A stretch of DNA of 64,000 bases from Nitrospira sp. (lineage in GTDB: Bacteria; Nitrospirota; Nitrospiria; Nitrospirales; Nitrospiraceae). This document shows, piece by piece, positions 1-64,000 of the stretch. The notes below the pieces were generated by a model. It was not told where the DNA came from and searched no databases. It saw nothing but the letters and a program-made list of their open reading frames with translations. The stretch is taken from the NCBI GenBank assembly GCA_018242665.1, contig JAFEBL010000005.1, positions 12,049-76,048 of the forward strand, written 5' to 3'. Each line of letters opens with the position of its first letter. Within the stretch, counting starts at the first letter, position 1. The position numbers were made by a program, and so were the translations under genes.

Positions 1-103
1 CGAGGGGCCGCCGGATTACAGCGGCATCACTGGTCTGTACTACACCCTGATCGCCCTAATTTTGGGCTTCGGTGTGTACGACACCTTTTTCAAGAAGAGC
101 TAA
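1..103 (+). CDS. C-terminal end of an unidentified membrane protein (partial)
   Basis: An open frame enters from the left edge and stops at TAA 101-103. The visible 33 residues end in one strongly hydrophobic segment (about residues 12-30, reading GLYYTLIALILGFGVYD) followed by a short basic tail FFKKS. This looks like a C-terminal transmembrane anchor with a positively charged cytoplasmic end. Too little is present to name a family. It converges on the next gene, with a hairpin between them. Confidence 0.55.
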   Translation, partial: EGPPDYSGITGLYYTLIALILGFGVYDTFFKKS

Positions 104-122
104 TTCCTCAGTCTGATCTCTC

Positions 123-171
123 GGCGTGAAATGTTGCTCTGCTCGTGACGGCAGAGACGATGTTTCACGCC
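123..171. terminator. Hairpin terminator between convergent genes
   Basis: A 9-bp perfect stem pairs 123-131 (GGCGTGAAA) with 163-171. An inner 5-bp stem (TCTGC/GCAGA) shortens the loop, and a T-rich stretch (TTCTTTTGT) follows on the plus side. It sits between the convergent partial gene and the tesA-like gene, whose stop codon (165-167) lies inside the stem. A bidirectional intrinsic terminator is inferred from structure and position. Confidence 0.6.
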
Positions 172-962
172 TTCTTTTGTGTCCCGCTCTGCGCGCCCGT
201 CTGCCCGTGTAGTATTGGCAGCAGGCTCTTCAACACGGTCTCCACAACAATTCGATAGCCCTCCGCAGTGGGATGAATGCCGTCGGCCTGATTTAGCGAG
301 GTGTTGCCCCCCACCCCTTCCAGCAAGAAGGGAATCAGAGGAAGCGAATGAACGTGGGCCAGATCCCGGTACATGGTCTCGAACTTACTCGTATACTCTT
401 TGCCATAGTTGGGTGGTAATTTCATTCCTGCCAGGATCACCTGCACATTCGCGCTTTTCAGTCGCTGGATAATCGCGTCTAGGTGAGACCGGGTTTCCGG
501 TAGGCTCAATCCCCGTAAGCCGTCGTTCCCTCCCAATTCGAGGATCACGAGATGTGGGTTGCCTGCGAGGACCCAGGAGACACGGCGGAGCCCGCCTGCA
601 GAGGTGTCGCCGCTGACCCCGGCGTTCACGACTTGGTAGGGTACACCAAGCGTATCGAGCCGTTTCTGTAACTGTGCGGGATAGGACTGTTCGGGCGCGA
701 CTCCCAGGCCGGCCGTGAGGCTATCGCCGAACGCGACAATTTTGCGGCGAGTGTCAGCCGACGGAATGGGCGTTAAGGCTGGGGGTGCCTGAGGGCGCGT
801 CTCATTCGTCGCGACCTGTTGCGTCGAACCGGCGGTCGGCGTAGGCGCCGACGTCGGCCCAGTTGATGGATCACACCCAGATAGACCAATGAGAAGCAGC
901 ATTGCGAGGCAGCCTGCACCGTGGCGTGCGTTGCAGGGGAGAAGTGCGAAGCGAGTGGTCAT
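165..962 (-). CDS. tesA: SGNH/GDSL-family esterase, TesA-like lipoprotein
   Basis: A 265-aa predicted serine hydrolase (thioesterase I / lysophospholipase / arylesterase family). The N terminus is a lipoprotein signal with lipobox LSGC (Cys30), then a Pro/Thr-rich linker to about residue 70. Family blocks follow in order: GDSLTAGLG with the nucleophilic Ser, a Gly in DTSAGG, GGND of the oxyanion hole, and DGIHPTAEGY with the catalytic Asp and His. Lipidation would place it on the periplasmic face of a membrane. It is divergent from a ybbA/ybbP-type exporter; in E. coli tesA is also adjacent to ybbAP, which supports the identity. The true substrate (acyl ester, lysolipid or acyl-CoA) cannot be read from sequence. 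Confidence 0.85.
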   Translation of the reverse strand: MTTRFALLPCNARHGAGCLAMLLLIGLSGCDPSTGPTSAPTPTAGSTQQVATNETRPQAPPALTPIPSADTRRKIVAFGDSLTAGLGVAPEQSYPAQLQKRLDTLGVPYQVVNAGVSGDTSAGGLRRVSWVLAGNPHLVILELGGNDGLRGLSLPETRSHLDAIIQRLKSANVQVILAGMKLPPNYGKEYTSKFETMYRDLAHVHSLPLIPFLLEGVGGNTSLNQADGIHPTAEGYRIVVETVLKSLLPILHGQTGAQSGTQKKA

Positions 963-970
963 GACTACAG

Positions 971-976
971 TATAAT
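971..976 (+). promoter_or_regulatory. Possible -10 element in the tesA/ybbA divergent gap
   Basis: TATAAT occurs in the 58-bp gap between the divergent starts at 962 and 1021. No good -35 lies at the proper distance. On the minus strand the same bases read TATTAT. Weak, positional evidence only. Confidence 0.25.
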
Positions 977-1020
977 ATGAATTTGCCGGTGCCTGTGGCG
1001 CTCAACCGATGAGAGACACG

Positions 1021-1725
1021 ATGATTGACGTTCAACATGTAACGATGCAACTCGAGGCCGGTGGGCAGCTGGTCACGATATTGGACGATGTCACGCTGGA
1101 TATTCCCGACAAGCAGACGGTTGCGATTGTCGGCCCGTCCGGGAGTGGCAAGTCGACGCTGCTGGGGTTGATCGCGGGACTCGACCGCCCGACCTCCGGG
1201 ACGATCCGGCTCAACGGCGTTGAAATCACAGGACTCGGAGAGAAGGCGATGGCTCGTCTGCGTCTCGCGAGTGTGGGATATATCTTTCAGTCATTCCATC
1301 TCATCCCGACGCTCACCGCGGTGGAAAATGTGTCGATCCCTCTCGAACTCGCCGGAGATCCGCGCAGTCGTGAGCGGGCATGCGAATTGTTGGAGGCTGT
1401 CGGGTTAGGGCACCGCATGTCGCATTACCCGGTGCAGCTGTCGGGAGGCGAACAGCAGCGTGTGGCCGTTGCGCGAGCGTTTGCCTGTCGGCCACCGATT
1501 CTGCTGGCAGATGAACCGACCGGGAATCTGGATTCCGCGACAGGCCGGCAGGTCATTGAATTAATCATGGCGTTGCACCGCGATGCGGGCACGACACTGG
1601 TCTTGGTCACCCACGATCCCCAGCTGGCTGCCACGATGGAGCGGGTCATTACCATTCGGGACGGCCGGATCGCGTCCGACCACTTGATGGACAGGCATCA
1701 ACACGAGCCTGATCTTCTCTCATGA
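1021..1725 (+). CDS. ybbA: ABC transporter ATPase, YbbA/LolD/MacB class
   Basis: The ATP-binding subunit of a MacB-like (type VII) ABC system, about 234 aa. Visible motifs are Walker A GPSGSGKST, Q-loop FQSFHLIPTLTAVENV, signature LSGGEQQRVAVARAF, Walker B ILLADEPTGNLD and the switch His in THDP. GAGAG lies 5 nt before ATG 1021, so I prefer that start to the in-frame ATG at 1009. Its stop overlaps the start of the permease gene (ATGA), so the two subunits are translationally coupled. These systems extract or export lipoproteins, lipids or peptides; the substrate here is unknown. Confidence 0.9.
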   Translation: MIDVQHVTMQLEAGGQLVTILDDVTLDIPDKQTVAIVGPSGSGKSTLLGLIAGLDRPTSGTIRLNGVEITGLGEKAMARLRLASVGYIFQSFHLIPTLTAVENVSIPLELAGDPRSRERACELLEAVGLGHRMSHYPVQLSGGEQQRVAVARAFACRPPILLADEPTGNLDSATGRQVIELIMALHRDAGTTLVLVTHDPQLAATMERVITIRDGRIASDHLMDRHQHEPDLLS

Positions 1726-4394
1726 TGCCATTCTGGCTCACGATGGGCTGGCGGGAATTGCGATCCGCCTGGCGCCATTTCCTCTACTTTCTGGCCTGTA
1801 TTACCTTGGGCGTCGGTGCGGTCGTCGGCGTGTCCCTCTTTTCGGCGAATGTTGAACGTGCTGTGCTGAAGGAAGCGCGGGGCTTGCTGGGTGGAGATCT
1901 GGAAATTCGCCTGTCCAGACCCATGGGAGAGGCCGGCCTGGCGGTGATCACGCAGCTCGCGGAGCGTGGGATTGTCACCACCCGCGTGCGCGAGCTCGTG
2001 GCGATGGTGGCTCGAATCGATCGTGCCGCGGGTGGAGTCGATGTCACACAGCTGGTTGAATTGAAGGCGGTCGAGCCGGGATACCCGCTCTATGGCGTGG
2101 TGCGGACGGAGCCGGATCGCCCGCTCACAGAACTGCTGCATCCTTCCAGTAGTCTCTGTCGAGCGGTCTGCCACGGCGCAGTGGTGCAGGACGGGCTGTT
2201 GATTCGTTTGGGCCTGGCCGTCGGCGACGCGATCAAGATCGGGCAAGTGTCCTTCGTCATCACCGGAGTCATCGGTACTGAGCCGGACCGTATGGCCAAC
2301 ATGTTCAGCCTGGGGCCACGGGTGCTGATTTCCCAGGAGGGGCTGGCTGCGGCCAATCTGATTCAACCAGGCAGTCGGTTGCGCGAGCGGCACCTGTTGA
2401 AACTGCCGGGAACCATGACGCCCTTGCCCCTGCTCCACGAACTGCGCGGTCGGCTGGCCGCAGAGTCCGCACGAGTCTCCTCCTATCGGGATGCCCAACC
2501 TCAGCTCAAGCAGTTTCTCGATCAATTGGCTCGGTATTTGGGATTGATCGGCCTGACCGCGTTGTTTGTCGGCGGAATTGGTGTGGCCCTGTCGATTCAG
2601 GCATTTCTACGGGAGAAGCTGCACGCTATCGCAATTCTGAAAACCGTGGGGGCGGATACGCCAACCATCATCGCCTCCTACCTGGGGCAGGCGGTCGGAT
2701 TGGGTTTGCTGGGCAGTGCAGCAGGCATCGGGATTGGTGTCGTGCTGCAATCAGTCCTGCCGCAGGCTGTGTCCACCGTCCTGGCGACCGATGTGCTGCA
2801 GCAGATCGAATTTTCAGGTGTGCTCTCACGTTCCGCCTGGGCTCCGCTCGTGAAGGGCGTGGCGTTAGGCGTGCTGACAACACTGTTGTTCAGTCTGTGG
2901 CCTCTGCTCACGATTCGTGACATCAAGCCGGCTTCGATTTTCCGGCGCGATGTGGAAGGGCCGTCCTCGCCGGCGGTGCTGCGGGACACATCCTGGTGGA
3001 CACGAGCAGTCCGCTTGATCACGGCGGATCCCGTTCGTGCGGCCACAGCTGTCGGCATTGGACTAGGCCTGGCGGGGCTGTCTGTATGGCAGGCGGGCTC
3101 GTTCGCCATCGGTGGACTGTTTATCGCCGGGTTAGTGGTGGCTTTGCTGGTGCTGACGGTTGCGGCTCATCTGTTGCTGTGGGGATTGCGCGCGATGCCG
3201 GTGCCGCGGGTCATGTCTGTCCGGCAGGCGCTCGGCAATCTGCAACGTCCTGGCGCACAGACGCTCGGAGTGATGGTCGCGATCGGTGTCGGGGTGATGG
3301 TCATTCTCGCGATCGGCTTGCTGGAGCATGCGCTGGTGCGACAAGTCGGCGAGAATCGGCCATCCGATTCGCCGACCTTTTTCTTTATCGACATTCAGCC
3401 GGATCAAGTGGCTCCGTTTACCGAGTTGGTCCATCGGCGGACCGGTGACCTTGCGCCGGACATCACTCCGCTCGTTCGCTCTCGGCTGCATGCCATCGAC
3501 GGTCGAGTCCTTACCGCGGATCGTGAATCCGAACCGGAAGAGCCGCCCGATCAGTCACGCGAGGAGAAACGCAAGAATTGGTATGTGAACCGTGAGTACG
3601 TCCTGACCTTTCTGGATGAAGTGCCAAAAGACAACCGGATCGTGCGAGGCACGTGGTGGAAGCCGGGACAACAGTTTGTACGACCACAGGTGTCGGTGGA
3701 GGAGGAGGCGGCGAAAAATCTCGGGATCGATGTCGGCATGGTCGTGGACCTCAACATCCAGGGCACGATTCTGCAGGCCGAGGTGAGTAGCATTCGGAAA
3801 GTCGAGTGGGGAAATTTTTCGACCAATTTCTACTTGATCATGTCGCCAGGCTCATTGGATGGAGCGCCGATGACCTATGTGGCGACGGTTCGTGTGGCGC
3901 CCCGGGATGAGGCGGCATTCCAGTCGGCCGTAGTGGCCGCGTTTCCCAATGTCACCGCGATCAACATCGGGGAGGTATTGGGCAGTTTCGCCCGGGTGCT
4001 CGATCGTCTGTCGCTGGCCATTCGCGCCGTTGCGATGTTTTGCCTCTTGGCTGGCGCGTTGGTGATGGCGGCCGCATTAGCTGCGACGCGGTATCGGCGG
4101 CTCTACGAGGCAGTCATTCTAAAAGCACTTGGCGCGACCCGCGGGCTGCTCGCTCGGTCCTTTGCGGCCGAATATGCACTGCTGGGTTGCGTGGCGGGCA
4201 CTATTGGCGTGGTGCTCGCGAGTGCGTTTTCCTGGGCGATCCTGCGGTATATTTTGGAATTGCCCTGGGCGCTGGAGCCTGAACTGCTGGGAATCGGGCT
4301 GGGTTGCACCATCCTGCTCACGCTTCTGGTGGGATTCCTCAGCACCTACCGTCTGCTCGGGCAACCTCCCTTGAGCGTGCTGCGGCACGAATAA
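1722..4394 (+). CDS. ybbP: FtsX/YbbP-type ABC permease
   Basis: An 890-aa permease partner of the preceding ATPase. It has an N-terminal membrane helix (about 15-40), a large periplasmic region, three helices near 270-400, a central pair near 435-485, a further FtsX domain starting near 500, a second soluble region (about 540-755) and a final helix set (about 760-880). Two FtsX repeats in one chain of 800-900 aa is the YbbP architecture, distinct from 4-TM MacB. It starts with ATGATG overlapping the ATPase stop. It is convergent with the aminopeptidase gene, with only 23 bp between the stops. Function of YbbAP-type systems is poorly defined; membrane lipid or lipoprotein handling is an inference. 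Confidence 0.85.
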   Translation: MMPFWLTMGWRELRSAWRHFLYFLACITLGVGAVVGVSLFSANVERAVLKEARGLLGGDLEIRLSRPMGEAGLAVITQLAERGIVTTRVRELVAMVARIDRAAGGVDVTQLVELKAVEPGYPLYGVVRTEPDRPLTELLHPSSSLCRAVCHGAVVQDGLLIRLGLAVGDAIKIGQVSFVITGVIGTEPDRMANMFSLGPRVLISQEGLAAANLIQPGSRLRERHLLKLPGTMTPLPLLHELRGRLAAESARVSSYRDAQPQLKQFLDQLARYLGLIGLTALFVGGIGVALSIQAFLREKLHAIAILKTVGADTPTIIASYLGQAVGLGLLGSAAGIGIGVVLQSVLPQAVSTVLATDVLQQIEFSGVLSRSAWAPLVKGVALGVLTTLLFSLWPLLTIRDIKPASIFRRDVEGPSSPAVLRDTSWWTRAVRLITADPVRAATAVGIGLGLAGLSVWQAGSFAIGGLFIAGLVVALLVLTVAAHLLLWGLRAMPVPRVMSVRQALGNLQRPGAQTLGVMVAIGVGVMVILAIGLLEHALVRQVGENRPSDSPTFFFIDIQPDQVAPFTELVHRRTGDLAPDITPLVRSRLHAIDGRVLTADRESEPEEPPDQSREEKRKNWYVNREYVLTFLDEVPKDNRIVRGTWWKPGQQFVRPQVSVEEEAAKNLGIDVGMVVDLNIQGTILQAEVSSIRKVEWGNFSTNFYLIMSPGSLDGAPMTYVATVRVAPRDEAAFQSAVVAAFPNVTAINIGEVLGSFARVLDRLSLAIRAVAMFCLLAGALVMAAALAATRYRRLYEAVILKALGATRGLLARSFAAEYALLGCVAGTIGVVLASAFSWAILRYILELPWALEPELLGIGLGCTILLTLLVGFLSTYRLLGQPPLSVLRHE

Positions 4395-4417
4395 CGGGAT
4401 TCCGATATCGTGTCCGT

Positions 4418-6997
4418 TCAGGTGGCCTTACGTGCCAGCATGGCGCGAATCGCTTCGCGATCGCGTTCGCGAAACCGTACCGCGATGTGCAGCTGTTCGA
4501 GGTATTGCTCCAAGGTTTTTCCGCCCAAGTCGATCTTGCGCGTGGCAAAGAACTGCCGGACGTCCCGCTCCAGTTCTGGGGTGGAGAGTCCGACGATGCC
4601 TCCACACATGCGGCGAAGGCCGCTCTTGGGAAACACCCGGTCCATCCGCTCCCAATTCGTCTTCACAAACTCCCAGGCCTGTTCACGGATGTACACATTG
4701 TGAAGCAGGCTGCTGACGAGGAAGGGTGCGTCCTGAGTCCGCACTTCATCGGTGAGCGTTTTCGCCAGGGTTCGCTCCAGCAAGGCCGGATTTCGAAAGG
4801 CGGCGAGCGAGAAGAGATAGCGGCGCTCCTCTTGCGGGGTGGTCGCCCCACGCCATTGGCGGACGAATTCCTCGTAACGGGCTTCATCTCCGGTGAACGC
4901 CAGAATGGAAACCAGCGCAGGAATGACATTGGGGTCGATGGGACTGGTCTTTGCCTGGAGAGCACGGTAGGACTCGACTGCCTGCGCTTGAATTGCCTGG
5001 TCGCGCCCCAGCGTGCCCAGGGCACGAATGATATCGCCGCGCAACTCCTTGACCAGTTCACGTTCATCAGCACGTGGGGCCCAGCCCAGGTCGGCGAACG
5101 TGGTGGCGAGGCGCTTCCGCACAAGCGTGGCCAGCAGCGGGCGATCCTCTTCGGCCAGCATCTGATGCAGGGTGGAAAAGGATCCCAACATCACGGCCCA
5201 CACATGGGGATCTCGTTCCTGTTGAAAATGTTCGGTGAGGGCGAGGTAGTCTGCGGGCGGTACCATGCCGGCGACGGTGGAAGCCCAGGTGTCGTTCAGG
5301 AGATTGAATCGTTCGACGGGATCTAGCTTGTCCAGGCCACGCGCCTGCAAGCCAGCCAGCAATTCCGCGCTATAGCGGACGCGGTAAAATCCATGCCCGC
5401 CTTCATTGGCCAGGATCGACGTCCAATCCTGCGGCAAGGGAAGGCGACTCTCCCGCTCGCGAAGCAGCACGCGTCTGGTTTCAGTCCCTTGCTTGGTGAC
5501 AATGCGCAATTGGACCGGAACGTGCCAATATGGCGTGGCTGATGGCGACGCGGGCGTCGACGGTTCCTCGGCATAGGTGAAGCGATGCTGCGTGAGTGTC
5601 AGCGTCGACGGTGAGTCCACGCTGAGCGAGACCAAGGGATAACCGGGTGAGAAAATCCATTCGTTCATCAGTGCTGGAACATCATGTTTGGATGCGTGAC
5701 CAAGCGACACCCAGAGATCAGTGGTTTCGGCATTGCCATAGGCATGCGACGTGAGATAGTGACGGACCCCGTCCCTGAACACCGTAGGCCCGAGATGTTG
5801 CTCCAGCATGCGCAACACTGAGGCACCCTTTTCATAGGTCAACACATCGAACATGGCCTCGGCCTCTTTGGGGGCACGGACAGGAAACTCGATGGGCCTG
5901 GTGCTGAGGAGCCCATCCACCGACAGGGCCGCGGCGCGGGCAATGCCAAATGCCGTCCAGCGTTCCCATTGCGGTTTCCAGGCGTCGACGACGAGCATTT
6001 CCATGAACGTGGCAAAGGCTTCATTGAGCCAAAGCCCGTTCCACCAGGCCATCGTGACCAGGTCTCCGAACCACATATGCGCATTCTCGTGCGCCACGAC
6101 ATCGGCCACACGCCCCTGTTCAGCGTGTGTGGCGGTTCGCTGGTCGAGGAGCAACGCCGTCTCGCGGAATGTGATCGCACCCAGATTCTCCATCGCGCCG
6201 GACGCAAAATCCGGGATCGCGATCAGATCCAACTTGTCTCCCGGATAGGGAATCCCGTAGTAGTCGGCCAAAAAATTGAGCGAATAGACCGCGATCTCAT
6301 GTCCAAAGGAGGTCAGGTGTTGTTTTCCGGGCACGGACCACAGCCTGACCGGGGTCTGTCGGGCCATGATCGGTGGGGTCGCTACCAGTTCTCCCACGAT
6401 GAAGGCCACCAGGTAGGTGGACATCGAGATGGATTCCGCAAAGCGAATCACACGCTTGCCCTGTTCCTGCCGATCCTCGAGCACGCGTGTATTCGAAATC
6501 GCCGTGAGTGAAGGGTCGATCACCAACGTGACGGAAAAGACGGCCTTGAAGTGTGGTTCATCCCAACAGGGAAATGCCCGACGCGCGTCTGTGGCCTCAA
6601 ACTGTGTTGCGGCCAGGGTATGGACAACGCCATGGCTGTCCTTGTAGCTGCTCCGATAGAAGCCGCGGAGTTTGTCATTCAAGGTGCCGCGAAAGGCGAG
6701 GTGTAATGTCCAGATGCCGGGCGAAATCACCTGCTGAAAGGTGATGCGGCATCGCTGGTGTTCGTTGTCCATCTCGACGGTTCCAGCTCTGGACTGTTGG
6801 CCCTCCGCAGACAGTATCGTCGAGGAAATCTCCAACTCTGTGGCGTTCAACAGGATGTCCGAGGTCGGTTCAGTGATGGTCAGGGTGACGACCTCATGGC
6901 CGATGAAGGAATGGGCCGTGAGATCAGGCTCGATGCGCAGATCGTAATGCGTGGGTCGGATGTGGTGTGGGAGCCGATAGGGATCTTGTCTGGTCAT
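4418..6997 (-). CDS. M1-family zinc metallo-aminopeptidase
   Basis: An 859-aa aminopeptidase (PepN/ERAP-like) that trims N-terminal residues from peptides. From ATG 6997 the family N-terminal domain starts at once (YRLPHHIRPTHYDLRI). The substrate-binding GAMEN motif is at 267-271. The zinc site HENAH is at 303-307 with the third ligand Glu326 in NEAF. An ERAP1-like helical C-terminal domain fills about 520-855. A longer frame reaches back to 7195 and would overlap the rpiA stop by ATGA, but that 66-residue extension is outside the conserved domain, so I chose 6997; the longer start stays possible. It is the last gene of the minus-strand pgi-pgl-glk-rpiA run. No signal peptide is evident in the short form, so cytoplasmic peptide turnover is likely. 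Confidence 0.88.
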   Translation of the reverse strand: MTRQDPYRLPHHIRPTHYDLRIEPDLTAHSFIGHEVVTLTITEPTSDILLNATELEISSTILSAEGQQSRAGTVEMDNEHQRCRITFQQVISPGIWTLHLAFRGTLNDKLRGFYRSSYKDSHGVVHTLAATQFEATDARRAFPCWDEPHFKAVFSVTLVIDPSLTAISNTRVLEDRQEQGKRVIRFAESISMSTYLVAFIVGELVATPPIMARQTPVRLWSVPGKQHLTSFGHEIAVYSLNFLADYYGIPYPGDKLDLIAIPDFASGAMENLGAITFRETALLLDQRTATHAEQGRVADVVAHENAHMWFGDLVTMAWWNGLWLNEAFATFMEMLVVDAWKPQWERWTAFGIARAAALSVDGLLSTRPIEFPVRAPKEAEAMFDVLTYEKGASVLRMLEQHLGPTVFRDGVRHYLTSHAYGNAETTDLWVSLGHASKHDVPALMNEWIFSPGYPLVSLSVDSPSTLTLTQHRFTYAEEPSTPASPSATPYWHVPVQLRIVTKQGTETRRVLLRERESRLPLPQDWTSILANEGGHGFYRVRYSAELLAGLQARGLDKLDPVERFNLLNDTWASTVAGMVPPADYLALTEHFQQERDPHVWAVMLGSFSTLHQMLAEEDRPLLATLVRKRLATTFADLGWAPRADERELVKELRGDIIRALGTLGRDQAIQAQAVESYRALQAKTSPIDPNVIPALVSILAFTGDEARYEEFVRQWRGATTPQEERRYLFSLAAFRNPALLERTLAKTLTDEVRTQDAPFLVSSLLHNVYIREQAWEFVKTNWERMDRVFPKSGLRRMCGGIVGLSTPELERDVRQFFATRKIDLGGKTLEQYLEQLHIAVRFRERDREAIRAMLARKAT

Positions 6998-7191
6998 GGA
7001 TGGCGTCACCAAGTTAGTCGTGGACTCTCGTGGGTTGTGAGATGGGGGCGAACCACTCCACGCTGCACGGGCGAAGAGTAGCCATGAAGCGCCCTGCCAG
7101 GTCCCGATCCAGAGGATCGCGTTGGCGGTAGCGCGGGCGACCAGTCGTGCCGTCTGTCGGCGTGTGATCGGAGGACCAGCCGATCCTTCGG

Positions 7192-7893
7192 TCATCGCGC
7201 GGTGGCATGGGTGACGTCGACACCCTGCGCATGGCCGACAATCAGAATACTGGTCCGGCCGATGAACAGCCCGGTTTCGACGATGCCGGGAATCTGATTC
7301 AATTCGATCTCCAGCGTGGTCGGGTCATCGATCGTTGGCATGTGGAGATCGAGGATGACATGGCCGGCCTCGGTTTGAAACACGGTCCCGTTGCGTTCCC
7401 GCAGCACGGCCTTGCCGCCGGAGGCCTGTTCGATGTTGCGGGCCGTGCTCCCCCAGCCGAACGGCACGACTTCGATCGGGAGCGGGAAGCTTCCGCCTAG
7501 TCCCGGCACCAGCTTCGTGTGATCGACCATGACGATGAATTGCTTGGCTGCGGCGGCCACGATTTTTTCCTTGAGCAGCGCGCCGCCACCACCTTTCACA
7601 AGGTTCAGTTTGGGGTCGACCTGGTCGGCCCCATCGATGGCGACATCGATCATCCAGGCATTGTCGGAATCGATGAGGGGGATGCCGGATTGTCGGGCCA
7701 GGGCGGCGGTATCGTGGGAGGTTGGGACGGCCTGAATGTTGAGCCCGGCACGGACACGCTCCCCCAGGGCCAGGATCACATGTTTGGACGTCGTCCCAGT
7801 GCCCAGTCCAACGACCATGCCGTCACGTACAAATTCAGTGGCCTTCAGAGCGGCTTGCCGCTTTTCTGCATCGAGATCGTATGTTGGTGTCAT
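7192..7893 (-). CDS. rpiA: Ribose-5-phosphate isomerase A
   Basis: A 233-aa cytoplasmic enzyme interconverting ribose-5-phosphate and ribulose-5-phosphate in the non-oxidative pentose phosphate pathway. Family motifs are clear: GLGTGTTS (phosphate binding), DGADQVDP, KGGGGALLKEKIV (with the catalytic Glu/Lys region) and DHTKLVPGLG. Length matches the family. The start overlaps the glk stop (ATGA, 7890-7893), showing translational coupling within the sugar-phosphate operon. Confidence 0.95.
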   Translation of the reverse strand: MTPTYDLDAEKRQAALKATEFVRDGMVVGLGTGTTSKHVILALGERVRAGLNIQAVPTSHDTAALARQSGIPLIDSDNAWMIDVAIDGADQVDPKLNLVKGGGGALLKEKIVAAAAKQFIVMVDHTKLVPGLGGSFPLPIEVVPFGWGSTARNIEQASGGKAVLRERNGTVFQTEAGHVILDLHMPTIDDPTTLEIELNQIPGIVETGLFIGRTSILIVGHAQGVDVTHATAR

Positions 7894-8975
7894 GATGAGT
7901 GTGATGCGGTCAGTTGAGCCGCCATGGAGGCGGCGCCGAGCAGGGCGGTCTTGTCGTTCATGACGATCTTCACGGGGATCTGGGTCATCATCCGTTTGTA
8001 ACGGCCTTTGTTCGTGAAGCCGCGCATGAATGACCCGTCCTGCAGTTTTTTGAGGAGTTTGGGTGCGATGCCCCCGGCGACGTACACGCCGTCCAGCGTC
8101 AGGGCTTTCAGCGCCAGGTTACCCGCTTCCGCCCCGTAAATTGTGGCGAATAAATCCAGGGCCTGCTTGGCGATCTCGGCTTGGCCCTTGAGGCCGGCTT
8201 CGGCGATCTCGGCGGCCGGGTTGCCGACCTTGATCTTTTCCGCCAGCCAGGTCGGCTCATTTTTCTTCGTATCGCGGAGATATTCATACACGGCGTGCAG
8301 GCCGGGACCGGACACGATCCGTTCGTAGCTGACATGGAGGTAACTGCCCCGCAGATGACGCAGCAACTCGATCTCGGTATCGCTGTTGGGCGCAAAGTCC
8401 GTATGCCCGCCTTCGGAAGGCATGGGACGATAGCGGGTGCTATCCCAGTAGAGGATGCATTCGCCGAGGCCGGTGCCAGCGGCGATGAGGGCCAGGGCTT
8501 GTTTCTTTTTGGGTGGTGTGCCGGCGTTCAGGACGACGATTTCATCCGGCGTGAGGAGGAGGATGCCATGAGCCGTGGCCTCGAGATCATTTAACAGTCG
8601 TACCTGGGGGATTGAGAATCGCTCGGCGAGCGTGGCTCCATCAATGACCCACGGTAGATTCGTCGTGCGACAGCGATTGTCGATGACCGGCCCTGCCACG
8701 CCGAAGCAGGCGGCGGTGACCCGGATCGGTTCGGGCGCCGCTTCAACGGTGTTCACGTCTGCCTCCGCAGGCGTCTCATCTGATTGTTCTTCCTGGTCGT
8801 CCTCTATCTCCGGCTTGGCAAGTGGCGTGCTCAGGAATTCTTCGACGATGTCCTCTAATGTTGTGTAGTCCGCGCTGTGAAAACTATCCTCGCGGACCGG
8901 CTCGACACGCCCGTTGGTCCACTCATAGAGGGCCAAGTTCGTTTTCGTGCCGCCGATATCACCTGCCAGAATCAT
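7890..8975 (-). CDS. glk: Glucokinase (Glk family)
   Basis: A 361-aa ATP-dependent glucokinase that feeds glucose-6-phosphate to glycolysis and the pentose phosphate pathway. It shows the ASKHA phosphate loop GDIGGTKTNLALY, GVAGPV, the substrate segment NDLEATAHG, GTGLGECILY, EGGHTDFAP and SGPGLHAVYEYL, which is the E. coli Glk type rather than ROK. Compared with the usual layout there is an acidic insert near residues 57-85 (rich in Glu/Asp/Ala/Pro, no recognisable motif), which makes the chain longer than the common ~320 aa. The start overlaps the pgl stop by 4 bp. Confidence 0.93.
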   Translation of the reverse strand: MILAGDIGGTKTNLALYEWTNGRVEPVREDSFHSADYTTLEDIVEEFLSTPLAKPEIEDDQEEQSDETPAEADVNTVEAAPEPIRVTAACFGVAGPVIDNRCRTTNLPWVIDGATLAERFSIPQVRLLNDLEATAHGILLLTPDEIVVLNAGTPPKKKQALALIAAGTGLGECILYWDSTRYRPMPSEGGHTDFAPNSDTEIELLRHLRGSYLHVSYERIVSGPGLHAVYEYLRDTKKNEPTWLAEKIKVGNPAAEIAEAGLKGQAEIAKQALDLFATIYGAEAGNLALKALTLDGVYVAGGIAPKLLKKLQDGSFMRGFTNKGRYKRMMTQIPVKIVMNDKTALLGAASMAAQLTASHSS

Positions 8976-9754
8976 GGAGCCTCTTCTGATGTCAAATGTG
9001 GTGCGGTCATGGTCAATTCGGATGCTGCGGCGCGATCAAGATACCACAAGAGCCGTCCGTGCTCAGGCCGAACCAATGCCGCCGGATAAGGACAGGACTC
9101 GCCGGCTCTTTTCTCGAGGATGCGTTGGACGACCGTTGCCTTGTTGTGCCCTGTGACGAGAAACAGTATCACACTCGCATGATTGATCACACCTAGCGTG
9201 AGAGTGATGCGCGATCGAGTTCCCTGTGGGGCATAGCCCGGGACCACCCAGCGGGTCGATTCTGTGACCGCCGGCGTGCCAGGAAACAGCGAGGCAGTAT
9301 GGCCATCCTCACCCATTCCGAGCAGGACGAGGTCGAGCACCGGCCATGGTCTTTCTTGTGACGAGGTGAGGCTGCGCAGGACTGTCGCGTACTGGGTTGC
9401 CGCCGATTCCGGCGGGTCCTCGCCCCGTATCCGGTGGACGGAGGAAGAAGGAATCTGCAAGGGCGTGAAGAGCATCTCCTGGGCGAGACCAAAATTGCTC
9501 TCAGGGTGCTCGGGGGGGACGCTGCGCTCGTCTCCGAAGAAGAAATGGACCTTGCTCCAGTCTAATTGCTGCGCGATGGTTGGCTGTGTGAGAGCGGCAT
9601 AGAGCGCTTTGGGCGTCGACCCGCCGGATAACGCGACGAGAAACCGATTGCGTTCGGCCATCGCGCGCCGTCCTAGCTGGATAAACAGGTTTGCCGCAGC
9701 CTGCACCAATGTCTGCGCATCGGCGAACGTCTGCAGCTCGGGCGCGAGTGCCAT
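8972..9754 (-). CDS. pgl: 6-phosphogluconolactonase (Pgl/DevB type)
   Basis: A 260-aa hydrolase of 6-phosphogluconolactone, second step of the oxidative pentose phosphate pathway. Motifs are SGGSTPKALYAAL, FFGDERSVPPEHPESNFG and LGMGEDGHTASLFPGT, typical of the SOL/DevB family. It lies one base after the pgi stop and overlaps glk by 4 bp. The partner dehydrogenases zwf and gnd are not in the window. Confidence 0.95.
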   Translation of the reverse strand: MALAPELQTFADAQTLVQAAANLFIQLGRRAMAERNRFLVALSGGSTPKALYAALTQPTIAQQLDWSKVHFFFGDERSVPPEHPESNFGLAQEMLFTPLQIPSSSVHRIRGEDPPESAATQYATVLRSLTSSQERPWPVLDLVLLGMGEDGHTASLFPGTPAVTESTRWVVPGYAPQGTRSRITLTLGVINHASVILFLVTGHNKATVVQRILEKRAGESCPYPAALVRPEHGRLLWYLDRAAASELTMTAPHLTSEEAP

Positions 9755-9755
9755 C

Positions 9756-11450
9756 TCAGCGACGGGCTCGCCGTGCGGAGGGCACCCGTCTGGTTGCGGC
9801 GGGCTTCCGGCGGGCGCTCGCGGTCGGCGAGAGCCATGTGATCAGGCGGCGGATGGTACGGACAGGATCCGGGCCGAGGCTGATGCGGACGGCCGGGCGT
9901 TGGTGACTGTGCAGCGACTGCAGATCGCCGAGTGCCTGAGCCTGCGCGAGCGTACCGAATGTATAGGCCTGTTCTGGAATCGCAAGATCCGGCTTCATGG
10001 CATCGACCAACTCCAGGAAGAGGCCGCTATTCGGGCCACCCTTGTGCAGTTGTCCCGTCGAGTGCAGGTAGCGCGGGCCATACCCGGCCGTGGTGGCCAG
10101 CTGATGGCGGATCATGATCGCCTTACGCAGAGCACGCAGGGCGGCTTCCATCTGGGTGGTCGGGGTGGTGTAGGCGAGAATTGCCACGTAGCGATGCGGC
10201 GCCGCCTGTTCAAACAATTGGGTGAGGGCCTCCTGAGGGGGCGGTGTGGGAACGTCCGGCAGCCGGCCGTGGGTAGCCACCTCCTTCAGGACGCGCCCCG
10301 TGTTGTCTTTACTTTCCTGGACGTTCGGTTGGTCGAACGGATGAATGCCGAGGACATGGCCGGCGATAGCAGTGGCGAATTCCCAGCGAAAGAATTCCGC
10401 GCCCAGATCGTACCGATCGTTCAGATTCAATCGGAAGATCGGGTGCCCGGCCTTCTGCAGCGCGGCAAGGCTTCGGTCCAACGACGCATTCCGGTCGCCC
10501 TTCAACCGAAGGCAGACGAAACATCGATCGGTACCATAGGCAGACGGAGGGGCGAGCGGTTCTCCTGCGACAGGGATCAGCCCCGTTCCCTCCTTCCCGG
10601 TGCTTTCTGCCAGCAACTGTTCCACCCAGAGTCCGAATGAATTGAGCGCAGGTGAAGTCAGCAGCGTGACTTTGTCGCGTCCTGCTCTGGCCATGGCGGC
10701 CATCATGCCACCCAGGACGGCACCGGGATTTTCGTGAGGTGACAACGTCTGCCGGCAGGCGTCGCGCATCGCGAGGGCTCGGGCCAGGAGTTTTTCGACA
10801 TTGAGCCCCAGGAGTGCGGCGGGTACCAGGCCGAAATAGGAGAGCACTGAGTAGCGCCCACCGATGTCCGGTTGGTTGGTGAACGTGCGCCAAAACCCTC
10901 GTTCGCGGGCTAAACGTTCCAGCCCTGTGCCGGGATCGGTGATGGCGACAAACTGCGCTCCACCCCGATGCCCCTTGGTGCGGTGGACCAAGTCCCAGAA
11001 GTGGGCGAAGAGCGACATGACTTCGATGGTACCGCCCGATTTGCTGGCGACGAGGAACAAGGTTCGCGCCGGCTGGATGGCCTTGGTCACCTGCCGGACC
11101 CACCCGGGTACGGTGGAATCAAGCACCCAGAGTCGCGGAGCGCCTTTGGAAGAACCGAATGTGCCGCGCAAGACTTCCGGACCGAGGCTGCTCCCGCCCA
11201 TGCCGAGAAGGACCACGTCGGTGAGTCGAGCTTCCTTGGCCGCTTGCGCGAAGGTGTGCAAATCGGAGCGTCCATCCTGCATCTGATCCAAGACGGTCAA
11301 CCAGCCGAGACGGTTTTCGATTTCTGTCGGATTGGGTTTCCACAGGCTGTGGTCTCGAGTCCAGATACGCTCGATAGTGTGGCTCCCGGCGAGGTCGTCG
11401 AGTGTTCGGGTGATGGCCGGGTCGTTCGGGGTCGCGGGGCGGATCGGCAT
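9756..11450 (-). CDS. pgi: Glucose-6-phosphate isomerase
   Basis: A 564-aa phosphoglucose isomerase converting glucose-6-P and fructose-6-P. Two SIS-type halves are visible: GMGGSSLGPEVL and VASKSGGTIEVMSLF in the first, EFFRWEFATAIAG and HPFDQPNVQESKDNTG in the second. The sequence resembles the isomerase half of bifunctional transaldolase/isomerase proteins, but no transaldolase domain is present upstream. It heads the minus-strand operon pgi-pgl-glk-rpiA. The C-terminal 25 residues are Arg/Ala-rich and not conserved. The 171 bp upstream (11451-11621), before the L,D-transpeptidase-like gene, shows no clear promoter. Confidence 0.92.
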   Translation of the reverse strand: MPIRPATPNDPAITRTLDDLAGSHTIERIWTRDHSLWKPNPTEIENRLGWLTVLDQMQDGRSDLHTFAQAAKEARLTDVVLLGMGGSSLGPEVLRGTFGSSKGAPRLWVLDSTVPGWVRQVTKAIQPARTLFLVASKSGGTIEVMSLFAHFWDLVHRTKGHRGGAQFVAITDPGTGLERLARERGFWRTFTNQPDIGGRYSVLSYFGLVPAALLGLNVEKLLARALAMRDACRQTLSPHENPGAVLGGMMAAMARAGRDKVTLLTSPALNSFGLWVEQLLAESTGKEGTGLIPVAGEPLAPPSAYGTDRCFVCLRLKGDRNASLDRSLAALQKAGHPIFRLNLNDRYDLGAEFFRWEFATAIAGHVLGIHPFDQPNVQESKDNTGRVLKEVATHGRLPDVPTPPPQEALTQLFEQAAPHRYVAILAYTTPTTQMEAALRALRKAIMIRHQLATTAGYGPRYLHSTGQLHKGGPNSGLFLELVDAMKPDLAIPEQAYTFGTLAQAQALGDLQSLHSHQRPAVRISLGPDPVRTIRRLITWLSPTASARRKPAATRRVPSARRARR

Positions 11451-11621
11451 AACACGCTCTCTTCCATGAGGTGAAGGAACGACAATGCACGTCGGCGTTG
11501 ACGTATCTTAGGGACGGTGACGAGAAAAGGCAAACAGAGGATCGCGATGCCGGTGTGGGGAAGCGACGGCCCGGAGTGTAGGAGAACAGGCTATCGATGC
11601 GTCGGAGTCTGCGTGGCGAGG

Positions 11622-12770
11622 TTAGGTTTCTTCTTCCTGGTCGCCCAGATCAGCCAGGACGAGTGAGATGGAGTTATGGGACTCCAGGGCACCGACGATG
11701 TTGACCGGTGTGCCGACGGCGACCTGTTCGAACAGCACGGCAATTTGTGGATTGTCCAGTACGATGCTGCCGAACGGCTGATCGGTAATACCCTGGGCCA
11801 TGCCGTGAAGCTCAATCAGCCCCGGCATCTGCCGGTTCTTGGGGATCAATCCCGCTTGTTGCGCGGCTTCAAATCGGCGTCGGTCTTCGGCGTTGGGATA
11901 GTCAAGGGTCAAGGCACGAAAGTACGGCGTTTGCCCCAGTCCGCGTTTGCGCTGAATGTGGTATGCGCCTTCTGGTGTCGCCCCATCTCCATAATGTTGT
12001 TTCGCGCGGATCCCCTTGGAACCCAGGCGGATCGGATAGGTCAGGATTTTCCGGCCGCTTTTGTAGACCATGAGCACGCGGTCGGCCTTGCTGATGACAA
12101 TGGCATGCGCTCGATTTTTGCGCGACCAGTCAATGGTACGCTGTGCAGATTCCCGCCAGGCGGCAATCAGGTCGTCATCGGCATACCGTCCTAGTTCATT
12201 GGTGAGCAGGGCGGTCTGCGTGAGCAGGATTTCCGCTGCGCGCCCGGAAACCTGATTCGCATAGTCGAACTGTCCCTGCTCAAGGTGGTGGCGGGCTTCC
12301 TTCACGAGCACTTCCATTTCGAACGGGTGTTCGCCGAGTACCACGCGACTGCCGATGTCTCCGACGCGGGCATTGAGGAGTCGAAGTCGTTGCTCAACTT
12401 TGGCTAGCTTGGCTTCTGCGGCGGTCCGCTGAGCCTGGATTTCGGTTTTGACCTCGGTGACGAGCTGGTCTCCTTGAGACTGAAGCGCTTCCAGCTCGGT
12501 TTCGAGCTCATTGTCTTCCCAGGGCCAGCGAACAATATTCTCCTCTGACCGGATGCGGCGTTTCAGATCCATCCACTGGCGAGAAAATTGAGAATAGGCC
12601 TGAGGCGCAATGGCCGAGGCTCGGAGCGTACCGAGGTCACGATCGATGCCTTCGATCTGCTCCACCAGTTCTTCCGGCACAGTTTCGACGCACCCGCCCA
12701 CACTCATTGACAGGAGGCCAACAAGGGCCAGGCGAGACATGAAGTGGCGGATGGTGAATGTATGAGTCAT
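11622..12770 (-). CDS. Lipoprotein with YkuD (L,D-transpeptidase-like) domain, catalytic Cys replaced
   Basis: A 382-aa predicted lipoprotein (signal ending in lipobox SVGGC, Cys27). Residues about 30-190 are helical and heptad-like, probably coiled coil. A YkuD fold follows (about 215-370): VISKADRVLMVYKSGRKI, GDGATPEGAYHI, then the active-site block. Active YkuD enzymes carry HG followed by a SxGC or TxGC motif. Here His322 of HG is kept, but the Cys position reads Ser335 in PFGSIVLDN (codon 11766-11768 on the minus strand, AGC). It may therefore be an inactive peptidoglycan-binding or regulatory homologue, or use Ser. Lipidation would tether it in the periplasm. Confidence 0.85.
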   Translation of the reverse strand: MTHTFTIRHFMSRLALVGLLSMSVGGCVETVPEELVEQIEGIDRDLGTLRASAIAPQAYSQFSRQWMDLKRRIRSEENIVRWPWEDNELETELEALQSQGDQLVTEVKTEIQAQRTAAEAKLAKVEQRLRLLNARVGDIGSRVVLGEHPFEMEVLVKEARHHLEQGQFDYANQVSGRAAEILLTQTALLTNELGRYADDDLIAAWRESAQRTIDWSRKNRAHAIVISKADRVLMVYKSGRKILTYPIRLGSKGIRAKQHYGDGATPEGAYHIQRKRGLGQTPYFRALTLDYPNAEDRRRFEAAQQAGLIPKNRQMPGLIELHGMAQGITDQPFGSIVLDNPQIAVLFEQVAVGTPVNIVGALESHNSISLVLADLGDQEEET

Positions 12771-13196
12771 GCGTGCTGTATCTTATCGCGTGCGGGCTGC
12801 CCCTGCGAGTGCTTCCGGACTTTCAGCAGGCTGGTGTTGCCTGACGAGGTGCCGAACATCCTCCGCCCAGAGCCGCTTCTTATGGGGAACGGCTGCCGGG
12901 GGGAACGCCGACCCGTCGTTCCCCGGGACTCCCTCCGCAACCATAACGCAATGTAGGTGCCAGAGATGGAGTGCCGTGACGAGTCAGGCATTTATCTTGT
13001 GGGTCAAAGAGTTAGCCGGGAGAGACCAAGCCGAGCTTCGGCCGAGTGCTGTGGCAGCTTTGTCACAGGAGGGCAAGAGTGCCTCAAGCATGTTCATGAG
13101 GACCCACCACTCGCCCCGGCCTCATCTCGTGCGGCGATCGTTTCGTAAGTCAGCAGTTTGGGCTTTGCGAGTCGAAGCTCTGACGGTGCCGATCGA
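12771..13196. other. Gene-free divergent interval between ldt-like gene and rpmH promoter
   Basis: About 430 bp with no convincing gene: the open frames here have no recognisable domain and overlap one another. All genes to its left back to 4.4 kb run leftward and all genes to its right up to 31 kb run rightward, so it is a transcription divergence point. I see no DnaA 9-mers in it. It holds a duplicated hairpin arm, listed separately. Confidence 0.5.
12884..12924. other. Duplicated hairpin arm, mutually exclusive stems
   Basis: GGGGAACG occurs twice (12884-12891 and 12900-12907), and its complement CGTTCCCC once (12917-12924). Either upstream copy could pair with the single downstream arm, giving a 9-nt or 25-nt loop. 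On the minus strand this would lie in a long leader of the L,D-transpeptidase-like gene. Function unknown. Confidence 0.35.
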
Positions 13197-13225
13197 TTGA
13201 CACCCTTCCGTCTCACCCCTATAAT
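13197..13225 (+). promoter_or_regulatory. Perfect consensus sigma-70 promoter for rpmH operon
   Basis: TTGACA (13197-13202), a 17-bp spacer and TATAAT (13220-13225) match the housekeeping consensus at all twelve positions. Transcription should start near 13232, giving a leader of about 38 nt that carries the GGAAGGAG ribosome site (13257-13264). It suits a highly expressed ribosomal protein gene. Confidence 0.85.
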
Positions 13226-13269
13226 GCGGCCTCTTCATTGCAAGTTGATTTCTCGGGAAGGAGTGCGCC

Positions 13270-13407
13270 ATGTCGTTCACTTTTAAGCAGCCCTCGAATC
13301 TCAAGCGCAAGCGGGAACATGGATTTCGGAAGCGCATGAGCACCAAGAACGGCCGAAAAGTCATCGCTCGTCGTCGAGCCAAGGGCCGCGCTCGTCTCAC
13401 CGTCTGA
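13270..13407 (+). CDS. rpmH: 50S ribosomal protein L34
   Basis: A 45-aa basic protein of the large ribosomal subunit. It begins [19 protein letters not shown], continues [12 protein letters not shown], and ends in the Arg/Lys-rich tail [12 protein letters not shown], which are hallmark L34 features. GGAAGGAG precedes the ATG by 5 nt. It is followed by rnpA, yidD and yidC, the near-universal rpmH cluster. dnaA, often adjacent, is not in the window. Confidence 0.97.
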
Positions 13408-13574
13408 TTCTTTCCTGCCGCTAGGCGATCTGCATGTAGGCAAACATCCAGGTGGTGGGCCCTGGACCTGGGTGGGCGTTGCTGTCTGAACCTGGTTGTC
13501 GCAGACCAAATGGGCGATGCGCGATCTCTGGTTTTCCAGGGGGCGCGACCAGATAACCGGCGAGCAGGTTTGTA

Positions 13575-13943
13575 ATGACGGCAGGGCAAGTGTCCGTGCC
13601 ATTGTTCTTGAAGCGGAGTGGAGAGATCCAGCACATCAAGAAACATGGACGGCGTGTCTCGACGGGACTCTTCAATCTCCAAATTTGTTCCGACGTGTCC
13701 CAAGACACAAGGATGGGGATTGTCATCGGTCGGCGATTCGGTACGGCGGTGCGTCGGAATCGCGCAAAACGGCTTTTCCGCGAGCTGGGCCGTGCGGCTC
13801 GGCCAGTGTTGGCGCCGGGGTACGCATTCCTAGTCTTTCCGAAGCGTGAGTGCCTGAATCTGTCGTTTGTGGAATTGCAGAGCGTATGGCGAGCCACATT
13901 GCAAAGACAGCGGTTGGCCCGTGGTGGGGAACCCTCGCGCTGA
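13575..13943 (+). CDS. rnpA: Ribonuclease P protein component
   Basis: A 122-aa protein cofactor of RNase P, which matures tRNA 5' ends. The core reads [18 protein letters not shown], then [20 protein letters not shown], which holds the RNR motif that contacts the catalytic RNA. An in-frame stop at 13554-13556 limits the start; ATG 13575 is the first candidate (GTG 13593 is also possible). The rpmH-rnpA gap is 167 bp, longer than usual. Its 3' end overlaps yidD in another frame. Confidence 0.95.
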
Positions 13944-14149
13944 GGCGCCTCTGTCTGCTGCTCTTGATGGTCTACCGTGCCGGCCTGTCGCCGTTGCTCG
14001 GGCCAGCTTGCCGTTTCTATCCAACCTGCTCGGTATATGCGCAAGACGCCATTGAGCGGTATGGCGTGCTCAAAGGGGGGCTCATGGCAGTTCGGCGTCT
14101 TCTGAAATGTCATCCCTTCCATCCCGGCGGTGTGGATCCGGTACGGTGA
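13886..14149 (+). CDS. yidD: Membrane protein insertion efficiency factor YidD
   Basis: An 87-aa small membrane-associated protein that assists YidC-dependent insertion. The signature [15 protein letters not shown] with conserved cysteines, and [13 protein letters not shown] near the C terminus, identify it. The frame could also start at ATG 13850, but 13886 gives the usual length and lies just before the first hydrophobic helix. It overlaps the rnpA 3' end by 58 bp and precedes yidC. Confidence 0.9.
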
Positions 14150-14196
14150 CCGTCGTGGCAACAACTCCTCAGTCTCTACTCAATAGCTAAACGTTC

Positions 14197-15948
14197 ATGG
14201 AAAAACGCGTCGTTGTGTTCCTCATCGTGTCCCTGGCCGTCATCATCGGCTACGACTATTTGCTCAAAGGCATGGGGTTGTTGCCGACGTCAGAGCCGGT
14301 ACAGGTCGCCACGACAAACAGTGCCACCACCGTCGCCGACAAGTCGGCGAAATCGGATACCGCTTCCGCGCAGGGTGTCAGCCCGGTCGGGACGACCTCT
14401 CCTTCTGCCGCCGATAAGACTTCGTCCGTCGACAACTCGGCCGTTGCGGCCAAGGAAGACGAGCAAACGGTTGAGGTGGACACTGAATTGTTTCGCGCCA
14501 AGTTCAGCAATCGGGGCGCCGTGCTCAAGTCCTGGGAGCTGAAGCGCTATACGACGTCTTCGGAGAGCGGGCCCATGCCGGTGCAGTTGGTCTATGCCGG
14601 GGGGCGTTTCAAGGGACCGCTCAGTCTCGTCACCAGCGATCAAGCGCTAACGAACGATCTCGGAACCGCCGTCTACCATGTGACGCAGGATGTGGCGCAT
14701 CTCGATAGTGCGCATCCCATCGGCCACCTCACCTTCCGGTATCACGACGCGCAACGAAATGTATTGATAGAAAAGGAGCTGACGTTCCACGCGGGATCGT
14801 ACGTGGTCGATATTGCGGTCAAAACGCAGGGAATGACGACGCCGCTCGATGTGACGCTCGGAACCAATTTCGGCATCGTGGAGTGGGGGGAAGGGTTCAT
14901 CGGGCTCATGGGGTCGGCATCTTCCGTTGATGACAAGGTGTTGAAGGAAACGCCGGATGGCGAGGCCGAGCGGAAGGGTGACGTGAAATGGTCCGCCATT
15001 CAGGACAAATACTTCTTGAGTGTGCTCATGCCGCAAAAGGCCGCCGCGGCCCTGGCCAAGAAGGAGGGGGACAAGCTGGTGTCGGCCGGCGTTCGATTCC
15101 CCACTCCTGCAAATGGCTCCGCCTTGACGATGCAGTTGTATGCCGGCCCAAAGGAATATGACATCCTCAAGGCGTTGAATGTCGGGCTTGAAGATACGAT
15201 TGATTTCGGGTGGTTTGTATTCGGCAGTTGGGCGTTGGTCAAAGCAGTCGCCAAGCCGATCTTTTACGTCCTGCGCTTCCTGTATGAGTTTACGCACAAC
15301 TATGGCATCACGATCATTTTGCTGACCATGCTCATCAAGCTCATGTTCGTGCCCTTGCAGTTCAAGAGCTACAAGTCGATGAAGCAGATGCAAGTGATTC
15401 AGCCGAAAGTGCAGGCGATCCAGAATAAATACAAGGACGATCGCGATCGGCTGAACAAGGAATTGATCAAGCTGTATAAAGATCACCGGGTGAATCCTGT
15501 CGGCGGCTGCTTGCCGATGGTGTTGCAGATGCCCGTATTTGTCGCGCTCTTCAACATTCTCTACATGACCATCGATCTCCGCCAGGCTCCGTTCATGCTT
15601 TGGATCAAGGACCTCTCCATTCAGGACCCGTATTACGTGCTGCCGATCATCATGGGTGCGACGATGGTCATTCAGCAGAAGATCACGCCGACTACCATGG
15701 ATCCGACGCAAGCGAAGATCATGTTGTTCTTGCCGGTGTTCATGACCTTTCTCTTCGTGAATTTTCCTGCAGGTCTGGTGCTCTACTGGTTGACGAATAA
15801 CACGCTTACGATCACCCAGCAGGTGGTGACCGAGCGGTTGTTCGGCAACAAGTGGCAAGTTCCGTCTGGGGATGGTGAGGCTTCCGGCGGGGACGAGTCG
15901 AAAGAGCAGAAACCGAACGGCAAGCGTCAAAAAGGCCAGTCCGACTAA
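14197..15948 (+). CDS. yidC: Membrane protein insertase YidC
   Basis: A 583-aa inner-membrane insertase of the Gram-negative type. The N-terminal helix (about 5-22) is followed by a Ser/Thr/Ala-rich linker, the large periplasmic domain (about 85-340) and the conserved insertase core with membrane helices near 365-390, 435-460 and 485-540. Core signatures are YNYGITIILLTMLIKL-like packing, LQFKSYKSMKQMQ, and PVGGCLPMVLQMPVF. A charged tail ends in KRQKGQSD. The presence of the periplasmic domain supports a diderm host. Confidence 0.96.
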   Translation: MEKRVVVFLIVSLAVIIGYDYLLKGMGLLPTSEPVQVATTNSATTVADKSAKSDTASAQGVSPVGTTSPSAADKTSSVDNSAVAAKEDEQTVEVDTELFRAKFSNRGAVLKSWELKRYTTSSESGPMPVQLVYAGGRFKGPLSLVTSDQALTNDLGTAVYHVTQDVAHLDSAHPIGHLTFRYHDAQRNVLIEKELTFHAGSYVVDIAVKTQGMTTPLDVTLGTNFGIVEWGEGFIGLMGSASSVDDKVLKETPDGEAERKGDVKWSAIQDKYFLSVLMPQKAAAALAKKEGDKLVSAGVRFPTPANGSALTMQLYAGPKEYDILKALNVGLEDTIDFGWFVFGSWALVKAVAKPIFYVLRFLYEFTHNYGITIILLTMLIKLMFVPLQFKSYKSMKQMQVIQPKVQAIQNKYKDDRDRLNKELIKLYKDHRVNPVGGCLPMVLQMPVFVALFNILYMTIDLRQAPFMLWIKDLSIQDPYYVLPIIMGATMVIQQKITPTTMDPTQAKIMLFLPVFMTFLFVNFPAGLVLYWLTNNTLTITQQVVTERLFGNKWQVPSGDGEASGGDESKEQKPNGKRQKGQSD

Positions 15949-15968
15949 CTCCACCCTCTGGGTGCGTC

Positions 15969-17399
15969 ATGCATGGCGCGCTAGACGATACCATCTGTGC
16001 CATCGCCACTCCTCCCGGCGAAGGGGGCATCGGCGTCATTCGCGTGAGCGGGCTTCGCGCGCTCGATGTGGCCGCTCAGGTTGTCCTTCCCCGATCAGGC
16101 AAGTCTCTTCACGAGTTGGTCTCTCACACAATGACGGTCGCGGATGTTTGTGCTCCTGCACGCGGGCCCGGCGATGCCTATTCCGGAGCATCTGCGGCGC
16201 GGTCCGCCCTCGATGAGGCGCTGGTGGTCGTGATGAAGGCCCCGCGTTCCTACACGGGGGAAGATGTTGTCGAGGTGCAATGCCACGGAGGTCCTGTGGT
16301 ACTCGATCAATTGTGCCGCGGGTTGCTCGCTGCCGGGGCGCGGCTCGCACAACCCGGCGAGTTCACCAAACGTGCGTTTCTCAATGGGAGACTCGATCTG
16401 GCCCAGGCCGAGGCCGTGCTCGATACCATTCGTGCCAAGACAGCCCGTAGTCTCAGCCTTGCCCAGTCGCAGCGGCGGGGCGAGTTGTCGCGCGATGTAG
16501 AAGGAATTCGCGCTGACTTAGTGACCGCTCTGGCGCACATCGAGGCCGCTCTGGATTTCGGGGACGAGGACATTGCGTTTGTGGAGAAGGCTGAGCTGCT
16601 TCGGATCCTGGAGGCCGCACGTCACAGGCTCCGGCGGTTGGTTGATTCTGGAAAAGAGGGTCGCATCTTGAGGGAAGGGGCCGTGGTAGCGATACTGGGC
16701 CGCCCCAATGTTGGAAAGTCTAGCCTGCTGAATGCCTTGCTGCGTAGCGACCGAGCTATCGTGACGCCCATCCCAGGCACGACGCGGGACCTGTTGGAAG
16801 AGTCGGTGAGCATTGAGGGGATTCCGGTGCGCTTGGTCGATACCGCCGGCATCCGGCGTACCGACGATCCCGTGGAGGCTGAGGGGATTCGTCGCAGCCG
16901 GCTCGCGTGGGACGATGCAGACTTGGCATTGATCCTTTTGGACGGGTCCCAGGCGCTCACTATGGAAGACCTCGCCCTTGTCTCCAGTCCTGAAGCTTCA
17001 CGTGCAATCCTGGTCGTGAACAAATGTGATCTGCCGGCTCAGTTGTCTCGAGCACAGCTTGAGACAGCCCGTTCCGATCATGGAGGTATTGTCGAGATTT
17101 CGGCCACGGTGCCTATCGGGTTGGAAGCATTGCGTAGAACAATTCGCGAACGTTTGACGTCCCGTCAGTTGGAATCGCGTGACGGAGTCTTGGTTACCAA
17201 CCTTCGGCACGCCGATGCCTGTTCCCGCGCATTGCTGGGAGTTGAGCAGGCCCAGCAATCGGCCATGGCTGACCGTGCGGGTGAATTGATTGCGGTCGAT
17301 CTTCGTCTTGCAGCAGATGCGTTAGGGGAAATTACCGGGGTCATCACGACGGACGAGATTCTCGAACGCATTTTCTCCGAGTTTTGTATCGGAAAATGA
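15969..17399 (+). CDS. mnmE: tRNA-modifying GTPase MnmE
   Basis: A 476-aa GTPase that with MnmG makes 5-carboxymethylaminomethyl-uridine at wobble U34. It has an N-terminal folate-binding domain (about 1-120), a helical domain, and an inserted G domain with GRPNVGKSS (G1), GTTRD (G2), DTAGIR (G3) and NKCD (G4). The C-terminal CIGK carries the catalytic Cys. It sits 20 bp after yidC; no jag gene lies between them, unlike many clusters. Confidence 0.97.
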
Positions 17400-17412
17400 A
17401 GGAGTTGTTGTG

Positions 17413-19293
17413 ATGCCCGAGCAGTACGACGTGATCGTGGTGGGAGGAGGCCATGCAGGGTGTGAAGCCGCTCTGGCCGCAGCTCGCATGGGGACGCGCA
17501 CGCTGTTGCTGACCATGGACCCCGACCGGATCGCGCAGATGTCGTGCAACCCCGCTATTGGTGGCATCGCCAAGGGACATCTGGTCAAAGAGATCGATGC
17601 GTTGGGCGGCGAGATGGGTCGGAATACGGACCGTGCAGGCATTCAGTTTCGCATGATCAACACGAGTAAAGGGCCGGCGGTTCGTGCCTTGCGGGCCCAG
17701 TGCGACAAAAAGGTCTATCGACAGGTCATGCAAGAGACGCTCGGAGAGCAACTTGGCCTCACGATCATGAGCGGCACGGTCGATCGCATACGTACCCACG
17801 CGGGGGCTGTCACTGGCATCCTCACCGATGCTGGTACGCAGATCGGAGCGAAGGCCATCGTCCTGACCTCTGGAACATTCTTGAAAGGGCTGATCCACAT
17901 CGGGTTGAGCCATTTCCCTGCCGGGCGAGCCGGGGAGTCTTCGGCAGAACACCTGTCGGACTGCATGCGCGATTTTGGGTTTGAGGTTGGACGGTTAAAA
18001 ACGGGAACTCCGCCTCGGTTAGACCGAGATTCGATTGATTTTTCGGTCATGGAACTGCAGCCGGGAGATGAGCCACCTCCACCATTTTCCTATCGAACCA
18101 CGCAGATTCCTTTGCGGCAGGTTCCCTGTCATTTGACCTATACGAATTCGCAAACGCATGAAATTATTGCTAAAAATATAGATAGATCACCGCTGTTCAG
18201 CGGCGTGATTGAATCGGTGGGGCCACGATACTGCCCCTCGATTGAAGACAAGGTGGTCAGATTCGCCGATAAAGAGCGCCATCAAATCTTCATCGAGCCG
18301 GAGGGGCTGGATACCAACGAATTTTATCCAAATGGCATTTCTACGAGCCTGCCGGTCGATGTGCAGACCGCCATTCTGAAAACTATTCCCGGGCTGGAAC
18401 AGGCCACAATGCTCAAGCCGGGGTATGCCGTAGAATACGATTACTTCCCGCCGCGTCAGCTGCACCCTACCCTGGAGACCAAGCTGGTCAAAGGACTGTA
18501 TCACGCAGGCCAAATCAATGGTACATCCGGTTATGAAGAGGCGGGGGCTCAAGGCATTATGGCCGGGATCAACGCGGCCTTAAGGCTCCGTGGAAGCGAG
18601 CCGCTCATTCTGGACCGATCACAGGCCTATATCGGCGTGCTCATTGACGATTTAATTACAAAGGATGCCAGGGAGCCCTATCGCATGTTCACGTCGCGGG
18701 CTGAGTATCGCTTGCTGCTCCGTCATGACAATGCGGATGTACGGCTGATGGAAATCGGTCACCGGGTCGGGCTGATCCCCGAAGGCACCTGCGAAAAGCT
18801 GGTGGCCAAACGAGGCCTCATTGAGCGCGAGGTTCGACGGCTGAGGGAGTCGAGGCCAAGACTCACGCCAGAGGTGAAGCGTTTGCTCGAGGAGGAAGCG
18901 GTCGGCGCAGTCTCTCCCACGCAATCGTTGGCGGAGATTCTTCGTCGGCAGGAAATGACATACGAAAAGCTGGCGACAGTGTTCGGTGGGGCGGACATTC
19001 ATGATCCTGAGGTAGTGGAGGCCGTTGAGCTGGAGGTGAAGTACGAAGGCTATATCAAGAGACAGCTCCAGCAAATCCAGCGATCACAAAAATTTGAGAG
19101 CAGGGCCGTACCGGCTGATTTTGACTATGATGGCGTCTCCGGGTTTTCGGCCGAGGTGAGGGAGAAGTTCAAGCGAGTCAGGCCGGCCTCGGTCGGACAA
19201 GCCTCTCGCATTTCTGGGGTGACGCCTGCTGCTATTTCGCTCCTGCTGGTTGCAATCGAGCGCTGGCGGCGACAACCGGCTATGGGCGAATAA
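17413..19293 (+). CDS. mnmG: tRNA U34 carboxymethylaminomethyl synthase MnmG
   Basis: A 626-aa FAD-dependent partner of MnmE. It shows the FAD dinucleotide fold [20 protein letters not shown]-like N terminus, [20 protein letters not shown], a redox Cys in RAQCDKK, and [14 protein letters not shown] chose ATG 17413 over the GTG at 17410 because AAGGAG (17399-17404) then lies 8 nt upstream. It follows mnmE by 13 bp, so the two enzymes of one modification complex are co-expressed. Confidence 0.96.
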
Positions 19294-19374
19294 GTAGTGC
19301 TATAGAGTCTTTGTCTATCTGATGTGTTCCTCTCGGTGACCTTTTCCTTGACCGCCGTGCTCCCTTTCGCGTAA

Positions 19375-20031
19375 GTGTTCCACGTGGAACATCGCGCAAA
19401 TCAATTCGAGCGAACTCTGTGCGAATTCGCCGAGCGACTCTCTATCCCCATTCCCGAGTCATCCATTCCATGGTTCTCTCGCTATTTGAGCGAGCTGAAA
19501 ACGTGGAATCAGGCCATCAATTTGACCGCCATCGACCAGGATCTCGACATTCTCGTGAAACATTTTATTGATTCGATCTCTGGGATAAAAGTCATTGATA
19601 GTATTGATGAAAAAATCATGTTGGATATAGGGGCTGGGGCCGGATTTCCCTCCATTCCCCTCAAATTTATACGGCCGGATTTAGCCATGGTCCTGCTTGA
19701 GCCGAGCGAAAAGCGGAGTTCCTTTTTACGGTACATGATCGGTTCGCTCGGCTTGCGAGACATGGCCGTCGTCACCGCTAAATTTGAAGATTATGTTCGC
19801 AGGCCCGCCTCAGCTCAAGCATTTGACTGGCTGGTCGTCCGGGCTTTGAAAGTAGAAGGATGGAGGGCGGAGATTGGAGCATTGCTGAAACCTGGAGGCA
19901 AGGCGATCTTGTATCGAGCGGAGCGGGTCGGGAAGGGATTTGGGCTGGACAGCCTTGCTTTGCTCGAAGAAGTCGAGTATGAGCTTCCCTCTGGATATGG
20001 CCACCGAGTGTTGTCGGTGTTTGCCAAGTGA
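19375..20031 (+). CDS. rsmG: 16S rRNA (guanine-527-N7) methyltransferase RsmG
   Basis: A 218-aa SAM-dependent methyltransferase modifying G527 of 16S rRNA. The SAM motif is LDIGAGAGFPSIPLKF, and NAVxxxE-type packing is replaced by TWNQAINLTAI with KHFIDSI as in the family. The GTG start at 19375 lies directly on a parS palindrome, so the first residues MFHVEH are encoded by parS itself. A second in-site GTG (19384) is an alternative start. It lies in the conserved mnmG-rsmG-parA-parB order. Confidence 0.93.
   Translation: MFHVEHRANQFERTLCEFAERLSIPIPESSIPWFSRYLSELKTWNQAINLTAIDQDLDILVKHFIDSISGIKVIDSIDEKIMLDIGAGAGFPSIPLKFIRPDLAMVLLEPSEKRSSFLRYMIGSLGLRDMAVVTAKFEDYVRRPASAQAFDWLVVRALKVEGWRAEIGALLKPGGKAILYRAERVGKGFGLDSLALLEEVEYELPSGYGHRVLSVFAK
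19376..19391. promoter_or_regulatory. parS centromere site 1
   Basis: A 16-bp perfect palindrome, TGTTCCACGTGGAACA, matching the chromosomal parS consensus TGTTNCACGTGNAACA. It lies at the rsmG start codon, about 0.7 kb upstream of parAB. ParB is expected to load here to organise the origin region. Confidence 0.93.
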
Positions 20032-20036
20032 GTGGA

Positions 20037-20052
20037 TGTTCCACGTGGAACA
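20037..20052. promoter_or_regulatory. parS centromere site 2
   Basis: A second identical 16-bp perfect parS palindrome in the short gap between rsmG and parA. The two sites are 661 bp apart and bracket rsmG. Confidence 0.94.
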
Positions 20053-20095
20053 TGTGCGGCAAAGCGTCTAGGTGTTAGCAGAAATTGGGGGCGAC

Positions 20096-20872
20096 ATGGC
20101 TCGAATCATTGCTGTTGCAAATCAGAAAGGCGGAGTGGGGAAAACAACCACTTCGGTGAATCTTGCTGCAGCCTTGGCAATTGAAGGCGGATCTGTATTG
20201 TTGGTAGACATTGATCCGCAGGGGAATGCCACCAGTGGGCTCGGCGTGGATGCCATGGCGCTTGGAAAAACGATTTATAACGCCTTGGTTGTGAAGGAAA
20301 GCCTTGCGTCTCTGGTCATGAATACCGCGGTAAACGGGCTATCACTCGTACCGGCCAATTCGCACCTTGCCGGAGCCGAAGTGGAGTTGGTGAATATGGA
20401 GGGGCGAGAGCATCGTCTCAAGGAAGCTCTGGCCGAAGTGGCAGGTCGGTATGACACGATCTTGCTGGATTGTCCGCCTGCACTGGGGCTGCTCACGATT
20501 AACGCCATGGTGGCCGCCGATTCGGTCCTGATTCCGGTGCAATGTGAGTATTATGCGATGGAAGGATTGGGGCGGCTCATGGAGAGTATTCAGCGTCTCA
20601 GGGAATCGCTGAATCCGGCTCTGGAGATCGAGGGTATTGTGCTCACCATGTACGATGCGCGTAATTCACTGGCCCGCCAGGTCGTCGAGCAGATTCGTGG
20701 GCATTTTGGCGAGAGTGTCTACCAAACGATGATCCCACGAAATGTGACGCTGGCCGAGGCGCCGAGTTATGGGCGCCCCGCTTTGCTCTATAACATCGCA
20801 TCTTCCGGTGCCCAAGCCTATCTTTCCCTAGCCAAGGAGTTTGTGGTCCATGGAGAAAAAAGCCCTCGGTAG
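20096..20872 (+). CDS. parA: Chromosome partitioning ATPase ParA/Soj
   Basis: A 258-aa deviant-Walker ATPase that drives origin segregation with ParB. The N terminus MARIIAVANQKGGVGKTT contains the signature Walker A with both lysines; DIDPQGNAT and DCPPALGLL follow. ATG 20096 is preceded by GGGGG and gives the family N terminus; the upstream GTG 20072 adds eight unconserved residues. It overlaps parB by 23 bp. Confidence 0.95.
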   Translation: MARIIAVANQKGGVGKTTTSVNLAAALAIEGGSVLLVDIDPQGNATSGLGVDAMALGKTIYNALVVKESLASLVMNTAVNGLSLVPANSHLAGAEVELVNMEGREHRLKEALAEVAGRYDTILLDCPPALGLLTINAMVAADSVLIPVQCEYYAMEGLGRLMESIQRLRESLNPALEIEGIVLTMYDARNSLARQVVEQIRGHFGESVYQTMIPRNVTLAEAPSYGRPALLYNIASSGAQAYLSLAKEFVVHGEKSPR

Positions 20873-21698
20873 AGGTCTCGATGCGCTCTTGCCGAGCGGT
20901 CGAACAACGGCGGATCCTGAACGGGGCGATGTCCAGGAACTGCGCCTTGAGGCGGTGGTTCCGAACCGGTTTCAGCCTCGACAGCATTTCTCGGAAGTCG
21001 AATTGGCCGAACTGACGGCGTCGCTCAAGCAAAACGGTCTTCTGCAACCGATTCTTGTTCGCCGCAAGGGTGATGGAATCTATGAATTAATTGCTGGAGA
21101 ACGCCGCCTCAGAGCGGCTAAGTTTGCGGGAATGCAGAAGATTCCTGCTCTTATTCGAAATGTGTCCGATCAGGAATCCATGGTGCTAGCACTTGTGGAG
21201 AACCTGCAGCGGGATGATCTCAATCCCATGGAAACCGCACGGGCCTATCAACGGATGTTGAATGAGTTCGGGCTGACCCAGGAGGCCATCGCGCAGAAGG
21301 TTGCCTGCGATCGGTCGTCCGTGGCGAACATGCTGCGGTTGACCACGTTGCCTGCCGAGGTGCAGCACATGATCGAAACCGACCAACTCTCGACAGGCCA
21401 CGCCAAGGTGATTCTGGGGCTGGCGACGCCGGCGGCACAAATCAACCTGGCGGCGCAGATCGTCGACGAGCAGTTGTCGGTGCGCGATGCCGAAGGGTTG
21501 GTTCAGGGGCATGCTGCGGCGAAGAAAGCCGGGAAGCGACCACCCCGAGTGCCGCTGCGATCGGATCTGGAGGAGCGCTTGCAGAAACGTCTGGGGACCA
21601 GGGTAGATGTGCAGCGAGGACGCCGGAGCGGCAGGATCGTCATCCATTATTTTTCCCCGGAAGAGCTCGACGGGTTGGTGGAACGACTACTCGAATGA
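20850..21698 (+). CDS. parB: Chromosome partitioning protein ParB
   Basis: A 282-aa CTPase and parS-binding protein. The N-terminal GRGLDALL segment is the ParA-activating region. The ParB/Srx domain carries ELIAGERRLRAAKFAG, and the motif ENLQRDDLNPMETARAYQ precedes the HTH (LTQEAIAQKVACDRSSV). The C terminus is the dimerisation region. AGGAG (20834-20838) serves ATG 20850; an upstream TTG at 20841 is too close to it. Two parS sites lie just upstream. Confidence 0.96.
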   Translation: MEKKALGRGLDALLPSGRTTADPERGDVQELRLEAVVPNRFQPRQHFSEVELAELTASLKQNGLLQPILVRRKGDGIYELIAGERRLRAAKFAGMQKIPALIRNVSDQESMVLALVENLQRDDLNPMETARAYQRMLNEFGLTQEAIAQKVACDRSSVANMLRLTTLPAEVQHMIETDQLSTGHAKVILGLATPAAQINLAAQIVDEQLSVRDAEGLVQGHAAAKKAGKRPPRVPLRSDLEERLQKRLGTRVDVQRGRRSGRIVIHYFSPEELDGLVERLLE

Positions 21699-21841
21699 TG
21701 GTGCGTTCATTTTCAGAGCAGATTTTTGATGAAGGACCGGAGTAGAATGCCTTCGGAATTGCGCTGAGGGTGCCGGTCGGCCAAGCCGATCTTCCCCGGC
21801 AATTGTGCAGAACACGGTCATGTGTGGTTTGGAGGTATGTC

Positions 21842-22318
21842 ATGTGGATTAAGGACAAGCCAGAAGGAAAGCGCCAGGCAGGACAAAGTGAGGGAAGTGA
21901 AATGGAAAATTTGGAATCGACAGCGCCCCGTGAAGGGAACGAAGAGATCAATGCCTTTGTCGGGAAGGGTGTCAGCTTTAAGGGCGTCATTTCCTACAAC
22001 GGCACCGTGCGTATCGATGGCAATCTGGACGGTGAAATCCACACCGAAGGTGTCCTGTTGGTCGGTGAGGACGCGGTCTTGACCGCGAAGATCACGGCCG
22101 GCACGGTGGTGTGTAAAGGGAAAATCACCGGCGACATCAGTGCGCGCGAGAAGGTGAAATTGCGGGCGCCCGCCGTGGTGAATGCCGGAGTGAAGGCGCC
22201 GTTGCTGGCGATGGAAGAGGGCGTGGTGTTCAACGGCACGTTGGAGATGAGCCAGACTGGGACCCGCGAACCGCAAGGAACGTCGCGCGGACAGGGCGTG
22301 AAGCTCGTGAACGGATAG
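21842..22318 (+). CDS. Bactofilin (first of two)
   Basis: A 158-aa bactofilin, a self-polymerising beta-helix cytoskeletal protein. The core (about 38-135) starts FVGKGVSFKGVISYNGTVRIDG and repeats short hydrophobic-Gly turns such as GEIHTEGVLLVGEDA. Flanking tails are polar and short, as usual. GGAGGT precedes ATG 21842; the longer frame from 21770 lacks conservation. It follows parB by 143 bp and is followed by a paralogue. Confidence 0.9.
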   Translation: MWIKDKPEGKRQAGQSEGSEMENLESTAPREGNEEINAFVGKGVSFKGVISYNGTVRIDGNLDGEIHTEGVLLVGEDAVLTAKITAGTVVCKGKITGDISAREKVKLRAPAVVNAGVKAPLLAMEEGVVFNGTLEMSQTGTREPQGTSRGQGVKLVNG

Positions 22319-22443
22319 GTCTCTGTCACGGCGAGTTCCTGCAAGCCAGAGCCGGCCTTGCCCGCAGGATGCGGGCAGGACGGATGACATTTAGTCCGCG
22401 CCACGGCCGACCACTGCCGTGGAGTAGGTCAAGGAGGACGCTG

Positions 22444-22899
22444 ATGTGGGGTGAAACCAAAAAGCAGTCCGTCGCGGAAGATGACAAGTTCACCTTTCTC
22501 GGGAAGGGCACCAGTTTCAAAGGTATCGTCACGTTTGATGGCACCGTCCGTATCGATGGGCGTGTCGAGGGAGAAGTGCATACGGGTGGAGCCGTGATCG
22601 TCGGGGAAAGCGCCGTGATCAAGGGCGTGATTGCGGCCGGCTCCGTAGAAATCAGCGGCCGGGTGAAGGGTTCCATCACGGCCGTTCAAAAGGTCGAAAT
22701 TCAAAAGCCTGGAATTCTCATCGGCGACATTCAGAGCCCCGTGGTGATCATCGAAGAAGGGGCCCATTTCCACGGCATGAGTAATATGGGCGCTGAGAAG
22801 TGGTCGGAGGACGAAGCCTCCGAGTTCGGCTCTCCGCAAGACCCCGGCGTGCGCGACCTCGTGGCCCACCGCGGTAAGGTCAAAACCCAAGAACCGTAA
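22444..22899 (+). CDS. Bactofilin (second of two)
   Basis: A 151-aa paralogue of the preceding gene, with the same beta-helix entry FLGKGTSFKGIVTFDGTVRIDG and turns such as GEVHTGGAVIVGESA. The C-terminal tail (about 120-151) is acidic and differs from that of its neighbour. AGGAGG precedes the ATG. The 125-bp gap between the two holds a hairpin with 8-bp arms (22359-22366 and 22370-22377) without a T run, perhaps an mRNA processing or stability element. The pair could co-polymerise; this is inference. Confidence 0.9.
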   Translation: MWGETKKQSVAEDDKFTFLGKGTSFKGIVTFDGTVRIDGRVEGEVHTGGAVIVGESAVIKGVIAAGSVEISGRVKGSITAVQKVEIQKPGILIGDIQSPVVIIEEGAHFHGMSNMGAEKWSEDEASEFGSPQDPGVRDLVAHRGKVKTQEP

Positions 22900-22927
22900 G
22901 TATCCGTTCGATCTCCTTCCGGTTGTC

Positions 22928-24013
22928 ATGATGAAACGCCAAACTGTGCTGTTGGGTATGAGCGGCGGAGTGGATAGCTCCGTCGCGGCCGCGTTGCTCG
23001 TGCGGCAAGGCTATGACGTGCATGGCGTCACCCTGCAGGTGTGGGAGCACGAAGACGAGCAAGTTGCCGCCTCGAAGCGCTGGGAAGAGCGGGGGTGCTG
23101 TAAGATCGGCATTGCGAAATTTGTCGCGCAGCGCCTACGTATTCCTTATGAGGTCGTCGACCGCCGGGAAACCTTTCAGCGCGGTGTCATCGACGATTTC
23201 GTCTCGGGTTATGCGTCCGGCACGACCCCCAATCCCTGCGTCCGGTGCAATGAACGTGTGAAGTTGCAGTCCCTCTACAAGCTGGCCCAGGAGCGCGGGA
23301 TGGACTTCGTCGCGACCGGCCACTATGCGCGTATCGAGCACGAGGGGGAAGGGTGGGCGTTGCATCGCGCGTTCGACCAGCGCAAAGACCAGAGCTACTT
23401 TCTCTATCGTATGAACGCCGCCTGGCTGCCGAAGATCCTGTTTCCGGTGGGACGCATGCAGAAGCTGGAAGTATGGCAGGAAGCGGAAGCTTTGGGGTTG
23501 CCGGTCGAGGAACTCAAGGAGAGTCAGGAAATTTGTTTTGTGAGTTCCGGCGACTATCGCACCTTTCTGGAGAAAGAACGGCCCGAGCTGAAGCAGCCGG
23601 GCTCCTTTGTGGGAATCGACGGCGAAGTGCTCGGGCGGCATGAGGGCATCGCCTTCTACACGCCGGGGCAGCGTCGCGGGCTCGGGGTGGCAGTGGGACA
23701 ACGGTTGTACGTGCAAAAGGTGGTGCCGGAATCGGGGCAAGTTGTGCTGTGCGCCGAAGAGCACCTAACGCAGTCTGACTGCCTGGTCGGGGATCTCAAG
23801 CTGTTTGCGGAGGGAATCGGCAGGCATCCAATCGAAGCCGAAGTGAAGATTCGTTACGCTACGCCGCCAGCCCCTGCGACGTTGTTTCCCTCGGGAGCTG
23901 GCGCCCTGCTGGTTCGCTTCCATCAGCCGCAACGGGCCTTGAGTCCAGGACAGTCCGCCGTATTTTACGCCGGGGACCGAGTGCTTGGCGGCGGAATCAT
24001 TCAGCGATCCTAA
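22928..24013 (+). CDS. mnmA: tRNA-specific 2-thiouridylase MnmA
   Basis: A 361-aa ATP-pyrophosphatase that thiolates C2 of U34 in tRNA-Lys, Glu and Gln. The PP-loop is GMSGGVDSSVAAALL. The catalytic Cys pair lies in TPNPCVRCNE and QEICFVSS. FDQRKDQSYFLY is the usual tRNA-recognition segment. Together with mnmE and mnmG in this window it gives the full mnm5/cmnm5s2U34 wobble pathway except its sulfur donors. The starts ATG 22928 and 22931 are equivalent. Confidence 0.95.
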   Translation: MMKRQTVLLGMSGGVDSSVAAALLVRQGYDVHGVTLQVWEHEDEQVAASKRWEERGCCKIGIAKFVAQRLRIPYEVVDRRETFQRGVIDDFVSGYASGTTPNPCVRCNERVKLQSLYKLAQERGMDFVATGHYARIEHEGEGWALHRAFDQRKDQSYFLYRMNAAWLPKILFPVGRMQKLEVWQEAEALGLPVEELKESQEICFVSSGDYRTFLEKERPELKQPGSFVGIDGEVLGRHEGIAFYTPGQRRGLGVAVGQRLYVQKVVPESGQVVLCAEEHLTQSDCLVGDLKLFAEGIGRHPIEAEVKIRYATPPAPATLFPSGAGALLVRFHQPQRALSPGQSAVFYAGDRVLGGGIIQRS

Positions 24014-24052
24014 CGCCGCAGCCCATTGACACCTCCGAACCACGTTCTCTCC

Positions 24053-24082
24053 TTGACAGTGCCCGCGTTTGAATGCTAACTT
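24053..24082 (+). promoter_or_regulatory. Candidate promoter for the F1 ATP synthase operon
   Basis: TTGACA (24053-24058), an 18-bp spacer and TAACTT (24077-24082), preceded by a TG one base upstream of the -10, in the 148-bp gap before atpH. The -35 is perfect and the -10 is poor (3 of 6), so this is tentative. Confidence 0.35.
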
Positions 24083-24161
24083 GGCGCGCTTTTTGTCGTG
24101 CCCACCGCACGCAAGCTTCCCGTTTGATCAAAACACGGTTAACCGTTAGCGGATAGTCATT

Positions 24162-24701
24162 GTGATTAAGACAGCCGTCGCACGTCGATACGCAAAAGCT
24201 CTGTTCGAACTGCTTGATACTCCCAGCATCGAGTCGGCCCGAGTGGCCTTGAATGGCTTGGGCGAGGCCTTTACCGAATCAGCCGCCCTGCGGCACGCCG
24301 TCGCCTCGCCTGTCTTCCCGGAGGCCACGAAGCTCGCGGTATTGACCGAAGTGGCCACCAAATTGGGATGCCCGCCGGTCGTGAAGCGGTTCCTTGATCA
24401 GTTGGTCAAAAAGAATCGCGTCGGTTTCTTGCCCGACATCGCCGAGGCCTTTGCCAAGTTCGTGGATGAGTCCAAAGGGACCCAGCAAGTGCTGGTGTCC
24501 TCGGCAACCGCCTTGCCCCCGACGGAACAAGATCGGATCACCACCCGATTGCGCGATGTCTTGCAGCGCGATGTCGATGTCACGTTTCATACAGAACCTC
24601 AACATGTCGCCGGCCTCCATATCCGCCTGGGCAGCACCGTCGTAGACAGCACGGTCCGGGGCCGACTGAGCGCCATGCAGCGTGTGTTGACCAAGGAGTA
24701 G
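24162..24701 (+). CDS. atpH: ATP synthase F1 subunit delta
   Basis: A 179-aa stator subunit joining F1 to the peripheral stalk. It begins (GTG start) [16 protein letters not shown], the typical OSCP/delta opening. The C-terminal part [18 protein letters not shown] is the conserved family end. It is the first gene of the F1 operon and ends 2 bp before atpA. Confidence 0.94.
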
Positions 24702-24703
24702 CC

Positions 24704-26221
24704 ATGCAGATCAAGGCAGAAGAGATCAGCTCCATCATTAAAGAAAAGATCAAGGGGTTCGATCAACAAGTCGATGTCAGCCAGACCGGTTCCGTCATTC
24801 AGGTCGGCGACGGTATTGCCAAAGTGTACGGACTCGACGGCGCCATGGCCGGAGAAATGCTCGAGTTTCCGGGTGGACTGTACGGCATCGCCTTGAACCT
24901 CGAAGAAGACAATGTCGGCGCCGTGTTGATGGGCGACGATGTGGGCATCAAAGAGGGCGATCCCGTCAAGCGCACCGGCCGAATTGCCGAAATCCCCGTG
25001 GGTGAAGCGCTGGTCGGACGCGTGGTCAACGCCATCGGACAGCCGATCGACGGCAAAGGGCCCATCAACTCGCAACATTCTTCCCGTATCGAAGTCGTGG
25101 CGCCGGGTGTGAATACCAGACAGTCCGTGCGCGAACCGTTGCAGACGGGTATCAAGGCCATCGATGCCATGATTCCCATCGGCCGTGGTCAGCGCGAGTT
25201 GATCATCGGAGACCGTCAGACCGGAAAAACCGCGATCGCCGTCGACACCATCATCAATCAGAAGGGTCTCGGCGTGTTCTGCATTTATGTGGCCGTCGGA
25301 CAGAAGCGGTCCACCGTCGCGCGCGTCGTGAAGACGCTCGAAGAAAACCACGCCATGGAGTACAGCATGGTGGTGGCGGCTACGGCCAGCGATCCGGCGC
25401 CGATGCAGTTCTTGGCCCCGTTTGCGGGCGCCGCGATCGGTGAGTATTTCCGTGACAACGGCAAGCATGCGCTGATCGTGTATGACGATTTGTCCAAACA
25501 CGCCGTTGCCTATCGTCAGCTCTCCCTTTTGCTCCGTCGTCCGCCAGGTCGTGAGGCCTATCCCGGCGACGTGTTCTATCTGCACTCTCGCCTCTTGGAG
25601 CGCGCCGCGAAATTGAGCGATAAGTTGGGCGGCGGCAGTTTGACGGCTCTTCCGATCATCGAGACTCAGGCTGGCGACGTGTCGGCCTATATTCCGACGA
25701 ACGTCATCTCGATTACGGATGGCCAGATCTATCTCGGGAGCGATTTGTTCTATTCCGGTATTCGTCCGGCGATTAACGTCGGTCTGTCCGTGTCCCGCGT
25801 CGGCGGGTCCGCGCAGATCAAGACCATGAAACAGGTCGCCGGTACGCTCCGTCTCGATCTCGCGCAGTATCGCGAAATGGCCGCTTTCTCCCAGTTCGGC
25901 AGCGAACTCGACAAGGCGACGCAGATGCAGCTTGCCCGCGGTGTCCGCATGGTGGAGTTGCTCAAGCAAGGGCAATACAAGCCGATGCCGGTGGCCGACC
26001 AGGTGTTGTCGATCTATGCCGGTGTCAACGGATTCCTGGACGATGTGCCGGTGGACAAGGTGCTGCAGTTCGAGGCCGACCTGCTTCACTATGTTCAGCA
26101 AAACCATCAGGACATGCGCAAGGACATCGCCACGGTCGGAAAGATCGACGACAAGGTGGGCGGCAAGCTGAAGGAAATCATCTCGACGTTCAAGCAGAAA
26201 ATGGGCTATGGAGCAAAATAG
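24704..26221 (+). CDS. atpA: ATP synthase F1 subunit alpha
   Basis: A 505-aa non-catalytic nucleotide-binding subunit. It shows [15 protein letters not shown] (Walker A), the regulatory contact [17 protein letters not shown] and the C-terminal signature around [13 protein letters not shown]. Length is that of the family. The start is 2 bp after atpH. Confidence 0.97.
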
Positions 26222-26285
26222 CGATTAGCCTTCACCTTCAGCCCCTGGCTGAAGTCTGAGCGCTGACTGCTAAGAGCGTACAAGC

Positions 26286-27170
26286 ATGCCGAGCTTACAA
26301 TCTCTCCGGCGGAAAATTGCCGCCTTCAAAAACACGCAGAAGATTACGAAGGCCATGAAAATGGTCGCCGCGGCGAAGCTCAAGCGTTCGCAGGATCGTA
26401 TTCTCGCCGCGCGTCCGTACGCGCACAAAATGCGTGGTGTCCTCAGCAATCTCAGCCAGCGCGTCAATCGCACGTCCCATCCCTTGCTGCAAAAGCGGGA
26501 AGGGAAGAAAATCGAAATCCTCGTCGTCACGAGCGACCGCGGTCTCTGTGGCGGCTTCAACGGCAACATCGTCAGAAAGAGCGCTGAATTTGTCCGGCAA
26601 TGCGAGTCGCAAGGCCTGTCGGTCAATCTCAGTCTCATCGGACGCAAAGGCCGTGACTATTTTCGCCGTCGGACCTGGCCGATCAGGCAGGAGTGGACCG
26701 GGATTTTCGATAAATTGAGCTTCGAGCACGCCATCGACATCGGTGGTGACCTGACGGAAAATTTCGTCAAGGGGACGTTTGACGAACTCTACGTAGTCTA
26801 TAACGAATTTAAATCGGCGATCCAACAGCGCGTGATTGTCGAAAAGCTGTTTCCTATCGATGCCGCGACAGAGTTTGGTGCGCCGCAAGCCACCGAAGGT
26901 TCGTCCCTTGGAGGCAGCTATCTGTATGAACCTGATGAGGGAGAGCTTCTGAACGCATTGGTCCCGAAGCACTTCCAGATTCAGACGTATCGCATCTTGT
27001 TGGAGTCGGCGGCTGCGGAACATGGCGCACGTATGGCAGCCATGGACGGCGCAACCCGTAATGCCGGACAACTGATCAAGAAAGTCACTCTGTATTACAA
27101 CAAGACGCGCCAAGCGGCCATCACCAAAGAACTCATGGACATCGTGGGTGGCGCAGAGGCCCTGAAATAA
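26286..27170 (+). CDS. atpG: ATP synthase F1 subunit gamma
   Basis: A 294-aa central rotor shaft. It begins PSLQSLRRKIAAFKNTQKIT-like, with KAMKMVAAAKLKR, and ends with a long helix holding GATRNAGQLIKKVTLYYNK and RQAAITKELMDIVGGAEAL. These coiled N- and C-terminal helices are diagnostic. Confidence 0.96.
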   Translation: MPSLQSLRRKIAAFKNTQKITKAMKMVAAAKLKRSQDRILAARPYAHKMRGVLSNLSQRVNRTSHPLLQKREGKKIEILVVTSDRGLCGGFNGNIVRKSAEFVRQCESQGLSVNLSLIGRKGRDYFRRRTWPIRQEWTGIFDKLSFEHAIDIGGDLTENFVKGTFDELYVVYNEFKSAIQQRVIVEKLFPIDAATEFGAPQATEGSSLGGSYLYEPDEGELLNALVPKHFQIQTYRILLESAAAEHGARMAAMDGATRNAGQLIKKVTLYYNKTRQAAITKELMDIVGGAEALK

Positions 27171-27202
27171 AAGCTGGACTGAAGAATGCTGCACGACGGT
27201 AA

Positions 27203-28681
<1,479 letters not shown>

Positions 28682-28797
28682 CAGCCAGGTGCCCTTGTGC
28701 TCGCAGACCGCGCACGCTCAGAAGGTGCTCGGCCGATGCGCGCACGACAGGGCATCCTGACCGCTAGCCCTTTCGTGAGAGAGCAGGAAAAAGGACA

Positions 28798-29220
28798 ATG
28801 GCTGGAAAGATTCTCCTAGAAGTTGTGACGCCGGAAAAGTTGCTCCTGAGCCAGGAGGTTGATGAGGTCATCGCCCCGGGCAGCGAGGGCGAATTCGGCG
28901 TCTTGCCAGGCCATTGCCATCTACTCTCCAGTTTGCGTATCGGCGAGCTGCGGTATAAGTCTCATGACATCTGGCATTACATGTCGATCTTGTGGGGTTA
29001 TGCCGAAGTGACCCCTGCCAAAGTGACCGTCATGGCCGAGATTGCCGAGAAGGCAGAGGACATTGATGTGGGACGCGCGCAGCAGGCGGTTGAAAAAGCC
29101 GAACAGCGCCTCCAGGCCGGAGGGCTTCCCTCGGAAGTCAAAGAAGCGCAGATTAGCCTCGAAAAGGCCCGTCTTCGGAAGAAGATTGCCGATCGTGCTC
29201 GAAAGACCAGTCACGCCTAA
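28798..29220 (+). CDS. atpC: ATP synthase F1 subunit epsilon
   Basis: A 140-aa rotor subunit and intrinsic inhibitor of F1. The N-terminal beta-sandwich begins ILLEVVTPEKLLLSQEVDEV, with GSEGEFGVLPGHCHLL. The C-terminal helical pair has EKAEQRLQ and EKARLRKKIADRARK. It closes the F1 operon. No F0 genes (a, c, b) are in the window. Confidence 0.95.
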   Translation: MAGKILLEVVTPEKLLLSQEVDEVIAPGSEGEFGVLPGHCHLLSSLRIGELRYKSHDIWHYMSILWGYAEVTPAKVTVMAEIAEKAEDIDVGRAQQAVEKAEQRLQAGGLPSEVKEAQISLEKARLRKKIADRARKTSHA

Positions 29221-29272
29221 GTCCTCTATCCCCCAGCGTTCCGCTGTTGCTACCCCGTGCCCTCGATCCTCT

Positions 29273-30178
29273 GTGCCTGAGCTATTCGGGGCCGGTCTTC
29301 TCCGATTCTTCCTAACATTCCTGCTGCTGACCTCGGCATGTGCCGGACCTTCGATCCATACGCGTGCGGTTCAGGAGAACGAGGATTGGTTCGTTCGATT
29401 GGATTCTGTCGAGAATCCCGATCGAAACACTGTCCACTATCAGCATCCCGCCACGTGGACGGCCCAAGACCTGTTTGTCATTCTGGACCAGCTTTTCATT
29501 GAACAGCGTGTGGGCCTCATGGATGAGCCAAAGCCGGTGCAGGACGTCTTTTCTCCGGAGGAGTCGCAGCACATTCTTCCCGCGCTACAGATGGCCTTCC
29601 ACGAGGCCTTACCCCATGAATGGGTGGCCTTCCTGCTTGCTCAGCCCCGCAGCCAGAACGAGCGGGCCATTACATCTGGTGGCCTCTTTCATGAGAGCGA
29701 TCGACTGCACATTGTCGTCGCGAATCACCGAACGATCCTGCCATCGCACTCCAACGAGCTTGTGAATGTCCGGGCCAATCCGTTGTATTCCGTCAACGGT
29801 AGCGGTGGGACCCTTGGGATTGAACCACGACGGTTTGTCATTTCTACGAAAGCAAACTGGTCCGGTGGCCACCGAGCCTCCGCCAGCGAACTCGTGTTGG
29901 ATCATCGCGGATACCTCGCGCAGGTCCACCTGTCGGATCGACGACGTGTCACTAAGGATCTCACGACATCCGATTCGCCGACTGCCTCCCGAACAGCTGC
30001 AGAAGATGGACGCCCGATAGTGGAAGGGACATCGCCTGATTCCTCGACGACGATCCAGCGGCTCGAAAGCGAAATTCAGCAACTGAAGCACACGCTTGCC
30101 GACAAGCAGCAACAACTCGAACGGCTGAAAGACGGCGCCGCCGGACAACCTTTGGGGCGACCTGTCCCGCAGCATTAG
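29273..30178 (+). CDS. Uncharacterised lipoprotein with C-terminal coiled coil
   Basis: About 301 aa; family not recognised. The frame is open further upstream inside atpC, but GTG 29273 gives a compact signal (hydrophobic stretch LLRFFLTFLLL) ending in lipobox LTSAC, so I take that start. The mature part has no known motif; it is mixed alpha/beta with many Ser, His and Asn. Residues about 268-292 (IQRLESEIQQLKHTLADKQ) form heptads typical of a coiled coil. It lies 52 bp after atpC and may be read from the atp transcript. A periplasmic membrane-tethered protein is the only safe inference. Confidence 0.65.
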   Translation: MPELFGAGLLRFFLTFLLLTSACAGPSIHTRAVQENEDWFVRLDSVENPDRNTVHYQHPATWTAQDLFVILDQLFIEQRVGLMDEPKPVQDVFSPEESQHILPALQMAFHEALPHEWVAFLLAQPRSQNERAITSGGLFHESDRLHIVVANHRTILPSHSNELVNVRANPLYSVNGSGGTLGIEPRRFVISTKANWSGGHRASASELVLDHRGYLAQVHLSDRRRVTKDLTTSDSPTASRTAAEDGRPIVEGTSPDSSTTIQRLESEIQQLKHTLADKQQQLERLKDGAAGQPLGRPVPQH

Positions 30179-30234
30179 TCGGCGGCTGGCACACGGCTGT
30201 CAGGGAACAATTCTCTTCCGGAGATAGGCAAGAC

Positions 30235-31215
30235 ATGCAGACAGCCTTCGTCATCTCCGCGGGGGAGAGACCCAAACGCTTGGACCTGTTTCTCGTTCAT
30301 CGTGAACCGAAATTATCGAGAGCGGCCCTGCAGCGCATGATCGAAGCCGGGTGGGTGCGAATCAATAGTCGCGTCGCCAAGCCCAGTCAAAGGCTGAAGC
30401 CCGGTGACGTGGTCTGTTTCGACAGTCCCCAGCCTGCGCCACTACTGATTAACGGGCACCATCAGGCCCTCGACATTCTCTTTGAGGATGCTTGCTGCCT
30501 CGTCATCAATAAACCAGCGGGGATCGTGTGTCATCCGGGGCCTGGCCATTGGAACGACACCTTGTTCAATGCATTGCTCGACCACCTGGGACAGACCGGA
30601 GGCGACGGCACCATTGGGCTCGTCCATCGTCTCGACCGGGAGACGTCTGGCGTGCTGGTGGTGGCGAAAACTAAAGCGGCGCATCGGCATCTCGCCGAAC
30701 AATTCGAGCATCATACGGTGACCCGGGAGTACGAAGCGTTAGTCCATGGAGTGCCGCAACCGAGGCGAGGTCTCATCGACCGGGGAATAGGCCCAGAGAT
30801 GGGGAAGCCCACCCGCATGTCGACACACACGTTGAGTCCAAAGCCTTCAGCAACCGCCTATCGGGTGGAGGAAGCCTTTGCAGATATGGCAGCCCATCTG
30901 CTCGTGGTGCCGAGGACTGGACGAACCCATCAAATTCGCGCACATCTTAAGAGCATCGGGCATCCCCTTCTCGGGGACAGCATGTACGGATCACACCAGA
31001 CGTTTCTCGTCGACGGAGCCGCACTTCCCAGGGTCATGTTACACGCGCGCAGACTCGGCTTTCGACATCCGGAACATCACACCTCGCTTGAGTATGATGT
31101 AGACCCACCGGAGGATTTTCAGACTATCCGTAGGAGGCTTCGCGTCCAGGCAGCCGAAGCGATCACTGAAGCGCAAGGCTTGAAATATCCCGGTCAAGAT
31201 GGCGGCGCTGGATGA
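30235..31215 (+). CDS. RluA-family pseudouridine synthase (copy 1)
   Basis: A 326-aa predicted rRNA or tRNA pseudouridine synthase. An N-terminal S4 RNA-binding domain (about 15-75) precedes the catalytic domain. Motif II HRLDRETSGVLVV contains the catalytic Asp. RTGRTHQIRAHL is the conserved late motif. The closest E. coli analogue is RluD (S4 plus catalytic domain), but the rRNA target cannot be set. Its last 53 bp overlap the convergent PilZ gene. A related synthase lies 0.8 kb downstream. Confidence 0.88.
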   Translation: MQTAFVISAGERPKRLDLFLVHREPKLSRAALQRMIEAGWVRINSRVAKPSQRLKPGDVVCFDSPQPAPLLINGHHQALDILFEDACCLVINKPAGIVCHPGPGHWNDTLFNALLDHLGQTGGDGTIGLVHRLDRETSGVLVVAKTKAAHRHLAEQFEHHTVTREYEALVHGVPQPRRGLIDRGIGPEMGKPTRMSTHTLSPKPSATAYRVEEAFADMAAHLLVVPRTGRTHQIRAHLKSIGHPLLGDSMYGSHQTFLVDGAALPRVMLHARRLGFRHPEHHTSLEYDVDPPEDFQTIRRRLRVQAAEAITEAQGLKYPGQDGGAG

Positions 31216-31672
31216 GAAAGAACGGGAAGCGCCCGAAGGCCAAGTGACACCCGACGAGACAGCAGGGTTGCTGAGGACCGGCGGGAAGTTCGGCTGTCCA
31301 TCTCACTTCGAAGAGACTCGATGCACGTTGCGGCTGCAAGGCCGGGTTGTGGAGGGCCAACAATTGCCCACCCTCAGGTTTCTGGTCCAGCAGCAAGAGA
31401 ATGCCTCCCGAACTAATGTTGAGCGAATGCGCTTTTCCAGAAATGATCGGCACCTCCTGCCGTCGTTCCTGCGTCCACCCATACAAGCAAGGCGTTCTCA
31501 CTGGGAACCGTGTATCGATGCGGCGCTCGGGTTGGGTGTGAGGACGAGCGGAGCACATCTGGTTGTCCACAGTGCGGGGGCGTTCGAAGGCTGTTTGGCC
31601 CAGAGAGTTCCTCAGCGACTTGAGAATTCTGTGGATAAAATGTGAGGTCATCGCCGTGTCTTGCTCCAACAA
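31163..31672 (-). CDS. PilZ-domain protein
   Basis: A 169-aa protein with a PilZ-type c-di-GMP-binding domain. The RxxxR element is at 51-55 (RIDTR), the NxSxxG element at 85-90 (NISSGG), and a final strand EVRWTAEL follows. An N-terminal extension of about 45 residues has no known motif. It is antisense to, and overlaps by 53 bp, the 3' end of the first RluA gene. A GGDEF cyclase sits 9 kb away. ATG at residue 8 is an alternative start. Confidence is moderate because it rests on motif matches only. Confidence 0.7.
   Translation of the reverse strand: MLEQDTAMTSHFIHRILKSLRNSLGQTAFERPRTVDNQMCSARPHTQPERRIDTRFPVRTPCLYGWTQERRQEVPIISGKAHSLNISSGGILLLLDQKPEGGQLLALHNPALQPQRASSLFEVRWTAELPAGPQQPCCLVGCHLAFGRFPFFLIQRRHLDRDISSLALQ
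31630..31638. other. Perfect DnaA-box 9-mer
   Basis: TGTGGATAA, the complement of the strong DnaA box TTATCCACA. A one-mismatch box (TTGTCCACA) lies at 31563-31571 and a tandem of related motifs at 31901-31941. A single 9-mer can occur by chance; the cluster is what makes it notable. Confidence 0.4.
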
Positions 31673-31900
31673 CTATGTGACGTCAAATCTCCCTCTTAGA
31701 GAGAGCAATTCGAGTGCCTATTGAAAGTCCAACAGGTAGGTCGCTAACCGCATGATTTTGGTTCGAGGTGAACGTGCAAGTTTGGAATCATGCGCGAGAT
31801 CGGCATCGCGCGCGGCGTCAAAATTTCCACAGGCCTGTCAGAAAGGCGGACGATCAGCATGGGTCAAAACCGCGGAGGAGTGCAGATTGAGGACTGCAGA

Positions 31901-31941
31901 CATGTGGATGGCATGTGGATGACATGTGAATCACATGTGTA
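31901..31941. repeat. 11-bp tandem repeat with DnaA-box-like core
   Basis: Head-to-tail copies start at 31901 (CATGTGGATGG), 31912 (CATGTGGATGA), 31923 (CATGTGAATCA) and 31934 (partial, CATGTGTA). The core TGTGGATGA differs by one base from a DnaA box. The 11-bp period puts each copy on the same helix face, as in protein-binding arrays. The rest of the 365-bp gap 31673-32037 shows no gene; the following rluD-like gene starts 97 bp after the array. Confidence 0.7.
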
Positions 31942-32037
31942 GAGCCGGTGGATGACGCAGGTATCTTGTTTTTGCCGGGTCCCTGTGTCAGCCTACGCAC
32001 GCATTGAGGTGGGTCCCAATCAAACAACCAGAACGGG

Positions 32038-33018
32038 ATGAGAGTGAGCACGACTCCAGTCGAAATTGTGGTGACTGGAGGTGAATCGTCAAAACGCATC
32101 GACGTCTTTCTTGCCAATCGCGATCCTACCTTCTCCCGCTCAGCGTTGCAGCGATTGATCGAGGAGGGCCGCATACAGATCAATGGCCGGACCGTGCGGC
32201 CGAGTCAGAAGATCAAGCCGGGAGACTGCATCAGGTTAGAAGTCCCTCGGCCTGAGCCACTTGATCTCCAGCCCGAAGCGATCCCCTTTGAGATTCTGCA
32301 CGAAGATGCCGATCTATTGGTGCTCAATAAACCCGCGGGTCTAGTCGTGCACCCCGCGCCCGGGAATTGGTCGGGGACACTCGTGAACGCCTTGCTTCAC
32401 CACTTTGCAACATCGGGGGTGACCCCATCCCACGTAGGAGGAAAGGAGCGGCCTGGTCTGGTCCATCGTCTCGACAAAGAAACGTCCGGCGTCATGGTCA
32501 TTGCCAAGACTGATCAGTCTCACCGCGCGTTGGCGGCGCAATTTAAGCTCCATACCATCACTCGAGTCTATGAAGCGTTGATATGGGGGGTGCCGAAGCA
32601 GGGTCATGGTCTGATCGAGTTGGCGATCGGCCGGGATACGAAAGAACGGAAAAAGTTTTCATCCCGAACCACGAAGCCGAAAGCCTCGGCAACCGAGTAT
32701 CAGGTCGAGGCGCGGTATGGAAAGATCGCTGCCCAGGTGCGTCTTACTCCGAGGACCGGGCGTACCCATCAACTACGGGTGCACCTGAACTCGATCAACC
32801 ATCCCATCCTGGGCGATAAGACCTATGGTGGCGCAAAAGTGATGACCCTGTCAGGGATTGCGGTTCCGCGGGTGATGCTCCATGCTCGCACCCTGGGTTT
32901 TACACATCCCACGGGCGGTGAGTATCATCAGTTCGACGTGTCGTTTCCTCCCGATATGGCGCAGGTGCGCGATCAGCTTGTCGAGGCGACGACGCGCGAG
33001 GTGGTGCCAGGGGCGTGA
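32038..33018 (+). CDS. rluD: RluD-like pseudouridine synthase (copy 2)
   Basis: A 326-aa synthase with an N-terminal S4 domain (SKRIDVFLANRDPTFSRSAL) and a catalytic core with HRLDKETSGVMVIAK. RTGRTHQLRVHLNSI and DKTYGG match RluD, which makes pseudouridines 1911, 1915 and 1917 of 23S rRNA. It is the same length as copy 1 and clearly paralogous, but matches the RluD consensus better (NKPAGLVVHPAPG). The symbol is tentative. A downstream GTG (32044) could also serve as start. Confidence 0.85.
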   Translation: MRVSTTPVEIVVTGGESSKRIDVFLANRDPTFSRSALQRLIEEGRIQINGRTVRPSQKIKPGDCIRLEVPRPEPLDLQPEAIPFEILHEDADLLVLNKPAGLVVHPAPGNWSGTLVNALLHHFATSGVTPSHVGGKERPGLVHRLDKETSGVMVIAKTDQSHRALAAQFKLHTITRVYEALIWGVPKQGHGLIELAIGRDTKERKKFSSRTTKPKASATEYQVEARYGKIAAQVRLTPRTGRTHQLRVHLNSINHPILGDKTYGGAKVMTLSGIAVPRVMLHARTLGFTHPTGGEYHQFDVSFPPDMAQVRDQLVEATTREVVPGA

Positions 33019-33077
33019 GTGGGTGCCATCGGTGCAATGTTGAAGGGGCTGTTGGTGGAGTTTACGAAAGGACTGTG

Positions 33078-33500
33078 ATGGAAATTAGTGCCGTACTCGA
33101 TCAGATCGGTGAGTTGATCGCGCAGCTCAAAGGATACGCGTCTAAGTTGCCGACGGTCGTGCATCTCGCCTCCGTGCCGACCGGGGTGAAGCCCAAACCC
33201 GAATCTGTGGAGGCATTTGAGCAGGCGCTCTTGCGATTTCGAGAGCAAAGCGGGCGTACCCCGTTCAGGGCGCTGCAGGACTATCTCATCGAGTCACTTG
33301 AAGCGTTCGAGGTCGGCAATGTGCTGGGCGCGGTGCAGCCGTTGCTCGCTGTCCTCGATCATCTGGAGCGGATGCAGCGCGATAAAGAAATTAAAGTGGT
33401 GTCCGCGGAGGAAAAGCGAATGGGGGAGTACCGCAGCGCGTTGGTCAAAATTCTACCAGGCAGCCAGCCGGAGCTAGAGGGGGCGGGGCGAGGCATGTAG
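33078..33500 (+). CDS. Hypothetical helical protein
   Basis: A 140-aa protein I do not recognise. It is predicted mostly helical and soluble, without signal peptide or Cys. Residues about 5-30 and 55-105 form amphipathic helices (SAVLDQIGELIAQLKGYA; DHLERMQRDKEIKV). GAAAGGA 5-6 nt upstream supports ATG 33078 over the longer frame from 33015. It lies 59 bp after the rluD-like gene on the same strand and may share its transcript. Confidence 0.6.
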   Translation: MEISAVLDQIGELIAQLKGYASKLPTVVHLASVPTGVKPKPESVEAFEQALLRFREQSGRTPFRALQDYLIESLEAFEVGNVLGAVQPLLAVLDHLERMQRDKEIKVVSAEEKRMGEYRSALVKILPGSQPELEGAGRGM

Positions 33501-33603
33501 GGAGCCAATCGTGAGTGTTCAGCGTTGAGTGGTGAGTTGAACGCCAGGTCGTTGGGCAACCATTCCAACACTCACACGTATCCCGTAACACGCGTCCGAC
33601 GAA

Positions 33604-33783
33604 TCAGTGTCCCATCTTCGGTCCAGCTGCATTCGCCCCGGCGGTCACTAGTTGAAACCGGACGGTCGAGCTACAGTGGGGGCACTTGGCACGGACGGTC
33701 TCTTCATCGATGACCTCGTAGTGATCCTGCTTGAGCCACATCAACTGAAAACACTTCGGACAGCTTCGGACTTGCGTTCCCAT
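33604..33783 (-). CDS. 59-aa zinc-ribbon protein
   Basis: A complete small frame: ATG at 33783, stop TGA at 33604-33606. It encodes two CPxC knuckles, CPKC at residues 8-11 and CPHC at 34-37, 22 residues apart, followed by a short strand (STVRFQLV). The pattern is that of MJ0042/FmdB-type zinc ribbons that bind one zinc. AAGGGGAAG lies about 4 nt before the ATG. It is antisense in a gap between two plus-strand genes. Zinc binding is strongly suggested; the partner or nucleic acid is unknown. Confidence 0.75.
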   Translation of the reverse strand: MGTQVRSCPKCFQLMWLKQDHYEVIDEETVRAKCPHCSSTVRFQLVTAGANAAGPKMGH

Positions 33784-33846
33784 GATCTTCCCCTTACACT
33801 ACAGTGGATCGACTCCCCATGCTCGGAGGGATTAATTTAGTACAAG

Positions 33847-34287
33847 ATGCCTCCCGCTCTCAAGACCGGCCAACGACCCATCACATTTTCTGATCGCAAC
33901 GATTTCGACGCGGCACAACTGCTTCAATTGTACCGGCAGGCTCCCTGGGCAAAGGATCGTGCCCTTGAGCAGGTGCAGGCCATGCTCGCACAGACTGACC
34001 TCGTGATTTCAGCCTGGGACGGTTCGCGGCTTGTGGGCTTCGGTCGCGTCCTGACCGACTACGTGTTCCGGGCCTCCATTTGGGATGTCATCGTCGATCG
34101 CCACTATCAAGGCCAGAAGATCGGCACGGAGATTGTGCGGCGCATCCTCGACCATCCGACGCTGCAACCGGTGGAGTTGTTCTGGCTGTGCACGCGTCGG
34201 CCGGGATTCTATGAGCGGCTCGGTTTCAGCGCCAAAGAGCAGACCGGCATGGTCTGGTCCAGAAAGCACTCAGGCCCGCAGACCTAG
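33847..34287 (+). CDS. GNAT-family N-acetyltransferase
   Basis: A 146-aa single-domain acetyl-CoA-dependent acetyltransferase. The acetyl-CoA loop is in RHYQGQKIGTEIVRRIL (Q-G-Q-K-I-G), and the C terminus LCTRRPGFYERLGF is the usual GNAT strand 6-7 region. It lacks extra domains, so the substrate is open. It is convergent with the znuB gene. Confidence 0.85.
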   Translation: MPPALKTGQRPITFSDRNDFDAAQLLQLYRQAPWAKDRALEQVQAMLAQTDLVISAWDGSRLVGFGRVLTDYVFRASIWDVIVDRHYQGQKIGTEIVRRILDHPTLQPVELFWLCTRRPGFYERLGFSAKEQTGMVWSRKHSGPQT

Positions 34288-34372
34288 CTGGTCCCTGTCC
34301 TGTCATCGTCACCGTTTCCCTGCGATTTGCGACACGAGGTCTTGTTGGCCGGAACGTGGTGATCCAGGCGCG

Positions 34373-35194
34373 CTATTCAGGGTGCACGCGATGCAGTCGT
34401 TTCGGGGAGCAGCAGACTGCGAGGAAAAAGAGCGTAGTGGCGAGCAGGACGATGGACGGTCCCGAAGGTAAGTCAAACAGATACGACAGCAGGACGCCCG
34501 TGACCGCGCAGAACACGCCGATCAACATGGAGTAGAGCGTCATCTGTGTGAGGCTGTGGGTCAGTTGATAGGCTGTCGAAGCCGGAATCAGGATCATGGC
34601 AAACACCAGGATGGCGCCCACGGTCTTCAGCGCCACCACCACGGTCAACGCGACCAGAGTCAGCAGAAGATAAAAGATCTGCCGGGCCGGCACACCGGAC
34701 GCTGCAGCCATTTCCTGATCGAAGGCAATGAAGTAGAGCTCCTTCGAGAACAGGAGGATCGTTCCCAATACCCCGACACTCAACCCACCGATCGTCAACA
34801 GTTCCTCCATCGTGACCGACAGCACACTGCCGAACAAATAGCCGTAGACTTCCGGGTTATACGTCTTCATCAGGCCGAGAAACAGAATGGCCAGGGCCAT
34901 AGTCGCGGTGTAGAGAATGCCGATCGACACATCCAGTTTCATGCGGCCTTTTTCCTCCACCCAGCCGGTGATCCAGACCGTCGCGAGGCCGAAGACGATG
35001 GCGAGGCTCAGGGGCGGAAGTCCGAGTAGATAGGCGAGCGTCACGCCGGCAAAGGCGGCATGGGCCGTTCCGGCGCCGGCAAAGGCGAGCCCGCGCAACA
35101 CCACGAACACGCCGATGACGGAACAGACCGATCCGACCAAGGCAGCGGCCAGCAGGGAGCGTTGCATGAAATCGTAGGCGAGCAGTTCGAGCAT
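34373..35194 (-). CDS. znuB: Zinc/metal ABC transporter permease (ZnuB type)
   Basis: A 273-aa permease of the ABC-3 family with about eight membrane helices (e.g. 18-40, 55-80, 90-110, 135-155, 180-210, 220-250). Typical features are FVVLRGLAFAGAGTAHAAFAGVT and LVALTVVVALKTVGAILVFAMILIP-like segments (Gly- and Ala-rich, coupling helix). It is the last gene of the minus-strand znuA-znuC-znuB operon, 103 bp after znuC. Manganese or iron import cannot be excluded from this subunit alone. Confidence 0.9.
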   Translation of the reverse strand: MLELLAYDFMQRSLLAAALVGSVCSVIGVFVVLRGLAFAGAGTAHAAFAGVTLAYLLGLPPLSLAIVFGLATVWITGWVEEKGRMKLDVSIGILYTATMALAILFLGLMKTYNPEVYGYLFGSVLSVTMEELLTIGGLSVGVLGTILLFSKELYFIAFDQEMAAASGVPARQIFYLLLTLVALTVVVALKTVGAILVFAMILIPASTAYQLTHSLTQMTLYSMLIGVFCAVTGVLLSYLFDLPSGPSIVLLATTLFFLAVCCSPKRLHRVHPE

Positions 35195-35297
35195 CGTGTC
35201 AGTCGATCATGAGAAATGTGTCGGATCAGCAGGCCGAGTGGAGCGCGCGATCCGCACCCCGATGGCCCCAGCGCCGGACTCGCCGTTCAGCGTAGCC

Positions 35298-36080
35298 TCA
35301 ATGGTGATGATGGTAATCCTCCACGATCACAAAGTCCTTGTCGGTGATCACCAATTCTTTCCCGTACACCTGGCTCAAAATATCCGGCTGCAATACCTCA
35401 TGCGGCGGGCCGGCCGCAAACAGTTTCGTTTTGAGCAGCACCAACCGATCGACGCGTGAGCGAATCATGTTGATGTCGTGGGTAATCATGAGAATTGTGA
35501 GTTTCAATTGTTGATGCAGCTGCTGGATGAGTTCCACCACGCTATGTTGCGCCGTCAGATCGAGGCCGGTCGTGGGCTCATCCAGCAGGAGAATGCGGGG
35601 TTGTTGCGCCAGTGCTCGCGCAATGAAGACACGTTGCTGTTGCCCACCCGACAGCGCTCCCAGGGCCGAGTCCCGGTGGTGGTCCATGCCGACTTGCGTG
35701 AGGGCCTGCCGGGCGATGTCACGATCCTTTCCTGATGGGCGACGAAACAGGCCGAGCGCGCCGTATCGTCCCATCATGACGGCTTCCAATACGGTGACAG
35801 GAAAATTGCGGTCGAGCATGCCTTTTTGCGGGAGATATCCGATGAGGGCGCGATGGTGGCAACGAAGTTCCTCGCAGGCACAGTCGAGGACGCGGAGCGT
35901 GCCGCGTAACGGGGCCATCAAGCCGAGCACGGCGCGGCACAGGGTGGTTTTCCCCGAGCCGTTCGGGCCGATCACGCCGACGAATTCCGATTCCGGAATG
36001 GTCAGCGAAATATCCTCCAGCGCGATGGTGCCGGGAAATCCGAAGGTGGCATGGTCGAAACGGATAATGGGATGGGTCAT
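35298..36080 (-). CDS. znuC: Zinc ABC transporter ATPase (ZnuC type)
   Basis: A 260-aa ATPase with Walker A GPNGSGKTTL, Q-loop LPQKGMLDRNFPVTVLEAV, signature LSGGQQQRVFIARALAQ, Walker B ILLLDEPTTGLD and switch THDI. The C terminus ends VEDYHHHH; four terminal His residues could bind zinc and sense the substrate, but this is inference. It sits between znuA and znuB. Confidence 0.92.
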   Translation of the reverse strand: MTHPIIRFDHATFGFPGTIALEDISLTIPESEFVGVIGPNGSGKTTLCRAVLGLMAPLRGTLRVLDCACEELRCHHRALIGYLPQKGMLDRNFPVTVLEAVMMGRYGALGLFRRPSGKDRDIARQALTQVGMDHHRDSALGALSGGQQQRVFIARALAQQPRILLLDEPTTGLDLTAQHSVVELIQQLHQQLKLTILMITHDINMIRSRVDRLVLLKTKLFAAGPPHEVLQPDILSQVYGKELVITDKDFVIVEDYHHHH

Positions 36081-36137
36081 GCGCGGCGTGGTCGATGAAG
36101 CTGCTGGGTTGTCGGTCGATGTCCGGTGGAGCGGCGG

Positions 36138-37064
36138 TTATGTCTGTTCCAGGGCCCGGGCCAATTGGAACACATTATAGCGGAGCATGTCGAGGTAGGT
36201 CTCGGTGCCCGGCACGCCTCCGGGAAGCGTCGTCAGCACGGCGATACGTGCGCCGGTTTCTCGTGCCAGCAGTTGCGGAACCTTCTGGTTGAGTTGCACC
36301 TCGGAAATGATGACTCGAATGTGGTCGCGTTTGATGGCCTCGATGAGCGAATGGAGATGTCGAGCAGAAGGTTCCCCCCCGGGTTGGGTGAGGATGGTGC
36401 CTGCAATGCGCAGGTCGTACCGCTGGGCGAAATAGGGCCAGGCCGGGTGATGCACGATGACCGAGCGATTCGGGAGTTGTTTCAAGCGGCTCAATGTTTC
36501 ATCTTGGACGCGCGCGAGCGCCTGGAGATAAGTTGTGGTATTGGTCCGGTAGTCTGTCGCATGGGCCGGATCTGCTGCGACCATGGCGTTGGCAATATGC
36601 TGCACCATCGTGGCGGCTGAAGCCGGATCAAGCCACACGTGGGGATTGCCGGCCTGATGTGCGTGGTCATGTGCATCTTCGGTGGATTCGGGTTGATCGT
36701 GAATCAGCTGAATGTCTTTGGACGTGGTGATGACTTGCAGGGACGCATTGCCGGCATTTTTGACCAGTGACGTGACCCAGATTTCAAGCCCCGCCCCGAC
36801 CTCGAACAACAGGGCCGCCTTCCGGACCGCTACCAAGTCGCTGGGTTTGGGCTGATAGGTATGTTCGCTCTCGTAGCCTGTCATGAGGGAGACGACGCGC
36901 ACATGTGCGCCACCGACCTGTTGCACCCAGTCTTTCAAGACAGGAAGCGTGACGACGATGTTGAGCGGGTCGGCTGCAGCGACGGTGCGAACCGGCGTGG
37001 AGGCGTTCCAGTCGAACGGTGCGGTGAGGGTGATGAACAGCAGACAGAGGATCAGGCGAGACAT
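36138..37064 (-). CDS. znuA: Zinc-binding periplasmic protein (ZnuA type)
   Basis: A 308-aa cluster A-I solute-binding protein. ATG 37064 starts a signal peptide (LILCLLFITLTAPF); a TTG at 37100 would add 12 residues. The zinc-ZnuA trait of a charged, His-rich loop is present (about 145-165: EDAHDHAHQAGNPHVWLDP). His in PHVWLDP and in VIVHHPAWPYFAQRY, and a late Glu (ISEVQLNQKVPQL), are probable metal ligands. The His loop argues for zinc rather than manganese. No clear Zur box was found in the 108 bp towards the divergent start of anmK. Confidence 0.9.
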   Translation of the reverse strand: MSRLILCLLFITLTAPFDWNASTPVRTVAAADPLNIVVTLPVLKDWVQQVGGAHVRVVSLMTGYESEHTYQPKPSDLVAVRKAALLFEVGAGLEIWVTSLVKNAGNASLQVITTSKDIQLIHDQPESTEDAHDHAHQAGNPHVWLDPASAATMVQHIANAMVAADPAHATDYRTNTTTYLQALARVQDETLSRLKQLPNRSVIVHHPAWPYFAQRYDLRIAGTILTQPGGEPSARHLHSLIEAIKRDHIRVIISEVQLNQKVPQLLARETGARIAVLTTLPGGVPGTETYLDMLRYNVFQLARALEQT

Positions 37065-37208
37065 CCGGCGGACGGTAACATCCGATTTCCGCAAAGTCAA
37101 CGCGACGCCCCACGCTGGCTCGCCGCTTGACCCGCTGCCAGCTTTCGATTAGCGTAGCGCACCGAAACCGAAGAGAATGCCAGGGCTGGTGAGGGTGAGG
37201 AACGCAAG

Positions 37209-38393
37209 ATGAAGGTGGTTGGGCTCATGTCCGGAACATCGGCCGATGGGGTCGATGCCGCGTTGGTGAATATCGTTCGGCGGGGCGGCACCTCGCAGAT
37301 CACCCCCTTGGCCTTCGCGTCAGTGCCCTATTCGCGTACTCTGCAGCAACGACTGGTGGATCTCTCGCTTCATGGACAGGTGGCGGAGATCTGCCACATG
37401 AATGCCTATCTGGGGGAGTTGTTTGCGAAGGCGGTGCTTCGTGTGATCCGCAAGGCCAAGTATCGGCCGTCTGATATCGATGTGATTGGATCGCATGGGC
37501 AAACGATTCACCATTTGCCCAAGGGAAGACGGGAGCCGGGCGTGGGGATGGTCCGGTCGACGCTGCAGATTGCAGAGCCGGCCGTCATCGCCGAACGCAC
37601 GGGCATTACGACGGTGGCGAATTTCAGGCCGCGTGACATGGCGGCAGGCGGAGAGGGAGCGCCGCTCGTTCCCTACGCTCATGCGATGGCGTTTGGACAT
37701 GCTCGCCGCAGTCGCCTGGTCGTCAATATCGGCGGAATCAGCAACGTGACCTATCTCCCTGCGGGAGGGGGCATACAAGAGTTGCGCGCGTGTGACACCG
37801 GTCCCGGCAACATGGTGTTGGACGAGATTGTGCGGGTAGCGACAGGGGGAACACGTTCGTACGATGCCGGGGGCCGTATGGCGCGGCAGGGATTGGTCAA
37901 TCAGGCGTTGCTCCGAGAACTCATGGCCCATCCATTCCTCATTCGGCGTCCGCCAAAGTCGACCGGGAGAGAGGAATTCGGTGCCCCGTTTGTTCAGGCG
38001 CTCCTGGCCAGGCAGCGAAAAGCGCGGTGGTCCGTCGAGGAGCTGTTGGCGACCTGTGCGGCCTGGACCGCGGAGGCGATCGGCTCCTGCAGGCGATGGA
38101 TTACGGGTGAGATTGATGAGGTGATCGTCGGTGGCGGCGGCGTGCACAACCGCGCCATCATGGATGCGCTGTGCGGGGTGTTCGCGCCGTCGAGGGTGTT
38201 GACGTTCGACGAGTGCGGATGGAGCAGCCGCGCGTTTGAAGCCACCGCATTTGCCCTCCTGGCTCACGACATGCTCTACGGGCAGTGCACGAATGTCCCG
38301 GGCGTGACGGGCGCACGCCATCCCGTGGTGTTGGGTACGGTGGTGCCAGGAGGAACGCGTCTGCCGGTTTTGCATGCACGGCGTCTCCGCTGA
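37209..38393 (+). CDS. anmK: Anhydro-N-acetylmuramic acid kinase
   Basis: A 394-aa kinase that opens and phosphorylates 1,6-anhydro-MurNAc during cell-wall recycling. It begins KVVGLMSGTSADGVDAALV (phosphate loop), with GSHGQTIHH, NIGGISNVTYLP and DTGPGN in the right order. Overlap in role with the lytic transglycosylase gene 4 kb away, which produces anhydro-muropeptides, is plausible. It is the first gene of a short plus-strand pair. Confidence 0.94.
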   Translation: MKVVGLMSGTSADGVDAALVNIVRRGGTSQITPLAFASVPYSRTLQQRLVDLSLHGQVAEICHMNAYLGELFAKAVLRVIRKAKYRPSDIDVIGSHGQTIHHLPKGRREPGVGMVRSTLQIAEPAVIAERTGITTVANFRPRDMAAGGEGAPLVPYAHAMAFGHARRSRLVVNIGGISNVTYLPAGGGIQELRACDTGPGNMVLDEIVRVATGGTRSYDAGGRMARQGLVNQALLRELMAHPFLIRRPPKSTGREEFGAPFVQALLARQRKARWSVEELLATCAAWTAEAIGSCRRWITGEIDEVIVGGGGVHNRAIMDALCGVFAPSRVLTFDECGWSSRAFEATAFALLAHDMLYGQCTNVPGVTGARHPVVLGTVVPGGTRLPVLHARRLR

Positions 38394-38408
38394 TCGACTC
38401 GGATCCGT

Positions 38409-38927
38409 ATGGAATTGCTGTATCCCATTTTAGGTATTGGCGCAGTGGTCTTCCTCGGAAGTCTGGCCTGGGAGACATTCGGTCGGCGTCGCACATCCGA
38501 GGTCCCGGTGAGCAGCCCTCCATCGGGCATGACGTTCGCCGTCAAACCGCTGCTGACCGATCAGGAGGTGCAACTCTACAACCTGCTGCGGTTGGCGGTG
38601 GAGGATCGGTATCTGCTGTTCACGCAAATCCCGCTCTGGAGCATCGTGGATCTCCGGGCACCCTCCGGGACAGCACCGGCCAAGACGCTTCGTGAATTGG
38701 CGTTCACACGCGCGACGTTTGTGTTGGTGCATCCAGGCAGCCGGTTGGTTGAAAAAGTGGTGCAAGTGGATCCGCCGGTACCACACGATGCGCCGGATGC
38801 GGCACACGATGCGATGTTTGACGGAGCGCTTCGGGCAGCCGGGGTTCAACTCGTGCGATTGAGCCCGCTGCACACCTATACCGTGCCGGGCCTCGTGACG
38901 GTGTTGGATCTTGCAGATCCCGACTGA
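38409..38927 (+). CDS. DUF2726-domain membrane-anchored protein
   Basis: A 172-aa protein with an N-terminal membrane helix (about 4-22) and a soluble domain (about 45-170). The pattern of LLTDQEVQLYNLLRLAVED, a Trp-Ser-Ile-Val segment, FVLVHPGSRLVEKVVQVD and FDGALRAAGVQLVRL fits DUF2726, a nuclease-fold-like domain of unknown role. It follows anmK by 15 bp. Confidence 0.65.
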   Translation: MELLYPILGIGAVVFLGSLAWETFGRRRTSEVPVSSPPSGMTFAVKPLLTDQEVQLYNLLRLAVEDRYLLFTQIPLWSIVDLRAPSGTAPAKTLRELAFTRATFVLVHPGSRLVEKVVQVDPPVPHDAPDAAHDAMFDGALRAAGVQLVRLSPLHTYTVPGLVTVLDLADPD

Positions 38928-38984
38928 GGCCTCGCGACCGCCTCAGCAGCCGGACCGGCAGCATCGACTGGCTGTCTGCTGCCG

Positions 38985-39512
38985 CTATTGATTCGGCTCA
39001 GCCGCGAGGGGTTCACCTTTCGCCGCCTCGGCTTCCAAGGCCTTCCGGGCGACATCGGCTTCCGGGCTGTCGGGATACTGGCCGGTCACCCGCTCATACA
39101 TCATCTGTGCTTTGTCGCGGTCGCCCTGCTTCGTATAGATTTGCCCGATCTTGAGGGTCGAGGCCGCGAGTTTCTGGCTCATCGGGTAGTCGGAGATGAG
39201 TTTGAAGAATGAGGTCAGCGCGTCATTGTGTCGTCCCATGCGGTACTGGCATTCGCCCATCCAATACTGCGCATTCGCCGAGAGCGACGATTGCCCGTGG
39301 AGTTCGAGGAAGAAGCGGAAGCCGGCGAGCGCTGCAGGATAGTCTTTATGACGGAACTCCTCCATCACGCGATCGTAGAGGCGATGTGCGGCATCGGGAG
39401 GCTGGGGCGTCGCCGCGAACAGATCGGACGTGGTGGCGAATGTGCCGGATAGGAGGAGCAGTGCGCAGGCGAGGCCTCGTGCTGAATCGGCAATGAATCG
39501 AGCCATGGTCAT
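38985..39512 (-). CDS. Periplasmic TPR protein (YbgF/CpoB-like)
   Basis: A 175-aa secreted tetratricopeptide protein. ATG 39512 has AAAGGGAG upstream and opens a signal peptide with hydrophobic ACALLLLSGTF ending near ATTSDLFAA. Three TPR-like repeats follow: RVMEEFRHKDYPAALAGFR, AQYWMGECQYRMGRHNDAL and LKIGQIYTKQGDRDKAQMM. The C-terminal arrangement resembles YbgF/CpoB of the Tol-Pal system, but the N-terminal coiled coil of CpoB and tol genes are absent, so the link is loose. A longer frame to 39722 is not credible. Confidence 0.75.
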   Translation of the reverse strand: MTMARFIADSARGLACALLLLSGTFATTSDLFAATPQPPDAAHRLYDRVMEEFRHKDYPAALAGFRFFLELHGQSSLSANAQYWMGECQYRMGRHNDALTSFFKLISDYPMSQKLAASTLKIGQIYTKQGDRDKAQMMYERVTGQYPDSPEADVARKALEAEAAKGEPLAAEPNQ

Positions 39513-39826
39513 GAGACTCCCTTTGTCTTCCGGGTGGAGAGGTCTGGTTCCGGTCGCTCGTTGCGAGTGGTTCCTATGAAAGAATTGCACCAGCACGAAG
39601 GGTGTCGGGAATCTGCTGTGAAATAGGCTGATTTCGATGGGACGGCGGCTGAATCGCTCCGATTGGAAGAGCGCGGCCTGTGCGGAAAGCAGACAGGAGT
39701 GTACGGAAACTGCCGCGGGCAACGTCGGCAGGGGCTCGACTTGACAGATGCCCGATGCTCAGTTGTTGCCGGTTAGCATGCTACTGGCGCGCCCTGTTGC
39801 AATTGTGTGGTATGCAGGAAGCGCTG
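39513..39826. other. Gene-free divergent gap
   Basis: A 314-bp interval between the TPR gene and the beta-helix gene. It contains a TTGACA hexamer (39741-39746) without a partner -10 and a 10-bp palindrome TAGCATGCTA (39774-39783). No gene seen. Confidence 0.4.
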
Positions 39827-40672
39827 ATGCAGCCCCATATGGAAAGACCGTTTGAACCAGGCTCCTCAGGAGCACGGAATGAGCCGCTTCAGGAACCGCC
39901 TCCCAACCCGAAGGGAGGTAGGACGCTCATCGTGGATGCCCGCGATCCCCACGCCTACCTCCGGCCGAGCGCCGCGCTGAAGGATGCTGGGGAGCACGAC
40001 CAGATCTTCATCCGTCCCGGCGTGTATGAAGATAAAGTGTTTGTGGCGGACCAGCCTGTGCGGCTCATTGGGGCTGGCCGCGATCATGTGCAGATCTACA
40101 GCCGCCGCGGGGGACCATTATATGTGCAGAGAGTGCCCAGCGGCCTCGTCACCGGGATCACGTTCCGGTACGTGGGAAGCGACCAGCATTCTGCAATGAA
40201 TCTGCTCGACTCGTCCTGTATCGTCACGCAGTGCCGCGCAACTGAGGGGGTGCTGTCAGGTGTGGTGATGTATGGCCCGGAAGCCAGGGCTATCTTTATC
40301 GACAACGAGGTCTGCTACAACCGGGAATCCGGCATCTTTGTGTTTGCGGGGGCTCAGCCGCGCGTAGCGGACAACCAGTGTTTCGGCAACCATCATTTTG
40401 GATTGGCCGTTCGAGATCCCGGAAGCCATCCAGAATGCGTGCGCAATCTGTGTCACGCGAACATGCTCAGTGGCATCTTGCTGTTCCATCACGCGGAGGC
40501 GCTGCTATTGGACAATACCTGCCGTGACAATCAGCACTGGGGACTCGTGATGACACCGGATACGCATCCGACGCCATCGCGTGAGGAGTTAGTGGAGGCG
40601 AATGTGTTTCAGCCGAATCCCCGAGGATCGCTGGTTGTGACGGAGCAGCCGCTTGCCGATATCGGAAGGTGA
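39827..40672 (+). CDS. Right-handed parallel beta-helix repeat protein
   Basis: A protein of about 281 aa with pectate-lyase/NosD-like beta-helix repeats (about 90-260). It shows stacked turns such as FIDNEVCYNRESGIFVFAG, VADNQCFGNHHFGLAVRD and LLLDNTCRDNQHWGLVM, with repeated Asn and Gly-Ile/Leu. No signal peptide is visible from this start. AGGAAG lies 6 nt before ATG 39827; ATG 39812 or 39839 are alternatives. The function (carbohydrate binding, assembly scaffold) is not deducible. Confidence 0.7.
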   Translation: MQPHMERPFEPGSSGARNEPLQEPPPNPKGGRTLIVDARDPHAYLRPSAALKDAGEHDQIFIRPGVYEDKVFVADQPVRLIGAGRDHVQIYSRRGGPLYVQRVPSGLVTGITFRYVGSDQHSAMNLLDSSCIVTQCRATEGVLSGVVMYGPEARAIFIDNEVCYNRESGIFVFAGAQPRVADNQCFGNHHFGLAVRDPGSHPECVRNLCHANMLSGILLFHHAEALLLDNTCRDNQHWGLVMTPDTHPTPSREELVEANVFQPNPRGSLVVTEQPLADIGR

Positions 40673-40727
40673 GCGCACGGGGGCTCTGGGCACGGCACGT
40701 CGAGGGGGGGCGAGCCGAACGTCTGTG

Positions 40728-41660
40728 CTACGGTAACGGTGCCGGGGTGCTCGATGGTGAACGTCCGGCGGGCGCATGGAAATGAAACCGCCCTCCGCCT
40801 TGGTGCTTGGCGGTATACATGGCTTTGTCCGCATGTCGGAGCAGTTCGTCGATTTCGTCGTCGTCCGACGGGTAGAGGGTGATCCCGATACTCACGCCAA
40901 TGGAGATACGATGCGGGCCGATCTGAAACGGCGAGCCGATCGACTCCACGATGCGCTTCGCCACAACCAGGACGTCCTCTCCGCCTGAAATCCCTTCCAG
41001 GATGGCCGTGAACTCATCGCCGCCCATGCGGGCGACGGTATCGACTTCACGCACGGATTCCAGCAATCGCGTGGCGACGTCTTTCAGCAGCAGATCGCCG
41101 ACATCGTGCCCGAGCGTGTCATTGACGGCCTTGAAGCGATCGAGGTCGAGCAGCATGACGGCTAGAGGCTGGTCCTTCCGCTTGCTGCGCGCCATCGCGT
41201 GAACGAGGCGATCCCGAAACAGAGGGCGGTTGATCAGCCCGGTGAGCTGGTCGTGCTGCGCCAAATAGGTTAGCCGTTCCTGCGCCTTCTTGCGCTCGAT
41301 CGCATACAGAATCGAGCGCGCCAGAAATTCGGTGCCGCCGTCCCCTTTGACCAGATAGTCCTGCGCGCCATGTTGGAGGGCTTGCAGCGCAAGCGGATGG
41401 TCATCGTGCCCGCTTAAGACGACGACCGGCACGTCGGGGCTGGTCGCCAAGACCTGGGTGACCGTGCTGAGTCCATGGGTGTCGGGGAGCGAGAGGTCGA
41501 GGAGTACCACGTCAAATCGGCCTCGGCTGAGTTTTGCGAGTCCATCTGACAGCATGGACGCGTGGGTGATGTCGAACTGATTCAACGACCACTCTGCCAG
41601 GAGGTCCTGGGTGAGTTGCGCATCCACCGCGTTGTCTTCGACCAGCAACAGTTTGATCAT
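40728..41660 (-). CDS. Response regulator with GGDEF diguanylate cyclase domain
   Basis: About 310 aa. The receiver domain (1-120) has acidic pocket VEDN, phosphoacceptor Asp55 in VVLLDLSLPD, Ser in VLSGHDD and Lys in YLVKGDG. The GGDEF domain (about 140-300) has an intact active-site motif MGGDEF and, five residues before it, the RxxD product-inhibition site (REVD). It is thus predicted to make c-di-GMP upon phosphorylation, with feedback control. A PilZ receptor candidate is in the window. ATG 41660 starts the receiver; an upstream start (41687) is less likely. Confidence 0.9.
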   Translation of the reverse strand: MIKLLLVEDNAVDAQLTQDLLAEWSLNQFDITHASMLSDGLAKLSRGRFDVVLLDLSLPDTHGLSTVTQVLATSPDVPVVVLSGHDDHPLALQALQHGAQDYLVKGDGGTEFLARSILYAIERKKAQERLTYLAQHDQLTGLINRPLFRDRLVHAMARSKRKDQPLAVMLLDLDRFKAVNDTLGHDVGDLLLKDVATRLLESVREVDTVARMGGDEFTAILEGISGGEDVLVVAKRIVESIGSPFQIGPHRISIGVSIGITLYPSDDDEIDELLRHADKAMYTAKHQGGGRFHFHAPAGRSPSSTPAPLP

Positions 41661-41724
41661 GAGTCGGTGCCCCTGCCTTGGCAACATGCAGCGAGAGCGC
41701 TCACGTAGCGGAAGGGCGAGGGAT

Positions 41725-41746
41725 GTGCCATCCGTACCGGTGGCAC
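41725..41746. promoter_or_regulatory. Inverted repeat upstream of the GGDEF gene
   Basis: GTGCCA (41725-41730) pairs with TGGCAC (41741-41746), and an inner CCG/CGG extends the stem with a 1-nt bulge. It sits 65 bp before the GGDEF gene start. Operator or leader hairpin is possible. The rest of 41747-42032 shows no gene. Confidence 0.35.
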
Positions 41747-42032
41747 CTAAGCTGAGGCGATTCTAGCACGTCGATTTCAACCTTCAAACAACAGGCTGCT
41801 TCCGCGTTGTCCGTTCTGTTCGATGAGATCGCATCGACCAGCTGCCGTCGATGAGCGTCACGGAAGTGCCGTGGCGAGATAACGGACACGAACGGGCCCA
41901 CGGACAAAATACGGCCGGATTTTGCCAAAAATAGTTTGGCTTGTTCGACGGTGTGTTCAAGGGGTGTCCAGCGTGGTGTGGCTAAGCGCGTGAAGACATT
42001 GGATCTGGGCGCTTTTGAACAATTGGTGGCAG

Positions 42033-42047
42033 TGGCACGCAATCTGC
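42033..42047 (+). promoter_or_regulatory. Candidate sigma-54 (-24/-12) promoter
   Basis: TGGCACG then 4 bp then CTGC, against the consensus TGGCACGNNNNTTGC: a single mismatch, with exact -24/-12 spacing. The lytic transglycosylase ATG is 70 bp downstream. A sigma-54 gene or activator is not in the window. Confidence 0.45.
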
Positions 42048-42116
42048 GGGTGTACGCGCAGTTCGCAATGACCTGGCGTGCCTGCAAGATGCGCGACGGA
42101 AAACATGGGAGGACGT

Positions 42117-42866
42117 ATGGCCCACGAACGACGTGTCCCGAATAGGTTGCATCGCACGATGGGCGAGGTACGGATGCCCGTTGCCTGGACGATTCCCCTG
42201 GCGCTTGCCGGCGCACTGGCTGCTGGCGACTCGGTGTTCGCGGAGAGTGACATCTATGGATATGTGGGGGCAAATGGCGTATTTGAGATGACCAACGTCC
42301 CCACCGACCGGCGGTTTCGCCCGGCCGATTCCCACGCGCGTCGATTGGCGCATCGAGTGTCGGTGGAAGAAGTGGGAGAAGCGGTTGAGCGATATGCCTG
42401 GCAGTTCCACATACATCCGGCCCTGCTTCTGGCCGTGATCAAAGCGGAGTCGGACTTCAATCCGACCGTCATTTCGAGAGCGGGTGCGGTAGGGCTGATG
42501 CAATTGATTCCTGAGACGGCGATTCGGCACGGGGTGCACAACCTGTACGATACCGGGGACAACATTCGCGGCGGCGCGCGGCACCTGCGTTATTTGCTGG
42601 ACCGCTTCAACGGCAACGTACGGCTGGCGGTGGCGGCATACAATGCGGGTGAGCGGCGAGTCGAGCGATATCGTGCCATTCCGCCCTATCAGGAAACTCG
42701 AGACTATGTTCGGAAAGTGATGATGTACTACAAAAGTTTCCGGGGAGATTATCAAACTAGCCCTGCAAAGGCGGTGTTGCTCGCCATGTACCACAAGCCA
42801 GTACAGCTGGATCCCGCATCCGTTTCGGTCGATTTCCGAGTTGCGCGCCCGATTGTGAAAAAGTAG
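42117..42866 (+). CDS. Lytic transglycosylase (SLT domain, MltE/Slt70-like)
   Basis: A 249-aa predicted peptidoglycan lyase. ATG 42117 has GGGAGG upstream and opens a signal-like segment (MPVAWTIPLALAGALAAGDSV, ending FAES). The lysozyme-like SLT fold (about 95-215) carries the catalytic Glu in LLLAVIKAESDFNP, then GAVGLMQLIPETA and LAVAAYNAGE. Products are 1,6-anhydro muropeptides, which AnmK (encoded 4 kb upstream) can recycle. Confidence 0.88.
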   Translation: MAHERRVPNRLHRTMGEVRMPVAWTIPLALAGALAAGDSVFAESDIYGYVGANGVFEMTNVPTDRRFRPADSHARRLAHRVSVEEVGEAVERYAWQFHIHPALLLAVIKAESDFNPTVISRAGAVGLMQLIPETAIRHGVHNLYDTGDNIRGGARHLRYLLDRFNGNVRLAVAAYNAGERRVERYRAIPPYQETRDYVRKVMMYYKSFRGDYQTSPAKAVLLAMYHKPVQLDPASVSVDFRVARPIVKK

Positions 42867-42909
42867 GCAGAGAGGATGAGCCATCGGGCTCCTTGACCAG
42901 TACGATGCC

Positions 42910-43590
42910 TTAGTGCAGGTAGCCTGGAGGCAGGGCGTTCAAAATTAAGGCATCCGGGACCATGCCCAGCGCCCGGATGGTCTTATCAAGGGCAGGATCA
43001 TGGTAGGTTTCGGCCGTGAACGATTCTCGCTCCACGTAGTGCGGGTTGAGCCGAGAGAGCGTCTCATTGATGTAGAGTGACGGATGGGCCAGGAGACCTT
43101 GCCGCAACACTTTGTTCGGCAACGTGTCTGCGTGATATTGGCAAATGCCGGAGAGTGCCGGATGGGATCCAAGAAATTCTTCCAATTTCCATTCATACTC
43201 GAGAAGTGTTGAAAAATCTCCTTCCGGACCAAATTCCATAGTCATATCGCCTGTGCACCACAGCCCCTCATATCCGTCCCGCAATGACTGGGCCAAAGAC
43301 TCCTCCAGCATGCCTAACATACGGCCACTATCGAAATGCCCATCGGTGAGATGAGTGCTGGTCGACGACAGTGCGAGTCGGCCTCTCTCGACTTCCTCCG
43401 TCACATCGATCCCTGCGGCCAAGAGATAGGGGCGAATCGCGGCAACCATGGTCGCGGTATTGAAATAGAGGCAGCGACAATTCTCGGAGAGCTTTTGTCG
43501 AATGACGACCGAAAGCCCCGGCAGATGCGTCGCAGGAGAACCTCTATAAATCAGACATTGGTGGCGGGGAGTGGGAGCCGTGATATGCAT
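42910..43590 (-). CDS. MEDS-domain sensory protein (DcmR-like)
   Basis: A 226-aa protein consisting almost wholly of a MEDS (methanogen/methylotroph, DcmR sensory) domain. It fits the family in CLIYRGSP, SVVIRQKLSENCRCLYFN, LSSTSTHLTDGHFDSGRML, and a conserved GLWCTGDMTMEFG strand-turn. There is no kinase or HTH fused, so it would need a partner to signal. It lies just left of the island boundary, and its promoter region (43591-43857) holds a perfect palindrome. Confidence 0.7.
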   Translation of the reverse strand: MHITAPTPRHQCLIYRGSPATHLPGLSVVIRQKLSENCRCLYFNTATMVAAIRPYLLAAGIDVTEEVERGRLALSSTSTHLTDGHFDSGRMLGMLEESLAQSLRDGYEGLWCTGDMTMEFGPEGDFSTLLEYEWKLEEFLGSHPALSGICQYHADTLPNKVLRQGLLAHPSLYINETLSRLNPHYVERESFTAETYHDPALDKTIRALGMVPDALILNALPPGYLH

Positions 43591-43857
43591 GGGTGCCGTT
43601 GAAGTACGAATGGACCTGCTATGGGGTCATTGAACAATCGATGCCGTTGACTCTCTACATAGTATCGCATAAGGGTTATTCGGCCGCATGAATTTTATAA
43701 AATCATGAATACATGTTGCCGGTATCGGCCAGGCTGAACCTGGCGGCGCGGTGCACATGTGCCCGATCTCTACCATGTTAGCCAAAAGAATTGGCTTCTC
43801 GTGAAGCAATCCGATCTGGAACGGGGCTGCGGTCCTGATGAAGAGGGAAAAATAAGG
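43591..43857. promoter_or_regulatory. Upstream region of MEDS gene with 12-bp AT palindrome
   Basis: No gene seen. ATTTTATAAAAT at 43692-43703 is a perfect palindrome, flanked on both sides by CATG, about 100 bp before the MEDS start; it could be an operator. A 6-bp hairpin (GCCAGG/CCTGGC, 43728-43744) lies beside it. Confidence 0.4.
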
Positions 43858-43900
43858 TTGGTTGCGGGGGCCGGATTTGAACCGACGACCTTTGGGTTAT
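43858..43900. repeat. Left direct repeat of the tRNA-fMet island (att-like)
   Basis: A 43-bp sequence identical to 48420-48462, i.e. the tRNA-fMet 3' part from the anticodon loop to the CCA end plus one base. Here the 5' half of the tRNA is missing, so it is a fragment, as left by site-specific integration into a tRNA 3' end. Confidence 0.9.
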
Positions 43901-44297
43901 AAGATGCGTATTGGGTGATTTGCTAATGCCTTGATCTTACGTTTGGTTTCTCGCTTTGTTTATCGAAATCAGTGAGTTGCACCATTCTATAGAGTATGAT
44001 GCCTTCTAAAGATTTTTGTCCATTTTGGCTAGGTTTAGCACAAATTTAGCGCAGTCTTAGTTTGGTACGGATCAGCAGCACCGTGGACTGACTTTGTTAT
44101 TCTGGCACTGCTAAGGGTCGGTGGCAGGGCCGAGTCGCAATGGCAAGCGTCAACAGAATCAACGCCCCGCCACGCCGGAGTTTACGGTGTCATTGCTTTG
44201 GCATCCATGCTTAGAAACCGATCTCGCGCATCGCTGGTTCCCCGTCCATGTGAAGAATCTATGCAGTATTCCTCGAAAGGAATGAACCTCTGGGACG
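43901..44297. other. AT-rich gene-free left end of the island
   Basis: About 400 bp without a credible gene. It holds a close direct repeat, TTTAGCACA (44034-44042) and TTTAGCGCA (44045-44053), 11 bp apart, which could be recombinase arm sites. The base composition is distinctly lower in GC than the surrounding genes. Confidence 0.5.
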
Positions 44298-45746
44298 ATG
44301 TTGAGGCAACCGTTCGCATTATATGTTGTCGCAGGAATATGCAGTGCCGGGGCACTCGCCGGTGGCAATGCGCTCCACGCCATGTGGCCGGATTGGCGCT
44401 GGCAGCATGAGCCGCTGCACTCCATGATAGAGGCCGTGGGAGGTCTCGGCGCTATTGCGATGGCGATGGTGTTGCTGCACACGCACGACAAATCCATCTC
44501 AGGCCAATATCGCGTGCTGGCTGCAGGATTTCTCGGGATGGGAATCCTCGAAGAGTTTCATGCGGCGGCACGACCAGGCAACGGATTTGTCCTATTTCGC
44601 AATATGGCTAGCATAGCCGGTAGCATTGGATTGTTAGTGGTCTGGAAGAGACACGTGTCAGCAGAGCACGTTGAGGGGCGCTGGCTTCCCTGGGTCATCG
44701 CGATCGGTGCACTGTCGGTCGGAATCTGGTTTCTGGTATTTCCGCAATACATACCTGAGATGATGCGAAATGGTGAACTGACTCCGGCGGCAGTCGCTCC
44801 GCAAAGCATCGCATGCGTGTTATTTCTGCTCGCAGCTGCACGCCTTCTGTGGGACTATCGCCGCTCAAAGAAGTCAGAGGATGCATTGTTCGCGAGCCTT
44901 GCGCTTCTCTACGGGCTAGCCGAATTTGTATTCATGCACTCGATTCCCTGGGACGATCGCTGGTGGTTCTGGCATTCTCTGCGCCTGATCGCTTGTTTAT
45001 TAGCTTTGGTATACATTGGCCGAAGCTATATACACATGACGCACGACTTACAGGCATCCCTCGTAGAGAACATCCATGCCCAGGAGACGCTGAGTCAGAG
45101 CGAGGGCCAGATCCGTCGAATACTCAATGCACGAGAGCGCATGGCCCAGGACCTCCATGACAGCACCATCCAGTCCCTGTTCGCGATCAACCTCAACCTC
45201 GAACGATGCCAACGGCTCATGTCAATCACGCATCATGATGTTGGCGCGCAGTTGGGCAGAGCCGTAGTAGGCCTGACGGCGGTGATCCGAGACCTGCGGG
45301 GATACATTCTTGGTTTGGAGTCCCCGATCTCGAACGGACCCACATTCGAAGCGGCCCTGACGTCGCTCGTCCACGACATGAACCATTCACCCGAGATTCA
45401 TTTCCGAATGCACGTGAGCCCCGAGGCTGTGGACCGGTTGACTCCGGAGCAAGCCACGCAACTCCTCCCCATTGCGCGGGAAGCCATGAGTAACAGTCTC
45501 CGTCACGCCGCCGCTCACACGATCAGCCTCACGCTTCAATTGCACGATGAGATGGTTCGCATGATGGTGGAAGATGATGGAGTTGGATTCGACGCCGGCA
45601 CGGTTCACAGTCATGGTCACGGACTGAGGAATATGGCACAACGCGCCAGAACGTTGGGCGGCCGCTTCGAAGTCAGATCTGATCCAGGCCACGGAACACG
45701 GATGATCTGTGATCTCCCTCAGGATCGTGATGAAGCCACAGTCTGA
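44298..45746 (+). CDS. Membrane sensor histidine kinase (HisKA_3/NarX class)
   Basis: A 482-aa kinase. The N-terminal 250 residues hold about seven hydrophobic helices (e.g. 6-25, 45-62, 73-92, 108-124, 131-150, 170-190, 205-222, 228-250) and no periplasmic domain, so it likely senses within the membrane. A short coiled linker precedes the dimerisation/His box at about 280-300, with phosphoacceptor His287 in DLHDST. The ATPase region has EAMSNSLRHAAAHTI (N box), DDGVGF (G1) and GHGLRNMAQRA (G2). It overlaps the response regulator gene by 17 bp. This is a LiaS/NarX/DegS-type two-component sensor; the signal is unknown. Confidence 0.9.
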   Translation: MLRQPFALYVVAGICSAGALAGGNALHAMWPDWRWQHEPLHSMIEAVGGLGAIAMAMVLLHTHDKSISGQYRVLAAGFLGMGILEEFHAAARPGNGFVLFRNMASIAGSIGLLVVWKRHVSAEHVEGRWLPWVIAIGALSVGIWFLVFPQYIPEMMRNGELTPAAVAPQSIACVLFLLAAARLLWDYRRSKKSEDALFASLALLYGLAEFVFMHSIPWDDRWWFWHSLRLIACLLALVYIGRSYIHMTHDLQASLVENIHAQETLSQSEGQIRRILNARERMAQDLHDSTIQSLFAINLNLERCQRLMSITHHDVGAQLGRAVVGLTAVIRDLRGYILGLESPISNGPTFEAALTSLVHDMNHSPEIHFRMHVSPEAVDRLTPEQATQLLPIAREAMSNSLRHAAAHTISLTLQLHDEMVRMMVEDDGVGFDAGTVHSHGHGLRNMAQRARTLGGRFEVRSDPGHGTRMICDLPQDRDEATV

Positions 45747-46395
45747 GACAAAACTCATTCGGCTCTTGCTGGTTGACGATCACGAAGTCCTTCGTATTGG
45801 TCTGCGAACCTTGTTCACTGAAGCCGGGGCATTTCAGGTCGTCGGTGAGGCCGGCACTATGGCCGCGGCAGTGGCTGAAGCCGCGAGATTGAAGCCACAG
45901 GTCGTCTTGATGGATGTTCGGCTTCCAGATGGGAGCGGAATCGACGCGTGCCGTATGATTCGTGCCGATCATGAGGATACGAGGGTACTGTTCCTAACTT
46001 CGTTTGCAGACGATGACGCCGTGCTCGCCACGATATTAGCCGGTGCCAACGGGTTTCTTCTGAAAGAAGTGAGTAGTGAGCAGTTGATCCAAGCCGTTAA
46101 GACGGTGGCGTCAGGACGATCTATCCTCGACTCGGCCGTCACCCAGCGGGTGCTTACCAAAGTGCGATCCGGGTCCACGCCGTCAGCGCAGGGGAAACGT
46201 GATCCGTTGTCACCGCAGGAGGAACGAGTGTTGGCTTTGGTCGCAGACGGCAAGACCAATAAAGAAATCGCTGTGTCCTTGAACTTAAGCGACAAAACCG
46301 TCGGGCACTACCTCGAAAATATCTTCCAAAAGCTGCAGGTTACGCGGCGCGCACAAGCTGCCGTCTATTTCACTCAACAACAAACGAAGCAGTAG
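45730..46395 (+). CDS. Response regulator, NarL/FixJ family
   Basis: A 221-aa transcription regulator. The receiver domain has VDDHEV, phosphoacceptor Asp62 in VVLMDVRLPDG and Lys in FLLKEVS. The C-terminal LuxR-type HTH (about 155-215) shows LSPQEERVLALVADGKTNKEI and SDKTVGHYLENIFQKL. ATG 45730 (AGGA upstream) overlaps the kinase 3' end, so the pair is co-translated. The first likely targets are the downstream DsrE and TlpA genes (138 bp further). Confidence 0.92.
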   Translation: MKPQSETKLIRLLLVDDHEVLRIGLRTLFTEAGAFQVVGEAGTMAAAVAEAARLKPQVVLMDVRLPDGSGIDACRMIRADHEDTRVLFLTSFADDDAVLATILAGANGFLLKEVSSEQLIQAVKTVASGRSILDSAVTQRVLTKVRSGSTPSAQGKRDPLSPQEERVLALVADGKTNKEIAVSLNLSDKTVGHYLENIFQKLQVTRRAQAAVYFTQQQTKQ

Positions 46396-46533
46396 GGGCA
46401 TCTGCCCCTGTCGAGTAGGGGAGAAATCGTTCCGAAATTGGAGCGACGTCCCCTACTCATCCCTCTGCATGCTCCGTACTATAAGCCCATGAGCTCGGTG
46501 CTAGTTCACATTAACAATCCTTAGGAGGTTGTC

Positions 46534-47004
46534 ATGTTGAGCCTATTGGGCCGCACACAGATATTGATGATGGTCTTGACCCTCACAGCTGCGCTGGCTT
46601 TGCCATCCTGGCAGGCTCAAGCGGGAGCAGCCCAGGGAGAGGGTAAGGTAAAGGTTCTCTACCACGTCGATGGAAAAGATCCCGAAGTGGCGAAATACGC
46701 ACTTGCCCTTATCAATAAGCATATTGATGCGGAAGGCGGGCCCGATAAGATCGATGTCGAACTGGTCGTGCATGGACCGGCATTGGAGTTGTTCGAGAAG
46801 GACAGAATGGATGCCGAGATGACGAAACGATTTGATCAGATTATCGAAAAGGGGGCGAAGGCCGAAATGTGTCAGGTCTCGATGAAAGCGTTCGGCAAAA
46901 CCATAGACAATCTGGCGAAAGGATTTGTCGCTACACTCCACCCAGTGGCCGTCAAGCGCATCGCAGATCTGCAGAAAGAAGGCTATCTCTATATTAAGCC
47001 ATGA
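46534..47004 (+). CDS. Secreted DsrE-family protein
   Basis: A 156-aa protein with a signal peptide (LMMVLTLTAALALPSWQAQA) and a DsrE/TusD-like domain: KVKVLYHVDGKDPEVAKYAL, VELVVHGPALELF and FVATLHPVAVKRIADLQKEGY. One Cys, Cys113 (EMCQVSMKAF), is at the position commonly used by sulfur carriers. Most DsrE proteins are cytoplasmic, so secretion is unusual but known in this subfamily. GGAGG lies 7 nt before ATG. The next gene is a secreted thioredoxin, suggesting a periplasmic sulfur or thiol relay (inference). Confidence 0.8.
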   Translation: MLSLLGRTQILMMVLTLTAALALPSWQAQAGAAQGEGKVKVLYHVDGKDPEVAKYALALINKHIDAEGGPDKIDVELVVHGPALELFEKDRMDAEMTKRFDQIIEKGAKAEMCQVSMKAFGKTIDNLAKGFVATLHPVAVKRIADLQKEGYLYIKP

Positions 47005-47021
47005 GGAGGAACTGGATAGTC

Positions 47022-47525
47022 ATGAATCAATTCATAGCGAGCATTGTCCTCTGTCTCATCGTGCTCGTGGGTGCTTCGAAACTGCAAGCGGCTGCAGTGG
47101 GCACCCCGGCACCAGCATTCGAATTGGTGACATTCTCCGGCCAGACGTATAACAACCACATACAGACAGGTCGGCCGTTATTGCTGATTTTCTGGGCACC
47201 GTGGTGCAACGTCTGCCAGCGTGACCTACCGCTCCTAAGCGAGTTTTATCAGCGCGACAAACCGCCTCAGCTCGGTGTGGTCTCGGTCGGTTTCGCCGAC
47301 ACCAGAACAAACGTCGAACGCTTTGTGAAAGAACGGTCTGGAACGTTCGTCTATCCGACTGCGTACGACGAAGATCGATGGGTGGCGCAAGCGTTCAAGG
47401 TGAATGCGACTCCAACATACGTGCTTTTGGATGATCAAGGAATCGTTGTGCTAGTTCATCGAGGAGGGGGGGTACTTCAGAATCCTCAGTTCCGGAACTT
47501 TCTGCATGCGATGGTCTCCAGCTGA
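47022..47525 (+). CDS. TlpA/ResA-like secreted thioredoxin
   Basis: A 167-aa protein with an N-terminal signal or anchor (about 4-22, FIASIVLCLIVLVGASKLQA) and a TlpA thioredoxin fold. The redox motif is WCNVC (Cys62 and Cys65), cis-Pro is in NATPTYVLL. AGGAGG (47004-47009) precedes ATG 47022. An ATG at 47001 overlaps the DsrE stop, but lacks a ribosome site. It probably reduces or transfers disulfides or sulfur in the periplasm and may service the DsrE Cys. Confidence 0.85.
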   Translation: MNQFIASIVLCLIVLVGASKLQAAAVGTPAPAFELVTFSGQTYNNHIQTGRPLLLIFWAPWCNVCQRDLPLLSEFYQRDKPPQLGVVSVGFADTRTNVERFVKERSGTFVYPTAYDEDRWVAQAFKVNATPTYVLLDDQGIVVLVHRGGGVLQNPQFRNFLHAMVSS

Positions 47526-47634
47526 CTTCAGTTTGGGTGTTGCATAGGCTAATCAAGACAGGTCAGCCGGTAGAGCGGTCGTGTTCAATGGTGTTGTAGT
47601 TCAATCGAAGAAGTAAAGCGTGTGCGTTTCTTAA

Positions 47635-47669
47635 CGGCATGCGGACTAGACGCTTAGGTCTGTATGCCG
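47635..47669. terminator. Hairpin between convergent TlpA and HhH genes
   Basis: An 11-bp stem (47635-47645 with 47659-47669, two G-U pairs) with an inner CTA/TAG. It is placed between convergent genes and overlaps the end of the broken HhH gene. There is no T run, so intrinsic termination is uncertain. The rest of 47526-47634 has nothing recognisable. Confidence 0.4.
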
Positions 47670-48012
47670 GCAAGAGACACTTCTATAGAGGATGCTTTCT
47701 TAGCCAACCTCGCCGATATTTGTGATCGATCGATCTGGCCATTAATCTGCTCGTAGTGTGCGTGTTCGACGATTTTCCGATGATCCAGCTCGTTCTTGCG
47801 CTTGTATGGGCGCCCCTGGATGATCTTTTGCGCCATGCCTCATCCACGCCAGGGAGCTGCTTCAAGTGCGTTACGCTGGCCGTGTTGAGATCAAGGGGGA
47901 AGTGCGGCTGGAAGGCCTGCCACACAGCCAGGACTGCCATCACCACCACAGCGATTCCGATCAGGATCACGATGGGGGGAACGGGGAATGCCTTCGCGCG
48001 TACCGTCAGCAT
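47654..48012 (-). pseudogene. Frameshifted ComEA-like helix-hairpin-helix gene
   Basis: From ATG 48012 the protein has a membrane helix (about 12-32), then DLNTASVTHLKQLPGVDEA (residues 41-59), the first part of a ComEA-type HhH. After Ala59 the frame leaves the family. In the -1 alternative frame from 47836 the missing part appears at once: MAQKIIQGRPYKRKNELDHR and KIVEHAHYEQI, ending at 47654. Restoring one base between 47836 and 47837 would join them into a normal chain of about 120 aa. Either a real 1-nt deletion or an assembly error. Confidence 0.85.
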
Positions 48013-48024
48013 CGTCGCGTCGCG

Positions 48025-48273
48025 TTATCGGCCTGAGGGATGGGTGACTTCGATCTCTCTGAGCCGCTGGGTGTAGGGGGCGCACAGTTCTTTGCTCTTC
48101 GGCGGCTCGTCCTGATATTTCTCCAAACAACGGCGATAGTCGTGAAGCAACGCAGCCTGTTCCTCTTTGAGGTCCGCCGTTGTCTTTTTCACACGATACT
48201 CTTCGTAATACTGACAGCCTCCGATCAACACGCTCAGCCCTATCAAGGGTAGAAGTCCTGAGAGCCCACGCAT
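48025..48273 (-). CDS. Small lipoprotein, function unknown
   Basis: 82 aa. ATG 48273 is preceded by GGGAGAGG. Signal peptide GLLPLIGLSVLIGGC gives lipobox LIGGC (Cys20). The mature part is charged and helical with two Cys (RRCLEKYQ and KELCAPY), possibly a disulfide. It precedes the broken HhH gene by 12 bp on the same strand. Family not recognised. Confidence 0.65.
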   Translation of the reverse strand: MRGLSGLLPLIGLSVLIGGCQYYEEYRVKKTTADLKEEQAALLHDYRRCLEKYQDEPPKSKELCAPYTQRLREIEVTHPSGR

Positions 48274-48419
48274 CACTACCTCTCCCTTCCCCTTCGGCCG
48301 CAAACCCTTCATCACGATTTTCTGAAGCTGTGGCCTAGTTGATACGGACAGAAATACGGACAATTCTGGCGCTCTGAGGGCTCTTTATTCGAGAACGATG
48401 TGGTAAGTGCTTGGAAGGA

Positions 48420-48497
<78 letters not shown>

Positions 48498-48502
48498 ACC
48501 GG

Positions 48503-48532
48503 ATACTAACAGGCGTGTGAAACGAGAGTCAA
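48503..48532 (-). promoter_or_regulatory. Promoter of tRNA-fMet
   Basis: On the minus strand: TTGACT (48527-48532), an 18-bp spacer, TAGTAT (48503-48508), then 5 bp to the tRNA 5' end. Its position next to the intact 5' half confirms that the island entered on the 3' side. Confidence 0.6.
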
Positions 48533-48584
48533 GGAAGCCGCGACGAGAATTGCATTCGCGAGAGGAGAATGATAAAGCCAGAGC

Positions 48585-49535
48585 ATGCGTATCGTCTTCA
48601 TGGGAACACCCGATTTCGCCGTGCCCTCGTTGGAAGCGTTGCTGAAGTCCGATGATCAGGTCGTCGGTGTGGTGACGCAACCGGACCGGCCGAAGGGCCG
48701 TGGGCAGGAGGTCATTCCGTCACCGGTGAAAGTTGTCTGCCAGCGCGAGGGCATTCCTGTGCTTCAGCCGCTGAAGATGAAGGATCCGGCTTTTCTAGAC
48801 GCGTTGCGCGAGTGGAAGCCGGATGTTATTGCGGTGACGGCCTTCGGCCGAATCCTGCCTCCGGTCATTTTGACGTTGCCGCCGCAAGGCTGCATCAACG
48901 TCCATGGGTCGCTCTTACCGAAGTATCGCGGGGCTGGTCCTGTGCAATGGGCCGTTATCCGAGGGGAACGGGAAACCGGCATTACGACCATGTTCATGGC
49001 CGAAGGCATGGACACCGGCGATATGCTGCTGCGTGAGACCGTGGAGATCAACACCGACGATACGGCCGGCACACTCGCCCCTCGACTCGCCGAGGTCGGC
49101 GGACGGTTGCTGGTCGAGACCCTGCGCCGCCTGAAGGCGGGAACACTGACGCCCGAGCGGCAGGACGATGCGCAGGCGACCATGGCACCCTTGCTCAAGA
49201 AGGAAGACGGATTGATCGACTGGGCCTTGACGGCCGTGGATATCAGCAATCGCGTCCGTGGGTTGTCTCCGTGGCCGGGTGCCTATACCTTTGTGAACGC
49301 AGAGCGTTGGACCCTGTGGCGAGTTCGGGCCAGCGACGAATCGTCTGGAGCCGCTCCCGGGACTGTGATCAAGGTGGCCAAAGATCGGATTGACGTCGCG
49401 ACCGGACAGGGCACGATTTGCATCATGGAGATTCAACCTTCCAACAGCCGACGGATGACGGTGGCGCAGTACGTAGCAGGGCATCGGGTAGCCGAAGGCC
49501 TCAGCTTGCAGGCCGCTCCGCCGGCGGCAGGATGA
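48585..49535 (+). CDS. fmt: Methionyl-tRNA formyltransferase
   Basis: A 316-aa enzyme that formylates Met-tRNA-fMet using 10-formyl-THF. It begins MRIVFMGTPDFAVPSLEALL, with PDRPKGRG, the catalytic Asn/His region INVHGSLLPKYRGAGP, and GMDTGDML; a C-terminal OB-like domain follows from about 205. No def (deformylase) gene is adjacent. rsmB follows after 59 bp. Confidence 0.96.
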   Translation: MRIVFMGTPDFAVPSLEALLKSDDQVVGVVTQPDRPKGRGQEVIPSPVKVVCQREGIPVLQPLKMKDPAFLDALREWKPDVIAVTAFGRILPPVILTLPPQGCINVHGSLLPKYRGAGPVQWAVIRGERETGITTMFMAEGMDTGDMLLRETVEINTDDTAGTLAPRLAEVGGRLLVETLRRLKAGTLTPERQDDAQATMAPLLKKEDGLIDWALTAVDISNRVRGLSPWPGAYTFVNAERWTLWRVRASDESSGAAPGTVIKVAKDRIDVATGQGTICIMEIQPSNSRRMTVAQYVAGHRVAEGLSLQAAPPAAG

Positions 49536-49594
49536 TGGCGGGTGTCGCACCCGCGCTGCTGTTGACCGTCCCCCCGTGATCGGTCTTTTCCCCC

Positions 49595-51037
49595 ATGCCG
49601 TCTGATTCACAATCACCACAGTCGATTGATGCCGCCTCCGCAGGGCGTCGCGCCGCCATGAAGGCCCTGCTGACGATCGAGAAAGCCGGGTTGTTGAGCG
49701 ATGACCTCTTTGATCAGGTCTCGGCTTCGGCCTGCCTGAATCAACGCGACCGGGCTTTCATGGTCGAACTCGTACGTGGCGTGTTGCGGTTTCGTGCGAC
49801 GCTCGATTGGCGGCTCGGTCTCTTGTCGGATCGGCGTATCGCGAAACTGCCCATCCTCGTCCAGACAGTTCTCCGGTTGGGCGCCTATCAACTCATCTAT
49901 CTTGATCGAGTCCCGGACTCGGCTGCCGTCAACGAATCGGTGTGCCTGATCAAGCAACAGAGCCGCCGGCTCGGGCGAGACTGGAGCGGGTTTGTAAACG
50001 CGGTGCTCAGGGCGTTGCTCCGCTCACCGGAGCCGGCTTGGCCTGAGGTGACACAGGACCCGGTGATGGCTCTGAGCGTCCGCTATTCCTGTCCGTCCTG
50101 GTTAGTGGAGCGATGGTGTCGTGATCGAGGTGTCGCGCGGGCCGAGGCCCTGTGCCGGGCCACGGTCGAGACGCCTCCGCTGACGCTTCGTGTGAACCGA
50201 CTTCGAACGTCGCGTGTTGCGCTATTGCAAGAACTGGCGGCGGCTCATGTAGAAGCCGGTCCAACAGAGATCAGTGAGGCGGGGATTCAGCTGGCTCGTC
50301 CCACCTCCGTTCGAGATTTGCCTGGATATGCGGAAGGACATTTTTATGTTGAGGATGAGGCGGCTCAGCTGATTCCCTTGCTCTTGGACGCACAGCCGGG
50401 AGAGCGAGTGCTCGATGCCTGTGCGGCGCCGGGAGGAAAGACCACGCAGGTGGCGGCGATGATGGAGAATCGAGGCGTCATCGTCGCTGTGGATCGGGCC
50501 GCCGCGCGGATGGATCTGGTGATGGAGAACTGCCGGCGCCTCGGCGTGAAGATCGTCACGCCGCTTGCGAGGGAGCTTCGTACGTTGATCCAGGAAGCCA
50601 CGGCAGGAGAGGGAAGGCGCGTGCCCCCTCAAATGCCCGCGTCGGCGCTCTCCCGGCCGTTCGATCGCATTCTGCTCGACGCGCCCTGCAGCGGCTTGGG
50701 TGTCTTGCGACGTCATCCGGACGGCAAATGGTACAAAACACCCGACATCGTTGCGGAGCATCGGCGGCTCCAGAAGGACTTGCTTGCAGAGACGAGTCGT
50801 CTCTTGCGGCCTGGAGGGGTGTTGGTCTATAGTACCTGCTCGATTGAGCCGGAAGAAACCGAATCGATCATCGACGAGTTTTGTCAGTCTCATCGCGAAT
50901 TTCAGCGTGAGTCGATCGCGCCTTGGTTGCCCCCAGCCGGTCTGCCGTTCGTGACCCCTCGAGGGGATCTGTCTACGATGGCAAACATGAACAGCATGGA
51001 TGCGTTTTTTGCCGCTCGCCTGCGGAGAAGCGAATGA
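49595..51037 (+). CDS. rsmB: 16S rRNA (cytosine-967-C5) methyltransferase RsmB
   Basis: A 480-aa enzyme with an N-terminal NusB-like RNA-binding domain (about 10-160) and a Fmu/NOL1 methyltransferase domain. The SAM site is DACAAPGGKTTQVA, the DAPCSGLGVLRRHPD block contains one Cys and YSTCSIEPEE the catalytic Cys. The usual fmt-rsmB order is kept. Its stop overlaps the start of rpe (ATGA). Confidence 0.93.
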   Translation: MPSDSQSPQSIDAASAGRRAAMKALLTIEKAGLLSDDLFDQVSASACLNQRDRAFMVELVRGVLRFRATLDWRLGLLSDRRIAKLPILVQTVLRLGAYQLIYLDRVPDSAAVNESVCLIKQQSRRLGRDWSGFVNAVLRALLRSPEPAWPEVTQDPVMALSVRYSCPSWLVERWCRDRGVARAEALCRATVETPPLTLRVNRLRTSRVALLQELAAAHVEAGPTEISEAGIQLARPTSVRDLPGYAEGHFYVEDEAAQLIPLLLDAQPGERVLDACAAPGGKTTQVAAMMENRGVIVAVDRAAARMDLVMENCRRLGVKIVTPLARELRTLIQEATAGEGRRVPPQMPASALSRPFDRILLDAPCSGLGVLRRHPDGKWYKTPDIVAEHRRLQKDLLAETSRLLRPGGVLVYSTCSIEPEETESIIDEFCQSHREFQRESIAPWLPPAGLPFVTPRGDLSTMANMNSMDAFFAARLRRSE

Positions 51038-51738
51038 TGGTCGGTCGGACCGTACGTATTGCCCCGTCTATCCTGTCGGCTGACTTTGCCCGCCTGGCGG
51101 ATGAGGTCTCGCGGGTGGAAGAGGCCGGTGCCGACTGGCTGCATGTCGATGTGATGGACGGGCATTTCGTGCCGAATTTGACCATCGGCCCTCCGGTTGT
51201 GGAAGCGCTGCGAAAAGTCACCACGCTGCCATTGGACGTACATCTGATGATGACGAATCCGGATGCGTTCATCGCGGAATTTGCCGAGGCGGGCGCGGAC
51301 TATCTCACGGTCCATGTGGAAACCTGTCCTCACCTGCATCGGACGGTGCAATTGATCAAAGAGCGCGGGGTGAAGGCTGGTGTCACCCTGAATCCCGCCA
51401 CGCCAGCTGTGAGCCTATCGGAAATCGTTCGCGATGCCGACCTGATTCTGATCATGTCCGTGAATCCCGGATTCGGCGGCCAAAAGTTTATTCCCTCGTC
51501 CCTCCGTAAGATTGCCGAGGTGCGGGAATTGATCGACCGTACCCACAGTCCTGCGCTCTTGGAGGTCGATGGCGGTGTGAAGCCGGATAACGCCGATGCA
51601 GTCCTGGCTGCAGGCGCGGACGTGCTGGTGGCGGGGTCAGCCGTTTTTTCCGTTGACGACTATGCGGCCGCCATCACGGCGCTACGAGGGGGACGCGAAC
51701 GTCCTGCCCGCACCACGAGGATTGTCGCTGCCCGATGA
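51034..51738 (+). CDS. rpe: Ribulose-phosphate 3-epimerase
   Basis: A 234-aa TIM-barrel enzyme interconverting ribulose-5-P and xylulose-5-P. Motifs: IAPSILSADFARLADEV, HVDVMDGHFVPNLTIG, VHLMM, MSVNPGFGGQKF and LEVDGGVKPDNA. ATG 51034 overlaps the rsmB stop (51035-51037). It complements the rpiA, pgl, glk and pgi genes at the left of the window. Confidence 0.95.
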   Translation: MMVGRTVRIAPSILSADFARLADEVSRVEEAGADWLHVDVMDGHFVPNLTIGPPVVEALRKVTTLPLDVHLMMTNPDAFIAEFAEAGADYLTVHVETCPHLHRTVQLIKERGVKAGVTLNPATPAVSLSEIVRDADLILIMSVNPGFGGQKFIPSSLRKIAEVRELIDRTHSPALLEVDGGVKPDNADAVLAAGADVLVAGSAVFSVDDYAAAITALRGGRERPARTTRIVAAR

Positions 51739-51768
51739 GCGAAGAGGCGCCTCACCGTACTCGTATTC

Positions 51769-53313
51769 ATGGATAATCTTCATCCTCTCGAAAGCAAGGT
51801 GCTGCTGGCCCTGGTTCCGCAGCAGAGCTCCCCTCCGACACTCGATCAACTTGCCACGTCCACCGGATTAGAGCCATCTCAGTTGAGCATGGCCGTGGAA
51901 TGGCTCTTGGCCAAATCCCTCATCGCCGTGCATGCTGAAACGGTGGCGCACATCGCCTCGCTGACACCGACCGGAGAGCTGTTTTTCGAGAAGGCGGCGC
52001 CGATCGAGCGTGTCCTCTCGGCGGCTCGAGAGGCCGGGCAGACAGGAAAGCGGCTGACGATTCAGGATATCCAGTCGCAGGAACAGCTTGAGCCGTCCGA
52101 TGTGAGCAAGGCCGTCGGGACCCTCAAGAAAGAAGGCGCGATTCTGATCGTGCAGGGCGGGTGCATTGAAAGTACCGGGCGCGCCAGTGCGACCGCCGAA
52201 GCCATGCGGGCCTTGCTGCAAGCCTTGCGGGACGGTCAACGGGATCTGGAGGCATTCGCCGAGCCCCTCCGATCGGTGCTGCAGCAGCATGCGGTCAAAC
52301 GGGGGAACGCGCGCGAACCGTTCCGTGTCGATGAGCGGGTGACGCGGTCCTTTGCGCTGACGGAGGCAGGTCGGCAGGTCGCGGAGCAATTGTCGCGCGA
52401 CGGCGTGGCGGAGGAAGTCTCCCAGTTGACGCCCGAACTCCTTAAGGAAGGGGCTTGGCGGACGAAACGGTTTCGGAAATATACGATCAGTTTGCGAGCC
52501 CCGAGGATCGCGGCTGGGAAACGGCATCCCTATCGAGAGTTTCTGGATCAGGTCAAACTCAAGCTGGTCAGCATGGGCTTTCAAGAAATGCGTGGGACGC
52601 TCGTGGAAACCGAGTTCTGGAATATGGACGCGTTGTTCATGCCGCAGTTTCATCCTGCGCGCGATATCCACGATGTCTACTTTGTGAAGAACCCGACCCA
52701 TGCCAAGGCCATCGCCGAGCCGTACCTCACGAACGTCACACAGGTCCACGAACATGGAGCGGGAGCGGGATCGACCGGCTGGGGATATCACTTCGATGCG
52801 GAGCGAGCCAAGCGGTTGGTATTGCGGAGTCAAGGGACTGCGGTCTCAGCACGCCGGTTGGCGACGACGCCGTCCGTGCCGGGGAAATATTTTTCCATCG
52901 CCCGCTGCTTTCGCTACGATCAGGTGGATGCCACTCACGCCACGGATTTTTTTCAGGTGGAAGGGATCGTACTCGGGGCCGACATCAATTTTCGTACCCT
53001 CTTGGGTCTGTTGAATCTGTTCGCGCGGGAGGTGGCCCAAGCTAAGGAAGTGAAATTTCTTCCCGCCTATTTCCCGTTCACCGAACCATCGGTTGAAATG
53101 CATGTGCGCCATCCGAAGTTGGGCTGGATGGAACTGGGCGGCGCGGGACTGTTCCGTCCTGAAGTCACCACGCCGCTCGGTGTGTCGGTCCCGGTGATTG
53201 CCTGGGGCCTCGGGCTGGATCGCATGGCGATGGTGGCATTGGGGATTCACGATATTCGCGATCTGTTCTCCGCGGACCTCGAATTTATTCGCACCATGAG
53301 GGGAAGTTTTTAG
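51769..53313 (+). CDS. pheS: Phenylalanyl-tRNA synthetase alpha subunit, archaeal/eukaryotic type
   Basis: A 514-aa class II synthetase subunit. Bacterial PheS is normally about 330-350 aa; this one has an N-terminal winged-helix region (about 1-230, beginning with a LESKVLLAL helix and LDQLATSTGLEPSQL HTH), as in archaeal and eukaryotic alpha subunits. The catalytic core (about 255-510) shows FSIARCFRYDQVDATHATDF (motif 2), FTEPSVEMHV, ELGGAGLFRPEV and AWGLGLDRMAM (motif 3), matching the archaeal/eukaryal pattern more than the bacterial GCGMVHP form. It pairs with an archaeal-type PheT 12 bp downstream. Confidence 0.9.
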   Translation: MDNLHPLESKVLLALVPQQSSPPTLDQLATSTGLEPSQLSMAVEWLLAKSLIAVHAETVAHIASLTPTGELFFEKAAPIERVLSAAREAGQTGKRLTIQDIQSQEQLEPSDVSKAVGTLKKEGAILIVQGGCIESTGRASATAEAMRALLQALRDGQRDLEAFAEPLRSVLQQHAVKRGNAREPFRVDERVTRSFALTEAGRQVAEQLSRDGVAEEVSQLTPELLKEGAWRTKRFRKYTISLRAPRIAAGKRHPYREFLDQVKLKLVSMGFQEMRGTLVETEFWNMDALFMPQFHPARDIHDVYFVKNPTHAKAIAEPYLTNVTQVHEHGAGAGSTGWGYHFDAERAKRLVLRSQGTAVSARRLATTPSVPGKYFSIARCFRYDQVDATHATDFFQVEGIVLGADINFRTLLGLLNLFAREVAQAKEVKFLPAYFPFTEPSVEMHVRHPKLGWMELGGAGLFRPEVTTPLGVSVPVIAWGLGLDRMAMVALGIHDIRDLFSADLEFIRTMRGSF

Positions 53314-53325
53314 GACGACGACACG

Positions 53326-55044
53326 ATGCCCACCATCTCCTTGCAACGAGACGACCTCGAAGCCTTGATCGCCGGACCTGACGGCACGCCGGCGCGTATT
53401 CCGCTCGAACAGCTTGAACAATGGCTGATGTTAGTGAAGGGCGAGTTGAAGGGACACACCGCCGACACGGGCGAACTGCGGATTGAATTGCAAGACAGCA
53501 ACCGCCCTGATTTGTGGTGCTGCGAGGGAATTGCCCGGCAGATCAGGACGAAGCAGCAGGGCGTGGCGATTTCTTATCCCTTCTTCAAGAAACAGAAACG
53601 GGTGGCGGGAAAGCTGGTCGTGGCACCGGGCATGGATCAGATCCGTCCCTATGTGGCGGCCTGCACGGCGGTCGGCTATCGCGTGACGGATTCCGGGCTG
53701 ACGCAATTAATCCAGACGCAGGAAAAGCTGGCGGATATCTTTGGGCGCAAGCGCCGCACGGTATCCATCGGCCTTTATCGTCTGGCCCCGATCGTGTTTC
53801 CCGTGTCGTACGATCTGGTGACGCCCGACGAAGTGCGGTTTACGCCGCTGGGCATGGAAACGGTGATGACCCTGCGCGAGATTCTCATGGTCCATCCCAA
53901 AGGCGTGGAATATGGCGGCATCGTCAGTGGCCACGATCGATTGCCGATTCTGCGGGACGCCAAAGGGCAGGTCTTGTCGTTTCCTCCGATCATCAACAGC
54001 CGCGAAATCGGCGAGGTGCAGGTTGGCGATCATGAATTGTTCGTCGAAGTGACCGGAACCGATCTCCACATGGTCGCGCTCACCTTGAATATTTTTGCCG
54101 CCAATCTTGCTGATCGAGGCGCCGCCATCGCGCCGGTCGAAATTCAGTCGCCGGTAAAAACCGTCTTCGGCAAATGCTGGCACACACCGATCGATTTCGG
54201 CGCGCCGCGGACGATCCCGCTCAAGGCCATTGAAACCGCGCTGGGAGAGGCCTTGGGTAGCAAGGAAGTCACCACGGCGCTCAGGTCCTATGGCTACACG
54301 GTGAAATCAGCCGGCCCCAAAGTCGCCGTGCAGTTGCCGCCCTATCGAAACGACCTGCTGCACACCGTCGATGTGGTGGAGGATGTGGCGATCAGTCAGG
54401 GGTATGCGCGATTTGCTCCCGTCATGCCTTCGCAGTTCACGGTGGGCGGGCTATCGAGGTTGGAGCAGATGGCCGACCGGGTCCGGCATCTCATGGTGGG
54501 CATGGAGTTTCAAGAGATTATTTCCAACATCATGGGCTCTCACCAGGATTTTTGCACGCGCATGCGATTGGATGGCACTGAGTGGGCCAAGGTGGTGGAA
54601 GTCGATAACGTGATGTCCCTCAGCTATTCCTGTCTACGCCAGTGGATTACGCCGTCGTTGTTGCAGGTGGAAACGAATTCGAGCCGGGCGTTTTATCCGC
54701 ACCGTATGTTCGAAGTCGGCGAAGTGGCGGTTCCGGACGTCAGTGCTGACCTCGGTTCTCGCACCGTGACGAAGTTAGGGGCCGTGATTGCGCATGCCGG
54801 CGCACACTTCTCAGAAATTCACTCCTGTTTGGATTTGCTGCTGTACTATCTGGATCGACCCTTCACTCTCGAAGCCGTGGCACACCCTTCGTTTCTCGAC
54901 GGGCGAGCCGGCTCCATTGTGGTGGGCGGGCGGGTGATCGGATTGCTCGGGGAATTACACCCGGAAGTGTTGGAACAGTGGCAGATCGGCGTACCGGCCG
55001 TTGCGTTGGAGCTAGAGATCGACCGGCTGTTGGATGAAGGCTGA
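53326..55044 (+). CDS. pheT: Phenylalanyl-tRNA synthetase beta subunit, archaeal/eukaryotic type
   Basis: A 572-aa subunit; bacterial PheT is about 800 aa with EMAP/tRNA-binding and anticodon-binding extras, so this is the compact archaeal/eukaryotic form. It begins MPTISLQRDDLEALIAG, and RIELQDSNRPDLWCCEGIAR is the family's B1 block. The B3/B4 editing region occupies about 90-280 and the B5 domain about 285-370; a degenerate catalytic-like domain ends the chain. It converges with rplT across a hairpin. Confidence 0.9.
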   Translation: MPTISLQRDDLEALIAGPDGTPARIPLEQLEQWLMLVKGELKGHTADTGELRIELQDSNRPDLWCCEGIARQIRTKQQGVAISYPFFKKQKRVAGKLVVAPGMDQIRPYVAACTAVGYRVTDSGLTQLIQTQEKLADIFGRKRRTVSIGLYRLAPIVFPVSYDLVTPDEVRFTPLGMETVMTLREILMVHPKGVEYGGIVSGHDRLPILRDAKGQVLSFPPIINSREIGEVQVGDHELFVEVTGTDLHMVALTLNIFAANLADRGAAIAPVEIQSPVKTVFGKCWHTPIDFGAPRTIPLKAIETALGEALGSKEVTTALRSYGYTVKSAGPKVAVQLPPYRNDLLHTVDVVEDVAISQGYARFAPVMPSQFTVGGLSRLEQMADRVRHLMVGMEFQEIISNIMGSHQDFCTRMRLDGTEWAKVVEVDNVMSLSYSCLRQWITPSLLQVETNSSRAFYPHRMFEVGEVAVPDVSADLGSRTVTKLGAVIAHAGAHFSEIHSCLDLLLYYLDRPFTLEAVAHPSFLDGRAGSIVVGGRVIGLLGELHPEVLEQWQIGVPAVALELEIDRLLDEG

Positions 55045-55074
55045 CGGGGAAGTCGCTCGATGAGGACCTCCCCG
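55045..55074. terminator. Hairpin between convergent pheT and rplT
   Basis: CGGGGA then an A, then GTC (55045-55054) pairs with GAC, C, TCCCCG (55065-55074): ten positions with one A-C mismatch, loop of 10. There is no T run. Placement between convergent operons suggests bidirectional termination. Confidence 0.5.
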
Positions 55075-55096
55075 CCACGCGATTGATGAATCGTGC

Positions 55097-55465
55097 CTAG
55101 CTTGCGGCTGTCGCGAGCTGCTGTTTGGCCACCCCGACGAGTTTCTCGAATCCCGCCATATCTCGGATCGCCATATCGGACAGCACTTTCCGATCCAATA
55201 AAATATTCGCCTTCTTCAGCGCGTTCATAAAGCGGCTGTACGCGATGCCATGCATGCGGGTCGCGGCGCTGATGCGCGCAATCCACAGTTGGCGAAAGTC
55301 GCGTTTCCGCTGCTTGCGCCCCGAGTAGGCGTAGGCCTGGCCTTTATCGACAGACTCCGTTGCACTTCGAAACAAGCGGCTCTTGGCGCCATACTGGCCT
55401 TTCGCCAGTTTCAGGCGCTTCTTTCGCCGCTGCCGAGTTTTCGGACCACCTTTTGTACGAGGCAT
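55097..55465 (-). CDS. rplT: 50S ribosomal protein L20
   Basis: A 122-aa rRNA-binding assembly protein. Opening MPRTKGGPKTRQRRKKRLKL, then SATESVDKGQAYAYSGRKQRKRDFR-like and LWIARISAAT and MNALKKANILLDRKVLSDMA are typical. It is the last gene of the minus-strand thrS-infC-rpmI-rplT operon, the canonical order in bacteria, which normally continues into pheST. Confidence 0.96.
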   Translation of the reverse strand: MPRTKGGPKTRQRRKKRLKLAKGQYGAKSRLFRSATESVDKGQAYAYSGRKQRKRDFRQLWIARISAATRMHGIAYSRFMNALKKANILLDRKVLSDMAIRDMAGFEKLVGVAKQQLATAAS

Positions 55466-55508
55466 GGGGAACGACTCCTTTCAGATCCTGTTCACAGCAC
55501 AATCATCG

Positions 55509-55706
55509 TTACTGCGGAAGCAACTTGTTCAGTGCGGGCGTCGACGCAGAGGAGACTTCCGTAGTCCCCTTCAGATTCCGCTTACGATCACGCGGCTTGC
55601 CGGTCAGCAAATGCCGACCGCCGGCCTTGCGGCGAACCAGTTTGCCGGTCCCTGTGCGTCGAAAGCGCTTTTTCGCGCCGCTGTGGGTTTTCATCTTAAT
55701 CTTCAT
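55509..55706 (-). CDS. rpmI: 50S ribosomal protein L35
   Basis: A 65-aa basic protein: MKIKMKTHSGAKKRFRRTGT at the start, GRHLLTGKPRDRKRNL in the middle. Length and sequence are standard. It lies between infC and rplT. Confidence 0.96.
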   Translation of the reverse strand: MKIKMKTHSGAKKRFRRTGTGKLVRRKAGGRHLLTGKPRDRKRNLKGTTEVSSASTPALNKLLPQ

Positions 55707-55739
55707 ACTCTCATTCCTTCCTTGTGTGCCTCGCGCACA

Positions 55740-56246
55740 CTACTTGGGAGCCAGAATCATGATCAGACTCCGCCCTTCCATCTTCGGCGCGAACTCCACC
55801 GTTCCCGCCTCCGCACATTGCTGAATCACGCTGGCCATCATGGTGCGGCCCATTTCCTGATTGGCCATTTCGCGACCGCGATACGTGAGCGTCACCTTGG
55901 TCTTGTTGCCGTCGGTCAGGAATTCTTTGATCTGGCGGATCTTGATTTCGAGATCGTGCTTGTCCGTGCGGGGACGGAGCTTGATCTCCTTCACTTGCGT
56001 GGATTTTTGATGCCGCCGGCTCTGGTGATCTTTTTTACTGAGCTCGAACTTGTACTTCCCATAGTCCATGATGCGGCAAACCGGGGGCTGGGAAGTCGGG
56101 GCGACTTCGACAAGGTCGTATCCCCCTTCCTGTGCCCTGTTGTATGCCTCTACAGTCGGCAATATGCCCAATTGCTCGCCGTCAGGACCGATGACTCGAA
56201 CCTCCCGAATCCTGATTTCCCGGTTTACGCGTAATTTAGGGACGAT
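55740..56246 (-). CDS. infC: Translation initiation factor IF-3 with an AUC start codon
   Basis: 168 aa. From the first conventional start (TTG 56171) the N-terminal domain would be incomplete. The frame continues upstream with VNREIRIREVRVIGPDGEQ, which is the IF-3 opening, until a TGA at 56250-56252 (the thrS stop). No ATG, GTG or TTG lies in between; the codon ATC at 56244-56246 does, with GAGGTG 4 nt before it (56251-56256). IF-3 genes are known to use AUU or AUC, which lets IF-3 repress its own translation. The rest is standard (DYGKYKFELSKK, KEIKLRPRTDKHDL). Confidence 0.93.
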   Translation of the reverse strand: MVPKLRVNREIRIREVRVIGPDGEQLGILPTVEAYNRAQEGGYDLVEVAPTSQPPVCRIMDYGKYKFELSKKDHQSRRHQKSTQVKEIKLRPRTDKHDLEIKIRQIKEFLTDGNKTKVTLTYRGREMANQEMGRTMMASVIQQCAEAGTVEFAPKMEGRSLIMILAPK

Positions 56247-56249
56247 AGG

Positions 56250-58205
56250 TCACCTCGTTTGTGAGAAGGTTGCTGTGTCGCGCAATGTGTGATTCGTATC
56301 CGTGCGGAGGAGCTCAAGGAATTGTTCGATCGGCATGGTGCCGTGGTTGGTGCCGCTACGTCCGCGCACCGCTACCATGCCGCTTTGCACTTCCTTGTCG
56401 CCCACCACCAGCATGTAGGGAATTTTGAGCTTTTCCGCTTCTCGGATTTTGAATCCGATCTTCTCGTTTCGCAGATCCGCCTCGACTCTGAACCCGTGGC
56501 TCTTGAGGGTCGACACGATCTTGGCCGCGAACTCCTGCTGGTGGTCCGTAATCGTGAGCACCGCCGCCTGGACGGGAGCCAGCCATGTCGGGAAGGCTCC
56601 GGCAAAATGTTCGATCAGGATGCCGAAGAACCGTTCGATGGACCCCATCAGCGCCCGGTGAATCATGATCGGCTGATGGGGCTTGCCGTCTTCACCGGTA
56701 TAGGCGAGTTTGAACCGTTCGGGATTATTGAAATCGACCTGAACGGTGGAACATTGCCAGGAACGGCCGAGCACGTCTTTGATCTTGATGTCGATTTTCG
56801 GGCCATAGAACACGCCTTCGCCGGGATCTACTTGATAGGCTACGTTGCGGCTCTTCAGCGCCGCTTCCAAGGCATTTGTCGCGATGGTCCAGTTCTCATC
56901 TGATCCGACTGATTTCTCGGGCCGGGTCGAGAGGTAGATTTCAAATTCCGTAAATCCGAAGGTGCCGAGCACGAAAAAGGTGAAATCCAGCACGCGGCTG
57001 ACTTCGGCCTCGATCTGGTCGGGGCGGCAAAACAGGTGCGCGTCGTCCTGGGTGAAGCCGCGGACGCGAAGGAGGCCGTGCAGCACACCGGTTCGTTCGT
57101 ACCGGTACACGGTGCCCAATTCTCCGTAGCGGATCGGCAAATCGCGATAGCTCCGCAAGTGCGACTTGTAGATCATGATGTGGAAGGGGCAGTTCATCGG
57201 CTTGAGCTGATATTCGCTGCCCTCCAGCTTCATGCTGGCAAACATATTTTCGCGGTAGTAGTCGACGTGGCCGCTGGTTTTCCACAGGTCGAGCCGCGCA
57301 ACATGCGGTGAATAGACCAGATCGTATCCGTCCTTGATGTGCTGCTCCCGCCAAAAATTTTCGATGAGCAAACGAATCAGCGAGCCTTTGGGATGCCAGA
57401 GGACCAAGCCAGGACCGATCTCGTCTTGAATGGTGATCAGGTCGAGTTCCTTGCCGAGCTTTCGATGGTCGCGGCGTTTGATTTCTTCAAGTTTCGCGAG
57501 ATGCGCATCGAGTTCCTTTTTCGTGGGAAAAGAGGTCCCATAGATGCGCTGCAACATAGGGTTGCGTTCGTCCCCCCGCCAATAGGCTCCTCCGGTGGAG
57601 AGGAGTTTGAAGGCGCCGACATGGCTGGTGGTCGGGAGGTGCGGGCCTCGGCAGAGATCGACGAAATCACCCTGCCGATAGAGCGAGATCGGGGCACCGT
57701 CATCGAAGCTGTTGATCAGCTCGACCTTGTATTGTTCGCCGCGATCCTGAAAGAACTTGATGGCGTCCGGCTTCGACAATTCGCTACGACTGACGGCCAA
57801 GCCTCGCTTGGTGATCTCCACGGCACGGGCTTCAATCTTTTCCAAATCTTCAGGCGTGAAGGGCCGGTCGAACGCGAAGTCGTAATAAAAACTGTCCTCG
57901 AGTGCCGGGCCGATCGTCAGTTGCGCCGTTGGAAACACTTCCTTGACGGCCTGTGCCATGATGTGGGTGCTGCTATGGCGATAGACTTCTCGTCCCTCCG
58001 GCGACTCGAACGTCAGGGGTTCAACGGTGGCGTCTTGCTCTAACGGAAAAAACAAATCGACCGGCGTGCCATTAACCTTGGCCGCCAGGATTTTCTGGTC
58101 GAGGCGTTTTCCCTCCGGTGCGAGCGCCTCGCGGACAGGACATCCTGCTGGTACGTGTTTTCGAGTTCCGTCAGGAAGGGTAATCTGAATGAACTGTGAG
58201 GCCAC
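56250..58205 (-). CDS. thrS: Threonyl-tRNA synthetase
   Basis: A 651-aa class II synthetase. TGS domain (FIQITLPDGTRKHV, about 5-65), editing domain with HSSTHIMAQAV and the GPHLPTTSHVGAFKL block, catalytic core with MNCPFHIMIY (zinc Cys) and RYGELGTVYRYERTG, and a C-terminal anticodon domain. I chose GTG 58205; a frame from GTG 58271 would add 22 unconserved residues. Its stop is inside the infC ribosome site, coupling the two. It follows tRNA-Val by 90 bp on the same strand. Confidence 0.94.
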   Translation of the reverse strand: MASQFIQITLPDGTRKHVPAGCPVREALAPEGKRLDQKILAAKVNGTPVDLFFPLEQDATVEPLTFESPEGREVYRHSSTHIMAQAVKEVFPTAQLTIGPALEDSFYYDFAFDRPFTPEDLEKIEARAVEITKRGLAVSRSELSKPDAIKFFQDRGEQYKVELINSFDDGAPISLYRQGDFVDLCRGPHLPTTSHVGAFKLLSTGGAYWRGDERNPMLQRIYGTSFPTKKELDAHLAKLEEIKRRDHRKLGKELDLITIQDEIGPGLVLWHPKGSLIRLLIENFWREQHIKDGYDLVYSPHVARLDLWKTSGHVDYYRENMFASMKLEGSEYQLKPMNCPFHIMIYKSHLRSYRDLPIRYGELGTVYRYERTGVLHGLLRVRGFTQDDAHLFCRPDQIEAEVSRVLDFTFFVLGTFGFTEFEIYLSTRPEKSVGSDENWTIATNALEAALKSRNVAYQVDPGEGVFYGPKIDIKIKDVLGRSWQCSTVQVDFNNPERFKLAYTGEDGKPHQPIMIHRALMGSIERFFGILIEHFAGAFPTWLAPVQAAVLTITDHQQEFAAKIVSTLKSHGFRVEADLRNEKIGFKIREAEKLKIPYMLVVGDKEVQSGMVAVRGRSGTNHGTMPIEQFLELLRTDTNHTLRDTATFSQTR

Positions 58206-58295
58206 TCCGGTCAATCCCGCCAAAAAAATACAACATCGTGCCGACCGCCCTGCTCCCGGCAGTCGGATCACGCGTGCAAGGCACCAACAATAAAA

Positions 58296-58370
58296 TGGTA
58301 GGCGCGGACGGTCTTGAACCGTCGACCTCTACCGTGTCAAGGTAGCGCTCTCCCCCTGAGCTACGCGCCT
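58296..58370 (-). tRNA. tRNA-Val (GAC anticodon)
   Basis: A 75-nt cloverleaf including an encoded CCA. Acceptor AGGCGCG pairs with CGCGCCT; anticodon stem CTACC/GGTAG encloses loop TTGACAC (anticodon GAC). It lies upstream of thrS and could be co-transcribed with it. Confidence 0.95.
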
Positions 58371-58384
58371 ATCGAACGGCGATG

Positions 58385-58411
58385 CTAATACAGCCTTGCC
58401 AAAGGTGTCAA
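58385..58411 (-). promoter_or_regulatory. Promoter of tRNA-Val
   Basis: On the minus strand TTGACA (58406-58411), a short 15-bp spacer and TATTAG (58385-58390), 14 bp before the tRNA 5' end. The -35 is perfect, the spacer is short. Confidence 0.45.
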
Positions 58412-58504
58412 GGAAACGCATGGGCAAAACAGGCTTTTCTCCGCGAAGTCCACACGGAGTTGCCGCCGTTTCTCGCGCGTCTTCCCGTCCATGCCGGCGG
58501 CTGA

Positions 58505-58777
58505 CTACTTGACCGCTGCTTTAAGCTCCTTGCCTGCCGAGAACTTTGGAATGCGGGCGGCGGGGATTTTGAGCGCTTCGCCTGTCCGAGGGTTGCGGCC
58601 CATCCTGGCCTTTCGCTTCGAGATAGTAAAGGTCCCGAAATTCACCAGCGTGACGCGTTTGCCCTTCTTGAGCGACGTCGTGACGGCGCCCGTAAAGGCT
58701 TCAAGCGCCACCGTGGCGGCGACTTTGGTGATTCCCGCGCTGCTGGCCATCTTGGCAATCAACTCTTCTTTGGTCAT
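58505..58777 (-). CDS. hup: HU-family DNA-binding protein
   Basis: A 90-aa histone-like protein: MTKEELIAKMASSAGITK, GKRVTLVNFGTFTISKR and the DNA-inserting arm RMGRNPRTGEALKIPAAR. The arm reads NPRTG, an HU/IHF signature. HU is favoured over IHF by overall length and arm sequence. It is monocistronic, between tRNA-Val and a Fis-type gene. Confidence 0.94.
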   Translation of the reverse strand: MTKEELIAKMASSAGITKVAATVALEAFTGAVTTSLKKGKRVTLVNFGTFTISKRKARMGRNPRTGEALKIPAARIPKFSAGKELKAAVK

Positions 58778-58877
58778 GGCATGCCTCCGTGCGTGGTTGG
58801 CGACCTGTGTGGATATGAGAAACGGGCTGACGGGTTTGGATTCCGCGTGAGGTGCTGAGAGCTGCGCCGGTACGAAC

Positions 58878-59462
58878 CTAACTTGCTCTGGCGCGTTTAA
58901 CCGGAATATCCAGATCGAGAATTTTCTTTCTCAGGGTGTTGCGGTTCAGCCCGAGTAATTCTGCCGCTTGGATCTGGTTGCCCTTGGTTTCCCGTAATGT
59001 CAGGAGTATCAGCGGTCGCTCAACTGCGGCGATCAGTATCGGATGGAGATTTTTCCCCGAGCCGTTTCGCATGCCTTTGACGAAATCTCCGACTTTGTGT
59101 TCCAGGTAGGTGTCCAAGCACAAGGTTTGGCCCTTTCCATTGGACACAGGAGCCTCCGCCTTTGGGGTCTTGGCGGCTTGCAGGAACGACGCGGTGTGCT
59201 TCAGCACGGTTCGAGATCCGACAATCAGCAGCGTATGTGTCAGATCGATGCCCGCCAGGAGCTTGGTCACGTCCGGCGCAGTGGTCGTCTTGGATTCGAC
59301 GATCACGGCGTCATACCCCCGCTTCGCGAAGTCTTTCGGCAGCGTCAACCCATCTCGGCCGAGCGTGATTGACGGCTCGCCGAACAGGTCTTTGTAGTGT
59401 GCCTGGACCTCGCTGTCCGCACTAAAAAGCAGAATATTGAATGTTGATGAACGCAGCGTCAT
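58878..59462 (-). CDS. Fis-type regulator with degenerate receiver-like N terminus
   Basis: A 194-aa protein. The N-terminal 110 residues have alternating strands as in receiver domains (FNILLFSADSEVQ, YDAVIVESKTTT, LLIVGSRTVLK), but the phosphoacceptor Asp position reads Glu or Ser (VIVES), so it is unlikely to be phosphorylated. The C-terminal 50 residues form a Fis HTH: LIAAVERPLILLTLRETKGN, then AAELLGLNRNTLRKKI. There is no AAA+ domain. It may be a nucleoid or sigma-54-independent regulator. ATG 59462 starts the first strand. Confidence 0.75.
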   Translation of the reverse strand: MTLRSSTFNILLFSADSEVQAHYKDLFGEPSITLGRDGLTLPKDFAKRGYDAVIVESKTTTAPDVTKLLAGIDLTHTLLIVGSRTVLKHTASFLQAAKTPKAEAPVSNGKGQTLCLDTYLEHKVGDFVKGMRNGSGKNLHPILIAAVERPLILLTLRETKGNQIQAAELLGLNRNTLRKKILDLDIPVKRARAS

Positions 59463-59734
59463 GAAAGGTACCGAGGAAGAAGAGGGCGGGATTATTGCGC
59501 AGGCCCCAGATGATGTCAATCACGAAAAATGCGTCGAAATCACACAGTGGACGGATGGTATGTTGCCCCGATCAAGCCCGGCGAATCCGCACCCTCCCTG
59601 TCCCAGGAAAGAGGCGCTGCCATCGCGCGGACAGCATCCATCGGAAGCCCAACGCCATTGCCGGACAGGCAGCGTGGATGAGGGGTATCGAACAATAGAC
59701 TTTGTCGAGAGAGTTTGATGCCGCACAGCTCGGC
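59463..59734. other. Gene-free interval upstream of the sulfur operon
   Basis: About 270 bp between the divergent Fis-type and Rrf2 genes. Several short open frames have no conserved features. I see nothing else before the promoter at 59735. Confidence 0.4.
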
Positions 59735-59764
59735 TTGACATGACCAACAGGGGGCGAGTATAGA
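59735..59764 (+). promoter_or_regulatory. Promoter of the Rrf2/sulfite reductase operon
   Basis: TTGACA (59735-59740), an 18-bp spacer, TATAGA (59759-59764), then about 31 bp to the Rrf2 start. A good sigma-70 match. An Rrf2 operator is expected to overlap it, but none is clear. Confidence 0.7.
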
Positions 59765-59795
59765 TATGCATGAATCCCCATCGGAATAGTCGCAA

Positions 59796-60248
59796 ATGAA
59801 AGTGAGCCTTCGAGCTACGTACGGGATTATTGCCGCTGTAGACCTTGCATTACACGACGGTGAACAGCCTGTGTGTGCGAAGTCCATCGCCAAGCGCCAG
59901 GCGATTCCGGCCCGGTTTCTCGAACAAGTGCTGCACGCGATGAAAAAAGCTGGAGTGGTGACGAGTCAACGCGGGGCGCAGGGGGGATATGTATTGAGCC
60001 GCAAGCCGTCGGATCTATCGGTCGCGGACATCCTTGATGCCCTGGAAGGTCCCCTGCTTGCCGGAAACGGCGAGGCCGGTCCCAAGAGCGCCACGTCGCG
60101 AGCCGCGAAGCAAGAGGCGTTGCTCGCCCACATTTGGGACCGTGTGAAGCGGGCGGAATTGAGTGTCCTATCGGAAGTGACCGTCGAAGAATTGGCGAAG
60201 CGCCAACGAACCCTCGAGGCTCAACACACATTAATGTACCACATCTGA
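59796..60248 (+). CDS. Rrf2-family transcription regulator
   Basis: A 150-aa winged-helix regulator (IscR/CymR family). MKVSLRATYGIIAAVDLALH, SIAKRQAIPARFLEQVL and GAQGGYVLSRKPSDLSVADI match the family. The three Cys that hold the Fe-S cluster in IscR are not present (only one Cys, in VCAKS), so it is more like CymR, which senses cysteine supply through partners. Position just before sulfite reductase and cysH supports control of sulfur assimilation, perhaps with self-control. Confidence 0.9.
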   Translation: MKVSLRATYGIIAAVDLALHDGEQPVCAKSIAKRQAIPARFLEQVLHAMKKAGVVTSQRGAQGGYVLSRKPSDLSVADILDALEGPLLAGNGEAGPKSATSRAAKQEALLAHIWDRVKRAELSVLSEVTVEELAKRQRTLEAQHTLMYHI

Positions 60249-60289
60249 ATCATGCCGAGAACCACGACAGTTCAACAGACGAGGTCCAT

Positions 60290-62776
60290 ATGATCAGTTC
60301 ACATACAGCGGCCCTCCGCCCGGCCGTCAAAACCGAGCCTATTCCTCCCCACATTGCGGAGGAGATCGAGACATTCGAAGCGGAAGCCCATCGCGTTCTG
60401 GCCGGGGATCTCTCAACCGACATCTTCAAGCCCTTTCGGCTGCAATATGGCATTTATGGTCAGCGTCAGCCGGGCGTGCAGATGGTCCGCATCAAGATTC
60501 CATTCGGTGGCCTGACGGCCAATCAGGTACGGCGGGTGGCCGAATTGGCCGACCAGTTCGCCACCGGTGTGGGGCATGTGACGACGCGCCAGGACATCCA
60601 GCTGCATTTCGTGGAGCTGAAGCATGTTCCGGAGATGATGCGGTTGTTGGCCGCGGTCGGGCTGACAACGCGTGAGGCATGTGCCAACACGGTCCGCAAT
60701 GTCACTGCCTGCCACCTGGCGGGTGTCTGTCAGGGCGAGGTGTTCGATGTGACGCCTTATGCCAAGACGGTGGCCTACCATCTCTTGCGCAATCCACTGA
60801 ACCAGAGTCTTCCGCGGAAATTCAAGATTGCGCTCTCCGGTTGCCGCCAGGATTGCGCCCTTACTCCCATTCACGATATTGGGCTGCTGGCAGCCAAGCG
60901 GGCTGACGGGACCATCGGGTTTCGAATGGTCGCAGGTGGCGGACTGGGCTCGACGCCGAGGATGGCGCAGGTGCTGAGAGAATTTACGCCCATGGAGGAA
61001 TTGCTGCCGAGTATCGAGGCCGTCATCAAGGTGTTCGACACGCTTGGTAACCGGAAGAATCGCAACAAGGCCCGGATGAAGTTCGTCATCGAAAAGCTTG
61101 GCTTTGACGAGTTTAAACGCCGGTGGGAAGGGGCCTATGCGGCCATGGGCTACGCCGTGCCGACCCATGAACCGATCAAACTGCTGGAGTATGCCGATAC
61201 GCCGCCGTTGATCATGCCGACGAAAGCGACGAGCAGCACCAACGGAAACGGGAATGGGCATGGGCCGGTGGCCGGCTCGCTGAATGGACAAGAAACTGCG
61301 TTCCAGGCCTGGAAGCGCACCAACGTGGTGCCGCAACGTCAGGCCGGATTCGCGACCGCAGCCATTAAGCTTCCCATGGGCGATCTCATGGGCGACCAGA
61401 TGTGGGTGGTGGCTGATTTGGCCGAGCGGTATTCCAATGGTAACATCCGCACCACCATCAATCAAAACATGGTGATTCGCTGGATTCCGGAAACCCGCCT
61501 GGAAGAATTTCATGGCGAGCTCGTGGCGCATAGCCTCGGCGATCCCGGTGCCGAATTGGTCGAAGACATCATCGCTTGCCCCGGAACCGACACCTGCGGC
61601 TTGGGCATCACGTCATCCAAGGGGATGGCCCGCGCTCTCGCCGAAGTCTTTCCCGCCGGTCAGGTGCCTGAAGATCTACGGGATGTGAGCGTCAAGATCA
61701 GCGGCTGTCACAATTCGTGTGCCCAGCATCACATCGCCACCATCGGGTTGCACGGTGTCGGCAAACGTCTGGGAGACCATACGGCGCCCCACTACGAACT
61801 GCACCTCGGCGGCCATGTGGATGGCACGCCGAAAATCGGGCAATTGGCCGTCAAGTTGCCGGCGAAGAGTGTCCCGGCTGCTGTTCGTCATTTGGTGGAT
61901 GTCTACCGTCGCGATCGCGCGACGGGCGAGAGTCTGCAATCGTTTATCGGCCGGGTGGGGAAACATGTCCTCAAGGACGAACTGATTCCCTACACGTTTG
62001 TGCCGCCGTATGAGCAGGATTCCACCTATTACTACGATTGGGAAGGTGAAGCAGAATTTGTCTTAGAGGATCTGGGCCCCGGCGAGTGCGCGGGTGGTGC
62101 GTTGGAAATGATCGATGACCGGATGTTGGAGGCGGACCAGGAACTCTATCAAGCGAAGTTGTTGGTCGAAAAACATCAATATGCCTTGTCGGTCAATAAA
62201 TCGTACCGAGCGGTGCTGGCTGCGGCCAAAGGGTTGTTGGTGACCGAGGGATTGGATCCGGCCACCGATGCGGACACGTTTCAGGAGTTCGATCAGCGCC
62301 TGGCGAGTAAGGGCATTGTGCCGGCCACATATGCCAATCTTGGCGCGCAGGTCGGTGATCTGGGATCGAAGGATGCGACTGCAGCGGAGGCCACGGAAAA
62401 AATGGCTTTTGCTAAGCGGTTTCTCGCAGTCTGTCGGGCGGCGACGGAACAAATGGGAAAGGATCTCAAATTGTCTCAAGTCAAAGAAGAAGTAGTGCCG
62501 ACTCCGCCGCCGACCGTAGCGCCGGCCGCGCCGGTGTCCACGGCGCCGGTGTACGATTTGCGTGGCGTGGCTTGCCCCATGAACTATGTGAAGACCAAGC
62601 TGAAGCTTGAGATGATGGACAACGGCGAGCAGCTCGAAGTGTGGCTCGATGCGGGAGAGCCGATTCGCAATGTGCCCACGAGTTTGCGGAACGACGGCCA
62701 CAAGATTCTCCACGAAGGGCCCCTGGAGCCCGAGGCGAAACATTTCAAAGTGCTGGTGGAAAAGGTCGAAGGGTAA
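60290..62776 (+). CDS. Siroheme sulfite/nitrite reductase fused to a TusA-like domain
   Basis: An 828-aa fusion. GAGGT 4 nt before ATG 60290 sets the start. Two ferredoxin-like/siroheme halves are present. Half 1 (about 40-300) has TTRQDIQLHF and Cys141/147/185/189 (CHLAGVC and GCRQDC). Half 2 (about 335-570) has Cys430/436/473/477 (CPGTDTC and GCHNSC). The Cx5C...Cx3C set that binds 4Fe-4S and siroheme is thus complete in both halves; in usual assimilatory Sir or Nir it is in the second only. A helical segment (about 605-725) and a TusA/SirA-like domain (about 754-828) with Cys762 in ACPMN follow. It reduces sulfite (most likely, given cysH) or nitrite. The TusA Cys may carry the product sulfur. 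Confidence 0.88.
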   Translation: MISSHTAALRPAVKTEPIPPHIAEEIETFEAEAHRVLAGDLSTDIFKPFRLQYGIYGQRQPGVQMVRIKIPFGGLTANQVRRVAELADQFATGVGHVTTRQDIQLHFVELKHVPEMMRLLAAVGLTTREACANTVRNVTACHLAGVCQGEVFDVTPYAKTVAYHLLRNPLNQSLPRKFKIALSGCRQDCALTPIHDIGLLAAKRADGTIGFRMVAGGGLGSTPRMAQVLREFTPMEELLPSIEAVIKVFDTLGNRKNRNKARMKFVIEKLGFDEFKRRWEGAYAAMGYAVPTHEPIKLLEYADTPPLIMPTKATSSTNGNGNGHGPVAGSLNGQETAFQAWKRTNVVPQRQAGFATAAIKLPMGDLMGDQMWVVADLAERYSNGNIRTTINQNMVIRWIPETRLEEFHGELVAHSLGDPGAELVEDIIACPGTDTCGLGITSSKGMARALAEVFPAGQVPEDLRDVSVKISGCHNSCAQHHIATIGLHGVGKRLGDHTAPHYELHLGGHVDGTPKIGQLAVKLPAKSVPAAVRHLVDVYRRDRATGESLQSFIGRVGKHVLKDELIPYTFVPPYEQDSTYYYDWEGEAEFVLEDLGPGECAGGALEMIDDRMLEADQELYQAKLLVEKHQYALSVNKSYRAVLAAAKGLLVTEGLDPATDADTFQEFDQRLASKGIVPATYANLGAQVGDLGSKDATAAEATEKMAFAKRFLAVCRAATEQMGKDLKLSQVKEEVVPTPPPTVAPAAPVSTAPVYDLRGVACPMNYVKTKLKLEMMDNGEQLEVWLDAGEPIRNVPTSLRNDGHKILHEGPLEPEAKHFKVLVEKVEG

Positions 62777-62784
62777 GGACCATC

Positions 62785-63516
62785 GTGGCGGAATTGACGG
62801 GCAATCAACAGGCACTCGATCGTCCTACGGATGACGAGCTGAAATCGCTGAGCGATTCGTTCGAGACCATGCAGCCGTGGGAGGTGCTGGCGTACGCGCT
62901 GAAGGCCCACCGGCACCGGATCGTCCTGGCCTGTAGTTTCGGAGCAGAGGATGTCGCGCTCGTAGATATGGTGCATCGCATCGATCCCGAGACACCGCTG
63001 TTTTACCTGGATACCGACTTTTTGTTTCCTGAAACACTCGAGGTGCGCGACCGTATTATTGCGCGGTATGGGTTGAAGCCAGCCCAAGTTATTCAGGTGA
63101 AGCCGCTGCTGACGCCGGAGCAGCAGGCCGCTGAGCATGGCGAGGCCCTATGGGCGAGCAAGCCCGACCAATGTTGCGAGATCAGGAAGATCGAACCGCT
63201 GACCCGCGTTCTGGCGCACTATCGCGCCTGGATTACTGGAATCAGGAGAGATCAGGCCCCGACGCGGGCCAATGCCGGATTGGTTGAGTGGGATAAGAAG
63301 TTCCAGTTGATCAAGTTCAATCCGCTGGCTCGCTGGACGAGTGAGCAAGTGTGGATGTATCTCCAGCTCCATGAAGTTCCGTACAACACGCTCCACGACC
63401 GCAACTACCCCAGCATCGGTTGCACGCATTGCACTGCGCCTGTCCTGCCGGGTGACGACCCGCGCTCCGGCCGGTGGAAGAATTTCGGCAAGACCGAGTG
63501 CGGACTGCATAAATAA
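62785..63516 (+). CDS. cysH: Assimilatory adenylyl-sulfate (APS) reductase, CysH
   Basis: A 243-aa reductase forming sulfite from APS. The nucleotide site is VLACSFGAEDVAL. The 4Fe-4S cysteines of the APS-type enzyme are present: Cys130-131 (CC) and Cys213/216 (CTHC). The C-terminal KTECGLHK carries catalytic Cys239. PAPS-specific CysH lacks the four cluster Cys, so APS is the expected substrate. The start is GTG 62785 with AAGGA upstream. It lies 8 bp after the sulfite reductase, so the two successive steps are coupled. Confidence 0.93.
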   Translation: MAELTGNQQALDRPTDDELKSLSDSFETMQPWEVLAYALKAHRHRIVLACSFGAEDVALVDMVHRIDPETPLFYLDTDFLFPETLEVRDRIIARYGLKPAQVIQVKPLLTPEQQAAEHGEALWASKPDQCCEIRKIEPLTRVLAHYRAWITGIRRDQAPTRANAGLVEWDKKFQLIKFNPLARWTSEQVWMYLQLHEVPYNTLHDRNYPSIGCTHCTAPVLPGDDPRSGRWKNFGKTECGLHK

Positions 63517-63568
63517 CATCAGCGAACATCTATCGTCACCCTGACATCGAGAAGGTTACCAACGATCC

Positions 63569-64000
63569 ATGCAACATCTGCTTGCCAAAGTCGCGAAGGG
63601 CCAAAAGACCTCCAAAGATCTCACCTGGGAAGAAGCCAAGCAGGCCATGCGTCTGATGATTGAAGGGACGGCCACGCCGGCACAGATCGGCGCGTTCCTC
63701 ACGGCCATGCGTTTCAAGTCGGAATCGGTCACAGAGCTGGCGGCGTTTACCGCCACCGCGCGGCAATACGTACCGCCTGTGCCAGTACGGGCCGGGCTCG
63801 GCGTCGTCGATGTGCCGGTCTATGCGGGGAAGCGTGATACCTTCCACGCCATCGTGCCTGCCGCGATTGTGGCGGCCGCAGCCGGTGCGGTGTTGTTGCT
63901 GCATGGCGTGGATGGTCCTCCCGACCGGCAGGGTGTGTCGTCCGTACTGAAGCCGCTGGGGATTCCGGTAGATCTCACCGCCAAACTGGTTGGACCGGAA
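63569..64000 (+). CDS. TrpD2/YbiB-like phosphoribosyltransferase-fold protein (partial)
   Basis: The first 144 codons of a gene that runs off the right edge. Opening MQHLLAKVAKGQKTSKDLTW, then GTATPAQIGAFLTAMRFKSE is the usual N-terminal helical domain of anthranilate phosphoribosyltransferase relatives. In place of TrpD's GTGGD phosphate loop it reads VDVPVYAGKRDTFHAIVPA with VLLLHG, as in the TrpD2/YbiB class, which binds nucleic acid. Position 53 bp after cysH places it at the end of the sulfur operon. Confidence 0.7.
   Translation, partial: MQHLLAKVAKGQKTSKDLTWEEAKQAMRLMIEGTATPAQIGAFLTAMRFKSESVTELAAFTATARQYVPPVPVRAGLGVVDVPVYAGKRDTFHAIVPAAIVAAAAGAVLLLHGVDGPPDRQGVSSVLKPLGIPVDLTAKLVGPE

Follow-up and report, generated by a model that had tools for sequence, protein, structure and literature searches.

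A Nitrospira assimilatory sulfite reductase with a predicted second [4Fe-4S] cluster and a cysteine hinge leading into a TusA domain

The gene sir lies in a 64,000-nucleotide stretch of Nitrospira sp. DNA (the window) and encodes a fusion of sulfite reductase, HEPN-like, and TusA domains. The best explanation of our results, to which we give a probability of about 0.6, is that Sir is an assimilatory reductase with one siroheme-[4Fe-4S] centre, a further [4Fe-4S] cluster free of siroheme, and a tail carrying C600 that leads to TusA. The gene and its parts are as follows.

60290..62776, + strand: sir (sulfite reductase-HEPN-TusA fusion), an open reading frame of 828 aa with an ATG start
60455..61126, + strand: N-terminal half, with NIR_SIR_ferr at 56-123 and NIR_SIR at 132-279; it holds R100, R136, K177, and K179
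60710..60856, + strand: N-half cluster motif, C141, C147, C185, and C189 (Cx5C-37-Cx3C, residues 141-189)
61322..61969, + strand: C-terminal half, about residues 345-560, with the canonical cluster motif and without the basic siroheme-binding residues
61577..61720, + strand: C-half cluster motif, C430, C436, C473, and C477 (Cx5C-36-Cx3C), for the canonical siroheme-coupled cluster
62069..62098, + strand: DLGPGECAGG hinge, residues 594-603 with the invariant C600, equivalent to the C-terminal -GECAx tail of short relatives
62120..62275, + strand: HEPN-like helical bundle, Pfam match at 611-662, with helices extending to about residue 720
62552..62764, + strand: TusA domain, residues 755-825, with a CPMN motif containing C762

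A ribosome-binding site of the GAGG type is present upstream of the ATG codon. According to Pfam, the pair of NIR_SIR_ferr and NIR_SIR domains occurs twice in this single chain, each above its cut-off. The initial annotation had placed a complete four-cysteine set in each half, followed by a helical segment and a TusA-like domain with Cys762. Both sets were found exactly at residues 141-189 and 430-477, and the downstream region matched HEPN and TusA in Pfam, with C762 present. When the protein sequence was shuffled 100,000 times, one Cx5C...Cx3C pattern appeared in 18 shuffles and two appeared in none. The AlphaFold2 model of Sir, built with 66 family sequences, had a mean pLDDT of 90.1 and a pTM of 0.78, and it matched the solved folds of Mycobacterium tuberculosis NirA, plant NiR/SiR, and CysI with TMt values of about 0.7 to 0.8. 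By sequence, the closest solved structures were plant and mycobacterial ferredoxin-dependent nitrite/sulfite reductases, with CysI also among the relatives.

We propose that Sir adopts the usual Sir/Nir pseudodimer, in which R100, R136, K177, and K179 of the N-half would hold siroheme and sulfite, and the siroheme would be coupled to a [4Fe-4S] cluster on C-half cysteines 430, 436, 473, and 477. N-half cysteines 141, 147, 185, and 189 would be occupied by a second, siroheme-free [4Fe-4S] cluster, a putative remnant of an ancestor with a centre in both halves. This cluster could act as an electron store or relay in the six-electron reaction, or it could give stability. Ferredoxin is the presumed electron donor. 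C600, on a flexible segment, probably reaches the siroheme pocket and accepts the sulfur in persulfide form, which it would hand on to C762 of TusA in the long members of the family.

The conservation of the N-half cysteine set was examined in a family sample of 68 members, the criterion for membership being a cysteine equivalent to C600; the relatives outside Nitrospirota were collected by scanning GTDB genomes. These relatives belonged to Nitrospinota, Poribacteria, Methylomirabilota, Acidobacteria, Omnitrophota, Armatimonadetes, Gemmatimonadetes, Myxococcales, Actinomycetes, Chloroflexi, Aquificota, Dadabacteria, and Bacteroidota. Among the Nitrospirota homologues examined, the N-half set was nearly universal. 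Four N-half cysteines were present in 50 of the 68 members, three in 2, two in 9, and none in 7, and the 50 members with the full set spanned many bacterial phyla. Ordinary Sir/Nir enzymes had been described in the initial annotation as carrying these cysteines in the second half only. This was borne out in that all four N-half cysteines were seen together in none of the 26 canonical Sir/Nir proteins compared. Eleven of the 26, all NirA-type, nevertheless kept C141, C185, and C189 and had D, S, N, A, or K in place of C147. Such three-cysteine NirA-type N-halves were seen at L002 (733-2340), L104 (3660-5366), L158-L163, L168, L169, and L178, and a partial or Asp-ligated cluster is conceivable in these ordinary nitrite reductases.

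On a tree built without the motif columns, the full-set state changed 9 times. The motif was lost in several separate lineages, often with all four cysteines and elsewhere with two of the four, and the losses were partly stepwise, since CSCH and CxCC states were seen. The CSCH state (C141, S147, C185, and H189 in an EGC...DH context) recurred in apparently separate lineages, at L035-L037 (f8 lineage), L114/L117 (Omnitrophota), and L170 (Thermus). Full-set members differed from the rest of the family at C141, C147, C185, C189, S183, G184, and three bulky residues (V108, L120, and Y502), and S183 and G184, which lie between the N-half cysteines, were lost along with them. The full-set trait is essentially the cluster motif and little besides. 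Independent-pairs sign tests for coordinated cysteine loss gave no p value below 0.05 among the results listed, with too few pairs and little power. Because the complete four-cysteine motif is conserved, has been lost in separate lineages, and nearly coincides with the separating columns, the N-half cysteines are likely to bind a second [4Fe-4S] cluster; they may instead have a structural or even a nonmetal role. Since a cluster is also present in the halves of Asr/Fsr, DsrA, and DsrB, and three of the cysteines persist in the N-halves of NirA-type proteins, a retained ancestral site with repeated loss is the simplest reading of the N-half set, regain being possible.

The second conserved feature is the cysteine of the hinge. 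E599 and C600, in the sequence GPGECAGG (GxGECA motif), were invariant in 66 aligned members, an alignment that leaves out L128, a locus without the GECA motif, and C600 was invariant regardless of the presence of TusA. C600 in the GxGECA motif is a new observation of this work. In all 18 of the 18 complete short members, the chain ended exactly two residues past the cysteine equivalent to C600. The C terminus of these proteins was -GECA followed by A, V, T, I, or G, or -SECAT in L131, and they included sequences from Acidobacteria, Chloroflexi, Omnitrophota, Methylomirabilota, Myxococcales, Actinomycetes, and Thermus. In the model of Sir, the hinge segment at residues 591-610 had pLDDT values of 63 to 69 and lay between rigid domains; the terminal residues of a short-member model averaged 66. 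DsrC and CysH have C-terminal cysteine arms, which the invariant C600 on its flexible segment resembles. By analogy, this segment appears to be a mobile cysteine tail, and C600 may touch the siroheme pocket or accept the product. Whether it handles sulfur covalently is, in our estimate, an even bet.

In the long members, the chain runs past C600 into a helical segment and, in 37 of 66, into TusA; TusA was absent from 31 of 68. The HEPN family (PF05168) matched Sir weakly at 611-662 (24.2 bits; cut-off, 22) and was found in 17 of 66 members, and the helical segment of the Sir model matched 2hsb (HEPN) with a TMt of 0.79. The HEPN assignment is one of predicted fold only, and no RNase activity is claimed. 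The TusA family (PF01206) matched with 55.7 bits against 28.6, the domain matched 3lvj_C with a TMt of 0.81, and C762 was conserved in the TusA-bearing members. Compared with TusA/YedF carriers, the domain shares the fold and the active cysteine, and it differs in its fusion to a sulfite reductase and in having CPxN, where the usual TusA motif is CPxP. One family member, at L038 (3556-6240, - strand), has two tandem C-terminal TusA-like domains. Since 16 of the 31 TusA-less members had the full N-half set, that set and TusA are not functionally tied, and a link between them is not obligate. No link of the N-half set with AprAB versus CysH neighbours was seen in the related loci compared.

TusA normally accepts sulfane sulfur, not sulfide, so a transfer from Sir would need a four-electron product or a persulfide intermediate. 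Direct uptake of sulfur from Sir by TusA is possible, and it fits the C600 hinge and a CysO-type gene cluster in the same genome. The narrower proposal that TusA receives its sulfur from C600, with C762 as the presumed acceptor, falls a little short of even odds. The gene cluster in question is on contig C15 (L191, 1-4917), where CysK is adjoined by genes for a second PALP enzyme, a ThiS-family carrier, NIL, ThiF, and JAB; the ThiF protein consists of the ThiF domain alone. In Mycobacterium, a CysO/MoeZ/Mec thiocarboxylate route to cysteine is known, whose carrier depends on a sulfur donor for its charging. The L191 cluster likely specifies a route of this type, by analogy, and the TusA domain of a sulfite reductase fusion would be well suited to supply its carrier with sulfur. 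In its most extended form, the scheme would be a widespread branch of aSirs with two [4Fe-4S] clusters and one siroheme, in which persulfide sulfur passes from the siroheme to C600, to C762, and on to a ThiF/CysO-type carrier, with little or no free sulfide. We hold this complete relay to be rather doubtful.

Alternatively, Sir could be an ordinary sulfide-releasing aSir. Its N-half cysteines would then be a structural leftover (binding Zn, forming a disulfide, or doing nothing), and its HEPN-TusA part would be an independent sulfur-trafficking module whose fusion serves expression or localisation only. The full N-half set is absent from canonical enzymes and from 18 family members, the 31 members lacking TusA point in the same direction, and a free cysteine synthase is encoded in the genome. 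However, the exact Cx5C...Cx3C geometry is kept across phyla at great distances, S183 and G184 disappear together with the cysteines, and C600 does not vary with or without TusA. An ordinary enzyme of this kind is consequently unlikely.

We also compared the residues that would be needed for a second siroheme. In these enzymes, one half holds the siroheme of a site and the other half holds its cluster (PMC10229431). With the two cofactors of one site on opposite halves, a second siroheme in Sir would need the C-half as its holder. R100, R136, K177, and K179 were kept in the N-halves of all aSirs compared, except for a change of K179 to N in nitrite reductase L002, and a half-by-half alignment showed that Asr/Fsr halves keep them as well. 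DsrA has T, R, K, and K there, and DsrB has R, S, H/R, and R, basic at most of them. In DsrAB, the structural siroheme is bound by the DsrB half, opposite the DsrA cluster. The C-half of Sir has N391 and otherwise nonbasic or variable residues where siroheme-binding halves have this set. Across the family, the C-halves resemble those of CysI and NirA: N, Q, S, G, E, or D occupies the first siroheme position, and the remaining positions are variable and mostly nonbasic. When full-set members were compared with the other family members, no siroheme-type residue of the C-half covaried with the N-half set. Given a C-half without the basic residues and without such covariation, a cluster without siroheme is the favoured reading of the second site. 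Sir has the assimilatory Sir/Nir signature, namely, R100, R136, K177, and K179 in the N-half and C430, C436, C473, and C477 in the C-half; the loss of the N-half cluster motif, a further assimilatory trait, was not found in it, as its N-half set is full.

The initial annotation had suggested two siroheme-[4Fe-4S] centres in one chain. The conserved N-half motif supports the second cluster, and the unequipped C-half argues against the second siroheme. In the alignment to the halves of CysI, NirA, and DsrAB, the C-half resembled those of CysI and NirA, not the siroheme-equipped DsrB. A protein with a complete siroheme-[4Fe-4S] centre in both halves, one catalytic and the other structural or catalytic, would be a one-piece functional analogue of DsrAB. 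This arrangement accords with both four-cysteine sets being complete, including the siroheme-bridging position C189, and with the ability of DsrA and Asr/Fsr halves to carry the motif and the siroheme residues together. But the C-half lacks the basic siroheme-lining residues found in N-halves, Asr/Fsr, and mostly DsrB, nothing of siroheme type in it covaries with the N-half set, and a half-domain tree sets Sir apart from DsrA and DsrB. A second siroheme, and with it a double-siroheme enzyme, is quite improbable as judged from these residues.

In the half-domain tree, for which a root was not inferred, the aSir-type N-halves were all found in one part and the C-halves all in a second, and DsrA and DsrB lay next to each other away from both. 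This grouping points to one old duplication, not to a DsrA-DsrB fusion. Sir scored 33.5 bits with the DsrA model TIGR02064 (cut-off, 392.85) and 74.7 bits with the DsrB model TIGR02066 (cut-off, 341.5), and Pfam found no Fer4 match for an inserted 4Fe-4S ferredoxin domain. A fusion of DsrA and DsrB by descent was rejected on the basis of the tree and the family scores, and the fused DsrAB-type arrangement proposed earlier does not hold as a statement of ancestry.

The reading of Sir as an assimilatory enzyme agrees with its neighbours, which are listed below.

59796..60248, + strand: Rrf2-family regulator, an upstream neighbour kept in Nitrospira relatives
62773..63516, + strand: cysH (PAPS reductase domain), with a probable GTG start, placed from the sequence, in a 4-nt overlap with the sir stop codon
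63569..64000 and past the window end, + strand: trpD2-like gene of the glycosyltransferase-3 family, continued in L156 (3618-4688)

Downstream of the trpD2-like gene, cysD and then cysNC follow in the genome. The gene order in Nitrospira relatives is Rrf2-sir-cysH-trpD2-cysD-cysNC, often with a Mrp-type iron-sulfur carrier. The sulfate assimilation operon of these relatives consistently includes the TrpD-like glycosyltransferase-3 gene. Other lineages have the order aprA-aprB-sir-sat, or CysH/Sat with siroheme synthesis genes. At nine related loci (L035-L038, L040, L041, L043, L044, and L113), aprA-aprB and sat, not cysH, stand beside sir, an apparent swap of the sulfite-making enzyme, and the full N-half set is present in six of the nine. 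Therefore, sir stands with whichever enzyme produces sulfite. In the context of cysH, cysD, and cysNC, Sir is almost certainly an assimilatory sulfite reductase, its activity being predicted. Neither DsrA nor DsrC was found in the genome, which also encodes a second, ordinary NirA-type protein. A dissimilatory or detoxifying role, with Sir substituting for DsrAB beside AprAB and Sat and with sulfur entering via TusA, which feeds rDsrAB in sulfur oxidisers, would suit the nine aprAB/sat-linked loci, but it is very improbable given partners in the window genome that belong to PAPS-dependent assimilation, the lack of DsrC, and assimilatory-type catalytic residues (R100, against T in DsrA). Two other arrangements were observed among the related loci. 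At L104 (3660-7267), a NirA-like reductase and a two-cluster one with a C-terminal GECAA stand in tandem, followed by HemD, CysH, and Sat. The Sir/Nir proteins encoded at L053, L054, L164, and L165, from the same phylum, are about 1070 aa in length; they carry a long extension at the N terminus, and their siroheme residues are changed (R177 and N179).

Among known systems, NirA/SiR and CysI (PF03460 plus PF01077, twice) share with Sir the fold, the C-half cluster motif, all N-half siroheme and sulfite residues, and an operon with cysH; Sir adds the full N-half cluster motif, the invariant GxGECA cysteine in a tail or hinge, and the HEPN and TusA domains. Its scores were below the NCBIfam cut-offs for NirA (279.8 against 523) and CysI (130.2 against 756.55). 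The nitrite/sulfite reductases of Bacteroidota and Thermus (for example, those on Persicobacter and Thermus oshimai plasmids) belong to the same family and have the GECA cysteine, at the C terminus or in a hinge, and siroheme synthesis neighbours, whereas their N-half set is reduced (SDSS in Persicobacter and CSCH in Thermus) and both lack TusA. DsrAB also has two halves, each with a cluster motif, but Sir is a single chain, has no inserted ferredoxin domain by Pfam, stands apart in the half-domain tree, and has a C-half unequipped for siroheme. The C-terminal cysteine of DsrC acts in trans, and the C600 tail would resemble it in cis, as a functional analogy. The single-half reductases Fsr and AsrC have half-domains with the cluster motif and keep the assimilatory-type arginine (PMC10229431). 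In contrast to Fsr, where each protomer of the homo-oligomer bears siroheme, the halves of Sir are fused and specialised.

No aSir with both cluster motifs, a GECA tail, or a TusA/HEPN fusion was found in the open-licence literature, an absence that is weak evidence; Nitrospinota genes of the sulfate assimilation pathway have been named simply Sir (PMC10839748). According to the standard account, aSirs arose by duplication, after which one of the two siroheme-cluster sites was lost (PMC10229431). A large living family with both cluster motifs, together with the three-cysteine NirA types, makes the loss of the second site directly testable. A recent claim is that aSirs release zero-valent sulfur (PMC13188885), and with such a release by ordinary aSirs, as reported, a persulfide relay would make chemical sense. 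Sulfur could leave the enzyme bound to protein by way of the invariant C-terminal cysteine, whether this stands by itself or leads into TusA, and the route is testable.
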